Source: Siphonodentalium dalli
Lineage: Eukaryota > Mollusca > Scaphopoda > Gadilida > Siphonodentaliidae
DNA length: 64,000 bases
Assembly: GCA_032622095.1 (NCBI GenBank)
Contig: CP136065.1
Coordinates: 219,956,151 to 220,020,150 of the forward strand
Direction: 5' to 3'
Shown: in pieces, positions 1 to 64,000 of the stretch
How positions within the stretch are numbered: the first letter of the stretch is position 1
Layout: every line of letters begins with the position of its first letter
Program-made: the position numbers and the translations under genes
Notes under the pieces: generated by a model
Databases searched by the model: none
Seen by the model: only the letters and a program-made list of their open reading frames with translations
What the model was told of the DNA's origin: nothing

Positions 1-1718
1 TCCGACAGCACCCCCTTGGAAGGAAGTTTCCTACAGATGGTTACAGGGTACATGTATATCGGTCCAAAATTTGTTCGAAAAATTATTAATTAGATATGAA
101 ATTTTTGCACGGTATGGCTTGTTATCAAACTCCATTTGTACTTAGGTGAATATCACTTCAATTTGACCTAAATCGAGTAATATCATTTTACGACATCACT
201 AATTAAGAGTAATACATGTATGATTTTATGACATCACGATCTGAGTAATACACGGTATGGCTTTGACATGGTGCAATTCTATTTCACTGTTAGAATAGGC
301 ATAGATACCAATTTTTTGTGATGTCACTCATTAGAAAGAGTTGTCAATATTACACTGTTACTAAGAGGCGAACTATCGTAATTAATAAATACATGTAGGG
401 TATTAATTGGTTGGTTTGATATTATAGGCCTGATTTCAGCCCTCAGTAGCCTCATATCAGCCTTCGACGTCAGGCTGGTTGTGATATGAGGTTACCTCAG
501 GGTGATATAGGGCCTAATATCAAACCAACGATGTTGGCGCTGCTAGTCTACAGGGTCACTGTCTGGTTGTTCCCCTTGCCGAGGAGATATAAATGGGTAC
601 AGGACGTTTTGTATCGTCTTAAGTCATTTCGTACCATATTTTTGGTAGTTTCGTACCATATTTTTGGTAGTTTCGTACCTTATTGTTTGGTCGTTTCGTA
701 CCATGTAGGAAATCAATTGGTCATTTCGTACCATGTTACTACATGTATGTCACACCATATGGAAACACATAAATTATTTTCTACAAAGTACGAAATACAA
801 AAATGTAACCAAACAATCCGGTACCGTACCGGTATGTAAAACCAAAAATTATGGTATGGAACGACCATGGTTATGGTATCGAATACTGAAATAATGAAGA
901 AGTCACTGCAGTTGTATATATCATTTATGTGGTCACAATATATGCATGTATAATGCAACCTGTAAGTTGACATGACCTCTGTTCTAGTTGGCTTATGATT
1001 GAGTTCTGAAGTGCTCTTCGCACTGTCAGGTTTACTTGATCAATACTCAAGCAATGTTCAGAATCCTATTCCACGACACTCGTATGAAACGTCTAGAAAA
1101 TAGAATCCATATTTAATAAATCCTTCAGACATTCAGTATTACCGGTCGCCTGAATCAACATCTGACTGTTCGAAGCGGTTCCACTCAATGGTTGTTTTCA
1201 GAAGAATTCGTCGCAATGTACAGTGCTAGTACGCACTACGAACTACGCAGTAGATCGAACGATTATCTTACGGTGTTAGAGATGTTGTTGTTGTTATTGC
1301 TGACATACTCATATTCATACTGCTGTTGTTAGTACTTGTCACACACATCCTAATTTAAGTTCTCCACCGGAGTTTGACAGACAATCCCTGCAACACTGGG
1401 AACAGTGATAATCACAGTAATACTGACAGTGAATGAGTTATAGATACTGACAGTGATACATCAACATCAAATTGCTACAGGTACAGGATACATTCCACAG
1501 TCCGTATATCATCGCAGTTTTCATGTTCAGGGTCACTTTCTGACGCTTTGTTGTTATTCTTCTTCTAACTGCTTGGACTAGAAGTCATTCCAGTAATGGT
1601 CTGGTTGTACTCTCTTCTCGTGTACTTTCTCGTGTGTGCTTAACTCTATGTTCTGTGATACACTTGTACATATAAAATACACTTGTGCGCATGCGTTAGG
1701 CGTAACATTGTTAATTCT
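1..1718. other. AT-rich non-coding stretch with a small tandem repeat
   Basis: I see no supportable gene here. Short phrases such as TTATGACATCAC and CACGGTATGGCTT recur between 110 and 260. At about 615-735 the phrase TTCGTACCAT(ATTTTTGGTAG) is repeated four times with decay. The short reading frames at 486-973 lie on this low-complexity sequence and look like chance. Confidence 0.5.
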
Positions 1719-2320
1719 TTAGTTTGCCACAACCGTACTGTTATTGGAACTTTCAGTTCCATCAAAACGTTTGGAAGATATAACGTATGATTGGAAAGCC
1801 TCTACCATCTGTTTTATCTGCACTGCCTCCATCTCAGTGTCATTCCCCGTAAGCACTTGTAGCCTCATCCTCACCTCTTCATCGTCACCCGCATATAAAA
1901 TCGTTCTGTACCTCTCTTCCAATACTCCTCTCTCACTCTCAAACTTCTTGCACCTGTTAATGCAATGGTCAATATCTTATCTCTCCTCACATTCATCATA
2001 CAGATCTGTAGTGCAGTTGCTATCCCATTTTACTCTGCTACTAAGTAATCGATGTTGTCCTGCTAGCAGCTGGTTGATGATCATTGATTTATTCCAACTC
2101 TTCTCGACTTCCCTTTGAAAAACTTAACTTTTCTAACTTCATTGATATGCTGATTTATATGCCTTTCTTCTCCGAATTCGTATCTGTAGTCCCATCTCTC
2201 AATCGCCTTAGTTTTTATTATTTTATTTGCCTCCTTCTTTACGATATTAATGTTCTGACGCGAAAATGTTCGAGAACATGCATTTTTTTTGGCAGCGGGG
2301 ATATCCCATGTTGACGGCAC
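1719..2320 (-). pseudogene. Decayed C-terminal tail of a LINE reverse transcriptase ORF
   Basis: Read on the minus strand, the first block (2320-2081) contains KAIERWDYRYEF and RKVKFFKGKSRRVGINQ. After a one-base shift near 2085 it continues as IINQLLAGQHRLL, then a C...C...H...C segment (NCTTDLYDECEER, then DIDHCINRCKKFESER), then LEERYRTILYAGDDEE, to a stop at 1719. Many non-LTR retrotransposons end in this layout: a W/R-rich linker, a 'L-L-x-G-x-H' segment, and a Cys/His finger behind the reverse transcriptase. The copy is dead, with one frameshift and an in-frame TAA at 1979-1977 inside the finger. No catalytic reverse-transcriptase motif is present, so it is 5'-truncated. The clade cannot be assigned. 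The opposite-strand ORF at 1744-2118 is a shadow. Confidence 0.5.
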
Positions 2321-2337
2321 GGATTTTGCGGTTAGGT

Positions 2338-2411
2338 GACTCCAGCAAGATTGGTGGCGCCCCCTAGCGTTAATTTAAGATTGGTGGCGCCCCTAGCGTT
2401 AATTTAAGAAT
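2338..2411 (+). repeat. Tandem duplication of a 30-bp unit
   Basis: The phrase GATTGGTGGCGCCCCTAGCG followed by TTAATTTAA occurs twice back to back, the first copy with one extra C. Nothing else is recognisable from here to about 3190, which is AT-rich. Confidence 0.7.
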
Positions 2412-3196
2412 TAACTAGTAATTCAAGAATTTTTCATTGGTTTGTAAACGGAAGCTATTAATACTGTAGACTCTGCATTTTTAGTCATTGGTTTCACCGG
2501 AAATAGTTGATTCCGCTATTAGATATTGATTCGAATGCGAACGTTATTAATAATTGCATTGGTGATAATTTATATCTTTTAAATATAAGAATGACAATAA
2601 GGTCTATTAGTTTTATAACGATAATCATTGATCGTGGGAATCGTCTATTCGTTTGAAATATCTTTATTGATTAAGAAAATATGGCTATTGAAACGGAATG
2701 TACGTTTATTGAATATGCGCGAATCTTACTAATTGTGTGTTGTTAGATATTAGTTGAACAATGAATACTATTAAATTAAAATAGAACATTAATTTTGCAT
2801 CGGTCAACATTGATTATGAATCTATATCTATTAAAACGGAACTGTCTCTTATTGAATCCAAGAACGATTATTGGTTTGGAAATGGAGTATATTGGTTTAA
2901 AATAGAGACTATTGTTTTCACAAACCACCGTTAACTTTTATTTCATGTAATTTCCGACCGAATGGCCGCCCATACTTATGGCTTTTATAAAAATCCTTTC
3001 CTCTGGAATAATTGTTTCCTCAAGTGTCAATGAAGACAGCTACATGGTATAGAAGGCGGGGATTTAAATATATTTTGTGTGTTGTCTCATAGATGTTGAG
3101 AAGATAGTTAGCTAGGGAGTGCCGGGACGAGAAAGAGAGGGGTGTGGCATAAGGTAGATCATGCCATCAATCTCTACTCTGGCTAACGCCCGTAGA

Positions 3197-3677
3197 GATC
3201 ATATTCCACTGGTACAAAACCTTGGAACTTTTTTGAAGTAGAGATAATATTTCATCATTATAAAAACATTGGATCATTTTTGAAGTTTTGACAGGGAACC
3301 TTATAAAGTCGAAACAATAACGCGGGGAATATATTTCTTTGTTACTATCTGTTCCTTAATAATGTACTTTACTATAGGTGAATGTCCCAAATTGAAATTG
3401 CAAGCTTTTGTGTGACTTTTATGAGCCGTATCGGGTATTGCAATAAATATTGTATTAATTGCCAGTGATAAATTCCATAATTGTAAGCGATGCAAAGCAA
3501 AATCGCTTACAAAGTCAATTAGATCATCAAATTATGAGTTAGGACCTTCACCTGCAGTAAAGTACATTATTAAGGAACAAATAATAACAAAGAAATATAT
3601 ACCTCGCGTTTATCTTTTCAACTTAATAAGATTCCCTGTCAAAACTTCAGAAAGTTTTGTACCAGTAGAATATGATC
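3197..3677. mobile_element. Foldback/MITE-like inverted repeat (family M, copy 1)
   Basis: GATCATATTCCACTGGTACA at 3197 is mirrored at 3658-3677. A second inner pair, TTCCTTAATAATGTACTTTA near 3352, is mirrored near 3560-3580. Both arms also carry the phrase TTTGACAGGGAA. There is no coding capacity. A relative with the same internal phrase GTGAATGTCCCAAATTGAAA lies at 43885-44310. From 3678 to 4400 I see nothing recognisable. Confidence 0.6.
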
Positions 3678-4491
3678 ATCACAGGTGTTACCCAGAATAA
3701 ACATTCATGGCATGATCTAGGTATAAGGGATAAGTTAGTACAGTATGTAGTAAAGATGTGTGATAGCTGGTGGGTACAACCATGCCTAAGAATCGATATT
3801 TATAGTCATGGTGTAGTGTCCAATATAGAAACAGGATTGGAAGCCAAATACACATCAGCGACTAGTGGAGATGACGCGTGAAACTAGTTATAAAGATGAT
3901 TGACCTCTACTATCAGTGATATTTAAATAATAAGTACTATCAGTATTAAGTCAATCAACATGCCAAGGCCACCACTGTTACTCAATGGACTCTCAATTAG
4001 GAATATTCTTTTGACAAGTAATGGTAACATACATGTATAATTGTACTAATATTTGAACTGTGGTGGTCAGTATTTGAATTTTAAAGCTTTTTGTTGCCAT
4101 CCCAGTTAAGCAAAGGGGTGGTTTATAATTATTAGCTCCATCGTGCGTTCCATAATATTTCTTTTACTTTTACTTTGACAATTGCGGCCAACACGACGCA
4201 TAATTCGAAGCCTGTGGGTATAATAATAAATCCTGAATAATAAGTTTTGTAAACCCAATTTTAAATGGTCGATCAAATAAATAATCCAATACATAACAAC
4301 TGATATCAGGAACATCTTGTCCAGACGGCACCAAACTGTGATGGGTAAACTGTGCCGATGTAATTCACGATTTGCACACAGTACAAATACGCGGCGATAT
4401 GTTACACTGGTGTAAATACTATAGGCAGCCCCCCCCCCCCCGCGGTTGCGAGAGGAGTATAAAGTTTCACAGTTAAAACACCCTGGGCTGT

Positions 4492-5382
4492 CATCACCAC
4501 GACCAGTCGGACCTCCAGAGAGCTTGATTCGCCACCTCTCAGGATGAACTCACCACCGTTAATACCAATTAGTGTCACTAATATGCTGGACGCCATGCAT
4601 GTCACGCCTTGTCTGAGCTGGTCACTTCATGCTCATAAAGGCGGATACCAGCTGGTTCTGGATTTCCAAACCGGCCCGGCACAGCCCTTTTCAGGGCTCC
4701 CTACCGGACCGGAAAATACCAGATCAGCACGGAAACCACGACAAAAGATGAACAAGAAAAAGAAGAAAACACCATCAAGGAAAAAAAGAGATGCCGAGAG
4801 ACTAGCCGCGTGGAAAGAGAAGAAGGCGACGGATGTTACACCAGCCAGCTCCTCCCATGCAGTAGAGATCCCGGCCCAGTCTGTCCAGGAGATGGAATCA
4901 CCACCACCATCGCCTCCACGGACAGACGCGGACACCTCCGACTTCAACCCGAAGACTCCGGAATACATCGAGCCGGAGCCTGCCAATCCTATATCACCGG
5001 TAACCGAACAAGAAACAGATGCCACCCGCCTATGGAGAGAAAACTACATGAAAGAATCATCTAAATATCTCGCCAGAGTGGACGAATCAATTAAGAAAGC
5101 AGAAGAGACTAGAAAAAAAGCAGAAGAGACTAGAATAAAAGCAAAGACAGTCTTAGACGAATTAGATCCACCGAAAAGTAAAAACAAAAAAAGGAAAAAA
5201 CTAAAAGCAACCAGCAAAAACTAAACATCTCAACCTCACTTTGCCTCCGGTCAGCCTCCGCATCTGAACAGCATCAACAGCCTCAAAAATCGATCTCCAT
5301 CGAATATATCAAGAAAGGGTGAAGGGACTTGCACACTGCAGTCCGACCACCCTACCCGGCCTTCGGCCGGAAACGACTCAAC
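4492..5382 (+). mobile_element. 891-bp insertion with 15-bp target duplications
   Basis: The sequence AACACCCTGGGCTGT stands on both sides (4477-4491 and 5383-5397), whereas the right unit has a single version of it. This marks an insertion event. A 15-bp duplication is typical of target-primed retrotransposition. There is no poly-A tail. A GC stem-loop (CCGGCC, loop TTC, GGCCGG, 5356-5370) sits 12 bases before the 3' edge and could be a recognition hairpin. The insert carries the reading frame at 4544-5224, starting 52 bp from its left edge. Confidence 0.75.
4544..5224 (+). CDS. Gag-like basic/acidic protein inside the nested insertion
   Basis: A 226-residue frame lying wholly inside the nested insertion. 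The first ~60 residues are mixed (LSWSLHAHKGGYQLVLDF). Next comes a strongly basic block, KMNKKKKKTPSRKKRDAERL, at about residues 66-88, then an acidic Pro/Ser-rich middle (PPPSPPRTDADTSDF, KTPEYIEPEPANP). The Lys/Glu-rich C-terminus has a duplicated KAEETR motif that could form a short coiled coil. It ends in another basic cluster. The K-x-P-S-R-x-x-R-D pattern followed by a W/K-rich helix recurs in uncharacterised retroelement-associated Gag-like proteins of marine invertebrates, which is my basis for the label. No zinc knuckle or enzyme motif is seen. A host-derived captured exon is the alternative. Confidence 0.45.
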   Translation: MNSPPLIPISVTNMLDAMHVTPCLSWSLHAHKGGYQLVLDFQTGPAQPFSGLPTGPENTRSARKPRQKMNKKKKKTPSRKKRDAERLAAWKEKKATDVTPASSSHAVEIPAQSVQEMESPPPSPPRTDADTSDFNPKTPEYIEPEPANPISPVTEQETDATRLWRENYMKESSKYLARVDESIKKAEETRKKAEETRIKAKTVLDELDPPKSKNKKRKKLKATSKN

Positions 5383-5838
5383 AACACCCTGGGCTGTGAT
5401 TGTTGCATGAATTAAAAGTAAACTGTTGACATTCAAGGAATCATTCTCCCACAAACTTCATTTGCCAAGAGGCCCATTCATTAAAGGTGAAGTCTGTTGT
5501 GGCTCTTTAGAAATTTTAAGTGTGATTGAAAAAATGACAATATTTTTTTAGTGCGGAACTGACCCTAGTTATGAAAAAAAGAAAATTTGAAGTGGATTCC
5601 CTGCCTGACGGTGTTGATTTTTTTTATTGGGAAAGTTTCCACAGATGTTAATCTCACATAATCCGAAGGCAGTTTGAACAGTTTCCATTTGACCTCTGAT
5701 GCAGATCAACAAACGTTAACATTGAAGCCTATGGGAAATATTTACATCAGTGTAACCTAAAGGTATTTATCAAGTTCCTGATAGCATGTCCCAAATCCAA
5801 TTTTTAAACACACATTTAAGTCATACAAGTGAATCAAA

Positions 5839-6237
5839 ATGGAGGAGAGTCGTTTTTATAATTTTTACAATGCGAAATTATCCGAAACATCTAGATATGA
5901 GGGGTTGTTCGGCTGTCGCGTGTGGACAGGTCGGACAAGAAAGGACGGCTATGGATATTTATATGTCAAGTTCCCGTCGAGTAATAATTCTGAGCCCGGT
6001 GAACCGAGGAAGGATTGGGGTGTCCACCGAATAGCATTCGTCATACGACACAGACTAGCGATGTCTCCACCCGCCTATTACCCTGGCAGCCCAGAACTTA
6101 GTCACATATGCCATAGAAAGACATGTGTAAATCCTGACCACATTGTTACGGAGAGCCATGAAAAAAATGTCGAACGACGCCATTGCGAGGGACAGAAATG
6201 CTGCACAAGGGCACATAGACCCTTTTGTCTGATTTGA
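5839..6237 (+). CDS. I-PpoI-like His-Cys box (His-Me finger) endonuclease
   Basis: An intronless 132-residue protein, near the size of small His-Cys box homing endonucleases. After FGCRVWTGRTRKDGYGYL (Cys26) comes the core LSHICHRKTCVNPDH, then ESHEKN, then HCEGQKCCTRAHRPFC at the C-terminus. Counted from His89, Cys/His/Asn residues fall at +2 (Cys91), +7 (Cys96), +12 (His101), +21 (Asn110) and +27 (Cys116). I-PpoI has His98, Cys100, Cys105, His110, Asn119 and Cys125 at the same spacing, so the general base, the metal-binding Asn and the first zinc site are all present. The second zinc site (Cys116, Cys121/122, His126, Cys130) is also complete. It should make a double-strand DNA break. It lies inside the composite element and its stop is 20 bp from the stop of the converging transposase gene. 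The first ATG in frame is used. There is no frameshift, unlike its neighbour. Confidence 0.8.
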   Translation: MEESRFYNFYNAKLSETSRYEGLFGCRVWTGRTRKDGYGYLYVKFPSSNNSEPGEPRKDWGVHRIAFVIRHRLAMSPPAYYPGSPELSHICHRKTCVNPDHIVTESHEKNVERRHCEGQKCCTRAHRPFCLI

Positions 6238-6257
6238 GTTAAAGAGAAAGGTACATT

Positions 6258-8757
6258 TCACCTCCTTGGTTTAACCCTTTTCCACTTGGATGACTTAGTG
6301 TATGTGTGTTCCTTTAACTGTTTGGGACATGCTTCAGGAGGAATCATGATATCTTTCTGATAGGAAATGTCCTCACTATGTTTGTCGTAGAGGGCATATA
6401 ACTTTGCCCTCCTGTCCACTCTTGCCCGTTTGGACTTTTTTGTCATTTTATATGATCGCAAGTCATTTCCAGCCTTCTGTACTGCTGCAAGTCTTTTGGA
6501 TACTTTTGATCTTGGGTGAATCTCACAATCAAGTTCTTTACACAACACAGAGATGGAATTCCCACAGCCTAAATTTGTGGAATGGCAAGCTGAATGTGCA
6601 CGCCCACTAACATTTCGGGTAAATGTCACATTTTTGGGCCGCGATACCCGAATTGCTCTGTTGAATGCTTCGGCTTTTTGCGTGTTCATGCCAAGAAAAG
6701 TCTTGTCAATCATTTTTGGACACAGTCTGTAGTCAACACACTCCGTGAGAATATCCGAACAGTCCGAAGTTTTATTGATCGTAAATTTGGGTCCTAGCAC
6801 AGTTTCATTTTTAACGATCCAGTTGGATTTTTTCGTTCCCTTGCACAGATATGAATATTTTTTACACATAACATGGGAGTTTTGGAAACACTTTACTATT
6901 GCTTCTTTCACTTTCAGTAAATGTTTCTTCATTCCTTCAGCGTTGGCTTTGAAATGCTTTCTTGCTGATGTCAATTCATCCTGACATCGATCAGAAATGT
7001 TCATTGCGAGTTTATTTATCAGTTTTGATTTGCTTTTTAGGTCAGGTCCAGCGATGAGAGTCGGCAGCTTCTTATGGTTTTTGATGAATTTCCGATGGTT
7101 TCTCGAGACATGAGCTGAGTCCAGTTGATGAGTTGGTCTGGTCGCTGTTGCTCCTTCGTCATAGAGATCCTCACAGCCTTTGAAGCCCGCTGCATCGGGA
7201 TCAGTAACAAGGTGACCAATCTCGATATTGCTATTGGTTTTCATTTCACCAAATGCTTCTTTCGCCCATGTTCTCTCATCGCCGATGCTCTTCTCAAATG
7301 GAATCGTTGCGAAACAGTCTTTCCCACATGTGTGATTATCACATTTATTCAGGTGTTTGCGATTCGAACAAAGCTTGTTGTGCACCACAAGTCCAATAAT
7401 GTCATGTGACGGCGTTCGATTTTCAACAACACTGTATATAACTTGAGTGCTTGGTTGAAATGGGTTTCTGCCACTCCCAGAATAAATCGGATTGTTATAA
7501 TGCCTGTGCATCGATGATATGTGGACTCTTCTTTCCGTCAGTTTGTTGTTTACGTATGAGTTTCGAACGTCTTTCTCCGGGATCCTTTTTATTTATTTCC
7601 TCAATTTTTGGTAAACTTTTATTCGCTGTGCTCTGAATTGACTTTTCGGCTGGCGGGGGAATATTAGCACTTGCACATATGCGTCTGAATCCTTCTGCTG
7701 CAATGGGTGTTTTAGATAATCCGACTGAAAGTCCAACATTTGGTTTTGCTGGTCTCCTGCCACGGTTCCCTGTTATAATTTCATCATACAGGTTGAAAAT
7801 TTCAGATTTAAAATCACAACACGTGCAAATCATTTTCTCTCAACATCCAATCCACGAATTTCCTCAGCGTTCATGTCCCAGTATAGGAATCCTGTACACG
7901 TGGGTTTATATACCTTATGTTTTTCGAAGGAAGAGTTCCACATCATCGCATTTCGGCGTATATTGACCACCCAGTTCGATTCGCATTCGCGTTGCCAACC
8001 ACTGACACATCTCTTGTCTGGGCTATAATTTCTGAAAATTAAAAATTAAAATCCTAAATTTTACTCTTTGAACCATATATATTAAAGGTACATACATATC
8101 AGTCTAACTGTGAGATATTTTTTTTCTTTAAAAACACTGCCTGCTCCAAACAGTCCTTTGAATGAATAGTTAACTAAAGCACTCACAGTGCTGCAATTTA
8201 ATTTATATATCTGCATGCAAAGCAATGTTATACCTGTGCTGTTTGCAATTAGTGACCCAATTCATATGAACAGAATAAGGGGAGTAACTCTATCTGCAAA
8301 TTATTAGGCTGAAAACCTGTGTTTTGACTCAGGGTACAGTTCTCAAAGCATTTCCTGCACAAAGAGGTATGGGGCTTGTCAAATTAAATGTTTTATTTTA
8401 TGCAGGAGGACACAGCCGAGATTTTGAAAAAAGATTTTAAAGTCATACACTTGATTTCAGAAGATCAAATCTATGTTTAATTTATTGATATTATTTCATA
8501 CCCCCCCCCATTTCTTATCTATATGATGAAAAGAACATGCATATAACATTGTTTGCCGCGTGGAATATTGTAAGAGATGTTTACCTTTCATTTTTTCTTT
8601 CAGGCTCTTTGTTGTCAGATTGACCCTTCCCTCTTGGATTAAGACTGTTTGCAGCTGACCGAGTTTGATGTGCTCTCACAGAGTTTGGCTTTTCAAGAAT
8701 GTCCAGTGATGTAATGATCGTTCTTTCGCGTAAATGTTTCACTACTCTGTTATCCAC
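6258..8757 (-). pseudogene. Mutator-type DDE transposase, one intron, two frameshifts
   Basis: Minus strand. Exon 1 (open from 8757 to 8585) reads HLRERTIITSLDILEKPNSV and ends ..GAAAG|GTAAAC. Exon 2 starts after TTTTCAG at 8031, and the split Arg codon restores phase. It continues as RCVSGWQRECESNW, then IPPPAEKSIQ, then IIDAQ followed after a shift by YNNPIYSGSGRNPFQPSTQ. Next come IGHLVTDPDAAGFKG and LDSAHVSRNHRKF, and TFLGMNTQKAEAFNRAI, ending at 6258. This order matches the metazoan 'Mutator-like transposase' family: first Asp before YNNP, second Asp in the DPDA/F block, Glu in the xAExFN block. Two single-base shifts break it: one near 7833 in an AAAA run (a base short) and one near 7503 (a base extra, directly behind the first catalytic Asp). 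They have opposite sign, so the outer frames agree. Either the copy is dead or the assembly has indel errors. Confidence 0.65.
8032..8584 (-). other. Probable intron of the transposase gene
   Basis: Bounded by GTAAAC at 8584 and AATTTTCAG ending at 8032, read on the minus strand. The phase is compatible with both sides. It includes a C run near 8502-8510 and no coding signal. Confidence 0.5.
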
Positions 8758-9171
8758 TTATGGTTGTCGCTTGGCTTTATACAACTATTTGTGTCCTGGT
8801 TTTAATCTAAGGGGATTTTCACATTTAAACTTCATTGTCTCACAGTCCTCACAAATTCCAAAATCCACTCAACAACTCTGTCACATTAACAGCATTAATT
8901 TGGAAAATTCTTCTCGCGAATATACAACTTCCAGAATGTGGTATAACTTCTCATGCTTTATTAGATGCCTTAAATTAAACTCAAATCCAACCTGCATTTT
9001 AGCTTTTTATTCTGAATTAGTGTATTATTGGGTGGGTTCCAATTAAAGTGACACATGGCATTAAAAACACATTTTTAAAAAACAACATCAGTTTAATAAT
9101 TATAGGTATATATCAAGGTTCACAATGGGTTATGCACAAAAAATATGAAGAAAGGCCACATGGCCCTTTAG

Positions 9172-9620
9172 GTTACACGGGTGTAAATACTATAGGCAGC
9201 TCCCCCCTGTGGTTGCGGGAGGAGTATAAAGTTTCACAGTTAAACACTCTGGGCTGTGATTGGTTGCATGAATTAAAAGTAAACTGTTGACAAAAATTCA
9301 AGGAATCATTCTCCCACAAACTTCATTTGCCAAGAGGCCCATTCATTAAAGGTGAAGTCTGTTGTGGCTCTTTAGAAATTTTAAGTGTGATTGAAAAAAT
9401 GACAACATTTTTTTAGTGCGGAACTGACCCTAGTTATGAAAAAACGAAAATTTGAAGCGGATACCCTGCCTGACGGTGTTGATTTTTTTATTGGGAAAGT
9501 TTCCACAGATGTCAATCTCACATAATCCGAAGGCAGTTTGAACAGTTTCCATTTGACCTCTGATGCAGATCAACAAACGTTAACATTGAAGCCTATGGGA
9601 AATATTTACACCAGTGTAAC
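9172..9620 (+). repeat. Right 449-bp flanking unit of the composite
   Basis: An uninterrupted copy of the unit at 4401-5756. It starts GTTACACGGGTGTAAATACT and ends ATTTACACCAGTGTAAC, so its ends form an 18-bp TIR with one mismatch. It has no reading frame of note and looks like a non-autonomous TIR element. Its orientation is the same as the left unit. Confidence 0.85.
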
Positions 9621-10237
9621 CGATAGCGAGACACAGTGGGGAAGGGGACATAATATACCAGCAAAGCAAATATGTGAACTCTATATATATACGTGCTTAA
9701 AGTCGGACGTCGTTCCTCTTTTGTATTTGTCGTAATGTTTGGCGTTTGCGGATAAAAGTTTATATTAATAATCTTGGAAAATATCCCGTGAAAACATATC
9801 ATACGTGGTGAGCGAACACAAATTATAATTACAATGTTGTTTGCATAGAGCACATGAGTGAAAATTGCACTCAGTCATGGCTCAAATTCATTAATTTGTT
9901 ACATTTATACTATGTTCAGTATAAAAGGAGATGGGCCCATAAATGGCCCGATTTAGTGTACAGTACCCAAATAAACAAACCCCGTTCAGTACATTTGGTC
10001 TCAACAGCCAATTACCATGGAAACTGCGACCAGAATCTACCTTCTTAAACCCCGTTATCCGGTTGTACATCGTGTGCTTCATGCAGTCTTTATTTATCCA
10101 CCATCCTCTGTTGTTTTCTTAGTCTCGTACCTGGCTCAGACACTCCGCTCACTGTTCCGTCCAACTCCATGACATAACGCTTCCGCCGGAACGTTGCGCC
10201 TTAGCGTAGTGGAGGCTGAGCGCTAGGAACGAGTCCA
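9621..10237. other. No feature recognised
   Basis: AT-rich unique-looking sequence between the composite transposon and a small tandem array. I found no convincing reading frame or repeat. Confidence 0.4.
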
Positions 10238-10356
10238 TTGTTTTCTCCGCTATCCTCGCTTGTTTTCTCCGCTATCCTCAGTTGTTTTCTCCGCTATCCT
10301 CGTTGTTTTCTCCGCTATCCTCAGTTGTTTTCTCTGCTATCCTCTGTTGTTTTCTC
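10238..10356 (+). repeat. Short tandem array, unit about 22 bp
   Basis: About six copies of GTTTTCTCCGCTATCCTC with small spacer changes (CGCT, AGTT, GTT, TGTT). The reading frame over it at 10238-10495 is a by-product. The array lies ~115 bp downstream of the saposin-like gene on the minus strand. Confidence 0.75.
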
Positions 10357-10471
10357 CGAGCACATTTTTCTGATCTGCAACTTTATTGTGGATCATCTGC
10401 CAGCCACACACGAATCAGAATGTCCGGAAAAATTTAGCCACCATGGTTCGGCAAACCGAATTGTCTGCGCC

Positions 10472-10999
10472 TCAGTTTTCACGAAGCAGATTTAGTATAT
10501 ACTCATATGTTAACGAAGTCGTTTGGGCAGCATTGTTCAGCTCAACATGCGACACGGAATTCGAAGCGCTCTTGGTGCAAATTTCACTAGACATTTCTCT
10601 ACCCAGATACTGTTCTGTCTCGTCAAAGTATTCTTGCAGGGTTTGTATGTTTGTCTCCCGAGTTGTTAGTGCGTTTTGGTTGACACTCGGCACAGCTTTG
10701 CACATTTCAAAATTCGAGCAAACACGATTCGGCTCGAGAAACTCATTGATTGACCTGGTGATATCGGGTATCATCAGTCTTTCGTACCGGGATAGATTTT
10801 CCCCGATGTTAACACTCTAGAAATATTGGTGACATATTCTTGAATCGAAGCCTCAGTAACAAATGACTGGAATAACACGTGACATCCAAGACATAGCTGG
10901 TCCTCAGTCGAAAGTTGTGTGTTTCTGGTGGATTCCACGACATACTTGGCTCTGTGTGTAGACCCCAGCAGCGCGAAAATTACCAGTGCATGTAATCAT
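10472..10999 (-). pseudogene. Secreted saposin-like protein gene with two apparent frameshifts
   Basis: Read on the minus strand from ATG at 10999. A hydrophobic leader follows after a one-base shift (LVIFALLGSTHRA), then STEDQLCLGCHVLF, then EASIQEYVTNISRVLTSG. After a second one-base shift in a GGGGAAAA run near 10803 it reads LSRYERLMIPDITRSINEFL and EPNRVCSNFEMC, then a ~70-residue hydrophilic tail to the stop at 10472. The L-C-x2-C start and V-C-x5-C end, with amphipathic helices between, are the hallmark of a saposin B domain. Such domains bind lipids and membranes. The middle Cys pair of the usual six is absent. A TATAAAA lies 48 bp upstream of the ATG. Codon use in both halves looks natural, so an assembly indel is as likely as a real lesion. 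The first shift is less certain, because a start in another exon is possible. Confidence 0.45.
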
Positions 11000-11046
11000 G
11001 TGTTTCGTCCGCTATCAATGATAGTTTGTCATTGGATGTGTAGCCG

Positions 11047-11053
11047 TTTTATA
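11047..11053 (-). promoter_or_regulatory. TATA box of the saposin-like gene
   Basis: Minus-strand TATAAAA in the context GTGTATAAAACGG, 44-52 bp before the ATG at 10999. A start site ~28 bp downstream would leave a short leader of about 20 nt. Confidence 0.4.
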
Positions 11054-11617
11054 CACTCGTGTCAAATCCTCTTAATATGGCCGATAATGCATCGTGCTAA
11101 CCTTGGCACTCGCGCAAACGTATACAACTGCGTGCATGCAAACTGGTGTGACACGATGCAATCTCAATGATTGGTTAACTTGTTCGACTACTGGTTAAAG
11201 GTTTTGATTCGACCCCGGATCATTTCACCATCGTTGACGAAACAACCTAAACAAGTTGTCCCTAATAATTTACTTTTGAATTTCCCCCGGCATCTAAATG
11301 GTGCGGGGTAACGACACAAGAGCTTACTTCCTCCAAACGTGCGGATCATGCTATGCGCCTGCAAACACTCAATGGCGGGCTAGTTGAATGAATGTCAAGG
11401 ATTTGCCACTCTAGTTTTAGGATAGAATTGAACGACAAATAAGATACATCCCTTGTTCTGTTTATAGCGGATTTAACAGATGTAAATATTTTAACAGCAA
11501 TACCCAATCACGAAGGCCATCCGTATCTATAATTTGAGGATCACACTGTCCTCGACATTCCTGCAGCCATAATCGACCCAGCGGGAAGATGCATTGAAGG
11601 GGGGATCTCATGTTTAT

Positions 11618-11951
11618 TTATAACATTTCTCGGTAGGAAACCCAGCGATTTCTATTATGATGTGGATCTTTGTACTTATGATTGTCGCTGTTAAAAGCGT
11701 GGCGTTTCAAAATGATCGTTGGCATAAAACATCCCGCTATCTTTCGCGGCATCTTCTTTTTCTCCGGGCTACACACGCGAGACGAATACACATTTAGGTG
11801 ACAAACTAAAACGGCAGATGTCTCAATGTGTATCGGCATTTTACGTAACTTTTGTTGCTTCGATATACAACTTACATATTGCAGACACGCAACATTAAAC
11901 GATTCATCAAGTGTTTCTTGTTGGACAACATGACGCACCAGAGATTCGTCA
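11618..11951 (-). CDS. Possible exon of an unidentified Cys-containing secreted-type protein
   Basis: Minus-strand frame behind a good acceptor (TTAGATCATTGCAG ending at 11952). It opens as DESLVRHVVQQETLDESF, then NVACLQYVSCISK, and ends YREML before the stop at 11618. Seven cysteines, balanced codon use and the acceptor argue for a real last exon. The segment LDESFNVACLQYVSC has the C-x5-C ending of saposin domains, as in the neighbouring gene. I could not find the preceding exon with its C-x2-C, so the family is a guess. Confidence 0.25.
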
Positions 11952-12784
11952 CCTGCAATGATCTAACCAAATTAACTATCACCTGTTGAAAGCTATGCTT
12001 CTGTTTCCAAAATTTAGATTTTTTTCTTCGAGAAAATAACGCATCGAATTATATTCGTAATAGGACATTTATCATTAATATGTTTAAGACAGTGACCACA
12101 AATACTACACCTATACCTAAACGGACATGGCGCATTTGAATCTCAAAATTGTATATACGTAATTTGGCAGTGCCAAAAAGGATTAATATTGCAACCGTTT
12201 AGGGAGTCATAAATCAAGGGCTAGCAACTGGTGACATTCTCCGGTGTCATTTCGACCTTTCCGAAATATGGGAACCTTTTTTTTAACTATTAAAAATTAT
12301 AAATTTTGGTTATTTAACTTCACTTTGATATGTACGTTCCAAATCGCTTTTCCAAATTTCTATAAACCGCTCCTGAATCATGCCTCACAACATTTATCAT
12401 GATGGTCGAGCAAACTAGTACCTGTACAAATTGGTCACCAGAACCGTAAACACCCCTTCTCTTTAATATGTCTTACAACTACCTTCCCTTTGCATCACGA
12501 TATGCATTCACCTATTTTATACTCTTTTCATGTGAAAAATTATATGTATATGACGACAATCAGCCGTTTTACTATTCTGTATTCCTTTGTTGGCTTGTAG
12601 ATAGCCGTGGGTTCACACCTTCCGGTTGTCAGTTGACTTATCACACTGGTTTTTATCTGCCAGACCGTTGAGCCATTGTGGCGTCTGTGCACCCCGTTTT
12701 AGATCCGACATCCACTTTGTCATAATTTGCATAAAGCATAAAACAGTGGTGATAATACTGGTCAATAACATTATTTTTGGTTAT
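11952..12784. other. No feature recognised
   Basis: AT-rich stretch upstream of the possible exon at 11618-11951. A minus-strand frame near 12100 with several Cys (CSICGHCLKHINDKCP) was considered, but it has no supporting splice or family evidence. Confidence 0.35.
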
Positions 12785-13857
12785 ATAATATCACAGATGT
12801 CACATAATATCACAGGGGTCACATAATATCACAGAGGTCACATAATATCATAGATGTCACATAATATCATAGATGTCACATAATATCACAGATGTCACAT
12901 AATATCACAGAGGTCACATAATATTACAGAGGTCACATAATATCATAGATGTCACATAATATCACAGAGGTCACATAATATTACAGAGGTCACATAATAT
13001 CATAGATGTCACATAATATTACAGAGGTCACATAATATCATAGATGTCACATAATATCATAGATGTCACATAATATCACAGATATAACACAATATCACAG
13101 AGGTAACATAATATCACAGAGGTAACATAATATCACAGAGGTAACATAATATCACAGAGGTAACATAATATCACAGATGTCACATAATATCACAGAGGTC
13201 ACATAATATCACAGAGGTAACATAATATCATAGATGTCACATAATATCACAGAGGTCACATAATATCATAGATGTCACATAATATCATAGATGTCACATA
13301 ATATCACAGATATAACACAATATCACAGAGGTAACATAATATCACAGAGGTAACATAATATCACAGAGGTAACATAATATCACAGAGGTAACATAATATC
13401 ACAGAGGTCACATAATATCACAGAGGTAACATAATATCACAGAGGTAACACAATATCACAGAGGTAACATAATATCACAGAGGTAACATAATATCACAGA
13501 GGTAACATAATATCACAGAGGTAACATAATATCACAGAGGTAACATAATATCACAGAGGTCACATAATATCACAGAGGTCACATAATATTACAGAGGTCA
13601 CATAATATCACAGAGGTCACATAATATCACAGAGGTCACATAATATTACAGAGGTCACATAATATCATAGATGTCACATAATATCACAGAGGTCACATAA
13701 TATTACAGAGGTCACATAATATTACAGAGGTCACATAATATCACAGAGGTCACATAATATTACAGAGGTCACATAATATTACAGGGGTCACATAATATCA
13801 CAGAGGTCACATAATATCACAGAGGTCACATAATATCACAGAGGTCACATAATATCA
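12785..13857 (+). repeat. 19-bp minisatellite, about 56 copies, with higher-order repeat
   Basis: The unit is ATAATATCACAGAGGTCAC, with variants at a few positions (AGAGGTCAC, AGATGTCAC, AGAGGTAAC, ATTACAG, ATCATAG). A rare variant, GATATAACACAATATCACAG, appears at 13081 and again at 13309. That spacing is 228 bp, or 12 units, which shows a higher-order duplication. Most units contain AGGTCA, the nuclear-receptor half-site, giving the same half-site every 19 bp. No reading frame spans it. The 440 bp that follow hold nothing recognisable. Confidence 0.95.
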
Positions 13858-14296
13858 AATATGTGCGAAAGTATTAACTGGTCAACTTGGAACTATATTT
13901 TCACAAGAGGTCACGAGCATTGTAATCCCTACTGCAGGTATATCACTTTGCCGTTCAAAACGTATGGGAAACGTTTATAACTACAACGTGCCTTTAAGCT
14001 TTTTTTCACAATGACTTAATACTATATTACGTAATCATGGTGTACATTTGAATATGTTCATAATAGTTGTACTATATACAAGTAACCAGGAAGTACTGTC
14101 ACTTGAGTATGTAAACCTTGCCAAAGGCTCAACGTTCCGGAAAATAAATCAATGCTTATGCTAGTTCAGCGATCTGGATCTGTGGTGAATGTTAGTTTGA
14201 AGGTCCTTGGTATAACAACATATTTTTCACAAAGTCCCATATTTACGTCACCTATAGCTTTTCCCAAATTAAAAACCACATATATGGGTGGGAGAT

Positions 14297-14373
14297 CGCA
14301 TATATAAGAGAATGCACTGATTTTTTAATGCTGTACCAGCGCGGCTCCCACCATGAGAGGGTTAAAACTGAAA
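14297..14373. mobile_element. Remnant of a hairpin element, right end
   Basis: CATATATAAGAGAATGCACT is followed by ACCAGCGCGGCTCCCACCAT and GAGAGGGTTAA. This is the order at the right end of the family C element at 51372-51872. The rest of the element is missing. Confidence 0.5.
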
Positions 14374-14701
14374 GCTGTTAGCCAAACATAATTAGAGAGG
14401 TTTCTCAACTCACGGATAGAGTTACGACTACGCTGGACAATTCGTAGTCGTAACATTAATGAAGGGCAAAAAAAAAAAAAAAAAAAAATCTGTTTACAAA
14501 AATTATGACCTGTGGGGTTATTGAACACGGCATGTGTATATTGCGCAGTGAGATTTTCGCTTCGCCCGATTTATCAGATTAAGCATAGCGGGTACAATAA
14601 TCTTATATTCAAGCGGCCATATGATGATCGTTGCACGATGCTTGATGAGTGATGACTGTATGAAACAACAACACTAATTGACTGAGTGCCTGTATCATTA
14701 A

Positions 14702-14990
14702 AGCCACATGGCGGTTTGCGCTCCAAAATACACATAATATTATTCGCTTTTGAATTTTTCACAGTATCGAAATAGGTCGGTAAATATCTGAACTACCTTT
14801 CTACTAGCAGTATGTAACCCGAAAAGACGCATTGAAGTAATGAAAATTACAACTGAAGAGAGCGTTCTGTGGTAGTCTATTCCTGATATGGTAGCAATAA
14901 AGAGCGTTTATCTGGTTTCTGGCGAAAAGTTGAAAATAATTTGGAGTTCCAATAAGCCATGTCCGTTTAAATGAAGTTTTGGGTAAAAAC
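14702..14990 (+). repeat. Dispersed repeat, partner of 51958-52400
   Basis: Shares GCCACATGGCGGTTTGCGCT, TCGAAATAGGTCGGTAAATA-like text, GACGCATTGAAGTAATGAAA, GAGCGTT...TAGTCTA and AAGCCATGTCCGTTTAA with 51958-52400 in the same order. It has no coding potential and its class is unknown. Confidence 0.7.
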
Positions 14991-15309
14991 GAAAGAACTA
15001 TACACTATATCCGTTGTGGCGGTTATAGGACACCACGACTACAGTTCAAAGTTGCGCATAATTTGATAAATTATGTAGCGAGTATTTATGAGACGAATAT
15101 CATTTAGTTATTAAATTGTCATTTGACGGAAATTTTCGAAAACGGTAACTCAACGAGAGAGAAATTTCATTGCCTCACCTCCAATCAATATGTAACAAAA
15201 TATAATCTACACGAAAAGAATACATTTCTCGCATTGCCTTTACTGTGGGGTCATAACCGTCATACTCTATAAATAGGGGGATCTCTAATGAGTCTAATGA
15301 GATCCATTT

Positions 15310-15560
15310 TGTGATAGTTACAGTTATGCCCTGTGCCAATGCATTCTCTTATATATGCGAGTCGACCATATGTCGCCTCACATATATAAGAGAATGCATT
15401 GGCCTAACACTTTTTACCATTTTTTCTTACATTCTTTAACAATTTTATAATTTTTAATGTGTTAAGCCAATGCATTCTCTTATATATGCGAGGCGACCTA
15501 TGGTCGACTCGCATATATAAGAGAATGCATTGGCACAGGGTCCTTATAATAACATTTTAG
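15310..15560 (-). mobile_element. Double-hairpin element (family B, partial, reversed)
   Basis: Two hairpins built on CCAATGCATTCTCTTATATA and its complement (15342-15407 and 15466-15535) are themselves inverted copies, with an ~60-bp AT-rich spacer. The left flank GTGATAGTTACAGTTATG is the reverse of the family B right arm. The outer TTAA terminus is missing on both sides. Confidence 0.75.
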
Positions 15561-15564
15561 CATG

Positions 15565-15870
15565 GACAAACTATCTCGAAACCGCTGGGGTTTAAAGAGT
15601 TAATATTGGTTTCCCTATCACACCCAGATGGGAAATAAAGACACCTTCAAGAAAAAAATAGTTCCATTTTAAAATGTGTCTTTTCATGTTGACAAAAATA
15701 ACTAAACTAAATAACCCAAAACAAATCGAATATCATAATTATATTCCAATTGACATAAACTTAATAAAGTTCCGACATTGACATCGACATTATTGCGATA
15801 AGCTCTTAAGTCGCTGTGCGTGCCCATAATACACGTGTGTCTTACTAAAATGTGAGGCCGGATTTAGGGG
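15565..15870 (+). repeat. Dispersed repeat, partner of 59568-59886
   Basis: Starts TCTCGAAACCGCTGGGGTTT and runs through GACACCTTCAAGAAAAAA, TCGAATATCATAATTATATT, TAATACACGTGTGTCTTACT and AATGTGAGGCCG. The same phrases occur in the same order at 59568-59886, with ~85-90% apparent similarity by eye. Class unknown. Confidence 0.75.
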
Positions 15871-16014
15871 CTAATTAAGATAAGTTACATGCACATATGA
15901 TGCTTCCGCTGTTCCTGTACCGCTGCGATAGCCACGTCCACTGATTCGACTTGTTCATCAACCGGAAGCGGTCACGAGAATCACCGGAGATGGTCGGATA
16001 TTAACGACTTTTTA

Positions 16015-16504
16015 ATCCTTTCATGACGGGAGCTGCGCTTATGAAGCATTAAAGATCCTGTGTCCGTGCAGTATCCTATATATGCGAGTCGCCCATATGT
16101 ATAGTGAGCCTATAGCATATATATAAGAAATGCACTGGTTTACAAGGCCAAAGTAAATACTGTTGTCCAATGTATTCTCTTATGTATGTGAGGCTCCATA
16201 TGGCAGACTCGCATATATAAGATAATGCAGCCTAAAATATCTTCGGTCTGTCTCAATAGAACCATACAAATATGGATATCATTGGAACCGGCTCCTTGAC
16301 CTCGCATATATAAGAGAATGCATTGGCCTAAAAAAATCTTTTTTTAACACTTTTTACCATTTTGTCTTACATTCTTTAACAATTTTATAATTTTTAATGT
16401 GTTAAGCCAATGCATTCTCTTATATATGCGAGGCGACCTATGGTCGACTCGCATATATAAGAGAATGCATTGGCACAGGGCCCTTCTGTTGGGTAAAGGG
16501 TTAA
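16015..16504. mobile_element. Nested and decayed hairpin elements ending in a TTAA terminus
   Basis: The left part (16015-16225) has a family C left-end phrase, CCTTTCATGACGGGAGCTGC, and two worn hairpins. From about 16225 to 16500 a reversed family B copy runs from CTAAAATATCTTCGGTCTGT through two full hairpins to TTCTGTTGGGTAAAGGG, followed by TTAA (16501-16504). Its left terminus is deleted. Immediately after, GAGAATGCATTGGCACAGGG starts again (16505), so another copy was inserted or broken here. Confidence 0.65.
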
Positions 16505-16664
16505 GAGAATGCATTGGCACAGGGTTTTCTCAAAAGATCAGGAAGTTCCAGTCATGGAAGACTAACAATGTTTCAGAGAGAATCTGCTATTGGGCTAAAT
16601 TGTATTTGGGGGTGGATAGATTAGTCACTCCACAGATTACGTTGAAATTTAACAAAGACTGATC

Positions 16665-17406
16665 TTCTATTATATATTTTGGAAGATCTGTCTGTGTGTG
16701 TGTCTGTGTGTGTGTGTGTTCGCGATGAACTCGAAAACGGCCGACCCGATTTCGATGAAACTTGGTATGTGGGGGTATTTTCGACCGGGGGTGGCATGGG
16801 CCTATTAATTTGTCCGTGCGACGTGACCTTGATATTGAAATCGGGTCATTTCAAGGTCAAACGCCCGAATATCAAGGGATTTCGATGCAACTTGGTATGT
16901 GGGGGTACCTTCGGCCGGGGAGTGGCATAGGTCTATTAATTTGCCCGTGCGACGTGACCTTGACCTTGAAATTGGGTCATTTCAATGTCAAACGCCCGAA
17001 TATCACGGGATTTCGGTCAAACTTGGTATGTGGGGATACTTTCGGTCGGGGAGTGGCATATGCCTGTTAATTTGCCCGTGCGACGTGACATTGACCTTTA
17101 ACTCGGGTCATTTCAAGGTCAAACGCCCGAATATCACGGGATTTCGATGAAACTTGGTATGTGGGGGTACTTTCGTATTGGGAGTCTTATAAGCATATAC
17201 ATTTGCCCGTGCGACGTGACCTTGACCTTGAAATCGGGTCAATTCAAGGTCAAATCGCGAATTTTGATGGGATTTCCGCGAAATTTGATACATATGGTTG
17301 CTTTTGTCCACTGAGTATTTTGGACTGGTCAAATCGTGACCCCACTTGACCTTCAAAATGGACAATTCAAGGTCAAAGCCCGGACGAAGTCGGGTCACCT
17401 TCTAGT
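16665..17406 (-). mobile_element. Modular repeat, family E2 (GGTGACCCGACTTCG type), reversed
   Basis: Read on the minus strand it starts ACTAGAAGGTGACCCGACTT, followed by 'AAGGTCAA' modules of about 125 bp repeated four to five times (each with CACATACCAAGTTT and CCCGATTTCAAGGTCA-like text). It ends in a CACACAGACACA tract and CTTCCAAAATATATAATAGA. Copies: 58137-59158 (minus) and 60125-60692 (plus). The frames over it give repeated TYHIPSF-like peptides, but I read these as repeat shadows. Confidence 0.75.
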
Positions 17407-18237
17407 AACAATATAAAAGCAAAGATTTCGTAACTTGTTTAAGTACGTAAATAAAAGTAATAACGACGAATAAAATATATAGTCATGAGTTTTTACCGCG
17501 ATACAAAATCAGCAAATTTTGCATGAACTTTTTAATTATTTTTGTTACTAACGGTCAAAATCCCACGACCACATCTAAACCGCAATTCATTTCTTACATA
17601 AATGCGATAAGAAAATTGCGATTTTTTAAATTATGGGTGAATACATATAAGTGTATAATTATATAATTATATTTGTTAAGTTCATCGCCCATTAATCAGT
17701 TCTAAAATTATGAAAGCATTTACGTAATGATCAATGACGACTGAGTGATTTGGTTTATTGTGATTTATTGACGAGTTAGCCATTTGGTCATATCACAACG
17801 TTGTCGGTTTAATGGGTAGATGACAGGCCGCGGAGAGGGTTAATATCACCGAGAACCCACCCCACTGCACGTAGAAACCACCGGCCACATGAAAGCAACC
17901 GACAAATTGACTAGCTTCGCTGGACAGGCTTATGTTGGCCTAATTTGTCATCCACAGTAACAACTGACACACCGGGGCCACACATTACATGACCCATACA
18001 ATGTTTTTAACCACGTTTAAAATGATAGGGCCTGGCAACACTAAAAAGATCTTTATAAACTCAGATACGATCTTCGTCCACTGGGATCGCTGACATTGTT
18101 AACATTTTAAAGAGTTTTTTTTTAAAGAGCGTTTTATTTCGAAATTTTTTTTTTTAAAGAACGTTTCTCAAAAGAGAGTTCCCCCCCACAAAAGTGATTT
18201 AAAAGAGCGGATCTCAAACTAGAAAGATCAGATCTTG
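17407..18237. other. No gene recognised
   Basis: AT-rich to 17700, then mixed sequence. A-rich and T-rich runs occur near 18115-18160. I found no repeat shared with the rest of the window except the flanking elements. Confidence 0.35.
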
Positions 18238-18636
18238 TTAACCCTTTACCCAACAGAACGGCCCTGTGCCAATGCATTCTCTTATATATGCGAGTCGACC
18301 ATAGGTCGCCTCGCATATATAAGAGAATGCATTGGCTTAACACATATTAAAATGATAAAATTGTTAAAGACTGTAGAAAAACATTATAAAAATTGTTAAA
18401 AAATGGAAGTAATTTTTTTTTTAGGCCAACGCATTCTCTTATATATGCGAGGTCGACTCGCATATATAAGAGAATGCATTGGCACAGGGCATAACTGTAA
18501 CCATCACAAAGTGGTCAATGAACTGGTTCCAATGATATCCATATTTGTATGGTGTTATTGAGACAGACCGAAGATATTTTAGGCTGTTGAAGCTTTATTT
18601 GGCCGGTTTTGGCCGTTTTGTTGGGTAAAGGGTTAA
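18238..18636 (+). mobile_element. Double-hairpin element, family B, complete with TTAA target duplication
   Basis: TTAA (18238-18241), then CCCTTTACCCAACA; the right end TGTTGGGTAAAGGG is followed by TTAA (18633-18636). TTAA target duplication with CCCTTT ends is the signature of piggyBac-like non-autonomous elements. Inside are two hairpins (18263-18336 and 18424-18483) on the core TATATAAGAGAATGCATTGG, and a right arm with GGTTCCAATGATATCCATAT and GGCCGGTTTTGGCCG. Downstream to 19791 I see nothing recognisable. Confidence 0.85.
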
Positions 18637-19791
18637 AGCTTCTAAGGCCTAACATTTTGAACATATTTCCCGTTGTAGCGTATAACACCGTAATGATTGG
18701 GTGCCCAAGTTACTCAAAATTTGTATACGTGGTGCACATATACATTGTGCATGTTTCATTGTTATATACGCGACTTCGCAGTAAATTAGTCGCAATCTGA
18801 AGTACGTTTTGTGGTCGTGGCGTAGCCGGATGCTGTATGGTATATATGTTGATACTACGAATCTGCGGTTATTCGTTCACCACTGTGCCACCCTAGTGTA
18901 TATTAATGGAAGAGTTGCTTCCTATTCAATACGTTAGTTGGCCCAACAAATAGCAAACGACAGCCTTTTAAAATATTAATTGTGTTTATTATTTCGGCTG
19001 TCATGTTCATGCTAGTTGCATCGAATAATGAGCTCTTAATAGTGGAAAGAAAATTGAGGCCCCAATTAGTACGAACTCCGTTATCTGAGATAATCACAGC
19101 GTTGACGGTTGAGTTAACCAACGCCTGTTGTGAATAAACTCACTGTTGTTGAGTACGGTTCGAAAGGTTTGTGGCCTAAAGAGAATGTGTGGCAGGCTTG
19201 GTGGCGCCACGATGTTTTGCTAGATTGACGCATCTCTGTCAACCCTTTCTATACTAAGTGGACGTACACAGTCAGTTAACAAGTGAACATTGGAATGGTC
19301 TACTATTAATTTGGAGGGATGTTGTAAGGTGAACAAAGCAGACGACATATACATAAAAGTACAGAAGCAGTCCTATTTATTGCTGGAAATGTTTAGATAA
19401 TATATATGGTCGTTTGTTGAACTTATTAGCTGAACATTTCCGATGTGATAACTACTCGTCAATGGTGCTTTAGTATATAAAGGGCTGTTGACCATTGACG
19501 CCTCATAATGAATTTTCCGTTATGTCTCAACCATTGTGAATCTAGTTTCTCCCGTCCCAATCATTGTGACTGTAGTTTCTCCCAGTCTAAGTCATCTGCA
19601 TACCCACATAGTGTATGGCAGTATGACTCCGAGTGTACAGTCACAGACTGAGTGTCCACACACTGGGTACATTTCCGTGGCTATTTTGCACAGATGCTTT
19701 GGGATGAGATATCAATGAAAACTGAATGTAAAATGCAAGTTAACAGCCTTTCGCCGCATCGTCATGATAACACGTGGTGGATTAGTGTTAT

Positions 19792-20037
19792 GGGAGCGGA
19801 TAGCTCAGATGGTTAATGTGCCGACCTCTTAGTTACACCTTGATTCGGCCGATGGTTCGATTCCGACATGGTGTCGGCCGGACGTATAATTGTGTCGTCA
19901 TCCGCATTCCCAGTACCATGAACATCACGAATTAACCATCGATGCCACGACCAGTGCTCTGGAAACGATCCCAGAAGCAACGAGAGGCCGATCACGATCG
20001 GCAGATGTTTAACCCATCCCTTGGCGATAATAAATTG
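19792..20037 (+). mobile_element. tRNA-derived SINE
   Basis: The sequence has a pol III A box, TAGCTCAGATGG (19801-19812), and a perfect B box, GGTTCGATTCC (19854-19864), 41 bp apart. The acceptor stem does not pair and no CCA-type end follows, so this is a SINE head rather than a functional tRNA. The body runs on to GAGGCCGATCACGATCGGCA (a GCCGATCACGATCGGC palindrome) and TTGGCGATAA at about 20037. A 5'-truncated copy of the tail stands at 20928-21085. Confidence 0.7.
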
Positions 20038-20477
20038 TTATGATCAGAATCATAATCGTTTAATGTTGAATTATAGAGTATACTGTTATGATCTAAAGTA
20101 GTATATGACAAATGTACATAATAACCAGTAATAACACAAATTATTGGAATGTATGAGTCAATATAGAAGGGTTAATATAACATCTAAACTCTAGAGCCTG
20201 TCACCACTATCATAGTGTAAGCAGTTCTATTCATGTTGTTGCAAATTGCCATGTGAGATATCAAAATAATATAATTATTTATTTAATGGAAAAGGTTAAA
20301 AGACATGGAATGGGTAAAAGGGGTTAAATCACCTATCTCTGTCTTATACAGAGCTAACATATGAGGGCTATAAATAACTCTCAAAGCAATAAACTATATT
20401 GTCTTTTATCTTGCTCACAGAGAAGCAGGTATTCATTAATTGTAAGTTACTTGGGTTATAATCTGGATAATTCTTAG

Positions 20478-22440
20478 TTTAAAAAGGGCCATATCTCTGG
20501 TATAACAAATTGGATCTAACCCATATTCAAACTCGTTCTGTATTTTGAGTTGAGAAACTCACATACCAAATTTGGTTCCTATCAGATGAAAAATGGTTGA
20601 TTTATCGAAGTACATGTATGTGTGAATTATATGTCAAAGGACCATAACTCCATTAAAAATCCTATCAAACCCATATTCGAACTCAATCTGTATGTTGGTC
20701 TGAGAAACTCATACACCAAATTTGGTTCCAATCAGATAAAAAATGTTAGAGTTATGGCAGAATTAATGAATTCTAATTCGAAAAAGGGCCATAACTCCGT
20801 AAAAAAAATCGGATCAAACCCATATTCGAACTCGATCTGTATTTTGAGCCAAGAAACTCACATACCAAGTTTGGTTCCGATTAGATAAAAAATGTTTGAG
20901 TTATGGCAGAATGTGTGAATTCTAAGTAAAACGAGAGGCCGATCACGATCGGCAGATGTTAACCCATCCCTTGGCGATAAAAATTTAATATGATCGGATA
21001 AATGAGAGTTTTGGTGTTGAATTATAGAGTATACTGTTATGTACTATTATAGACAAATGTACATAACACAAATTATTGGAATTTATGGGTCACTGGCATT
21101 TATATAAGAGAATGCACTGGTACAGGATCTGTAATGCTAAACCACCACAGCCAGCAAGTCCGTGGGTTAAATGTGTAGGTGTGACCTGGACATGGAATAC
21201 TTGGGTTAAGAGAGTCCAATTTAAGTTTACAATAATAATGTGTCCTAGTATACAGATAAGCAACCTCACCACTGACCCATTAATATCAATTATATAGCAC
21301 AGCTGTCAAAAAATCACAGGAATTGTTTATGTTGAACACTGACCTCTATTAAACCAATAACAATTATAATGATATCAGACCATCTGAAGATATAACTCTG
21401 CAGCACAAATGTCCAAGTCTACTGTTAATATCATGTGATGTTTATTGTTGAATCTTATTTTAAATTAGATACCATAGCCTTCTTTATCAGATTATTTGCA
21501 CATTGGCATAAGAGACATCAGAAAATAATATAGCTTTATCAATAGCTATTAAAGTAGTCCAAATGCAATTGGTGAATTAATTAAAAAATTAAAGGGACAC
21601 ATTGGAAATCTTTTTATCAACTTGTATCATAATCATCAATATCTAAATGAAAACAAATGACAATGTCAATGACATTTTTTTTATTATTATTATAAAAGTT
21701 AAAAATAATTTTTTTTTTAAATCGATTTTTTTTTCCAATTTTTTTGTGTGGAAAAATGGTCATAACTCCTTTAAAATAAATCGGATCAAACCCATATTCG
21801 AACTAGATCTGTATTTTGGGCTGTGAAACTCACATACCAAATTTGGTTCCAATCAGATATGTTTGAGTTATGGCAGAATGTGTGAATTCTAAGTTGAAAA
21901 AGGGCCATAACTCTGTAACAAAAACTCGGATCAAACCCAAATTCGAACTCGATCTGTATTTTGGGCTGATATACCCATATACAAAATTTGCTTCTGATTG
22001 GATAGAAAATGTTTGAGTTATCGCATTACACGTGAAGTGTCTACGGACGGACAGACGGACGGACGGACGGACAGACGGACGGACGGACGGACGGACGAAC
22101 GACGAGTGGTCAATCCGGACAACGACACTATGTTTACCATACATGGTATGGGTAAACATAAAAAGGGCCACAACTCTGTAAAAAAAAGTCGGATCAAACC
22201 CATATTCGAACTCGATCTGTATATTGGGCTGAAAACCCCATATACAAATTTTGGTTTTGATCAGGTAAAAAATGTTTGAGTTATCGCATTACACGTAAAG
22301 TGTCTACGGACGGACAGACGGACGGACGGACGGCCAGACGGACGGACGGACGGACGAACGACGAGTGGTCAATCCGGACGTTGACACTATGTGTACCATA
22401 CTATGGTATGGGTACACATAAAAAGGATCTCAGGATAAAT
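20478..22440 (+). mobile_element. Modular repeat, family F (GGGCCATAACTC...ACGG tail), interrupted
   Basis: About six modules of ~140 bp begin AAAAAGGGCCATAACTC and contain CCCATATTCGAACTCGATCT, ACATACCAAATTTGGTTCC and TTTGAGTTATGGCAGAAT. Two modules end in GTGTCTACGGACGGACAGAC plus (ACGG)n at 22045-22100 and 22305-22365, followed by ACGAGTGGTCAATCCGGAC. The array is broken at 20928-21740 by a SINE tail copy and unrelated sequence. The phrase 'ACCAAATTTGGTTCCAATCAG' plus an ACGG/CAGA tail resembles LINE 3' ends of the RTE type as I remember them. Confidence 0.65.
20928..21085 (+). repeat. 5'-truncated second copy of the SINE tail
   Basis: Shares AACGAGAGGCCGATCACGAT, TAACCCATCCCTTGGCGATA, GAATTATAGAGTATACTGTT and ACACAAATTATTGGAATTTA with 19977-20150. 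A hairpin-core fragment (TTTATATAAGAGAATGCACT) follows at 21095. It interrupts the family F array. Confidence 0.7.
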
Positions 22441-23028
22441 TATGAAAAATACGTACTGGGAGAATTTCGTATCTTCGCTCCTCTCGTAATGTCATGCCCA
22501 TGGATGACACTACGCTAGTATAGGCACATCATCGGACCGGGAGCCGACGCGAATGGTAGTCCCGTGTGCAACACTGCGCACACGTTAAATAATCATACAG
22601 TGGCGAAGAAGTAACGGATTCGACCAAATTACTGGACAAATTGGGTGGATCTAGTCGATCCCTTCGCAGAAGTCTTCAACACAATGAAGTTGGCGAAGTA
22701 TTCTATAAATATATATATATGTCAGAGTTATGGAGGCACGGACTCTGTATGAGTGTTCATTGCTTCATATTTGCTTAGCTCAGTGAGTTGAACAAATTCT
22801 CATTTCTTATCGATATGGCCAAGTGTCGATCGGAATGGTACATTGAGATGTCCCTCAAACTAAATCAAGCTTAACAAGTTTCATCCATGCCGGGGTTCGA
22901 ACTCGCGCCAACCTCGTCTAGCCCAGACTGTGATGATAAATATAGATAGATAGATCGATAGATGACCGAAACGTCCGTAACAGTTTGAAGCCAGATATTA
23001 ATACTACATATAACCACGATCGATCTTG
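22440..23028. other. No gene; possible worn tRNA-like boxes
   Basis: An A-box-like TAGCTCAGTGAG (22777) and a B-box-like GGTTCGAACTC (22893) lie on the plus strand, but ~115 bp apart, so at best this is a rearranged SINE. A short GATA-type run lies at 22945-22960. Confidence 0.3.
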
Positions 23029-23299
23029 TTAACCCTTTCAGTGCCAAGTCGATTTTTTTATCAACCCATATTTCCTTGATCATTTTTCAAATTTATTGAT
23101 TATAATAATGTGATACATTGATGGAAAGAGCTCTTAGAGCTCTTTCCATCAATGTATCACATTATTATAATCAATAAATTTGAAAAATGATTAGAGCTCT
23201 TTCCATCAATGTATCACATTATTATAATCAATAAATTTGAAAAATGATCAAGGAAATATGGGTTGATACAAAAATCGTACTTGGCACTGAAAGGGTTAA
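23029..23299. mobile_element. piggyBac-like foldback MITE with TTAA duplication
   Basis: TTAA (23029-23032), CCCTTTCAGTGCCAAGT, the arm TTGATCATTTTTCAAATTTA, a GAGCTCTTAGAGCTC centre, the mirrored arm, then ACTTGGCACTGAAAGGG and TTAA (23296-23299). The 263-bp element is a near-perfect palindrome. About 72 bp of the right arm (GAGCTCTTTCCATCAATGTA to AAATGAT) is tandemly doubled, which breaks the symmetry. Confidence 0.9.
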
Positions 23300-23960
23300 T
23301 ACTCCCCGGAAAGACTTATTCAATTTTAAGTCATAGGACCTAGAAAGGTACCTATAGTGTTTCCATGTTTCCGCCAAAACGAAATAATAAAGATGACTCA
23401 TTTATAGATCATATCTGACTGATATCAGTAGGATTTAATGCGGGTTTAGACCCAAAATTTGGGTCCCAAATTAGTGAAATTTGGCTGATAGGTGTAAATA
23501 AATTGGGAGTAATTTATTTTTTGCAGATTTGGGTGATGGTGGATACCCGAAAATGCCAGACAAAAAAATTGTTTTACTACCCCTCCCCGACCCTCTTCGC
23601 CGTCAATGCGCCCACGTTGGACTACCACCCCATTTATGATCATATTCAGCGTCTTTGCGCCACTCAGAGGGTGGAAGCTGACAGGCGGAGACATGGGAGT
23701 GTTAGGCAATTAGATTATACTGCATTCGACACGGTTACACAGATTATCATCTGTCACCCCTTATTAACTCGACAGTATTAGAGTGCTCAGCAGCCGTCAC
23801 ATCTCAATACAATCTTAACAACTCCTTACCCGCATTAGAATCGCCGTTAGGCCACGGCGCGCAGAATGGGACAACTTCTGAAGTGTGTAGCATGAACGAA
23901 ACACGAATACACAAAAAACAAGGATGTACATGTTCAAGAACATGTTATACCTAACGATAT
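23300..23960. other. No feature recognised
   Basis: A plus-strand frame at 23503-23781 (MGVIYFLQIWVMVDTRK...) has no family resemblance or splice support. The rest is non-coding. Confidence 0.35.
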
Positions 23961-24341
23961 GTGACCATAGGTCGCCTCGCATATATAAGAGAATGCATTG
24001 GCCTAACAATTTTTTACAATTTTAATAAATTTTTCTTGTATTCTTTAACAATTTTATAATTTCACCCATACAGAGCCCCAGACAAACATGAGCAGACGAC
24101 ACTCTTCTATATGCTTCTATATATGTGTGGGGCTCCCTGCAGGGTATTGGATGTTTCTTATTTTATGTCCTAAAAATTGTAAGAAACATTTATTAAAAAA
24201 AAATGATAAAAAAATTGTTAGGCCAATGCATTCTCTTATATATGCGAGGCGACCTATGGTCGACTCGCATATATAAGAGAATGCATTGGCACAGGGTAAA
24301 AAAAATCCCGACTTACGGCTGGATTTGATATGGCGGGTCAC
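23961..24341 (+). mobile_element. Double-hairpin element, family A, left end deleted
   Basis: The right end is complete: TGGATTTGATATGGCGGGTC AC at 24341, the family A terminus. The left end jumps from GTGAC straight to CATAGGTCGCC, so the left TIR and half a hairpin are lost. The spacer carries the family A block CAGAGCCCCAGACAAACATG and TGTGTGGGGCTCCCTGCAGG. Confidence 0.8.
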
Positions 24342-24404
24342 AATATTGGGTATATCCTTAATGTAAGAATACACGAAACCACACACACCTCCATTCTCCA
24401 TATG

Positions 24405-24835
24405 TATTAGGCTTAGGGTTAGGGTTATGTTTAGGGTTATACCGTTATGGCTGGGGTTAGGGTGAGGGTTAAGGTTAGGGTTAGGGTCAGGGTTATGGTA
24501 AGCGTTAAGGTTAATGTTAGGGTTAGGGTCAGTCACCGTCAGTGTTAGGGTTAGGGTTAGGGTCAGGGTTAGGGTTAGGGTTATGGTCAGGTTTAGGGCC
24601 AGGGTTAGCGTTAGGGTTAGGTTAGGTTTATGCCTTTAGGGTTATGGATAGTGTTAGGGTTAGGGATATAGGGTCAGGGTTAGGGCTAGGATTAGGATTA
24701 GGATTAGGGTTAGGGTTATGGCTAGGGTTACTGCTATGGTTAGGGTTAAGGTTCGGGATAGGGTTAGGGTTATGGCTAGGGTTAGGCTTAGGGTTATGGC
24801 TAGGGCTAGGGTTAGGGTTAGGGCATTCCTTGCTG
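24405..24835 (+). repeat. Interstitial telomere-like TTAGGG tract
   Basis: About 430 bp of degenerate TTAGGG (also TTATGG, TTAAGG, TCAGGG, CTAGGG) in one orientation. The frames at 24117-24536 and 24644-25000 (poly GLGLGLW or PNPNLN) are products of the repeat. It lies 60 bp after a hairpin element and abuts a foldback on its right. Confidence 0.9.
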
Positions 24836-24837
24836 GA

Positions 24838-25480
24838 GAATGTAATTAAAATTAGACCACTATACCATCAGACAAAATATCGGAAGGAAATAACACGGTG
24901 GGGAATCATGGGGTTTCGAGTTGATGAGTACCACGAATTCAAAATGGCCGAAGCGATCGCAAACGCGATCAGAAACGAGGAAAAGGGTAATAAACTATGA
25001 TAATAATATATTATGTAGTATTTTGGCAGCTAACAGCATATGCTATACTTTTTTTTCAAACAAGCTGATACCTCATTTGTGTCCAAATTCACAGTTGTCT
25101 GCTCTAACATTCCGACAAAAGTTGTCAGTCGAAGGATTCTCCTAGATGTGTGGATGGACAGGTGTATTCCACGAACATCCGACTGGCAACTTTGGTCAGA
25201 ATGATATAGAAAACTACTGAATATTTCCGAACAAATAAGGTATCAACTTGTTGTAAAAATAAACTAGCATATGCTCGCAACAGTCAAAATGCTATGTTTT
25301 GTGTCAGTTCCTCATATTGTGTGTGTGTGATTTTGATCTCGCTTCAGCCATTTTGAAAGCCTGGTACTCACTAACCTCGAAACCACGTGATTCCCCATCG
25401 CGAATAACGACAAACGTGCGGTAATTAACTGTAATGATGTAGTCCATAATATAGTCAACTGCATTGGAATAATTTCTGCC
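24838..25480. mobile_element. Foldback element with long degenerate inverted arms
   Basis: The left arm has GGGGAATCATGGGGTTTCGA, GAGTACCACGAATTCAAAAT and GGCCGAAGCGATC. The right arm (25330-25404) is the reverse complement with ~80% similarity by eye. Inner parts (AGCATATGCTA, AAGCTGATACCTCATTTGT) are also mirrored. Neither arm has coding capacity. Confidence 0.6.
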
Positions 25481-26199
25481 ATAAGATAACAAGGAGACAT
25501 ATGGAGTACAGATTTCGAGTCTGTTCTTACGGGTAAAATGACTTAACTATTTTATGCATGCATTAAACACGATCAGACATTTGGGGAATCTAAATATGTA
25601 CAATAGTACACACCAGCGAACAAACTATGCTGCAATATGATCTCTGGTGATAATTTTCATCGTCCATTGGCCGCAATCAATGTTGGATGGCCATGGTGAA
25701 AAAACTGTTTTTGAAAATGATAATCGATTGACCCTGAGCTTTAAATGACGACTTCCTCGGCTCAAACCTATTACCTGATACAAACAAACAAAGGAATAGT
25801 AGTTTAGGGGGTGTCGAAGGGGTGGGTCACCTTAACATTTGAAGATCTGTTCTTGCTACAGCCTGTTCCTTGTTTATTTTGCTTCATATATTATATGAAA
25901 AGAACTTGATGGTCTTGGCTCGTTGTCGCACGATCAACATCCTCCATTCAACAAAGTGAATAAGTTTAAGCCCTATTTGATGTGGTGACATCAGGTAACA
26001 CGAAAACAATCTCAACAGTCAGATATGGTGAAATAAGAATTTAACGCCCCAATGTCCTTTGAACCACTGTTCTAGTGTGCACAAAACCCCAGAAGGAGCA
26101 TGCATATTAAAGACATATTATTCACTCCAAAGAACTGGTGTGGTTTGCTTGAAACTGATAAGTTGGTACTCAAACTTTATGCCAACTGGAGAAATGTAG
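25481..26199. other. Mostly unrecognised; fragment of the CCCCCGAAGCC MITE near 25720-25830
   Basis: GACCCTGAGCTTTAAATGAC, TTCCTCGGCTCAAACCTA and AATAGTAGTTTAGGGGGTGT resemble the right arm of the foldback at 63482-63908. Nothing else is recognised. Confidence 0.35.
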
Positions 26200-26530
26200 C
26201 ATTCTACTAACATCGCCGAAAATCTCAGACAAATCGACCTTACCACTACACAGAAATCATCGTCTGAACTGTGCTCGATTGTAAATATTTACTTCTCGAT
26301 TCGGGACGCAACTATCGGCGATAAACTAACACAAACGATTTCGCCAGCGAGAGTCACAATTGTATTTAATTAGAATATATAAAAATGACGGTGTGTTGTC
26401 AATTTGGATATAATATTTGTAAAAATAATTACTTTGAGCAAGAGTATTCTCCATTCATATTTGATCACCCGTCCGGAGTGTTTCACATCACTTTAATTGA
26501 CTAAAATGTATTTGTGAATATGTTTTCATA
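26200..26530 (+). repeat. Dispersed repeat H, plus-strand copy
   Basis: Shares CTCGATTCGGGA.GCAACTAT, TGTAAATATTTACTTCTCGA, GTCAATTTGGATATAA and GTGTTTCACATCACTTTAA with 41940-42260 (reversed) and, for a shorter part, with 28123-28230. The minus-strand frame of the 41940-42260 copy is open through most of it, but this copy is not, so I do not call a gene. Confidence 0.7.
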
Positions 26531-27599
26531 TGAAATTTTGTAACAAATGATCACATGGTCCGCTCAGAAACCAGAAGTTGATCGCTTTTGAGAAATACAG
26601 TGAAATATTTTGGTGTGTAGCACAGGCCCCTGGGGAAAATTATTAAAATACCAATATAGACTATACCAGTGTAAAGGTTCAAATGTCGATGTTGGCTAAA
26701 ACCATACCCAACTATCAACAACCTACAAATTCTAGAAATCGATAATTGCAACCAAAATATCCCCCGGTGAGTCTTATTGGCAAATAAAATAATTCCCTTT
26801 CGTTTGACATATAACTCGGCGAAATCGAACGCAGCGAAGTCGAGATATGATATCGGAAAGTACCGAATGCTACCGAACAAATCGGCTCGTCATTCCCCTT
26901 GTCCGCCGAACGCCCTTTGACGCCGTTATAAAATCAATATTTTCGAGCAATAAATTGTCGCGAGCGTGTACTTATGTCTATATTAGTATTTTTTAGTAAT
27001 TTTCCCCAGGGGTCTATGATGCGTATAGTTGGCACTTCGTATAGTTAGAGCACTCAAATTAAAGTTCTCTATAACAGTGTCCCTCTATGCAATACAATGG
27101 TTCCGTCTGCCCGCAGGCTGAATCTCTTGGTGTAAACCTGGATGTAGTTTTACGAAGCTGTGGCGTCACAATTTATTGCAGAATACTGGTTTTACATCTA
27201 AAGGTTTTATGCACGCTTCGTATCTTTGTTTATTGGATTTACCAAATACGGAATTCCTTCTCTTACTTAACTATGAAGTTACGTGAGTACCCAACGCCCA
27301 CCTCGTGGCTATAAATCAGAAACGATAAAAAGTGGATATCATTAGAGCGGACCTAAAATAAGCCCCAGGTTTACATAATCATAATTGTAAACCCATAAAT
27401 CTTTTTTGACTTGCCTAATCTCAAAATTATAATCTTTGTTACTGGCGCCATGTAATGAATTATATTGTGATCAAAACCGTACGTTTTACATCATTTTATC
27501 AAATTTGTGCAGAAATTTGGCGGGCGCGCATCCGTGCTCACAATGATAACAATAACGTGAATAATTAGGAAGCTACAGTCAAGTAACGGAATGCAGTAC
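26531..27599. other. No feature recognised
   Basis: AT-rich sequence with a minus frame of 109 residues (26551-26880) that shows no family resemblance. Confidence 0.35.
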
Positions 27600-27765
27600 A
27601 TGCATACTATAGTGGTAGAAACTGAGGTAAACATTAGGGCCGCGCGTCCGCATACTGACAATTTGTTTCTGATATTTTTTGCAGACTTGTCTATTATAAA
27701 CATTAGAGCCGCGCGTCCACACACTGACAAATTTGTCTGATATTTTTTGCAGGCTTGTCGTTATA
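27600..27765 (+). repeat. Two tandem copies of a ~71-bp unit
   Basis: The phrases AACATTAGGGCCGCGCGTCC ... CTGACAATTTGT...CTGATATTTTTTGCAG and AACATTAGAGCCGCGCGTCC follow each other. A third worn version of the head lies at 27520. A C-run and (CCA)n tract follows at 27937-27968. Confidence 0.7.
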
Positions 27766-28102
27766 TAAAACAATTCATGTCAGTATATGAACGCAACATG
27801 CGTCTAAAATACATCTTTACACAAAACATAAGATGTAAAATTTCTGTAGTTCCATATGTAAGGGTACGTTCAAATTTGCCAGGAATTCCTTTGCAAGAAT
27901 TTCGGTATGGAAAGCTACAATGTGCCCGAAACCGACCCCCCCCCCCGCCGCCACCACCACCACCACCACACTATCACTCACCATTACTACTTAATAGTAT
28001 AGTTATTCAAATTCAATTGTTATTGTATACATGCACCCGCCATGCCAAACCTATTCTGTTTAATATACCATTTATATTTGTTGTCATACTTATTCTGTAC
28101 TA

Positions 28103-28455
28103 GCAGGGTTACCCGGCGTTGCCCAGGTTAAAGTGATGTGAAACCCTATGTGGATATTTGGTGGGAATAGAGAATACTCTTGCTCTCAAAGTGTTACACG
28201 TATTCTCATAAATTGTATATCCAAATGGCATCACAAAACATGATTCTTACACATGGAATATAAGTAGTGGCTCACCTTGTCAGGTCGGAGCCATTATCAT
28301 TTTGTTTATCGCGTTTAATCCGTCCCACCAATAAAGAAGTATTTATTTATTTACAACTGCGTATACTTCAGACGTTATAGCATGAAACATGAACTTCATA
28401 AACACATTAGTTCGAAAAAAATAAAAGACGGCAATTGTGTTTTACATAGAGATGT

Positions 28456-28494
<39 letters not shown>

Positions 28495-29520
28495 TAGTTT
28501 ATCATATCTTCATGAAGATACAGATGTTTTAAAGATATGTCCAGGTGCTCCTCTGTTCTGGTGCTATATACTGGCTAATCATTTTCAGTTTAAAAGAAAT
28601 GAAGTTATGCCTGTATAGCAGCTACATGTGCCCGACACAGCGAGATTTTGAGTTGTTTATATTAGGCGATGAGTCTGTTATAAAAAATGAAAGAAATCCT
28701 CTGTATCGGGCAGATATACCCTTGTCAGATGTCACTTTTGGAGGATCCTGAAAAGTCATGTGCTACGGACTGCGTTTTCCTTTATCTCAGAAGTAATCAT
28801 ATTTAACTGCACACTGTGACATATCACTTGGCAATTGTAACTTTTTTTGTGGAAACTATATTGAATGGGACAGACTCAATCGTTATCATATATACATGAG
28901 CCATTCTAATATGCAATCCTCTGACGATTCAAGGTCCCTCAGTTTGAATAAATATATGTATCTCTTAAATAGATTGATATAAATATACTTTTTATGCTTT
29001 CTTCTATGTATCTGTGTTGCTAGATCATTATAGGAATGCCATGATTTCCATCCCTATATAAATATGACAGCTGAGAAGATATAATTGTTCAAGTGACTTA
29101 ATTCGGTCACCATTTGTCGAGATTGTGAAATTGGAATGTCAAAAACTCATCAGAACGACATGGAGATGGCCTGGGAGATGACTATATATAACTTTGTGGG
29201 ATATCGGCGAACTGAACAATCTGCTAGTGAATCTCCTCTCGCCATCCATGACCCAAACGACCCCAAAGGTGATTTAATTCATCATATCATTAGAGAGAAC
29301 GTGCATGAATTTGGTGGAATCAGTGCTAAATATATTTGTATCAACTTTGGTGCAACTCCCCTCATGCATGACTTAAACCGCGCCACTTTTGTCATATTTA
29401 AACCACGTCTATTAGCGCCCGCTCTCCCGCGGCGAAGCCGCGGAAGCGAAGCGACCAGGGTATACATATGCGAATATGAGATATATACTAATCGACTTTT
29501 TCGGCCCAATCTAAAAATAA
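28103..29520 (+). mobile_element. Modular repeat, family G
   Basis: Starts ACTAGCAGGGTTACCCGGCG, runs into repeat H text (AAAGTGATGTGAAAC, GAGAATACTCTTGCTC), a (CAAT)n microsatellite at 28457-28492, and TAGATCATTATAGGAATGCC (29022). It then has ~120-bp modules with AACTTTGTGGGATATCGGCG and CATGAATTTGGTGGAATCAG, and ends near CCGCGGCGAAGCCGCGGAAG. The block at 29022-29150 recurs nearly unchanged at 34224-34360. The 129-residue frame at 29136 is a by-product of these modules. Confidence 0.6.
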
Positions 29521-32500
29521 ATTGAAATCACCTAAAATAGGATAATTTATTCATAACTGAAGGGTCAGCCGGGTCAGCGGAGTCCAAAATTCTATTGTTG
29601 GCAAACGGTCGCCATTTTGTATTGATTAATGCCACCTCGAAATGTGTAATTGGACAAAATGCTCCAGGGCAAAAATAAAAAACTTTGATCTAGCAACTGT
29701 TAGCTATACTTCATCATATGTAGGAACATCATGCTCCTAAAGCCAAATATATTTTCAAAAAGTTAATGTAAATTGAACAAAAGCTCTGGTTAACAAATAA
29801 ATTAAATTGCATGAAAAAGTTTTGTTTACATATTTCATAAAATTATTAAAAATATTTACCCCGAAAGAGGAATCTAGCGACCTTGCTGGCCGTTTACATA
29901 TTAGCTTCAATTTTCTAACTGTATTTCCGCCTAAAAAATTTATGAAATATTCTCAAAGTTCAAGTTCCGAATGAAAGATCGCAGAGTCATTTTAAGATTG
30001 CTTCTTGGGAAACCAGTAAAGGCGTCATGACATCAAGACCAGGGAACTTAAATAACGGGAAGGTTCACTTCCCATTGGTTCTATTGTAATGCGTATCGCC
30101 GCAGCGCCCTCTTGCGATCGGTAGGTTAAACCGAGAAATGCGTCTATGGATACACTATAGAATTCTATAGAGTTGCTCATTTCTTCCGTCAAAAAATCAT
30201 TTTAAAACAACATTTAAACCAAATGTTCCCTATTTGTCGATATTTCCATAAACAATACGCATTGACCTACACTATATTGAACTTTCTGGGTAAAGTTACT
30301 GCTAATGTCCAGTTAAAACGATGAAAAGCATCACCCAAATTCGCTGTCAATGTCAATTTGTGTACAACTGAACTTTTTTTGTTTGTATTTTTTTAGTACT
30401 ATTATATATAACTACATGCGTATCTGAATTATAATATATGGTATTGACAAGTCATTTATAGAACTTTAATCAAAATTTAGCCAAAATATTATTTTTTTTA
30501 ATTTTATGAACCCGGGCCATAGGAACATATTATATGCCTAGTACTAGTACCATATTACCATTATTCATTACTAACTTTACTTGCAATTCTACCATCCCAA
30601 TTATCTTAAGTATATATAACTAATATAGGCCTATTATTACTAGTAAGTATATTATTAACCAAGTGCTACACTTCAAAGTCCAGCTGACACATTGGAAAAC
30701 TTTTACATATCTCATGTCATTAAATTGACTCAAAAATAATTCCTCAGAATGATCTAGCCTCATTTCTAGGTCTAGTCAGGCATCGCTCACAATGATACCA
30801 TTTTAAATAGATTATACAACATGGTATTCAATGCACATGTATGAAGATCAGAAAACCCACTGGCAATTATTTTTAAGCATTTATATCTCAATTATGCTTA
30901 AGCGTATTTCAAATATGTAGGAGGCGTAATTCATATTTAATATCTTATTGCGCTTAAGTGTTATTCAGATTTCCATTACACTTTTAAAAGCCTAATGGAA
31001 TTTGGCATCGATCACACCACACATGCAATTATGGATTTATAGATTTACCGTAACTATAAGTACAAATGAATTGCAATTCTTGATTTAACCATAAATAAAT
31101 TAGATTAAGTTACCACCCCGGGTATTTTTTTTATTTATATATTATTTTTATATAAAATAATATAATAAAATTTAAAACAAAATTCCCGGATTCCTGTGAT
31201 GGAATCGCGCATGCTGATCAATTGTCATTACTGAAAATTTGAATTTCGTCTCCCATAACTCCCATTTTACATTTAAAAAAAATAAATGACTACGAATACA
31301 TGTACCGGTGCAATAGCATTACATTAAATTAAATAAGTATATTGTAAATTATGAAATACTCCCAAATGACAAATGTCAATCTACACTTATAAGCATACCA
31401 TTATTTGAAGGGTAATTAATGTCTAATATGTCATTATATGATATATATCAATGAATTTATAGTGAAAGACTCACAGTAGGCATACATACAGAAACTAGAA
31501 CAAATGTTTAAAAAAACTTGATCTATACACATTTTTACAAATGTCAAATTAAGTGGATTCCAAGGACCCATGCATGTCATGATAGGGCAAACATATTTTA
31601 CATATAATAAGAGAAATTGCTTCACAACAGATCAACAGTTATAATCAACTTAATCAATAATGTGTCATATGAATTAATATGTTGTGCAAATATCAAGGTA
31701 TGAGGGGATGGATATACTGACTGAGTTACAAGATATCAAATATGACATTTCCTATTAATGTAACAATGACAAATTTGACTAAGTTGACCACACCGGTAGG
31801 CTGTACTGCATGAAAGAATCAACATATTTTGTGGGGGGGGGGGGGGTGTCATGCTATCCAGCTGTGAATATGATATCACCATATAATTTGACATGGCCTA
31901 ATATTTCTGATTGGACAATTGAACACATATTAAACAATGCTCTATTGCAACTGCATGCAGATACTATGAATTGTGTTGATTTGGGGAACACTACCATGTA
32001 AAATTAAGTGGAAGATTCAGGATGAATAAATACAAATGGAGTGTCCATCTGAATTTGATGACATTTTTTGAGGTACAAAAATGTCTATAACTCAAACAAT
32101 AATTAGCCTATATAAACTTAACTGAAAAAAAGGTTTTCAGATTTGTGATCCCAATAGATGAGTTCTACAAATAAGATAAAAAGTGAAAGGACGAATTTGA
32201 AATTTCCATGTACTAAACCAATAGTCACAGTGCCACATATGCAGGCACATTGCGCCCACACACACGCTGGTCAACACAGACTGCAGACAAATTTAAAGAC
32301 AACGTAAAAATGTAAACAAAAATAAAGTTAAAAACATTCTTTAAAAGTTGCAACAAAACAAAAATAACAACTGTACGTAAGGATTGAATATAAACGACGT
32401 ATTTTCTCAGTTATTAAAGTGGTTGGGTAGTTTTCCTTGCCTTTGGTTGAGAATGTTGACCAAAAACGATGTACCAGTATTTCCATTCACTCGTATTCGT

Positions 32501-33729
32501 CGGAATTTGACACTGACAGACCGATTAAAATAAATCAGAATAAAGTCAACAACCGTTATTACAATGAAATAAACGTAACAATCACCAAGATTAATACTCG
32601 GTGAATATATAGATCACTTCAGTTTACCTCTACATGCTCTAGGTGGCCGGTGAGTCATTTGATACAAAAAACATTCATTCGATTTCTGTATTCCTCGTGT
32701 ATTTGCCATTTCAAATACGGCGCCTGTCCTACCAGGGGGATCGATAACTCTACCAAGACGATTACACAAATATGATTGGGTGAGCCATCCTGTTATTTAT
32801 GATCCTTGTCAAGACGTACATCATGACGTCACTACCTACACCGGCGCGCAAAATTCCAGACAGGACTGCGTCGATGGCCAGACAGCTGAGACTCGTATTA
32901 CATGGCAGGCTAAATATCCACATTTACGTTATATGTGATTATTTACATACATTGTATATATCATTTTCTTGTGTCCCATTATAATTAGGGTGGATACACA
33001 CATGCATGTAACATGTATTTTACATGGCCACACCAATAATTGACAACATTAATCACCTGCGCGCGAGCGGTTCATTGTTAACAGGCCAGACAATTGAGCA
33101 GTGCTAAGCGAAGTCAACTTGTCTTCTATCAGTACATTTAAGGCCAGTCCAAAACATGTCTTCTCTCACGGATGCGGAAATTAGTCAAGTCTGTGTGATA
33201 TCTGGCATTTTATTAATGCACGACCACCAGAAGCCATACGTCTGGCATATACAGGCTTGATGTAGAACATTTTCAACCATGATGCTTGTTTGGGTGGGGT
33301 ATCGAAAGCTTCAAATCGCTAAGGGACTTAGTTGAATGTATCGGTCGGAATAATCTGGGCAAGAAGGTACAATATGATATGGTATGAGGACTGGTTATTA
33401 TTTAAATAGAAAGTCTACCATATGGGTTATCCCACGAAAAATTATTTTAAGTGGCATGGCGACTCGGTCCAAGATAACGGCTTATCTACATTCCGACTTA
33501 ATTGGAACTAGAACTCAGTGCGTTCAACACGTAGGCAATTATTGGGTTGTCAATGGGCACATATTACATCGTCTGTATGATCCATGTAAAACGCCAAATA
33601 CACGATAATTACAGAGATTACATGCATGTGTGCATCCACCCTTTAGGGTTTATCATCAAATCCTTCTACAAAGATAACAATTCATCCGATAATCCCATGA
33701 ACAGTAACAAGCGGGCGCAAATTACGTTT
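29521..33729. other. 4.2 kb of AT-rich DNA with no recognised gene
   Basis: I read both strands and found no splice-supported frame or shared repeat. A G run lies at 31836-31847. A cluster of GGCGCG/GCGCGAG motifs lies near 32840 and 33060. Any regulatory content is not visible to me. Confidence 0.4.
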
Positions 33730-35445
33730 ACGTACATGATCATATTAGACTCATTCATGCATTATATAATGGAGATAATTATATATAAGTTTGGTGGTTA
33801 TCGGCAACTAAACAAATTCTTATCATAGTTGTTACCCCCCCCCCCCCCTCCCATCTCGCACCCAAACGGTACCAATTTTGCGTCTTTAAATCACACGTTT
33901 ATGTTCCTCGTATCACGGAGAAGAATAATATATCAATTTGGTCAAAATCTGCGATAAAAATAGCCCCTCCCCTGACACCAACGACGTCACTTTAGAAAAT
34001 TTTAACTCGCACCATTATCTTACTTGTTAAAAGTTACCTGTTAGACCGCGTTGGTGCCATCTCGATTGTACCCTTAAAGTTATATATAGAACACAGACAG
34101 ATATTCGAAAATATTTGATTCATTTTATCATTTGAGAAGAACGTGTATGAGTTTGATGGTAATTGGCACTAAACATATTTTTATAAGTTTTTGGTGATCC
34201 TCCCGTCCCTGTTTCGGACTCAAGCTAGATCATTATAGGAATGCCCTGATTTCCATCCCTATATAAATATGACAGCTGAGAAGATATAATTGTTCAAGTG
34301 ACTTAATTCGGTCACCATTTGTCGAGATTGTGAAATTGGAATGCCAAAAACTCATCAAGCGGCGCCACTTTTGACATCATTAAAACACACACTTAGACTC
34401 ATTATAGAGATGAATATATATAAAATTTATGAAAATTGGCGAGTATACAATTTCATATCAAATTTAGGGCCACCATTGCATATCTCTCACCAAAAGACAC
34501 CAATTTGGCGCATTTAAACCACATGATTAGATTATTCGAAGAATATGTATCACTCAGGTGGAAACAGGCGCTAAATATATTGTTTATCAATGTGTGTGTC
34601 CCTCTCACCCTCTAGGCACCCCTGACTCGAATGGCCCCACTTTTGACATCTTTAAACCACACAATTAGACTCATGATATCATGGAGATTATTTTTTGTAA
34701 GTTTGGTGCTAATCCGCGACTAAACAAATTTAGTGATCATCCCACCCCACCCCATCTCTCACCAAAGCAGCACCAATATGACGTCCTGGTGGAAATTGGC
34801 GCTAAAATCTTGTGTATCAATATTGATGCCCCTCTCCCTTTCAGTGCACCCCTGACTCGAATGACGCCACTTTTGACAGCTTTAAGCCAAGCCATTAGAC
34901 ACATCATACCATGGGAATTAATTTGTATAAGTTTCGTGGAAATCGGCGACTAAACCAATTCTGATCAGATATAGTACCCACCGCCCCCAATCGCTCATCC
35001 CAACGACACCAATTTGGCGTCTTTAAATAACACAACAAGATTCCTTGTATCATGGAGAAGATCTCAGAAGAATGTGCATCAATTTGGTGGAATTCGGCGC
35101 TAAAATTATTTTGATAAATTTTGGTGCCCCTCTCCCCTTCCGGGCATCCCTGACGCGAACGGCGCGACTTTTGACCTATTTAAACCACACCATTATATTC
35201 CTCATATTATGGGGATGATAATATATAAATTTTGTGGCAATCGGCGACAAATTGTTTTTCTGCCCCTCCCCATTTTCTGCCCCTGACAACAACGGCGTCA
35301 CTTTAGACAATTCTAACCCTCGCCATTATATTTCTCCTAAAAATTTACCCCTATTAGACCTCTTTTGTGCCATCTAGGTGGTTCCCTGTGAATTTCTATA
35401 GAACACAGAAGACAGACAGACAGACATTCGCAAATATAGATATAG
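33730..35445 (+). mobile_element. Modular repeat, family G, second locus
   Basis: About seven modules of ~150-220 bp, each with a version of 'TTAAACCACACNATTAGACTC', 'ATCATGGAGAT', 'AAGTTTGGTGGNAATCGGCG' and 'CCCCTCTCC'. They end in GAACACAGAAGACAGACAGA plus CAGACATTCGCAAATATAGA at 35400-35445. An earlier tail copy (ACACAGACAGATATTCG) lies at 34091. A block nearly identical to 29022-29150 is embedded at 34224-34360. A C run lies at 33836-33848. Confidence 0.6.
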
Positions 35446-35599
35446 ATTGTGGGGAGCGGAGGTCCATCTAAGTTTTAAGAACTTGTCCTCCAATCCCCTA
35501 GTATCTGTATATGAATATACTATTAAAATAGGTTTAAACCAAACCGAATGCAAAAAGTCTTATAAAATGTATCTATACCACATCTAACTACATGCGAAT

Positions 35600-36022
35600 T
35601 AAAACGTAGTTCCACTAATATCGATATTATCGAAATTTGCCTGTAAATATCATGCAATTATCTCGCAAGAATCAAACATACATGTACGTACAGGTATTTT
35701 AAAGCAATGTCTAACGGCACCGTTATATATATAACCGTTATATATACACGGGGAATAACCAACCTTTTACTTTTCAAGTCGTTAGCTTTGATAATTATGC
35801 ATTATGATATGCATGTCGCCGTTTATATTCTGGCACCTTAGGGTTTTCTTTGAGAAAATGCCTGCCAATATGCCGTGCAAACTGCCAGTGTATGAGCGTA
35901 CCCTAAAGGTGCTATATAATGCCGTTTATCTTCACATACATGTATGATTGATTCTTGCGAGATAGTTGAGTGTTTTTTACAGGTAAGTAGTATCGTATGT
36001 CACAGGTGGAACTACATAGTGT
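35600..36022. mobile_element. Foldback/MITE with mirrored arms
   Basis: AACGTAGTTCCAC (35604) mirrors GTGGAACTACATAGTG (36007). TGTAAATATCATGCAATTAT and CTCGCAAGAATCAAACATAC (35642-35685) mirror 35938-35985. There is no coding capacity. It ends 8 bp before the next element. Confidence 0.55.
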
Positions 36023-36029
36023 TTACGTC

Positions 36030-36707
36030 TTAGTGCCACCGCAGACGCTACGATTAAAATCGTAAGTGGGGAAAATCGTAGGTGGAGAAATCGTAGCTTG
36101 CCCGCAGACGCTACGGTGCTGCGATGTTTGCAGCTACGATTTTATCAACGTGATCGATCACATGATAGCAAAATGTTATACCACATTCTCCGCATTATGC
36201 AACTAAATACATATGGCATGTATCTCAATGTTCTAAACTACTAGTAACAAGTTGATGTTGAAAGTTCAAGTGAAATTGAATATTTTTTTAATTTTGACAT
36301 TTTTGTACCTGTCAACTCAACAGGCTCAGCTGCCCCAATTGAATTTCAACAATTGCGGCAGCCCTCTACTCCTTGCCTGATATGTGGTATAGGCCTGCAC
36401 TCCCTGCCGTGCCACATCTCCACCAATGTGGTCTCGTTTTTGTAAGTGCAAGAAGTTTGTAAACTTGGCGCCATTTTTGAATGTTTTCTTTTCGTGGTAT
36501 TTACAACATGACCAGTGCGACAGTGGTCATGTGACAGCTACGATCGCGCGCGTTGCCAAGGTCGCGCCACGATTTTCCTAGTAAAATCAAACAGTGCTTG
36601 ATTGCTACGATTTGGCTGCGATATTGTCGTGGGCATGCGCATTGTATGCTTCCTCCTGCGATTTTCCCCACTTACGATTTTAATCGCAGCGTGTGCGGTG
36701 GCACTTA
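36030..36707. mobile_element. PIF/Harbinger-like TIR element with TTA target duplication
   Basis: A 672-bp element (36033-36704) with ends GTGCCACCGCAGACGCTACG and GCGTGTGCGGTGGCAC. The TIRs extend ~50 bp through TAAAATCGTAAGTGGGGAAA. It is flanked by TTA on both sides (36030-36032, 36705-36707), the duplication favoured by PIF/Harbinger elements. There is no transposase frame. The interior includes TGACCAGTGCGACAGTGGTC and AACTTGGCGCCATTTTTGAA. Confidence 0.7.
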
Positions 36708-37072
36708 CGTAGGAATCTGTGGTTGATGCATTTTATATGTATTGTTGAGTTAGTTTTCTAGTACATTATAGCGTTCTGTATCGAAATGCCTGAAAGAAAT
36801 GGCATTCAAATTAGTCAGCGTGTGAACGCGACCAAGCACTGCATAAATTGAAACCTACTCCAGGACCCAGCACATACCTTACTCGTATTTAAATTAGTGC
36901 AGTACTATTTTCGCGCACGTATTGGTGCGGGAATATAAAACTGAGCGAAAAATAGTACGACTAATAACTTTATAACAAACAATAGGAGAAATAAGAGGGG
37001 TATTTTAGATAGACAATAAACACTTATATTTACATATGGGCAACCAATATATCTCAACGCCATTAAACATAT

Positions 37073-37531
37073 GTGACCCGCCATATCAAATCCAGTCGGA
37101 AGTCGGGATTTGTTTTACCCTGTGCCAATGCATTCTCTTATATATGCGAGTCGACCATAGGTCGCCTCGCATATATAAGAGAATGCATTGGCCTAACAAT
37201 TTTTTACAATTTTAATAATTTTTTCTTGTATACTTTAACAATTTTATAATTTCACCCATACAGAGCCCCAGACAAACATGAGCAGACGACACTCTTCTAT
37301 ATGCTTCTATATATGTGTGGGGCTCCCTGCAGGGTAATGGGTGTTTTTTTATTTTATGTCCTAAAAATTGTAAGAAAACATTTATTAAAAAAAAATGATA
37401 AAAAATTGTTAGGCCAATGCATTCTCTTATATATGCGAGGCGACCTATGGTCGACTCGCATATATAAGAGAATGCATTGGCACACGGTAAAAAAATCCCG
37501 ACTTACGACTGGATTTGATATGGCGGGTCAC
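37073..37531 (+). mobile_element. Double-hairpin element, family A, complete
   Basis: Termini GTGACCCGCCATATCAAATC (37073) and its complement ending GGCGGGTCAC (37531). The flanks are ATAT on both sides, a possible 4-bp duplication. There are two hairpins (37121-37191, 37412-37484), each on TATATAAGAGAATGCATTGG, mutually inverted. The spacer block holds CAGAGCCCCAGACAAACATG and TGTGTGGGGCTCCCTGCAGG, which can itself pair (GAGCCCC/GGGGCTC). No protein is encoded. Confidence 0.9.
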
Positions 37532-37730
37532 ATATGCACATGTAAAGCAAAAAATCATGGTTAGATCTTTGATGTTCAAATGCACATATAGAAAAGAAAA
37601 GTACAATAGCTATTTTCCTTGTAAATTTAAGTTATAATATATAAGTGTTTAATGATTTCTGGTTTTACAATGTACATTGTGAATTTCAACAGCTCATGTA
37701 CTAATCTATAACGCCAAACCAAGCGTTTAT

Positions 37731-37895
37731 TATAAGGATTAACTGTCATGTGGACTGTTTTTTATGAAGATGTAACCGTGAGGTAAGTGGTCATAACTTG
37801 TGTAAAACCCGAAGGGTTTTACATACAAGTTATGACCACTTACCTCACGGTTACATCTCCATAAAAAACAGCCCACATGACAGTTAATCCTTATA
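37731..37895. mobile_element. Near-perfect 165-bp palindrome
   Basis: Arms of ~72 bp (TATAAGGATTAACTGTCATG, then AGATGTAACCGTGAGGTAAG and TCATAACTTGT) meet at GTAAAACCC-GAA-GGGTTTTAC. Only two or three differences break symmetry, so it is young or maintained. 37896-38698 holds a fragment of the CCCCCGAAGCC MITE near 38310-38390 and nothing else recognised. Confidence 0.85.
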
Positions 37896-38698
37896 TGTAT
37901 ATACATTTAGCGAAAAAGCCACTTTTGTAAATGTATTTAAATCGAAAAGTGTATCGTGACAAAACCAGCCCAAAATATCCCATAGCACCCTTGGCAAAAG
38001 TTATCAGGAACATTTTCTTTATATTGAAACCTGATGATTTATTAAGTCAATCCTGCGCGAGTCCAAATGCGCCCAAAACATTACGCGTTTTTCTTTCCGA
38101 TATCTATGACGCGTCGATATAATTATGGGGTTGCAGTTATGAGCTGTTGCGCGTTCACCGAGAAATAATTGCAACTAGTCACGTGGGCGCCGACCAATCG
38201 GAATGCTGGATTTAGTGATAATCACACTTAGTATGTAAATATATATGTTTACAAATTCAAAATAAAAACAGAATTGCCAAAAAAAGTGTTACATATCAAC
38301 ATTTTGATGGGTGGGTTCCTCGACTCAAATCTAATATTTTTTACCCCCCCCCCAAAGCCGAATAAATAGTAATTTAGGGGCGTTAAATAGGATTATGTAA
38401 CTTAAAAAACACTCAAATCTTCAGTGAGTATTGTTGATGCTGTTAATTCCTATAGTGCCTCAGTTTAGAGGAATTCGGACGTATATAATGTCATGCCATT
38501 TCGTGACCCCGGTTCTTTAATATTGTTTGAAATATCTTCACTGCTCTCGTATACCAGATATTTCACTTAGATATATCAAATGAAGGTTTTCATCAAATGG
38601 GTACAGTATACCTTGCTTCGAAGATTAGGGAATATATCTGTAAGATGTACTCCACCATTTAAAATGACTTCCCCACACTCAGTAATAAAAGTATATAT

Positions 38699-39128
38699 GT
38701 GACCCGCCATATCAAATCCAGTCGGAATTCGGGATTTTTTTTACCCTGTGCCAATGCATTCTCTTATATTGGTCGCCTTGCATATATAAGAGAATGCATT
38801 GGCCTAACAATTTTTTACAATTTTAATAATTTGTTCTTGTATTCTTTAACAATTTTATAATTTCACCCATACAGAGCCCCAGACAAACATGAGCAGACGA
38901 AACTCTTCTATATGCTTCTATATATGTGTGGGGCTCCCTGCAGGGTAATGGATGTTTTTTATTTTATGTCCTAAAAATTGTAAGAAACATTTATTTAAAA
39001 AACATGATAAAAAATTGTTAGGCCAATGCATTCTCTTATGCCTATGGTCGACTCGCATATATAAGAGAATGCATTGGCACAGGGTAAAAAAATCCCGACT
39101 TCCGACTGGATTTGATATGGCGGATCAC
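38699..39128 (+). mobile_element. Double-hairpin element, family A, copy with shortened hairpins
   Basis: Starts GTGACCCGCCATATCAAATC and ends ATGGCGGATCAC. The left hairpin lost ~17 bp from its centre, and the right one lost its loop region (TTCTCTTATGCCTATGGTCG). The spacer is the same as in the other family A copies. Confidence 0.85.
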
Positions 39129-39277
39129 ATGTTTGTTGAACTTATTATCTGAACATTTCCTATGGGAACTACTCGTCAATGAATATTTAGTAAAGAAAAA
39201 GTTAACGTCCCCATTTTTGTGTATGTATACAATTTCAGCCCAATTGATTCTGCAACAGTCCAGAATTTACACATATA

Positions 39278-40226
39278 GACATCACGCTGGTCATCCTATA
39301 TATAATCCCCGCTGCGGGCAGTAAACCCCGGTTCGGACATCAGTAAACCGCACATCGGGATATAACAGTTAAAGTTTTCCACACCAGGGCTGGTCTAATA
39401 AGTTAAAAGTAGTCAATTTAGAAGTGATACCAACCAATGGAAGACGTATGTGATAGGAAATGCCTATCTATACTGTGGCAAGAGTTCAGAGAAAATTCAG
39501 ATATCAGTTCTCGAGAAAAACACAATCTTAGTCGAGCGCATTCGGAATTTCGAGCTAAATTTAAGTTTAATTCAGCAAAACTTTCGATGCAGACACTTCT
39601 CAAGAATAAAAAAAAAATGGATCAGTCTATATGGGACACTCTATCCGTGACGTGTTTTAATAATAAAAACCGAAAATCTCTATCCAGTAACTCGAATAAA
39701 GACATTTTTCCAAACATACCGTACATCGATCAAGTATAAAACGTAATTCGGGTAGGAGTAAACTCCGACGCCGGCAAAAATATTGTACGCGTCGGGGTTT
39801 ACCCCGACACCATAGAGTGGCACATGGAATTGTCAATATTTTCCTACTTAACAGCAGCAAATTCCAATATGAAAGTAGATATAGTTTCCTAAACTATCTA
39901 TACCAATGGAACGTTGACAACGTTGTCCAATTTTATCACCACGCACTTATCTTGAAGCTGAAAACACACAAAATTGAAACATGGAAGCTTATTCTCACAC
40001 TTCATCGCGCATTTCGTCACTTTATTGAGCTTTATTCCAAGAACTGTTAACATTTGGTTGAAGCTGGGTTCATCACCCCGAGGATCTGGAGTTGTGCCCG
40101 AAGAAAAACAATTAATAACAAAATATCCCTCAAAACAAACGTACCTGTAATCGTCACTCGTGCCCCCAACGGGGTTTATTCAATATTTGCCCGCAGCGGG
40201 TATTATAGGATGACCAGCGTGGACAT
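39278..40226. mobile_element. TIR element with 5-bp target duplication (GACAT)
   Basis: A 939-bp element (39283-40221). Its ends are CACGCTGGTCATCCTATA and the complement TATAGGATGACCAGCGTG, extended by CCCGCTGCGGGCA and AAACCCCG for ~48 bp. GACAT stands at 39278-39282 and 40222-40226. A second, internal inverted pair (GTAAACTCCGAC / GTCGGGGTTTAC) lies near 39760-39810. The frames at 39437-39860 resemble no transposase, so it is non-autonomous. The superfamily is not assigned. It lies just 57 bp beyond the Ovo-like stop codon. Confidence 0.8.
40175..40180 (-). terminator. Candidate polyadenylation signal for the Ovo-like gene, inside a transposon end
   Basis: Minus-strand AATAAA 98 bp past the stop codon at 40278. 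It lies within the right TIR region of the GACAT element. No AATAAA lies between the stop and this point. Confidence 0.35.
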
Positions 40227-40277
40227 GGGATAACAAAGAGCGTTATACATAAGTGATAATCTTGTTTAATGTTTAGA

Positions 40278-40507
40278 TCAGTAAGCGTAGAGGGGGCTGC
40301 ACCGCCTGTGAGTCAGTTCGTTATGCATTCGGAACAGTTCCTTGTTGCCCACAGAATAGCCACATATTTCACAAACGAACAGTTTATCTCTGCGTTCTTT
40401 GAACGCGAATCGTTTATTATAGCCATGAATCTTCACGCAATGTGATTCCAAAGTACATCGCTGTGTGAAGCTTCTCCCACATCGATCACACGAGTACGGC
40501 TTGATAC
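40278..40507 (-). CDS. ovo: Ovo-like gene, last exon (zinc fingers 3 and 4)
   Basis: Acceptor TTGTTTCTTTGCAG at 40508. It reads IKPYSCDRCGRSFTQRCTLE, then SHCVKIHG, then KRFAFKERRDKLFVCEICG and finger 4 (FRMHNELTH), ending SPLYAY and a stop at 40280-40278. Fingers 3 and 4 are C-x2-C-x12-H-x4-H. The Y/F-A-x-KERRxKLxVCE linker between them is specific to Ovo/OVOL proteins. A transposon begins 52 bp past the stop (its GACAT duplication at 40226). Confidence 0.9.
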
Positions 40508-41354
40508 CTGCAAAGAAACAACTTATTATGTAACATTATCGCAACAATACCCAGATTTTACCACATCCGTTCGCACTCGGGTAGTTATAAGTACCAGGGG
40601 ACCTCACTTGACATGACCAGAACTGCACGTATACCATGATAATAGGCAACATGAAATTATTTGCCGCAAAATATGTGTTTTTTTAAAAGCAAAAATATAT
40701 TTGCTGAATGGGCAGGAATGGGTAATAATTTTATAAGAAGAATAGCAAATTTGATAACTATTTGATAATTTAGTCCGAGCACATGTTTACAGTGAATCCT
40801 GAGAAATTTTGTAGTGAAATTTTCAAGGTATATTTCTTGTTTTTGTTATACAATTTCCATCAGATTCTATAATCATTTTTCTTTATCTTTTACATATGGG
40901 TCAACTTGTGTGCACTAAATTTTAGATTGACACAAACTTTCAGTTTTGATACCAGTTGAGGTACACTGCATGACCATTAAGATTCAAGTCCATTCAACTA
41001 TAGCCAGTCTGGAGTAAACTACATATCGAGTGTATGTTTACAAAGACTGAACTTTTGTCTACTTGCTTCAGAGGCCACGAATACGAGTTCACAATCTGCC
41101 CATCGCATCGATTAGACCATTATCAAATGCCATGGAAATTATTGCTACGCATACCACAAAAGAACTGATGTCACGATCACATGTTAACAATCTGACACGC
41201 AAGACGGAAGTACTTTAATCTCAATAAACCAATACATAGGTATGTGAGATTTACATATATTCAAATACAAAGACATAGCAGGCAAAAGCACATTTACAAC
41301 TGACGAGCTGGTGGGGAACGTGAGGGGGAGAGATAGTGAGAGAGCGAGAGCGAG

Positions 41355-41398
<44 letters not shown>

Positions 41399-44300
41399 AG
41401 GATGGAGGGAGAGAGATTGGGTAGGTAAAGAGGGGAAACGACACAGAAAGACAAGACACCGAGAAATACGCCCTTACATGTGTGTGTTCGTGTGTGCCTC
41501 ATAACCGGTGTGTGTTCGTGTATGCCTCCTTACCTGTGTATGTTCATGTGTACCTCATTACCTGTGTATGTTCATGTGTACCTCCTTACCTGTGTATGTT
41601 CATGTGTACCTCCTTACCTGTGTGTGTTCATGTGTACCTCCTTACCTGTGTGTGTTCGTGTATGCCTCCGTACCTGTGTGTGTTCGTGTATGCCGCCTTA
41701 CCTGTGTGTGTTCGTGTGTGCCTCCTATATAACCTTTGTGTGCCTCTTACCTGTGTGTGTTCGGGTGTGCCTCTTGAGATCAAATGTATCATTGAACCCC
41801 TTCCCGCAAATAGAACATATATATTTCTTGACCATTGGATGTTCGTGAAGGTGTCGCTGCAGATTTCTTTTCGACGAGTAACCGACTCCACACAGCTTGC
41901 AAATGAACTGTGTCTGATTGGCTGTGAACATAAGATCAATATATACATTTAAAGTGATGTGAAACACTTCGGTAGGGTGATCAAATAGAAATGGAGTATA
42001 ATCTTGCTCAGAATAGTTATTTTTTACAAATGTTATATCCAAATTGACAACGCACACCGTCACTCTTATATATAAATTAAATGCAGCGGCTCTCGATGAC
42101 AAATGTTTTTTCGTTTGGTTATCGCCGATAGTTGCTTCCCGAATCGAGAAGTAAATATTTACAATTGGGCGTATTTCAGACGATGTTTTCTCTGGAGTGG
42201 TACGGTCAATTTGCTTGAGACTTTCGGCAATGTTTATAGAATGGCACATTCCTCCAGTTGACACAGTGCCTGAATAATAACGTATTAGTTTCACGCGGTC
42301 GTAAGTCGGGATTGTTTTACCCTGTGCCAATGCATTCTCTTATATATGCGAGTCGACCATAGGTCGCCTCGCATATATAAGAGAATACATTGGCCTAACA
42401 ATTTTTTACAATTTTAATAATTTTTTCTTGTATTCTTTAACAATTTTATAATTTCACCCATACAGAGCCCCAGACAAACATGAGCAGACGACACTATTCT
42501 ATATGCTTCTATATATGTGTGGGGCAGGGTAATGGATGTTTTTTTATTTTATGTCCTAAAAATTGTAAGAAAAATTTATTTTAAAAAAATGATAAAAAAT
42601 TGTTAGGCCAATGCATTCTCTTATATATGCGAGGCGACCTATGGTCGACTCGCATATATAAGAGAATGCATTGGCACAGGGTAAAAAAATCCCGACTTAC
42701 GACTGGATTTCGTATGTCGAAATCATTGCTATGTAAACCAAGTGCATAATATGTCTTTAAGTGGGATTGTCATTTGAAATAATTCAACTGCTCTTAAAAA
42801 CGAATCAGCATACTCCCCTTCCCGGATCACAAACCCGCGTGCTTATCGCGATTATAACCACCTTCTCCGTCGCTGGACGAAGCATGCTGATCTAATGCAC
42901 CTGACCAACTTACCAACCGGGGGGGGGGGGGGGGTCGGTGTTACATCGTTTCAATTCATTCACAGAAACACAGCGGACAGCAACTTAAGTCAGAATGCAC
43001 TTCTCTGAGATATACATGTAGTCAAGAGGAAATATGTTTATTTTCACCTGTTAATGTACATGTTCAATGTAGAATGTAGGTTCGCCTGCGTATGCCATGA
43101 ACATTTTTAGTTTCGCCTGCGTATGTCATGAACATGTTTAGTATATGTCATGAACATGTTTAGTTTCGCCCGCGTATGTCATGAATATGTTTTGTTTCGA
43201 CTGCGTATATTTATCATGAACATGTTTAGTTTCGCCTGCGTAGACGTCATGCACATATCTATAGTTTCGCCTGCGTATGTCATGAACATGTTCAGTATAT
43301 GTCATGAACATTTTTAGTTTCGCCTGCGTATGTCATGAACATGTTCAGTATATGTCATGAACATTTTTAGTTTCGCCTGCGTATGTCATGAACATGTTCA
43401 GTATATGTCATGAACATTTTAGTTTCGCCTGCGTATGTCATGAACATGTTCAGTATATGTCATGAACATTTTTAGTTTCGCCTGCGTATGTCATGAATAT
43501 GTTTGGAAAGAACTCAGCGCATGTAAATTTAATCACTTTTGTTATCTTTTGTGTGGAAGGGTTTGTAGAGCGGATTCCTGATTCCGTAACCATGGTTTAC
43601 TTACTTTTGTTATCTTTCGTGTGGAAGGGTTTGTAGAGCGGATTCCGGATTCCGTAACCATGGTTTATCGTCTCCATGGGTAATTGTTGCATCTAAAATC
43701 AATGACATATTTTCAACATCAATAGAAAATACTCTATATATCTATATGTGTATGCTATGCAATAGTTGCATTTCGGCGAATTATTTCAACCATGGCACCA
43801 AGCAGCTTTAGTGATCATATCCGAGCATTATCCAGGTTAGATGTTAACATACTTCGGGGATCTTATCACATAGTATATATAGAACATGTCATGGATCTCT
43901 ACTCCAGCTACGCGCGTATATGGATCGTATATACTTCACCAGTTCAAAACGTGAGCACTTTTTGATGTTGTCACATTAAAAAACAGTGCAGGTAACATAT
44001 TTCTTAGTTAATACCTGATACTTAATAATGTATTTCACTGTAAGTGAATGTCCCAAATTGAAAGTGCATACTTTCAGTCACTTCGTGGGTGATTTTGGAT
44101 CATGGAATTTCTCCCGGGCAATTAATTCAATGTTTTTTTGCGACACCAGCTCATCACAGCTCGAGCTGGGACCTTGCCTTGTTTGTTCAAAGTTAAATAA
44201 AGTTCCCTGTCAGAAGTGGTCAGAACTTGAAAAAAGTTCCCAGGTTTGAACTGGTGGGATATAATCTCTACGGACGTATATAGCTGGAGTAGAGATTCGT

Positions 44301-47300
44301 GGCATGATTTAACATATATATAGCATGTATACCGCACAAACGCTCTTCACATAGAAGATCGTAAAAATGTGACAATTGACTGGTGATGTCTTCATGTCGG
44401 GGATTGTGTATATGTTTACCGGATATCGGTTCTTTACCGGATATGCGTTGTCCGGGTTTTTGTATATGGCATGTTTTGAAACGTAACTTGTAGTTACGTT
44501 TCAAAACATGCCATATACAAAAACCCGGACAACGCATATCCGGTAAAGAACCGATATCCGGTAAACATATACACAATCCCCGACACTTCAACGGCTTTAC
44601 TAAAACTGATCAAAACGTCAAACAGTTGTAGACTGTTAATAAATAAATAAATAAATAAATAAACAAACAAAAAATTAATTCGGTGTGTTGCAATATATGA
44701 TGCATGGTTATTACATTATCTTTAGCCCATTTTTTATTTTGTGATGGAATACTTTCACCAGTCATTTTTGGCGGACAACCATCTTATAATATAAGAATTA
44801 ACTGGTCTTGGAAAAAGAAAAAGTGTACATGTACATACCCATTGACATGATGACTCTGAACATTTCTCCTGGCCACACATGGATGAATCGTCTGATTCTG
44901 ACATCCTCGGAGCGGGTTCGAATCCCTCTTTATATCGAGGTACCGGAATGATTGGATAGTGTTGCTGGTCCTTATTTCTTGGAACCGTGTCGTAACACGT
45001 GAGTTGTCCTGAGCTTCCTTCCCCTCCTTGCAATCTCTCCTGAGCATAATCACTGTGTTCTGTCGATACTTCTGATGATTCTGCCACCCTCTCCACTTCG
45101 TGTGTGATATTGTGTGTCTGAGCTGAGAATATAAGATACAGGCGTCTTCATGATACATGTATATATTGTTGGTATGAAGTTTGAACGGTTCAAATTTGTC
45201 ACAAATGGACTCGTAGTCGTCAATTCTGGGGGGAAAAAAGGGTTTTGGACCGTCCGAAAAAAAATTACGACTACAATTAGTTATTCGTAATAATTATCTG
45301 TCGTAGTTAATTGCGCGAAAGGTGTCTAATGACGGCAAAAAGAAACCATATCACCTTACTGCGAGTTTGAACGGCACGAATAACTCACTCGTATAGTGTC
45401 TGCGAAAAAGGTTTCTAGGCCGTCCGAAAAAGGTTTCTAGGCCGTCCGAAAAAGCTTTCTATGCCGTCCGAAAAGGTTTCTAGGCCGTCCGAAAAAGGTT
45501 TCTAGGCCGTCCGAAAAAGCTTTCTAGGCCGTCCGAAAAAGCTTTCTAGGCCGTCCGAAAAAGCTTTCTAGGCCGTCCGAAAAAGCTTTCTAGGCCGTTC
45601 GAAAAAGCTTTCTAGGCCGTCCGAAAAGCTTTCTAGGCCGTCTGAAAAAGCTTTCTAGGCCGTCCGAAAAAGTTACGAATACTATTGTACTATTAGCTAA
45701 TCCTAATTATTAAAGACATATTAAGTGCTTATTTCATTGCTTCAAATTTATATTTTATGACTCAGCCACTGCACCCATCTGATTAATGCATCATTAAACT
45801 ATTATTGTCAAAATATTCGACAACGTCGGCTGTGCCCTTTCGGAGAACACGATGTCTGAATTACGCAAAACATACACCGATAAAAACAAACGAGAATGAT
45901 TCCATCGTCAATAATCACTTTATTTGATTTATATGGAAGAATGGCGTTGGGTTCTGGCAATTTTGTTACACAAGTAACCCTTTACCCAACAGAAGGGCCC
46001 TGTGCCAATGCATTCTCTTATATATGCGAGTCGACCATATGTCGCCTCGCATATATAAGAAAATGCATTGGCTTAACACATTAAAAATAATAAAATTGTT
46101 AAAGAATGTAAGAAAAAATGGTAAAAGTGTTAAAAAAAGATTTTTTTTAGGCCAATGCATTCTCTTATATATGCGAGGCGACCTATGGTCGACTCGCATA
46201 TATAAGAGAATGCATTGGCACAGGGCATAACTGTAACTATCACAATGTGGTCAAGGAGCCGGTTCCAATGATATCCATATTTGTATGGTTCTATTGAGAC
46301 AGACCGAAGATATTTTAGGCTGTTAAAACTTGATTTGGCCGGTTTTGGCCGTTTTGTTGGGTAAAGGGTTAATTGAAATACAAGCACTGAGCAAGTTTAT
46401 TCGCCGTGAGGCCCAGCAGAGTGTTTCAAATCGCTTTAACAATAGCAGTTGATTATGTGAAATGTGTCCATTAATGAGCTTTTATTGCCAGTCTGTTCCC
46501 TGAGGCGTTATTTCGCCAAAATCCGATTCAGATTCTGGATTCAGATTACAGATTGGTCCCCGTACGACTTGGTTCGGCAAAAGAACAGACCAAAAATTGG
46601 CAGAATCAGTAAACGAACAGACCGTAATCTCAATTTCGTGGTAATCCGATTGGGATTCGGATTCCGATTACGGACTCAAATGTTCGTAATGTAAACAAAC
46701 CGAGATTTCGCCACCTCAGAGTTTAAAAACACAATAAAACATAAGAATCCGTCTCTTGTGTACAAATTATTGCAGAATATAAACGATCTATATCAAAGAA
46801 TTTTAAATGCGGAGACAAATTTGTTTTATTGAATGTAAACTGGGAGAATATTACTGAAATTAGCCAAATAATAACGCTATTGATAGTAACGCTGGGGGAG
46901 CACTTCGGTTGATGGCGAAGCAATTGCAAATCATTGTTGATTGTCACTTTCATATGTCCATTTCATAATTCCATCCTTAAAATACCGCCCGAACGCATGT
47001 CGATTTCGAATTCGGCGGATACGTCACCATTGACCGAATTCATATGAACCTGCATGGATAATGTCTTCTGCTGTGTTCGTTATTATAATGTTTCTTCTTA
47101 TTCAAGAAATAGTAGGATTATATGGTATCGATGGATTATCAGATACACGTATGTACTATCATCTAGTCTTAAAGTTATAGCAATTTCATGTTTAACATGC
47201 TTTGTTTCGTTAAATGCAGTCGTTTTGCACAATAGTCTCTTTTTAGACAACAGACACATGTTCTAGGGACGTGGCTAGAAGTTTCCTCAAATTTCCGGCC

Positions 47301-50300
47301 AACTGCACCCCCCCCCCCATTGAACCAAACATCAATCTCACAGGTTCGCAGAATTCAATTTGCTCCCCTTGGAAATATCCAATCTGACAAACACTAAGAT
47401 TGGAAAATTACCAACTTTTACCGGTTGAAAAAAATCAAACAATGAGAACAATGCCAACCTATATATGGTGTCAAATTAATGTCCAACTAATGTTGTGTCA
47501 TGCATGAAATTTCCGACTGCTGGAATGTACCAAAGTTTAGTTTAGATATATTTATTTCAAATATATGTCAAATTTAGATAACACATGATATATAACACAT
47601 ACTGGCATTTGTTTATACATACAAAGGAATTGGGGGACAAGTACTGACTCATTTAAGGGTACCCCCTCTCCCATATGTTATTACACTGAAAAAATAAATA
47701 ATTAGTAATGGCAAAGGAACATGACTACCAAAACAAGTTGAACATATATACAGATCACTGGACACCCCCTCTCCCGAGTTAGTCATAAGTTTGTATATGT
47801 ATTTATTTAAAATCGGGGTTGTTTGTTGCGTTTGTTGGCTTGTATGTATCATTATTTGAAACTGTTAGTCAAAATAATCCTGATTTTCCTCACGTATGAA
47901 TGACTGCACAGCTTAGCAAATTGTACCAAAGTTCGGGGTGGGGGTCGAGACACCCAAATCAACCCCTGTCGTCACGTCCCTGTTCAACTGACAAGTTTCG
48001 TGTGTTCTTCACAACATCTTCGGAATTTTATTCAGGAGGCCTAGAGCTGTCATTTTTAGATATGCTTGCCATCATCAATAAACACACTTTAACTTGAAAA
48101 AAATGATGCGATTAAGTCGGATTGGCAGCAAATTATGTGCCGTGTATATACACATAGAAGAAAAGCATGACTGTCACAACAAACATGCACTTTATAAATA
48201 TAAGATACAAATGATACTTGTGTCAAATACATGAGCCATGTTTGACGCTGTGAGAGAGTTTCGGAGACCACGTGGATTTCAAAATCTGACCTAGAATCGG
48301 GAATTAGCCCCGCCCCGTAATCGGCTTCGGATTCTCAATCCGGATTTTAGCGAAATTACGACTCTGTGTGGTAACAACAAAGGGCACGTCTCACTTCTGT
48401 GTGATCAGTAAAAAACAGTTGATAAGTTTATTTTATTTCTTCGTGAGTATTTTCAAGTACGGGTATACGCTGGTAGCGGTTTTGACAACAAACGAGGATT
48501 ATTAAATCCAACCTGCTATATGTCCGGGGTTACATGTATAAATTATCTTTTGTATTATAATCATGCTATATAACTATTGTATATAACTCTCTGTTTCTCA
48601 ATATCCGTTACATGTAATTGTCATGTGTTTATTTGGATGAGATAAAGCATACTACTACTGAATTAATCATAGTAAGAATTTAATAAACACATGTTCAGCA
48701 ATTCCACGTATTTTGAAACAGTGTGTACGACATGTACATTATACTGCAAATTGTTAAGTGATACTTTTCGGTGTTATGGATTATGAGCATTTGATTGTTT
48801 AGTTGTAGCGTTGGAGGAAGGCCCGCCACTCGAATGTGTGTTCTTTCTGCATAAGCTGTGTTTAAAGTAAACATGTACCGTTTTCAATTCCATTATATTT
48901 AATTATAGCAGTACGAATTCTGTAATGCTACACGCGATTGTATACAATTTCCATCTTTCCATATTCTGCCTTCAAAAATTAAAGTTGCATAATCAGATTA
49001 ATCGCACCTCAATTATTATTTATTTTGATTCGGGGGGGGGGGGGGGGGTAAAAACATTTTGATAAATAACACGTTTCGGGCAATTTTATACTATAGTTAA
49101 CTGTGGTTAGAATTATTTTTGGGCAATTAATCGATTCTGATAGCTGAAGCGGCATTTAAAAACATTATGTTGTTGTTGGATTCTGATCATATGGGACCAT
49201 CGAATCGGATTGAGTACCTTTAATATCAGACAAGAAGTACTCGCGCAGTCACTCATGGTATTCCCTATTACCATATTCGTATTTTCTTAACAGTAGCACG
49301 GCAGCTCATTATACGAAAGGGCACCAGTATAGGTAGTTAAAGGCCCACTTAATTTTCGAACCCCCAGATCACATTATATAAAATATATGCCATATTATAT
49401 ACCACTAGCCGATGAGCCCGACGTTGTCCGGTCGACGTTGTCCGGGCTATTCAAAAACCAAATTTCAAGTCGATAGCTCTACCCGTTTCCGAGATCTGGT
49501 CTGCGCATGCGCGAAGCTGGCGTCGCACGGGCTCGGCGACCCGATCAAATTCGTATCCGGGGCAAGATACATTTACATACCAAATTTCAAGTCGATAGCT
49601 CTACCCGTTTCCGAGATCTGGTCTGCGCATGCCCGTAGCTGGCGTCGCACGGGCTCGGCGACCCGATAGTGCCCGTAGCTGGCGTCGCACGGGGTCGGCG
49701 ACCCGATATAATTCGTATCCGGGGGAAGATACATTCACATAGCAAATTTCAAGTCGATAGCTCGACCCGTTTCCGAGATCTCGTCTGCGCATGCGCGAAG
49801 CGGGCGCCGCACGGGCTCACCAATACGACAACGTCCACCGCCTGGTCAAACTACACACACGTACCAAGTTTCGTCCCGATCGGTCGAGAATCGTAGATTT
49901 TTATAAATGACAGACATACAGACATAGACAGACAGACAGACAAACAGAGGTCATGCGCGAAGCTGGCTTCGCACGGGCTCGGCGACCCGATAAAATTCGT
50001 ATCCGTGGTAAGATACATTCACATACCAAAGTTCAAGTCGATAGCTCCACCCGTTTCCGAGATCTGGTCTGCGCATGCGCGAAGCTGGCGTCGCACGGGC
50101 TCGGCGACCCGATAAAATTCGTATCCGGGGCAAGATACATTCACATACCAAATTTCAAGTCGATAGCTCCACCCGTTTCCGAGATCTCGTCTGCGCATGC
50201 GCTGCACGGGCGTCGCACGGGCTCGCCAATACGACAACGACCACCGCCTGGTCAAACTACACACACGTATCAAGTTTCGTCCCGATCGGTCGAGAATCGT

Positions 50301-50323
50301 AGATTTATATTAATGACAGACAA

Positions 50324-50359
<36 letters not shown>

Positions 50360-53150
50360 AGGTCTTCAAAATATATATGAGATTTGAAAGAAGAAGCTCC
50401 AAAACATTTTATTATCAACGTATTCGATGTAATTTTCTCCACACCTGTATGTATAATGTGATGATAATAAAGAATTGATAAACTAAACATGTTGTTGATA
50501 AACTAAACGTGTTGAGAAACCGACGTCTGGTCTATGCTGAAGTTTCTACACAAAGTCTTATTATGTTTAATGGAAGAGGAATAACTCTATATATTTTTTA
50601 GACATAGATTTATTCCCCTTCCATTGCAAATAAACTATAGTATGAATTATGTTGCATTCTGGGAGCCATTATTTCAGCTATTTTCTATTACTCTATGGGC
50701 TCTTTCTGAGATGCAGACGTTCCAAATGGTGATGATTAGTGGTATGATAATCATATTTTATGGCATAGATTTTTATTAAAACCGTATATCAAGGCACTAT
50801 AAAAAATAATCGGCAACTCGAACATTAAGTGGGCCTTCAATCAAACGAAATACCGATACAGACATTTTACACATTTCAAAAAGAATCACTGAAGTATATC
50901 TGAAATACCACATAATTACATGTTTTGTTTGACTTAATTGGAAAGTATAGGTTCTTGAAAACGAGATTTTCCCATTCAGCATCAGTTTATTATTCTTTTC
51001 CTGATATGGTGAACATTAATAAATTCATAAATCGCGAAATACTCCTCATATCGAAGCATTTTAATCATTCTGGTAAAAATTTCTGGTATGAAACACATAT
51101 TATATGTTCCTTCACAGATATCATCCGGTAGTATAGGTTTTGATGAATGTTTTCAAGAGTATAGTTTTAATGAGTTTTACTTGAGTTTTTGTCTGCCAGA
51201 AAGTATAAATTTATGTAAAGTAATATAGGAAAGTTCACACCGTCGTCGCTCATTAGCGACGGATGTAGTAAAGAGCGTTCTCAATTACATGATTTTATTC
51301 CTATCCTCATCGTATTAGTTTAAATACTCTAGTGGGTCTTCGTGAAGCCTGTGTGATGTGCGTGACGTTAACCCTTTCACGACAGGAGCTTCCTGAAATT
51401 TTGAGGAAAAAATAGGTCGCCTCGCATATATATAAGAGAATGCATTGACTTAACAAATTTTATATTATTTTTTATAATTGTTAAAAAATGTAAGAAAAAA
51501 ATGAAAAAAAAAAAATAAATTGGCAAAGAATGTCATAAATAATGATAATTTTTTTGTATAAAGAATGTAAGAACAAAATATAAATTTTTTATAAAATTGT
51601 TAAAGAATGGAAGACAAAATGATAAAAGTTGTTATAGAATGTAAGATAAAATTATAAAAGATGATAAAAATTGTTAAAGAATGTAAGAAAAAATGATTAA
51701 AATGATTAAGAATGTAATAAAAATTTATAAATATGATAAAACAAATTTGTTAGGCCAATGCATTCTCTTATACATGCGAGGCGACATATGCATGGTCGAC
51801 TCCCATATACAAGAGAATACATTGGCACAGGGTCATTTACGTTGCGCCAGCGCAGCTCCCGTCACGAAAGGGTTAACGATGTCCTGTCCGATTTGACACA
51901 ATAAAACAAGGAAATACTTGGATCGAACCCAATCGCACAAGCAGGGCGTATAATTGAGCCACATGGCGGTTTGCGCTCCAAAACACACATACTATTATTC
52001 GCTTTTTAATCCCCCCCCCCCCCCGGTATCGAAGTAGGTCGATACATATCTGAACTATATTTCTACGAGCATTCTGTAAACCAAAAAGACGCATTGAAGT
52101 AATGAAAATTACACACATGAACACGATGTTTCGGTCTAAAAAATTCGCCATTTGCACGACATGGATTAGAAAAGAGCGTTCCGTGCTAGTCTACTACCGA
52201 TATGGTGAAATAACGAGCGTTTGTCTGACTACTGACGAAAAACTGACTGGAAAATGGCTGTGACTTTGGCAAGTGTTTTACATAGCATATGGAGCCGGTA
52301 CATCAATGTTTTGTGTATTTATCGACATTTCATATCCGTCCCTCAAAATTACGTAGACAAAATTAGGGGGTTCGAATGAGCCATGTCCGTTTAACTTGAA
52401 CCGACTCTGTCGCATTGTATAGAGAGCGTACACATGACAATATATGCCGATGATAATGCTAATGGCGAGAATTGGTTTGCGTGTCTTGTATGTTATTCGC
52501 CTGATCACTTAGCAATGTTAATTTCACATACAATTACTTATACCATCTCAAATACGTATGTATGTGTACGGATTTACTGAGAATAAACAGATTCACATTC
52601 AGGTTTTGGTGACCGGATATCGATCTTCAAAAGAGGTATTGTTACAAGTTTTGAATTTTGGTCAGCCTTGCCAAATTTTAAATGACCAAAATATACGATA
52701 CTTATAAAGAGAGTCCATGCTTCCACAGCCAAGAAGTGGTACATAATAAAGAGCGTTCTTAAATGTGAGCTTTTGTGAACTTTTTTCGACCTGTTAAATA
52801 TGAATGATTTTGGTGATTTGGGCCCAAGAGTCAAGACATTCTTAATTATTTGATGTCAAATCGGACAATGATCATATAATATTGGAATTATATTTCATGT
52901 TTTATTTCCAAAGCGATCGGAAAATTGGTTTAAGAATTATTATTATTTTATTTTTTTACAATTTTTGCTGGCAAAAATAAAAAGGACCACCTACGACTCT
53001 CGAGAAATAAATAACCACGTTCTGATACAATATACCAACATGCAGACTATATGCACCTAATCAGAATTTACCTTGTATTGGATTCACTCCATCAGGAAAG
53101 TTCTTCTTGGATTCCCGTAGCCGTTTTCTAACCATGAAGAGGCGAGGCAT
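40278..53150 (-). CDS. ovo: Ovo/OVOL-type C2H2 zinc-finger transcription factor (gene span, four exons)
   Basis: Ovo factors are nuclear regulators of epithelial and germ-line differentiation. They carry an N-terminal SNAG repression peptide and four C2H2 fingers. Here the exons are 53150-53072, 45122-44839, 41921-41751 and 40507-40278. The evidence is the MPRLFMVRK start, the family signature GKGFNDTFDLKRH in finger 2, and the SFTQRCTLESH..KIHG finger 3 followed by FAFKERRDKLFVCEICG. Phases agree between exons 1-2 and 3-4. Between exons 2 and 3 the best donor (phase 0) and first acceptor (phase 1) disagree, so a downstream acceptor or an unseen exon is needed. The predicted protein of about 250 residues is short for the family. 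Introns of 7.9, 2.9 and 1.2 kb are packed with mobile elements. Confidence 0.75.
41336..41415 (+). repeat. GA-rich microsatellite in an Ovo intron
   Basis: (GA)n with GAGAGCGAGA interruptions, then GGGAGGGAGGATGGAGGGA. It lies between exon 4 and the splice-donor minisatellite. Confidence 0.9.
41478..41750 (-). repeat. 28-bp minisatellite made of exon end plus 5' splice site
   Basis: Minus-strand unit AGGCACACACGAACACACAC plus AGGTAAGG, about nine to ten copies. It reproduces the last ~18 coding bases of exon 3 (RHTRTHTG) and the donor. Seven units have CAGGTANNG at plus positions 41530, 41558, 41586, 41614, 41642, 41670 and 41698, exactly 28 bp apart. Five read CAGGTAAGG. The true donor is CAGGTAAGA. 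The large Cys-rich plus-strand frames here (41480-41952) are shadows. Confidence 0.9.
41751..41921 (-). CDS. ovo: Ovo-like gene, exon 3 (zinc fingers 1 and 2)
   Basis: Acceptor ATCTTATGTTCACAG at 41922. Finger 1 is FICKLCGVGYSSKRNLQRHL with HEH; finger 2 is YICSICGKGFNDTFDLKRHT with RTH. Both are C-x2-C-x12-H-x3-H. The exon ends ACACACACAG|GTAAGAGG at 41751/41750, splitting the Gly of HTG, and joins exon 4 as HTG-IKPYSC. Two more AGs (CAATCAG, ACACAG) follow the acceptor within 14 nt and would give the phase-0 join that exon 2 needs. The donor lies at the edge of a minisatellite made of copies of itself. Confidence 0.85.
41940..42260 (-). repeat. Dispersed repeat H, minus-strand copy abutting the exon 3 acceptor
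   Basis: The reverse of 26200-26530. It stops within ~20 bp of the exon 3 acceptor, so the polypyrimidine/branch region is at or inside its edge. The minus frame is open across it (NIYFSIREATIGDNQTKK) and joins the zinc-finger frame, but the other copy has stops, so I read it as intron. Confidence 0.7.
42298..42712 (+). mobile_element. Double-hairpin element, family A, truncated termini, in Ovo intron 2
   Basis: Inverted ends GTCGTAAGTCGGGATT and AATCCCGACTTACGAC, two hairpins and the family A spacer (lacking CTCCCTG in GTGGGG...CAGGG). The outer GTGACCCGCC part is missing on both sides. A G run follows at 42920-42933. Confidence 0.85.
43060..43505 (+). repeat. Tandem array of two alternating units in Ovo intron 2
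   Basis: TTTCGCCTGCGTATGTCATG plus AACATGTTCAG, alternating with TATATGTCATGAACATTTTT. About nine copies, with the last four composite units almost identical. The repeats share the core TATGTCATGAACATG, which is partly palindromic. Confidence 0.85.
43535..43668 (+). repeat. Direct duplication of 66 bp
   Basis: CTTTTGTTATCTTTTGTGTG ... GGATTCCTGATTCCGTAACC ATGGTTTA occurs twice in tandem with two or three changes. Confidence 0.85.
43885..44310. mobile_element. Foldback/MITE, family M, copy 2, in Ovo intron 2
   Basis: ATGGATCTCTACTCCAGCTA near 43891 is mirrored by TAGCTGGAGTAGAGATTCGT near 44280. The inner text AAGTGAATGTCCCAAATTGA and GTTCCCTGTCAGAAGTGGTC relates to 3197-3677. No coding capacity. 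Confidence 0.6.
44396..44584. mobile_element. Perfect 189-bp palindrome (92-bp arms, 5-base loop)
   Basis: GTCGGGGATTGTGTATATGT starts the left arm and GTTACGTTTCAAAACATGCC starts the right. I compared all 92 positions and found no mismatch. The centre is TTGTA (44488-44492). The direct phrase ACCGGATAT occurs twice per arm. It lies 254 bp inside Ovo intron 2. A short (AATA)n tract follows at 44638-44662. Confidence 0.95.
44839..45122 (-). CDS. ovo: Ovo-like gene, exon 2 (acidic, Ser-rich linker)
   Basis: It starts behind TTATATTCTCAG (acceptor at 45124-45123) and completes the split codon of exon 1. It reads HEVERVAESSEVSTEHSDYA, QHYPIIPVPRYKEGFEP and SESDDSSMCGQEKCSESS, ending CAATGG|GTATGT. 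It is rich in Ser, Glu and Gln with no fold, as expected for the poorly conserved linker of Ovo proteins. The exon contains a perfect GGTTCGAATCC on the plus strand, probably by chance. It leaves phase 0, which does not match the first acceptor of the next exon. Confidence 0.5.
45233..45680 (+). repeat. 22-bp minisatellite in Ovo intron 1
   Basis: The unit GGCCGTCCGAAAAAGCTTTC TA (variant GGTTTC) has about 12 copies from 45402 to 45674. Single diverged units occur at 45240 and 45430. Both outer edges run into 'CCGTCCGAAAAA..TTACGA', so the array grew between two copies of that phrase. Confidence 0.9.
45976..46370 (+). mobile_element. Double-hairpin element, family B, in Ovo intron 1
   Basis: Ends AACCCTTTACCCAACAGAAG and TTTTGTTGGGTAAAGGGTT, followed by AA. 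The right TTAA is present, and the left reads GTAA, one change. Two hairpins (46008-46075, 46150-46223). The right arm has GGTTCCAATGATATCCATAT. Confidence 0.85.
46499..46709. mobile_element. Probable small TIR element
   Basis: CCTGAGGCGTTATTTCGCCA near 46499 against GATTTCGCCACCTCAGAG ending at 46720, with inner GATTCAGATTC/GATTCGGATTCC repeats. The arms are degenerate. Related text (AATCCGGATTTTAGCGAAAT) lies at 48335. 46720-49009 otherwise shows nothing recognised, apart from a C run at 47311. Confidence 0.4.
49010..49220 (+). mobile_element. MITE fragment, partner of 54080-54480
   Basis: Shares TATTTATTTTGATTCGGGGG, GGGCAATTTTATACTATAGT, GGGCAATTAATCGATTCTGA, TAGCTGAAGCGGCATTTAAA and ACCATCGAATCGGATTGAGT with 54080-54480. 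Contains a 16-18 G run at ~49033-49049. Confidence 0.65.
49337..50840. mobile_element. TTAAAGGCCCACTTAATTTTC MITE split by insertions
   Basis: The left end TTAAAGGCCCACTTAATTTT at 49337 and mirrored right end ATTAAGTGGGCCTTCAA at 50824-50840 match the intact small element at 56066-56237. Between them sit a family E1 element (49404-50381) and ~400 bp of other sequence. It is therefore a nested locus. Confidence 0.5.
49404..50381 (+). mobile_element. Modular repeat, family E1, with CAGA tail
   Basis: Starts ACTAGCCGATGAGCCCGACG. Four to five ~122-bp modules read CCAAATTTCAAGTCGATAGC, CACCCGTTTCCGAGATCTGG, TGCGCATGCGCGAAGCTGGC and CGTCGCACGGGCTCGGCGAC. A distinct last module has ACGTACCAAGTTTCGTCCCG and ATCGGTCGAGAATCGTAGAT, then (CAGA)n and AAATATATATGAGA. 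An internal CAGA tail at 49915-49950 shows two fused copies. The repeated THVPSFVPIGRES-like frames are shadows. Confidence 0.75.
51368..51876 (+). mobile_element. Double-hairpin element, family C, TTAA duplication, in Ovo intron 1
   Basis: TTAA (51368-51371) then CCCTTTCACGACAGGAGCTT; the right end CAGCTCCCGTCACGAAAGGG is followed by TTAA (51873-51876). The spacer is a string of ~30-bp units 'AAAATTGTTAAAGAATGTAAGAAAAAATGAT'. Its left flank (51270-51371) is repeated at 55290-55395 next to the other family C copy. Confidence 0.85.
51958..52400 (+). repeat. Dispersed repeat, partner of 14702-14990
   Basis: Longer copy of the repeat described at 14702. It has a C run (52011-52024) in the place of plain TTTTTC, and extra text around 52250-52380. 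From 52401 to 53071 I see nothing recognised. Confidence 0.7.
53072..53150 (-). CDS. ovo: Ovo-like gene, exon 1 (SNAG-type N-terminus)
   Basis: ATG at 53150 opens MPRLFMVRKRLRESKKNF and PDGVNPIQ, then a split codon (G) at a good donor, G|GTAAATT (53071). SNAG peptides read M-P-R-x-F-x-V-K/R, recruit co-repressors and begin Ovo, Snail and Gfi proteins. The exon is 79 nt, far too short for an ORF scan, and I found it by motif. Its phase (1) fits the exon at 45122. A TATATA lies ~30 bp before the ATG, but its role is unknown. Confidence 0.7.
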
Positions 53151-54079
53151 ATCGGTGAATTCGGATGTAAACCACTATATATTTCACACTGAAATCACAG
53201 TTAGCCGCAACGCCTTATAAGATCACGTTCGGCTTAAAGCCTGTTACTTCAATTATCTTAAACGGTTCTGAAAGAGAGATTTTAGAGAGGATGGTTGATA
53301 ATAACTAAATGCGTCCTCAAAATATAATCTTCGCTCGTGAGTATTAATGAAGAAAAGCCATCACCCGTGTCTTAAGTAAAAGTATGGCTTTGACATTCTT
53401 TGGAGTGTAACGGCGTTATGGGTATATTCTACACAAAGCCACCTCTTATAAGATGTAACGGTTTATGAGTAATTGCGCGTGTTGAGGGAGAAAGCTATTT
53501 GCATGTTTTATCAGGCAAATTTCTCCTCATTCAACCCTGAGCGCCAAGATAACATAAGATAAGTCTATATGTGTAATTAAATCGTGTTCATTGTACCGCG
53601 TTTAAGAGATGTCGCTATTGTGACGGAGATACCAACGGTCCGCCTAATTTCATTACCGTCATCTATAACCCTTCACGAAAAGGCCATAGTATCTTAGCAT
53701 ATACTAATATGCCCACACATATCGGAATCATACTAAATCGAGATATTTACATAACCACTGTGTGTTATAATATATACTCTTCGGTAATTGGCCAAATGCC
53801 TATTGGGTCATGCATTTCATATCCCAATAAAACACAACATAACACGAACTGACTTCACATATTCTTTACCTCCCAATCAGATGTAATTATATCAATGAAG
53901 ACACACTAATTGAATTCAAAAAATAAATAAAGTTAAATTTCTGGAGAGAAGTAGAAAGAATTACATTTACGACGCACCAGGCATGGACATGATAACACAA
54001 TATTAGCTGCCAAAAGAGGACAAGTCTGATGGCAGGAAGAATAGCTTTAAAGATGCATATTTCGATTAAACGGTTCTTA
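53151..54079. other. Upstream region of the Ovo-like gene; no repeat recognised
   Basis: This ~900 bp is one of the few stretches without a recognisable mobile element and lies directly 5' of the SNAG exon. It could hold the 5' UTR and promoter, but I cannot identify defined sites. Confidence 0.35.
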
Positions 54080-54480
54080 ATTACTATTTATTTGGATTCG
54101 GGGGTAAACAATATTTGATTCGAGTCGAGGAACCCACATATCAAAGCTCAGAGTTATTAGATATCGATTTAAAAAATCTATTATTTTTCACCATCGAGAC
54201 TTATTAGTGGCCAAGTAAAAAGTCGATGAGCAAATTGCGGATGAAGATAGATAACTATAAAATCAAGAGGCTTTGTGTTGATAATAAGGCCAAATTTTTT
54301 CGTCGAACAACAAGTTGATAAATAACACCATTCGGGCAATTTTATACTATAGTTGACCGTGGTTAGCATTATTTTTGGGCAATTAATCGATTCTGATAGC
54401 TGAAGCGGCATTTAAAAAAATTGTTGTTAGAATCTTATTATGTGGGGACCATCGAATCGGATTGAGTAAATAAATCGGAT
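54080..54480 (+). mobile_element. MITE copy related to 49010-49220 and 63482-63908
   Basis: The left half ATTTATTTGGATTCGGGGGT, TTGATTCGAGTCGAGGAACC matches the left arm at 63482. The right half GGGCAATTTTATACTATAGT and AGCTGAAGCGGCATTTAAAA matches 49010-49220. It links two otherwise separate families. Confidence 0.6.
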
Positions 54481-54531
54481 TAAGTAAATAAGTGACAACA
54501 TATTAATTGGGAGAGGATTTGGGAGTTCATC

Positions 54532-54879
54532 ATAGTTAGGCTGAAGGGGTCACTCTCACCAAAAAAGTGCTGACTGGTAACGACTGGTACACATGTTTTG
54601 AAAATGTGCTGAAGGGTACACAGGGTTTGTGGTCGGCACTAATTCAGTTACTTTAACTGTGTTTCTGAAAGTCTGGTGACCATCAGCAGTTTGTTTTCAG
54701 TTCATTTTGATTTTCCTTGGAACATATACAATTATTCTCTAACAGAAATCACAGCAGACACGAAAACTAAAAGTCATCAGAACGAGATTTCAAAACCATG
54801 TGTACCATTCAGCACATTTTCAAATCCTGTGTATCCTTCAGCACTTTTTTGGTGAGAGTGACCCCTTCAGCCATAGTTA
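54532..54879. mobile_element. 334-bp TIR element with 7-bp target duplication
   Basis: ATAGTTA at 54532-54538 and 54873-54879. The ends GGCTGAAGGGGTCACTCTCA and its exact complement form 35-bp TIRs that continue into AAAAAAGTGCTGA. A second mirrored piece (GGTACACATG / CATGTGTACC) lies inside. A 7-8 bp duplication suggests hAT-like, but the ends lack CAG. Confidence 0.85.
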
Positions 54880-55055
54880 GGGTTAACATACACCACACAG
54901 AAACCAGGACGCTATAGAGCAAACTCAAGCCCAGGGTCGCGTGTGAGCAACATGCGTTCAGAGACGGTTTATGTCTTACATTCCACCGTGGACGCATGGA
55001 TGAATTCCATTTTAATACCAAAATACCTTCTTCTTCATTACATTCTTCAGCGTTT

Positions 55056-55146
55056 TGATTGGCTCACGACCTGGGATGTTGCATTCTGATTGGCTCATGA
55101 CCTGGCATGTTGCGATCTGATTGGCTCATGACCTGGCAAGTTGCGT
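55056..55146 (+). repeat. Three tandem copies of a ~32-bp unit
   Basis: TGATTGGCTCATGACCTGGC plus ATGTTGC(GA/AT)TC, three copies. Each contains ATTGGCT, the inverted CCAAT box core. Confidence 0.8.
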
Positions 55147-55391
55147 GCCACAAATCGCAACGTGCATTTGAGTGAGAGACGCACACAAACTGTTAACCCT
55201 TTCATGTGGGTTGATGACGGGAACCTCGCTGGTGCAGCATTTATATTAAAGACCCTGTGCCACCACACTATCTGGCTTACAATATATTCTCTTAAAGAGC
55301 GTTCTCAATTACATGATTTTATTCCTATTCTCATCGTATTAGTTTAAATACTCTTGCGGGTCTTCGTGAAGCCTGTGTGATTTGAGTGACG

Positions 55392-55905
55392 TTAACCCTT
55401 TCATGACATGAGCTTCCTGAATGTTTGCGAAAACCCTGTGCCAATGCATTATCGACTCGCATCTATACGAGAATGCATTGGCTTAACAAATGTTAAACTG
55501 TTTTTTATAATCGTTAAAAAGATGCAAGAAAAAATGAAAAAAATTATATAATAAATTGGTAAAGAATATAAGAAATAAAGAATGCAAGAAAAAATGATAA
55601 AAAAAATGATAAAATTGTTAAAGAATGTAAGAAAAAATGATAAAGACAAAATGATAAAAATTGTTATAGAATGTAAGATAAAATGATAAAAAATGATAAA
55701 AATTGTTAAAGAATGTAAGAAAAATTGATAAAAATTATCAAAGAATGTAAGACAAATTTATAAAAAAAATGATAAAAAAAATTGTTAAGCCAATGCATTC
55801 TCTTATATATGCGACGCGACCTATGGTCGACTCGCATATATAAGAGAATGCATTGGCACTGGGTTTACGCAAACTTTCAGGACGCCACAGTCATTGACGG
55901 GTTAA
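55392..55905 (+). mobile_element. Double-hairpin element, family C, TTAA duplication
   Basis: TTAA (55392-55395), CCCTTTCATGACATGAGCTT; the right end CAGTCATTGACGGG then TTAA (55902-55905). An inner inverted pair, GAGCTTCCTGAATGTTTGCG / CGCAAACTTTCAGGACGCC, extends the TIR. The left hairpin is reduced; the right is complete. The spacer again is AATTGTTAAAGAATGTAAGA repeats. Confidence 0.85.
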
Positions 55906-56065
55906 CACAGGGATGTCACACTGCAATGTATTACACCACCCATTACTCATACTCATATATATACATCTACCACATACTGAGCTATTTTGCCCTCACCAAT
56001 ACCTTAGACATGTTTTAATTCGCGCACGACTGTTTTTTGCACGAAAAATAGTACGGTCGGATTAA

Positions 56066-56237
56066 TTTAAAGACCCATTTAATTTTCGAATGTCAAGATC
56101 ACATTATACACAACAAATTCCATATTATTTACCATTTGGAAGATGAACCCAATACATACATATTCCACCAGAATGCGAACAGATATATGTTTTATATAAT
56201 GTGATCTGCTGATTCGAAAATTAAGTGGGCCTTTAAA
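56066..56237. mobile_element. Intact ~170-bp MITE (TTTAAAGNCCCA type)
   Basis: TTTAAAGACCCATTTAATTT mirrored by TTAAGTGGGCCTTTAAA. The inner arms AAGATCACATTATA / TATAATGTGATC also pair. It ends 13 bp before the hAT-like element. Confidence 0.75.
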
Positions 56238-56242
56238 TAACG

Positions 56243-56808
56243 AATCTACCAGGGGGGAGTCGGATACATTTTTTCAGGCACGTATGCTGATTTTTTACTT
56301 TCGACCCTTGTTGTGACCCACTCACCCCCGCGTCCACATTTTTTTCCGTTTTCGGCAGTTTTTTCGACCATTTTTGGACACCCACCCCCTTTTAACACTA
56401 AAACAGAGATTTGCGGGGGGGGGGGGATTCACTGTAAACAGGTGTATGAATTTCTGTGCATACTATTAGTCATTGATGTTAACATTGACATGCAAACAGG
56501 AACAAGTCATTTTGGGGTCATTCGGTTAAAAAAACATGGCTACCAGCAGCCATCTTGGATTTCAAAATTCAATCCATTAGCATGGGCTACAGGCTATACT
56601 GTTTGTCTGATAATCATGAAATTTGTCATTTATGTTAATTTGACATATAGATGTGCTTTAAGCCAAACTCATTGCAAAAACAGTCAAAAAGACTTGCAGG
56701 AAAAATATTTTTGAGTTGCGGAAAAAAATGTTTGTTGGTCCTGTCGACCACCCACCCACCCCGGCATACGTGCCCGGAAAAAAACTTGTTTCCACCCCCT
56801 GAATCTAC
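56243..56808. mobile_element. hAT-like non-autonomous element, 7-bp duplication
   Basis: AATCTAC at 56243-56249 and 56802-56808. The element (56250-56801) starts CAGGGGGGAGTCGGATACAT and ends TTGTTTCCACCCCCTG, with inner TTCAGGCACGTATGC / GCATACGTGCCCGG. CAGGG...CCCTG ends are the hAT hallmark (usual duplication 8 bp). The 133-residue frame inside has no transposase motif. Contains a G run at 56415. Confidence 0.8.
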
Positions 56809-58136
56809 GAGAAAATAAGTGAGTTTATGGTTAATGGGTTGTATGTAATCAGTTAGTTTATGGTTAATGGGTTACATGTAATACTCAACTATGAACTACT
56901 TGGTGACTTCTGAAATCAGAATCTATTTTTCACTGTCGTCACTGCGTATACTTTTTCAGAGTTTCACAAATGTAATTAATTTCCCACGAATGCCGTTACA
57001 ATGTCGTTATCTCATATATATTTTGAAGACCTCTGTTTGTTTGTCTGTCTGTCTGTATGTTTGTCTGTCATTTATACAAATCTACGATTCTCGACCGATC
57101 GGGACGAAACTTGGTACGTGTGTGTAGTTTGACCAGGCGGTGGACGTTGTCGTATTGGCGATCCCGTGCGGCGCCCGCTTCGCGCATGCGCAGACGAGAT
57201 CTCTGAAACGGGTGGAGCAATCGACTTGAAATTTGGTATGTGAATGTATCTTGCCCCGGATACGAATTTTATCGGGTCGCCGAGCCCGTGCGACGCCAGC
57301 TTCGCGCATGCGCAGACCAGATCTCGGAAACGGGTAGAGCTATCGACTTGAAATTTGGTTTTTGAATAGCCCGGACAACGTCGGGCTGGGTAGAGCTATC
57401 GACTTGAAATTTGGTTTTTGAATAGCCCGGTCAACGAGAAAATAAGTGAGTTTATGGTTAATGGGTTGTATGTAATCAGTTAGTTTATGGTTAATGGGTT
57501 ACATGTAATACTCAACTATGAACTACTTGGTGACTTCTGAAATCAGAATCTTTTTTTCACTGTCGTCACTGCGTATACTTTTTCAGAGTTTCACAAATGT
57601 AATTAATTTCCCACGAATGCCGTTACAATGTCGTTATCTCATATATATTTTGAAGACCTCTGTTTGTCTGTCTGTCTGTATGTTTGTCTGTCATTGATAC
57701 AAATCTACGATTCTCGACCGATCGGGACGAAACTTGGTACGTGTGTGTAGTTTGACCAGGCGGTGGACGTTGTCGTATTGGCGAGCCCGTGCGGCGCCCG
57801 CTTCGCGCATGCGCAGACGAGATCTTGGAAACGGGTGGAGCTATCGACTTGAAATTTGTTATGTGAATGTATCTTGCCCTGGATACGAATTTTATCGGGT
57901 CGCCGAGCCCGTGCGACGCCAGCTTCGCGCATGCGCAGACGAGATCTCGGAAACGGGTAGAGCTATCGACTTGAAATTTGGTATGTGAATGTATCTTGCC
58001 CCGGATACGAATTTTATCGGGTCGCCGAGCCCGACTTGAAATGCATGCGAAGACCAGATCTCGGAAACGGGTGGAGCTATCGACTTGAAATTTGGTTTTT
58101 GAATAGCCCGGACAACGTCGGGCTCATCGGCTAGTC
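56809..58136 (-). repeat. Tandem duplication (~620-700 bp) of flank plus family E1 element
   Basis: GAGAAAATAAGTGAGTTTAT and the following ~620 bp start at 56809 and again at 57429. Each block holds ~200 bp of unique sequence and a reversed family E1 element (CAGA tail at 57028-57068 and 57657-57692; GCGCATGCGCAGACGAGATC modules). The right block has one more module and ends with AGCCCGACGTTGTCCGGGC-complement text and ACTAGCCGATGAGCC (reverse) at ~58136. Confidence 0.8.
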
Positions 58137-59158
58137 TATTATATATTTTGGAAGATCTGTTTGTTTGTTTGTTTGTTTGTTTGTGTGTGTGTGTGTGTAA
58201 TCGATAAACTCGAAAACGGCCGACCCGATTTCGATGAAACTTGGTATGTGGGGGTATTTTCGGGTCAGGAGTAACATAGGCCTATTGATTTTCAGATCCG
58301 AGGTCAACTTTTCACGTGCCGAGGTCAAATCTGTTTTTACGCTGTGTTACGGGACTTTCATTTGAGTTCGGTGCTTACAAATCGATTCGAAACAGCGCGA
58401 ATAATTAAATGCCAGTCATAATAATGACACTGTGAGAATCTTTCGTGTTTCCTCTTTCCAACGATATATAATGCGTATGTATCCGTTTTAGTTATCTGCC
58501 TCAATTATCAAGAAGAAGTGGTACTATCTTCCGTCAGGATAAAAACAATGCGTAACTTCTAAGACGTCGTTAGAGTTCATAACGTTAGATCACGTTAACG
58601 CTTAACCGGCCGATGCATTTGACTGTTTCAGACGTCTTGGCGATATCTCGGGCACCGATGGTAATTTATCTTTACGTTGAAACTTGATAATTAATGAGCG
58701 TGTGTATATGAGGCGCGTTTATATACTTGAGTCTTGGCGATATCTCGGGCACCGATGGTAATTTATCTTTACGTTGAAACTTGATAATTAATGAGCGTGT
58801 GTGTATGAGGCGCGTTTATATACTTGAGTGGAAATCAAATCGGGTTAAACTGGCGGATTTTTACGGACGAAATTTGATGCATAGGGTATCTCGGTATCCG
58901 CTGGGCCGATTTCCCGGTATCCGCTGGGCCGATTTCCACCATTTTTGGGGTGTTGGTGTTTGACCCCACCTGACCTTCAAAATGGTCAATTCAAGGTCAA
59001 ATCGGGTAAAACCGGATGGATTTCGACGGGTACTTTTGTCGGGTACTTTTGTTCGGGCACTGTGTTTTGGACGGGTCAAATCGTGACCCCCACTTGACCT
59101 TGGCCTTCAAAATAGACAATTCAAGGTCAAACCCGGACGAAGTCGGGTCACCTTCTAG
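58137..59158 (-). mobile_element. Modular repeat, family E2, reversed, abutting family E1
   Basis: Read on the minus strand it starts ACTAGAAGGTGACCCGACTT (59158) and ends in CACACACAAACAAACAAACA and CTTCCAAAATATATAATAGA (58137). About 500 bp of other sequence (58330-58830) interrupts it, including a ~96-bp direct duplication (GTCTTGGCGATATCTCGGGC) at 58636 and 58731. Family E1 ends exactly where this begins. Confidence 0.7.
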
Positions 59159-59567
59159 TTCCATATATACAGGGAGGCCGAGAACAGTGGCCGTGCTACA
59201 TAGTGTGTTATGTTATTACTGATAGGAACTGATTGTCCCATTATGGACCCTGGTCTTTGTGATCAGATTATATATCACTTCCGGTTTAATGTTGATTAGT
59301 TATCCATGTGTGTTTGACACTAACTCTAACCTACCGGACGGGGAACTACAACCCCAACCCTGACAGGGATGGGACGGAAATAGACGGGCGGTGTCGGCCT
59401 GTCGGGTGTGACGAGATATTGGATGCAAGGGGGAGACGTGAGTTGATCAAACCTTAACCGGGCGGGAGAGGACGCGACGGGATCCTAACCGGGAAAGAAT
59501 TGTATAGAATTAAGACGAATTTGATATCCATTGTTATCACATAATCACATTTTAACAAGGAAAAACG

Positions 59568-59886
59568 ATCTCGAAACGGCTGGGGTTTAAAAGAAAATAA
59601 TATGATTTCCTTATCACAACCAAAGAGGGAGTAAAGACACCTTCAAGAAAAAATATAATTCCATTTTAATTTGTCTTTTCATGTTGCAAAATTGTTCGAT
59701 CACCTTTATCACCCATATTTATCTCACAGTCAACACTAGATAACCCAACAAAAATCGAATATCATAATTATATTCTAATTAATATAATAATAACGTTCAG
59801 GAATTATTGCGCTGAGCTCGCATGTCACTGCGCGTGCCGATAATACACGTGTGTCTTACTCAAAATGTGAGGCCGAGTTTAGGGGA
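59568..59886 (+). repeat. Dispersed repeat, partner of 15565-15870
   Basis: See the first copy; here AACGATCTCGAAACGGCTGG to AATGTGAGGCCGAGTTTAGG. Flanking 59330-59480 and 59885-60065 are rich in GGGACGGGATGG-like G tracts, possibly a worn GC repeat. Confidence 0.7.
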
Positions 59887-60124
59887 TAATGGATGGGGAA
59901 GTGGTATCGATGGGGCGTGACGGGATGGGATTGGACGGGGCGGGACGTGATTGTACCACAACAGGGCGGATTAGTCGAGACGGAACACTAATATTCTAAC
60001 CCAAATGACCATATATAACGCTTAAACTAACTGTAACGTGACGGATTGGGGCGGGATCCTAACGATAACCTTGACATGGCGGGAAGTTACTAGATATGTC
60101 CAGATTTGGTGCAAAATATATACA

Positions 60125-60692
60125 ACTAGAAGGTGACCCGACTTCGTCCGGGCTTTGACCTTGAATTGTCCATTTTGAAGGTCAAGGTCAAGTGGGGTCA
60201 CGATTTGACCAGTCCAAAAACACTGCCCGGACAAAAGTACCAGACAAACGTGCCCGTCGAGGTCAAGGTCTGGTCGGGGTCACGATTGGACCCGTCCAAA
60301 ACAATCAGTGGACAAAAGTAACCCCACGTATCAAATTTCGTCGAAATCCCATCAAAATTGGCGATTTGACCTTGAAGTTACCCGATTTCAAGGTCAAAGG
60401 TTTGTGTCAAATCTCACGTAGCACGGGCAAATGAATACGCTTACGAGACTCGCCATAAGAAAGTACCCACACATACCAAGTTTCATCGAAATCCCGTGAT
60501 ATTGAAACGCCCCAATTTCAAGGTCAAGGTGACGTCGCACGGACAAATTAATATGCATATGTTCGTCCCCGGCCGAAAATACCCCCACATACCAAGTTTC
60601 ATCGAAATCGGGTGGGCCGTTTTCGAGTTCATCGCGAACACACAGACAGACACACAGACACACAGACAGATCTTCCAAAAATATATAATAGA
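60125..60692 (+). mobile_element. Modular repeat, family E2, plus strand
   Basis: Starts ACTAGAAGGTGACCCGACTT. Modules contain CACATACCAAGTTTCATCGA and TTTCAAGGTCAAGGTGACGT. It ends ACACAGACAGACACACAGAC, TCTTCCAAAAATATATAATA at 60692. It is the shortest and cleanest copy in the window. Confidence 0.75.
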
Positions 60693-60875
60693 TTTGTGGC
60701 AAAAAACAAGTCCGATTTTTGAAACGACTTCCAAATGTAAGTTTTTTTTAACAAGGATAGGTGAACTATTTTCATTTTTCTAGTTGGAGCTATTCTCTGA
60801 CAAGCATTTGTCGAAATTTATTATTGGACAACCAGCATCACAAACATATAATATAAGTGACCGTTGTTATGTGAT

Positions 60876-62022
60876 TCTACATTCTACACAATATGTGTTA
60901 CATTTAATTTTAAACAAAATAAATTGTGTAGAAATGACACATGACAAATATGTGTTTCCTCAACGTTGGATATGAGTGAATATATGAGTGTATCACAGTT
61001 ATTAGATAAGATGTGTTCTATTGGAGACACAACACACGTAAATGCTACCACAGAACAGAAAATTGGCAGCAGCTTTAAAATTTGTTATACACTGTGTTTG
61101 TGTCAAAACTGAACAACAAATGATTGTGTAGCACGCAGTTCTAAATCTGCTGCCAGATTTAAATATGGTGGCTTTTACGAGGTTTGTGTCTCAAGTAGAA
61201 CATATCTCATCTACTAACTATAATATACTCACATATTCACTCATAATGGCTGCGGACTCACGTACCACAGTAGCGATGGCATAGTAGGTGTGACAATTTA
61301 TTATGGTGGAGTTTGGTGACAATTTGTCGCCACAGTTAATATGCCATAGCTAGCCGTGTCGCCCGCTGCATATTCGCACAATGAGTCTACCAAGCTCTAC
61401 CAGCGACGGTCGATATCTCAAGGGTGTATCTACCCGATTGTCTTGTCCATGTTGATCTTTACTCAACACGCAGTGTTATATTTTGCATGCTAACACACAA
61501 GTCCACTTGATAACTTAATGAATAACCCATCTCAACAGCCATGATTGTTCTTACTAATGAATTTAATATAAGTAGATAAACATGCATGCATTGAGATCAT
61601 ATTAAAACACGACCACAATAATGATATGTGAGTCAATGAGGAATTGCCACCAGGCCACGGTCAAACACAATTCTGGACGATCTATCGTGCAATTATATAT
61701 ATCGTCGTGAGTACAATTTAGCAAAACGTAATGAGTAGAGATCAACCTTGGTGAAAAGCAATGGTTAATTGGTCCAGTCGACTCATTGTGCGGAAAATCA
61801 GCGGGCGACATGGACAGCTATGGCACAGAATTATGATGGACCAATTGTCACCAAACTCCACCATAATAAATTGTCACACCTACTATGCCATCGCCACTGT
61901 GGTACGTGTGTCCGCAGCCATTCATTGTTGTGAAAATTCCACCGACACATATGTGTCATGTGTCATTTCTACACAATTGTGTTTAAGATTAAATGTAACA
62001 CATATTGTGTAGAATGTATACA
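60876..62022. mobile_element. Large foldback with mirrored arms
   Basis: TCTACATTCTACACAATATG (60877) mirrors CATATTGTGTAGAATGTATA (62002). Inner blocks GACTCACGTACCACAGTAGC, GGCATAGTAGGTGTGACAAT and CACCAAACTCCACCATAATA pair between 61243-61390 and 61780-61926. The left arm is interrupted by another foldback (60972-61244). No transposase frame is present. Confidence 0.7.
60972..61244. mobile_element. Small foldback nested in the left arm of the larger one
   Basis: ATGAGTGAATATATGAGTGT mirrored by ACTCACATATTCACTCAT at 61244. Inner arms AGATGTGTTCTATTGGAGAC / GTCTCAAGTAGAACATATCT also pair. The right arm of the larger foldback lacks it, so it inserted later. Confidence 0.7.
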
Positions 62023-62189
62023 TATTTGTTCTAAGATTGTACATTTACATCGTGGTGGTTTTTATAACTCAAGAAAGATTAAGAGACAAAACTGCCATTG
62101 GCTTTTGCCGATAAATTGGTGTGTTTCAGTTCGCGCGCCATGCATGGCTGACAACTGCGAGTAAGGTAACTATACGGGGACTATGAAAT

Positions 62190-62644
62190 GTGACCCGCCA
62201 TATCAAATCCAGTCGGAAGTCGGGATTGTTTGTACCCTGTGCCAATGCATTCTCTTATATATGCGAATCGACCATAGGTCGCCTCTCATATATAAGAGAA
62301 TGCATTGGCCTAACAATTGTTTACAATTTTTATAATTTGTTCTTGTATTCTTTAACATTTTTATAATTTCACCCATACAGAGCCCCAGACAAACGAGCAG
62401 ACGACACTCTTCTATGTGCTTCTATATATGTGTGGGGCTCCCTGCAGGGTAATGGATGTTTTTTATTTTATGTCCTAAAAATTGTAAGAAACATTTATTT
62501 AAAAAACATGATAAAAAATTGTTAGGCCAATGCATTCTCTTATATATGCGAGTCGACCTATGGTCGACTCGCATATATAAGAGAATGCATTGGCACAGGG
62601 TAAAAAAATCCCGACTTCCGACTGGATTTGATATGGCGGGTCAC
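62190..62644 (+). mobile_element. Double-hairpin element, family A, complete
   Basis: GTGACCCGCCATATCAAATC (62190) to GATATGGCGGGTCAC (62644), flanked by AAAT on both sides. The right hairpin is unusually perfect: GCGAGTCGACCTATGGTCGA CTCGC reads the same on both strands. No reading frame of note. 62645-63481 holds nothing recognised. Confidence 0.9.
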
Positions 62645-63481
62645 AAATGTGCAAAACAATGATGGGCTACATCACGTTATACCAGGGCGACGGGTTAACC
62701 AACATATATGTACGAGGGCATGAGAATGTCGGGCGATGCTACATAAGTAGCTGGGCAATGCATGGGCAACAAAACAACCACACAAAGTGTTGGTATTTGT
62801 GGTAACCCTATCTATCATCTATTAGTGAAACCTTTTACGAAATTTATCTCTGCGTATTTAATATATTTTAGTCTCAGTTTGGTGCGAAGTACAACTATAT
62901 CTCAAGTTCATCGGGTAGAGTTTGAGTTGATTTATCTTCTGTTACAATTCTCCAATATAACGGCATATTATCCTCTCGTGAAATCTCGGTTTTCCTCGTT
63001 AAACCCGTTATCTGGTTATCTATAGTGTCAGGTTACAGTTTCACTTGTTGTCATGTAGGTAGCTGATACACGAATAACAATGGTGTACTTCACATCTCAA
63101 ACAGTTATTTAGGACATTGAATCTATACGACATTCAAGTTATGCACGTGGTCTACTGAAATTTGTTCATGCAAAGAACATAAACATATAACGTTGGTAGT
63201 GTGTATTTGGGAATTCTATAGTCGAGCACGCGATTGACAAACAAACAACTTGAACAATCTAACACATAACGCTCCCAGTAAATGCGATCTAATTGTTTGG
63301 AAATTACCTCAAAATGGCAACAAGCAGAATGTTGCAGCGATTCGTAAAATAAAACTTTTATAGCGCAAGTAATTCATCGCTTTTGTCACATGTCGGTGAT
63401 CAAAATTTCTCGATAAATACACGAGATACATACTTCGCTACACGTGAACTCGATATGTAAAAAACAAACAAACAAACTTAT

Positions 63482-63908
63482 TAAAGGTACTCATTACTAT
63501 TTATTTGGCTTCGGGAGTAAACATATTTGATTCGAGTCGAGGAACCAACCCATTAAAGCTCAGGGTGATTATATATCCGATTTTTGAAGTTTGCTATTTC
63601 TATTGTTTGTGGACCAGAAGCACGTGGTCAAACGGACGAAGATGCGGATGAAGGTGGGTAGCTCTAAAATCAAATCCTAATAATAACCACTTGTTTTAGA
63701 GTTATCCACCTTCATCCACATCTTCGTCCGTTTGACCACGTTCTTCTGGTCCACAAACAATATAAATAGCAAACTTCAAAAATCGATATCTAATCACCCT
63801 GAGCTTTGATAGGTGGGTTAATTCCTGGACTCGAATCATTTATTTTTTTTACCCCCGAAGCCAAAGAAATAGTAATTTACGAGCGTCTGATCGGATTGAG
63901 TACTTTAA
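63482..63908. mobile_element. Foldback element with ~190-bp arms
   Basis: TTAAAGGTACTCATTACTAT (63480) mirrors the right end near 63905. TTTGGCTTCGGGAGTAAACA, GAACCAACCCATTAAAGCTC, CCAGAAGCACGTGGTCAAAC and AGGTGGGTAGCTCTAAAA pair across a short centre (~63690). Fragments of the family lie at 25720, 38310, 49010 and 54080. Confidence 0.8.
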
Positions 63909-64000
63909 AATCATAAAAGTTATCGGCTCAAAAATAAGCAAAGGTCACTCTTCTTCGGCGTCGAATATTAAAGGGCGTCAGAAGTGAAAAATTACCATAT

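Follow-up and report, generated by a model that had tools for sequence, protein, structure and literature searches.

The presence of a homing-type endonuclease gene and a transposase gene between direct repeats in the genome of the scaphopod Siphonodentalium dalli raises the question of whether these parts form a single mobile element and, if so, to which kind it belongs and what the nuclease contributes. The locus lies in a window of 64,000 nucleotides (C5:219956151-220020150 of a 2.23-Gb genome), and the original prediction, made from these letters, described a composite transposon at 4401..9620 in which two ~450-bp units bounded by terminal inverted repeats (TIRs) enclose an I-PpoI-type nuclease and a Mutator-type transposase, a combination it took to be undescribed. 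The direct units, the motifs and the layout are real, as judged by TIR shuffles, block identity and Pfam matches. The element is also unusual, yet its kind was already described in 2022 as KolobokP, a part of the Kolobok superfamily found in molluscs and other animals (Kojima and Bao, 2022; PMC9587614).

The predicted locus was right and its ends needed adjustment, since comparison with a second full copy (L017) and with an array of 4495-bp spacing places the whole element, arranged as long terminal direct repeat (LTDR), internal region (INT) and LTDR, at 4400..9621. The LTDRs are two direct repeats of ~451 bp with the form GGTTACAC..GTGTAACC, and the longest ungapped blocks common to both are 203 nt at 96% and 144 nt at 97% identity. 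Their TIR motif, with up to 3 mismatches allowed, occurs 4 times in the window, whereas 100 shuffles gave 0.23 on average and never as many as 4. The right LTDR (9171..9621, plus strand) is 451 bp long; the left one (4400..5757, plus strand) is interrupted by an 891-bp insert (4492..5382, plus strand) that is bordered by a 15-bp duplication, AACACCCTGGGCTGT, at 4477-4491 and 5383-5397. Between the LTDRs, the INT (5758..9170) starts with TAAAGG and ends with CCTTTA, which are inverted complements. Its plus strand carries an I-PpoI-like nuclease frame (5839..6237) and its minus strand the disrupted main coding part of a Kolobok-type DDE transposase (about 6258..8045), plus a possible 5' exon of that gene (8590..8835) whose position was carried over from a 95-codon upstream open frame seen in an array copy.

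This copy has a history of its own. Window positions 3438-9621, element included, have an inverted duplicate at a distance of 5.5 Mb (L024, C5:225453360-225461073); the two longest parts compared, of 1057 bp and 2352 bp, are 98.8% and 98.4% identical, respectively. Because the LTDR is uninterrupted in this segmental duplicate, the 891-bp insert is most simply explained as later than the duplication. The insert holds most of a 253-codon lysine- and proline-rich open frame (stop to stop, 4463-5224) that has no Pfam match, and a 66-base piece of it is found again at another locus (L014) with 88% identity.

Elsewhere in the window there are a degenerate TTAGGG repeat with a telomere-like but interstitial character (24407-24823; 69 copies, 73% matches), a 19-bp tandem repeat of 56.5 copies (12785-13857), a dispersed repeat of ~380-460 bp that occurs at least five times with 89-97% identity (at 23963, 37071, 38697, 42298 and 62188), and a 204-codon open frame on the minus strand (41725-42339) that by eye has the look of a C2H2 zinc-finger protein. 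An Rfam scan of the window gave zero matches.

Several observations bear on whether the composite was inserted as one unit. Once GG..CC is taken as the element ends, the near-matching 6-bp flanks originally reported (CGATAT/CGATAG) give way to a perfect 4-bp target site duplication (TSD), GATA, at 4396..4399 and 9622..9625. GG..CC termini were found in the six elements whose ends were inspected, with the window copy carrying T in place of the first G seen in the other copies compared. The DNA that flanks the window element is itself an older dispersed repeat, so related sites could be sought with the two flanks joined via a single GATA: 5 of 43 genome matches span the junction, and all four of those examined (L062-L065) are continuous without the element, with GCGATA intact in one (exact in L065) and the other three diverged at that spot. 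These paralogous empty sites indicate that the whole LTDR-INT-LTDR composite was inserted once, as a unit, in agreement with the predicted single element.

A wider TSD count points the same way. It covered 14 insertions with both ends placed, namely nine monomers (one from a second family, and six of the nine judged by end-to-end distance), two solo LTDRs and three arrays. Among 11 right ends fetched beforehand, those of L019, L024, L039 and L046 showed no right LTDR within the fetched kilobase and that of L026 was truncated, and these five loci were left out of the count. A perfect 4-bp TSD flanks 13 of these 14 insertions, including both solo LTDRs (L015, ATTA; L016, TATG) and two of the three arrays, and the sole exception is the array on C2 (TTTA/ATAA). 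The solo units with duplications of their own would suit a reading in which a small MITE was inserted twice, independently and by chance, on either side of a separate transposase-nuclease element, but the probability of this reading is close to nil: the TSD lies outside the composite, only single-base changes distinguish the LTDR/INT junctions of the window copy, L017 and the C2 array from one another, and the empty sites, which reveal one insertion, refute it.

The composite is also far from being alone in this genome. A search with the LTDR unit gave 1275 candidates, the best 40 of which were scored, and all 40 match, many of them regularly spaced; a search with the nuclease gave 446 candidates, the best 150 of which were scored, all at E≤0.001, with some representing pieces of one gene. 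Among the matches listed, spacing suggests arrays of 16 (C3), 13 (C8), 8 (C2), and 4 and 3 (C6), and further ones of 3 (C3), 3 (C9) and 2 (C5), while at least nine LTDRs stand in an array at 4495-bp spacing. The part of the C2 array that was read shows LTDR and INT in alternation, with 100% identity between two adjacent 4495-bp units. Both genes lie between the same ends in L017 and in the C2 array, as the original prediction would have it. The LTDRs of this main family measure 451-452 bp, with an 18-bp TIR and GG..CC ends, and a second family has a 458-bp repeat block.

In addition to these gene-bearing copies, a nonautonomous relative forms arrays at 1354-bp spacing that contain neither the transposase nor the nuclease gene. 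Its LTDR equals the autonomous one over 452 compared bases and its INT has no significant similarity to the autonomous INT, so LTDRs seem, from these sequences, able to enclose new cargo. Three loci (L010, at C6:18.198-18.206 Mb, L011 and L012) belong to this nonautonomous family, with an INT unrelated save for a few terminal bases. Of the 12 intervals that separate the listed LTDRs of its C6 array, 3 exceed the rest by about one INT, and in the single long interval read, INT is joined to INT with the LTDR absent and 3 bp lost.

In the window the transposase is split across three overlapping frames (6258-7592, 7495-7839 and 7830-8045), two of which match Pfam PF20700 (1e-18 and 3.6e-15) while the third has no Pfam match; in an array copy (L009), one 603-codon frame covers the whole stretch. 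The window protein also lacks the Asp of a QADG motif (Asp188), which is present in all 10 sequences that cover this position in an alignment of 12, and which we take, from the motif, to be the first catalytic Asp, the catalytic assignments in general being motif readings. Cys234/248/252, Asp290, Asp317/His320, Cys394/His399/Cys402/Cys409 and Glu467 are invariant in the same alignment, which by this reading carries the Kolobok signature of DDE, DxxH and zinc-finger residues. The transposase had 20 homologues in a protein search, and those with a named organism are all from Mytilus. 'Mutator-like' is the Pfam name for PF20700, and the C/DxxH motif is common to MuDR and Kolobok (PMC9587614), whereas the 4-bp TSD, the GG..CC termini and the zinc-finger layout are as given for Kolobok (PMC9587614). 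The transposase is thus Kolobok-like by structure rather than Mutator-type, and broken in this copy.

The published account of KolobokP allows a closer identification. It describes an INT between direct repeats of ~450 or ~660 bp that have their own short TIRs, 5'-RR..YY-3' termini and a TSD of 3-5 bp, and a transposase with DDD/E, C/DxxH and two zinc fingers, one of them a CCHC finger after the first D and the second between C/DxxH and E (PMC9587614). It also describes a His-Me finger nuclease that lies downstream on the opposite strand, with eight Cys/His residues and the S97, H98, H110, E114 and N119 of I-PpoI, as well as solo LTDRs, TSD-flanked (LTDR-INT)n-LTDR multimers and abutted INTs with a microdeletion of 3-4 bp (PMC9587614). 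The repeats and their TIRs, the termini, the TSD, the transposase motifs, the nuclease, the solo and array forms and the INT-INT microdeletion were all found here. The window element is therefore very probably a KolobokP, as judged by published layout, termini, TSD and motifs; it is an old, decayed and non-functional copy of an autonomous one.

The nuclease frame is open in the window copy and matches Pfam PF05551 (1.1e-12). All eight zinc Cys/His residues and the active-site Ser, His, Glu and Asn are present, as predicted, and alignment with I-PpoI is ungapped from Ser88 to Cys116; the second zinc site, which the original prediction had at the right spacing, is spaced unlike what we take to be the I-PpoI arrangement. 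Against PDB, the single sequence found I-PpoI at E 0.0088 and after it unrelated chains starting at 0.094, and a profile of five nucleases, with E≤1 as the limit, retrieved I-PpoI sequences alone (best 8.4e-6). No homologue came from a protein search with the nuclease sequence, and structure predictions were poor (mean pLDDT 38.8 and 48.6), with an uninformative best Foldseek match at E 2.2.

There are at least three nuclease families in the genome; identity to the window protein is 44% for the second and 30% for the third, and all zinc and catalytic positions are common to the five nucleases aligned from the three families. Of the 30 main-family copies examined, among them the window copy and eight members of a single array, 28 retain the full set of 12 positions; one zinc ligand is missing from each of L024 and L025, and L046 has a stop. 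dN/dS was 0.10-0.29 in 36 cross-subfamily pairs, all of which share one branch, and ranged from 0 to 1.2 within subfamilies, where changes are few. On C9 (208955786-209024152), clustered nuclease copies that have diverged, and some of which are broken, perhaps represent an old, decayed array.

Purifying selection between subfamilies suggests that the nuclease is probably no idle passenger, a role that the original prediction had allowed, although a selfish homing gene would likewise show such selection. It is unlikely that the nuclease takes no part in amplification of the transposon, whether it be a passenger or a selfish homing gene that uses the element as carrier. Enzymes of the I-PpoI type normally drive homing, which fits that role, and arrays without the nuclease gene expand too. 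Some published KolobokP families also have no recognised nuclease (PMC9587614). Against it stand the occurrence of the nuclease in three families, with zinc and catalytic residues shared by the five aligned sequences, and the selection itself, which tells against an idle passenger and less so against a selfish homing gene.

The mechanism that we prefer, while putting its chance at a little under even, is the published one in which breaks made by the nuclease would drive array growth. The Kolobok DDE transposase would cut at the GG..CC TIRs of the LTDRs, so that monomers, arrays or solo LTDRs could move; sequence-specific breaks in or beside an LTDR would come from the I-PpoI-like nuclease; and repair of the break from a neighbouring LTDR would yield an extra LTDR-INT unit, a process proposed for KolobokP as 'induced unequal crossover' (PMC9587614). 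Several observations tell against this explanation: the 1354-bp nonautonomous arrays grow without a nuclease gene of their own, although the enzyme could act in trans; the C2 array has no matching ends; and zinc ligands are lost in 2 of the 30 nuclease copies, with a stop in one.

Arrays and solo LTDRs could instead arise by spontaneous recombination between direct repeats or by integration of circles, as for IS26, with the nuclease serving transposition, as it would if it opened an LTDR-LTDR junction on a circle. Long identical direct repeats recombine anyway, and the abutted INTs with small deletions resemble those of circle-forming IS families. Cleavage at abutted TIRs on a circle is raised in the KolobokP paper, but its main text reports no circle, and autonomous LTR elements, which have similar repeats, form no such multimers (PMC9587614); we consider this route rather unlikely. 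Since several chromosomes carry numerous near-identical copies and arrays, this genome is well suited to asking which role the nuclease plays.

A further clue lies in the INT ends. They read TAAAGG..CCTTTA in family 1, TAAAGC..GCTTTA in family 2, TATA..TATA in family 3 and TAAAGG..GCTTTA in the nonautonomous family, and KolobokP-1_MeMe has TATA..TATA (PMC9587614). In each of these, the four bases before an inner LTDR are the inverted complement of the four after it, and the two inner LTDR/INT junctions therefore have the same reading. This symmetry is an addition here, absent from the main text on KolobokP (PMC9587614), and is suggestive only, since families 1 and 2 may share it by descent and TATA is self-complementary. 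An origin of the INT ends as old 4-bp target duplications was rejected: TATA/TATA fits, and TTTA/TAAA does not.

Speculatively, the LTDR/INT junction may be considered a candidate nuclease site, and the inverted INT ends are a short, concrete candidate substrate. The I-PpoI site is CTCTCTTAAGGTAGC (PMC6294500). At the inner junction of the main family it matches 9/15, a score attained by 14 windows of that element; for the nonautonomous family the match is 10/15, a score attained by 24 windows (repeated copies included). In families 2 and 3 each of the two inner junctions matches at 8/15, and elsewhere family 2 has 25, 9 and 1 windows with 9, 10 and 11 matches. The likeness thus appears weak and no better than at other places in the elements. 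The INT-INT junction that the departure of an LTDR would leave, read once as CGCTTTAAGGG, is a palindrome with the I-PpoI core TTAAGG, and its best window matches the site at 8/15. The LTDR would then split a near-palindrome of INT ends much as a group I intron splits a homing site, and might behave as the nuclease's 'intron', with cutting at the INT-INT junction and repair from an intact neighbour restoring the LTDR; or the inner junction might be the cut site that drives array growth. Such schemes are improbable on this analysis; if the first were true, INT-INT cutting and repair would hold the composite together.

When the element is set beside known systems, no tested feature separates it from KolobokP, to whose description this analysis adds the exact 4-bp TSD, the paralogous empty sites that go with it and the inverted-complementary INT ends. 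With MuDR/Mutator it shares the PF20700 'Mutator-like' domain and the C/DxxH motif, and differs in its direct repeats and nuclease; MuDR/Mutator elements have a TSD of 8-10 bp, and membership was rejected on the 4-bp TSD found here. With the His-Cys box homing endonucleases of group I introns, I-PpoI among them, it shares PF05551, the zinc Cys/His and the active-site residues, but its nuclease gene is carried by a DNA transposon and not known as intronic. The IS26-type pseudo-compound transposons and translocatable units, set beside KolobokP by its authors (PMC9587614), likewise have direct repeats around a cargo and arrays that share single repeats. KolobokP differs from these in having its transposase in the cargo rather than in the repeats, an extra nuclease and a eukaryotic host. 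We know of no second eukaryotic DNA transposon lineage with a bacterial-composite build and long direct terminal repeats. Its authors likewise call KolobokP the sole eukaryotic lineage of DNA transposons built in this way (PMC9587614), and the joining of such a composite-like build to a homing-type endonuclease is what makes it noteworthy.
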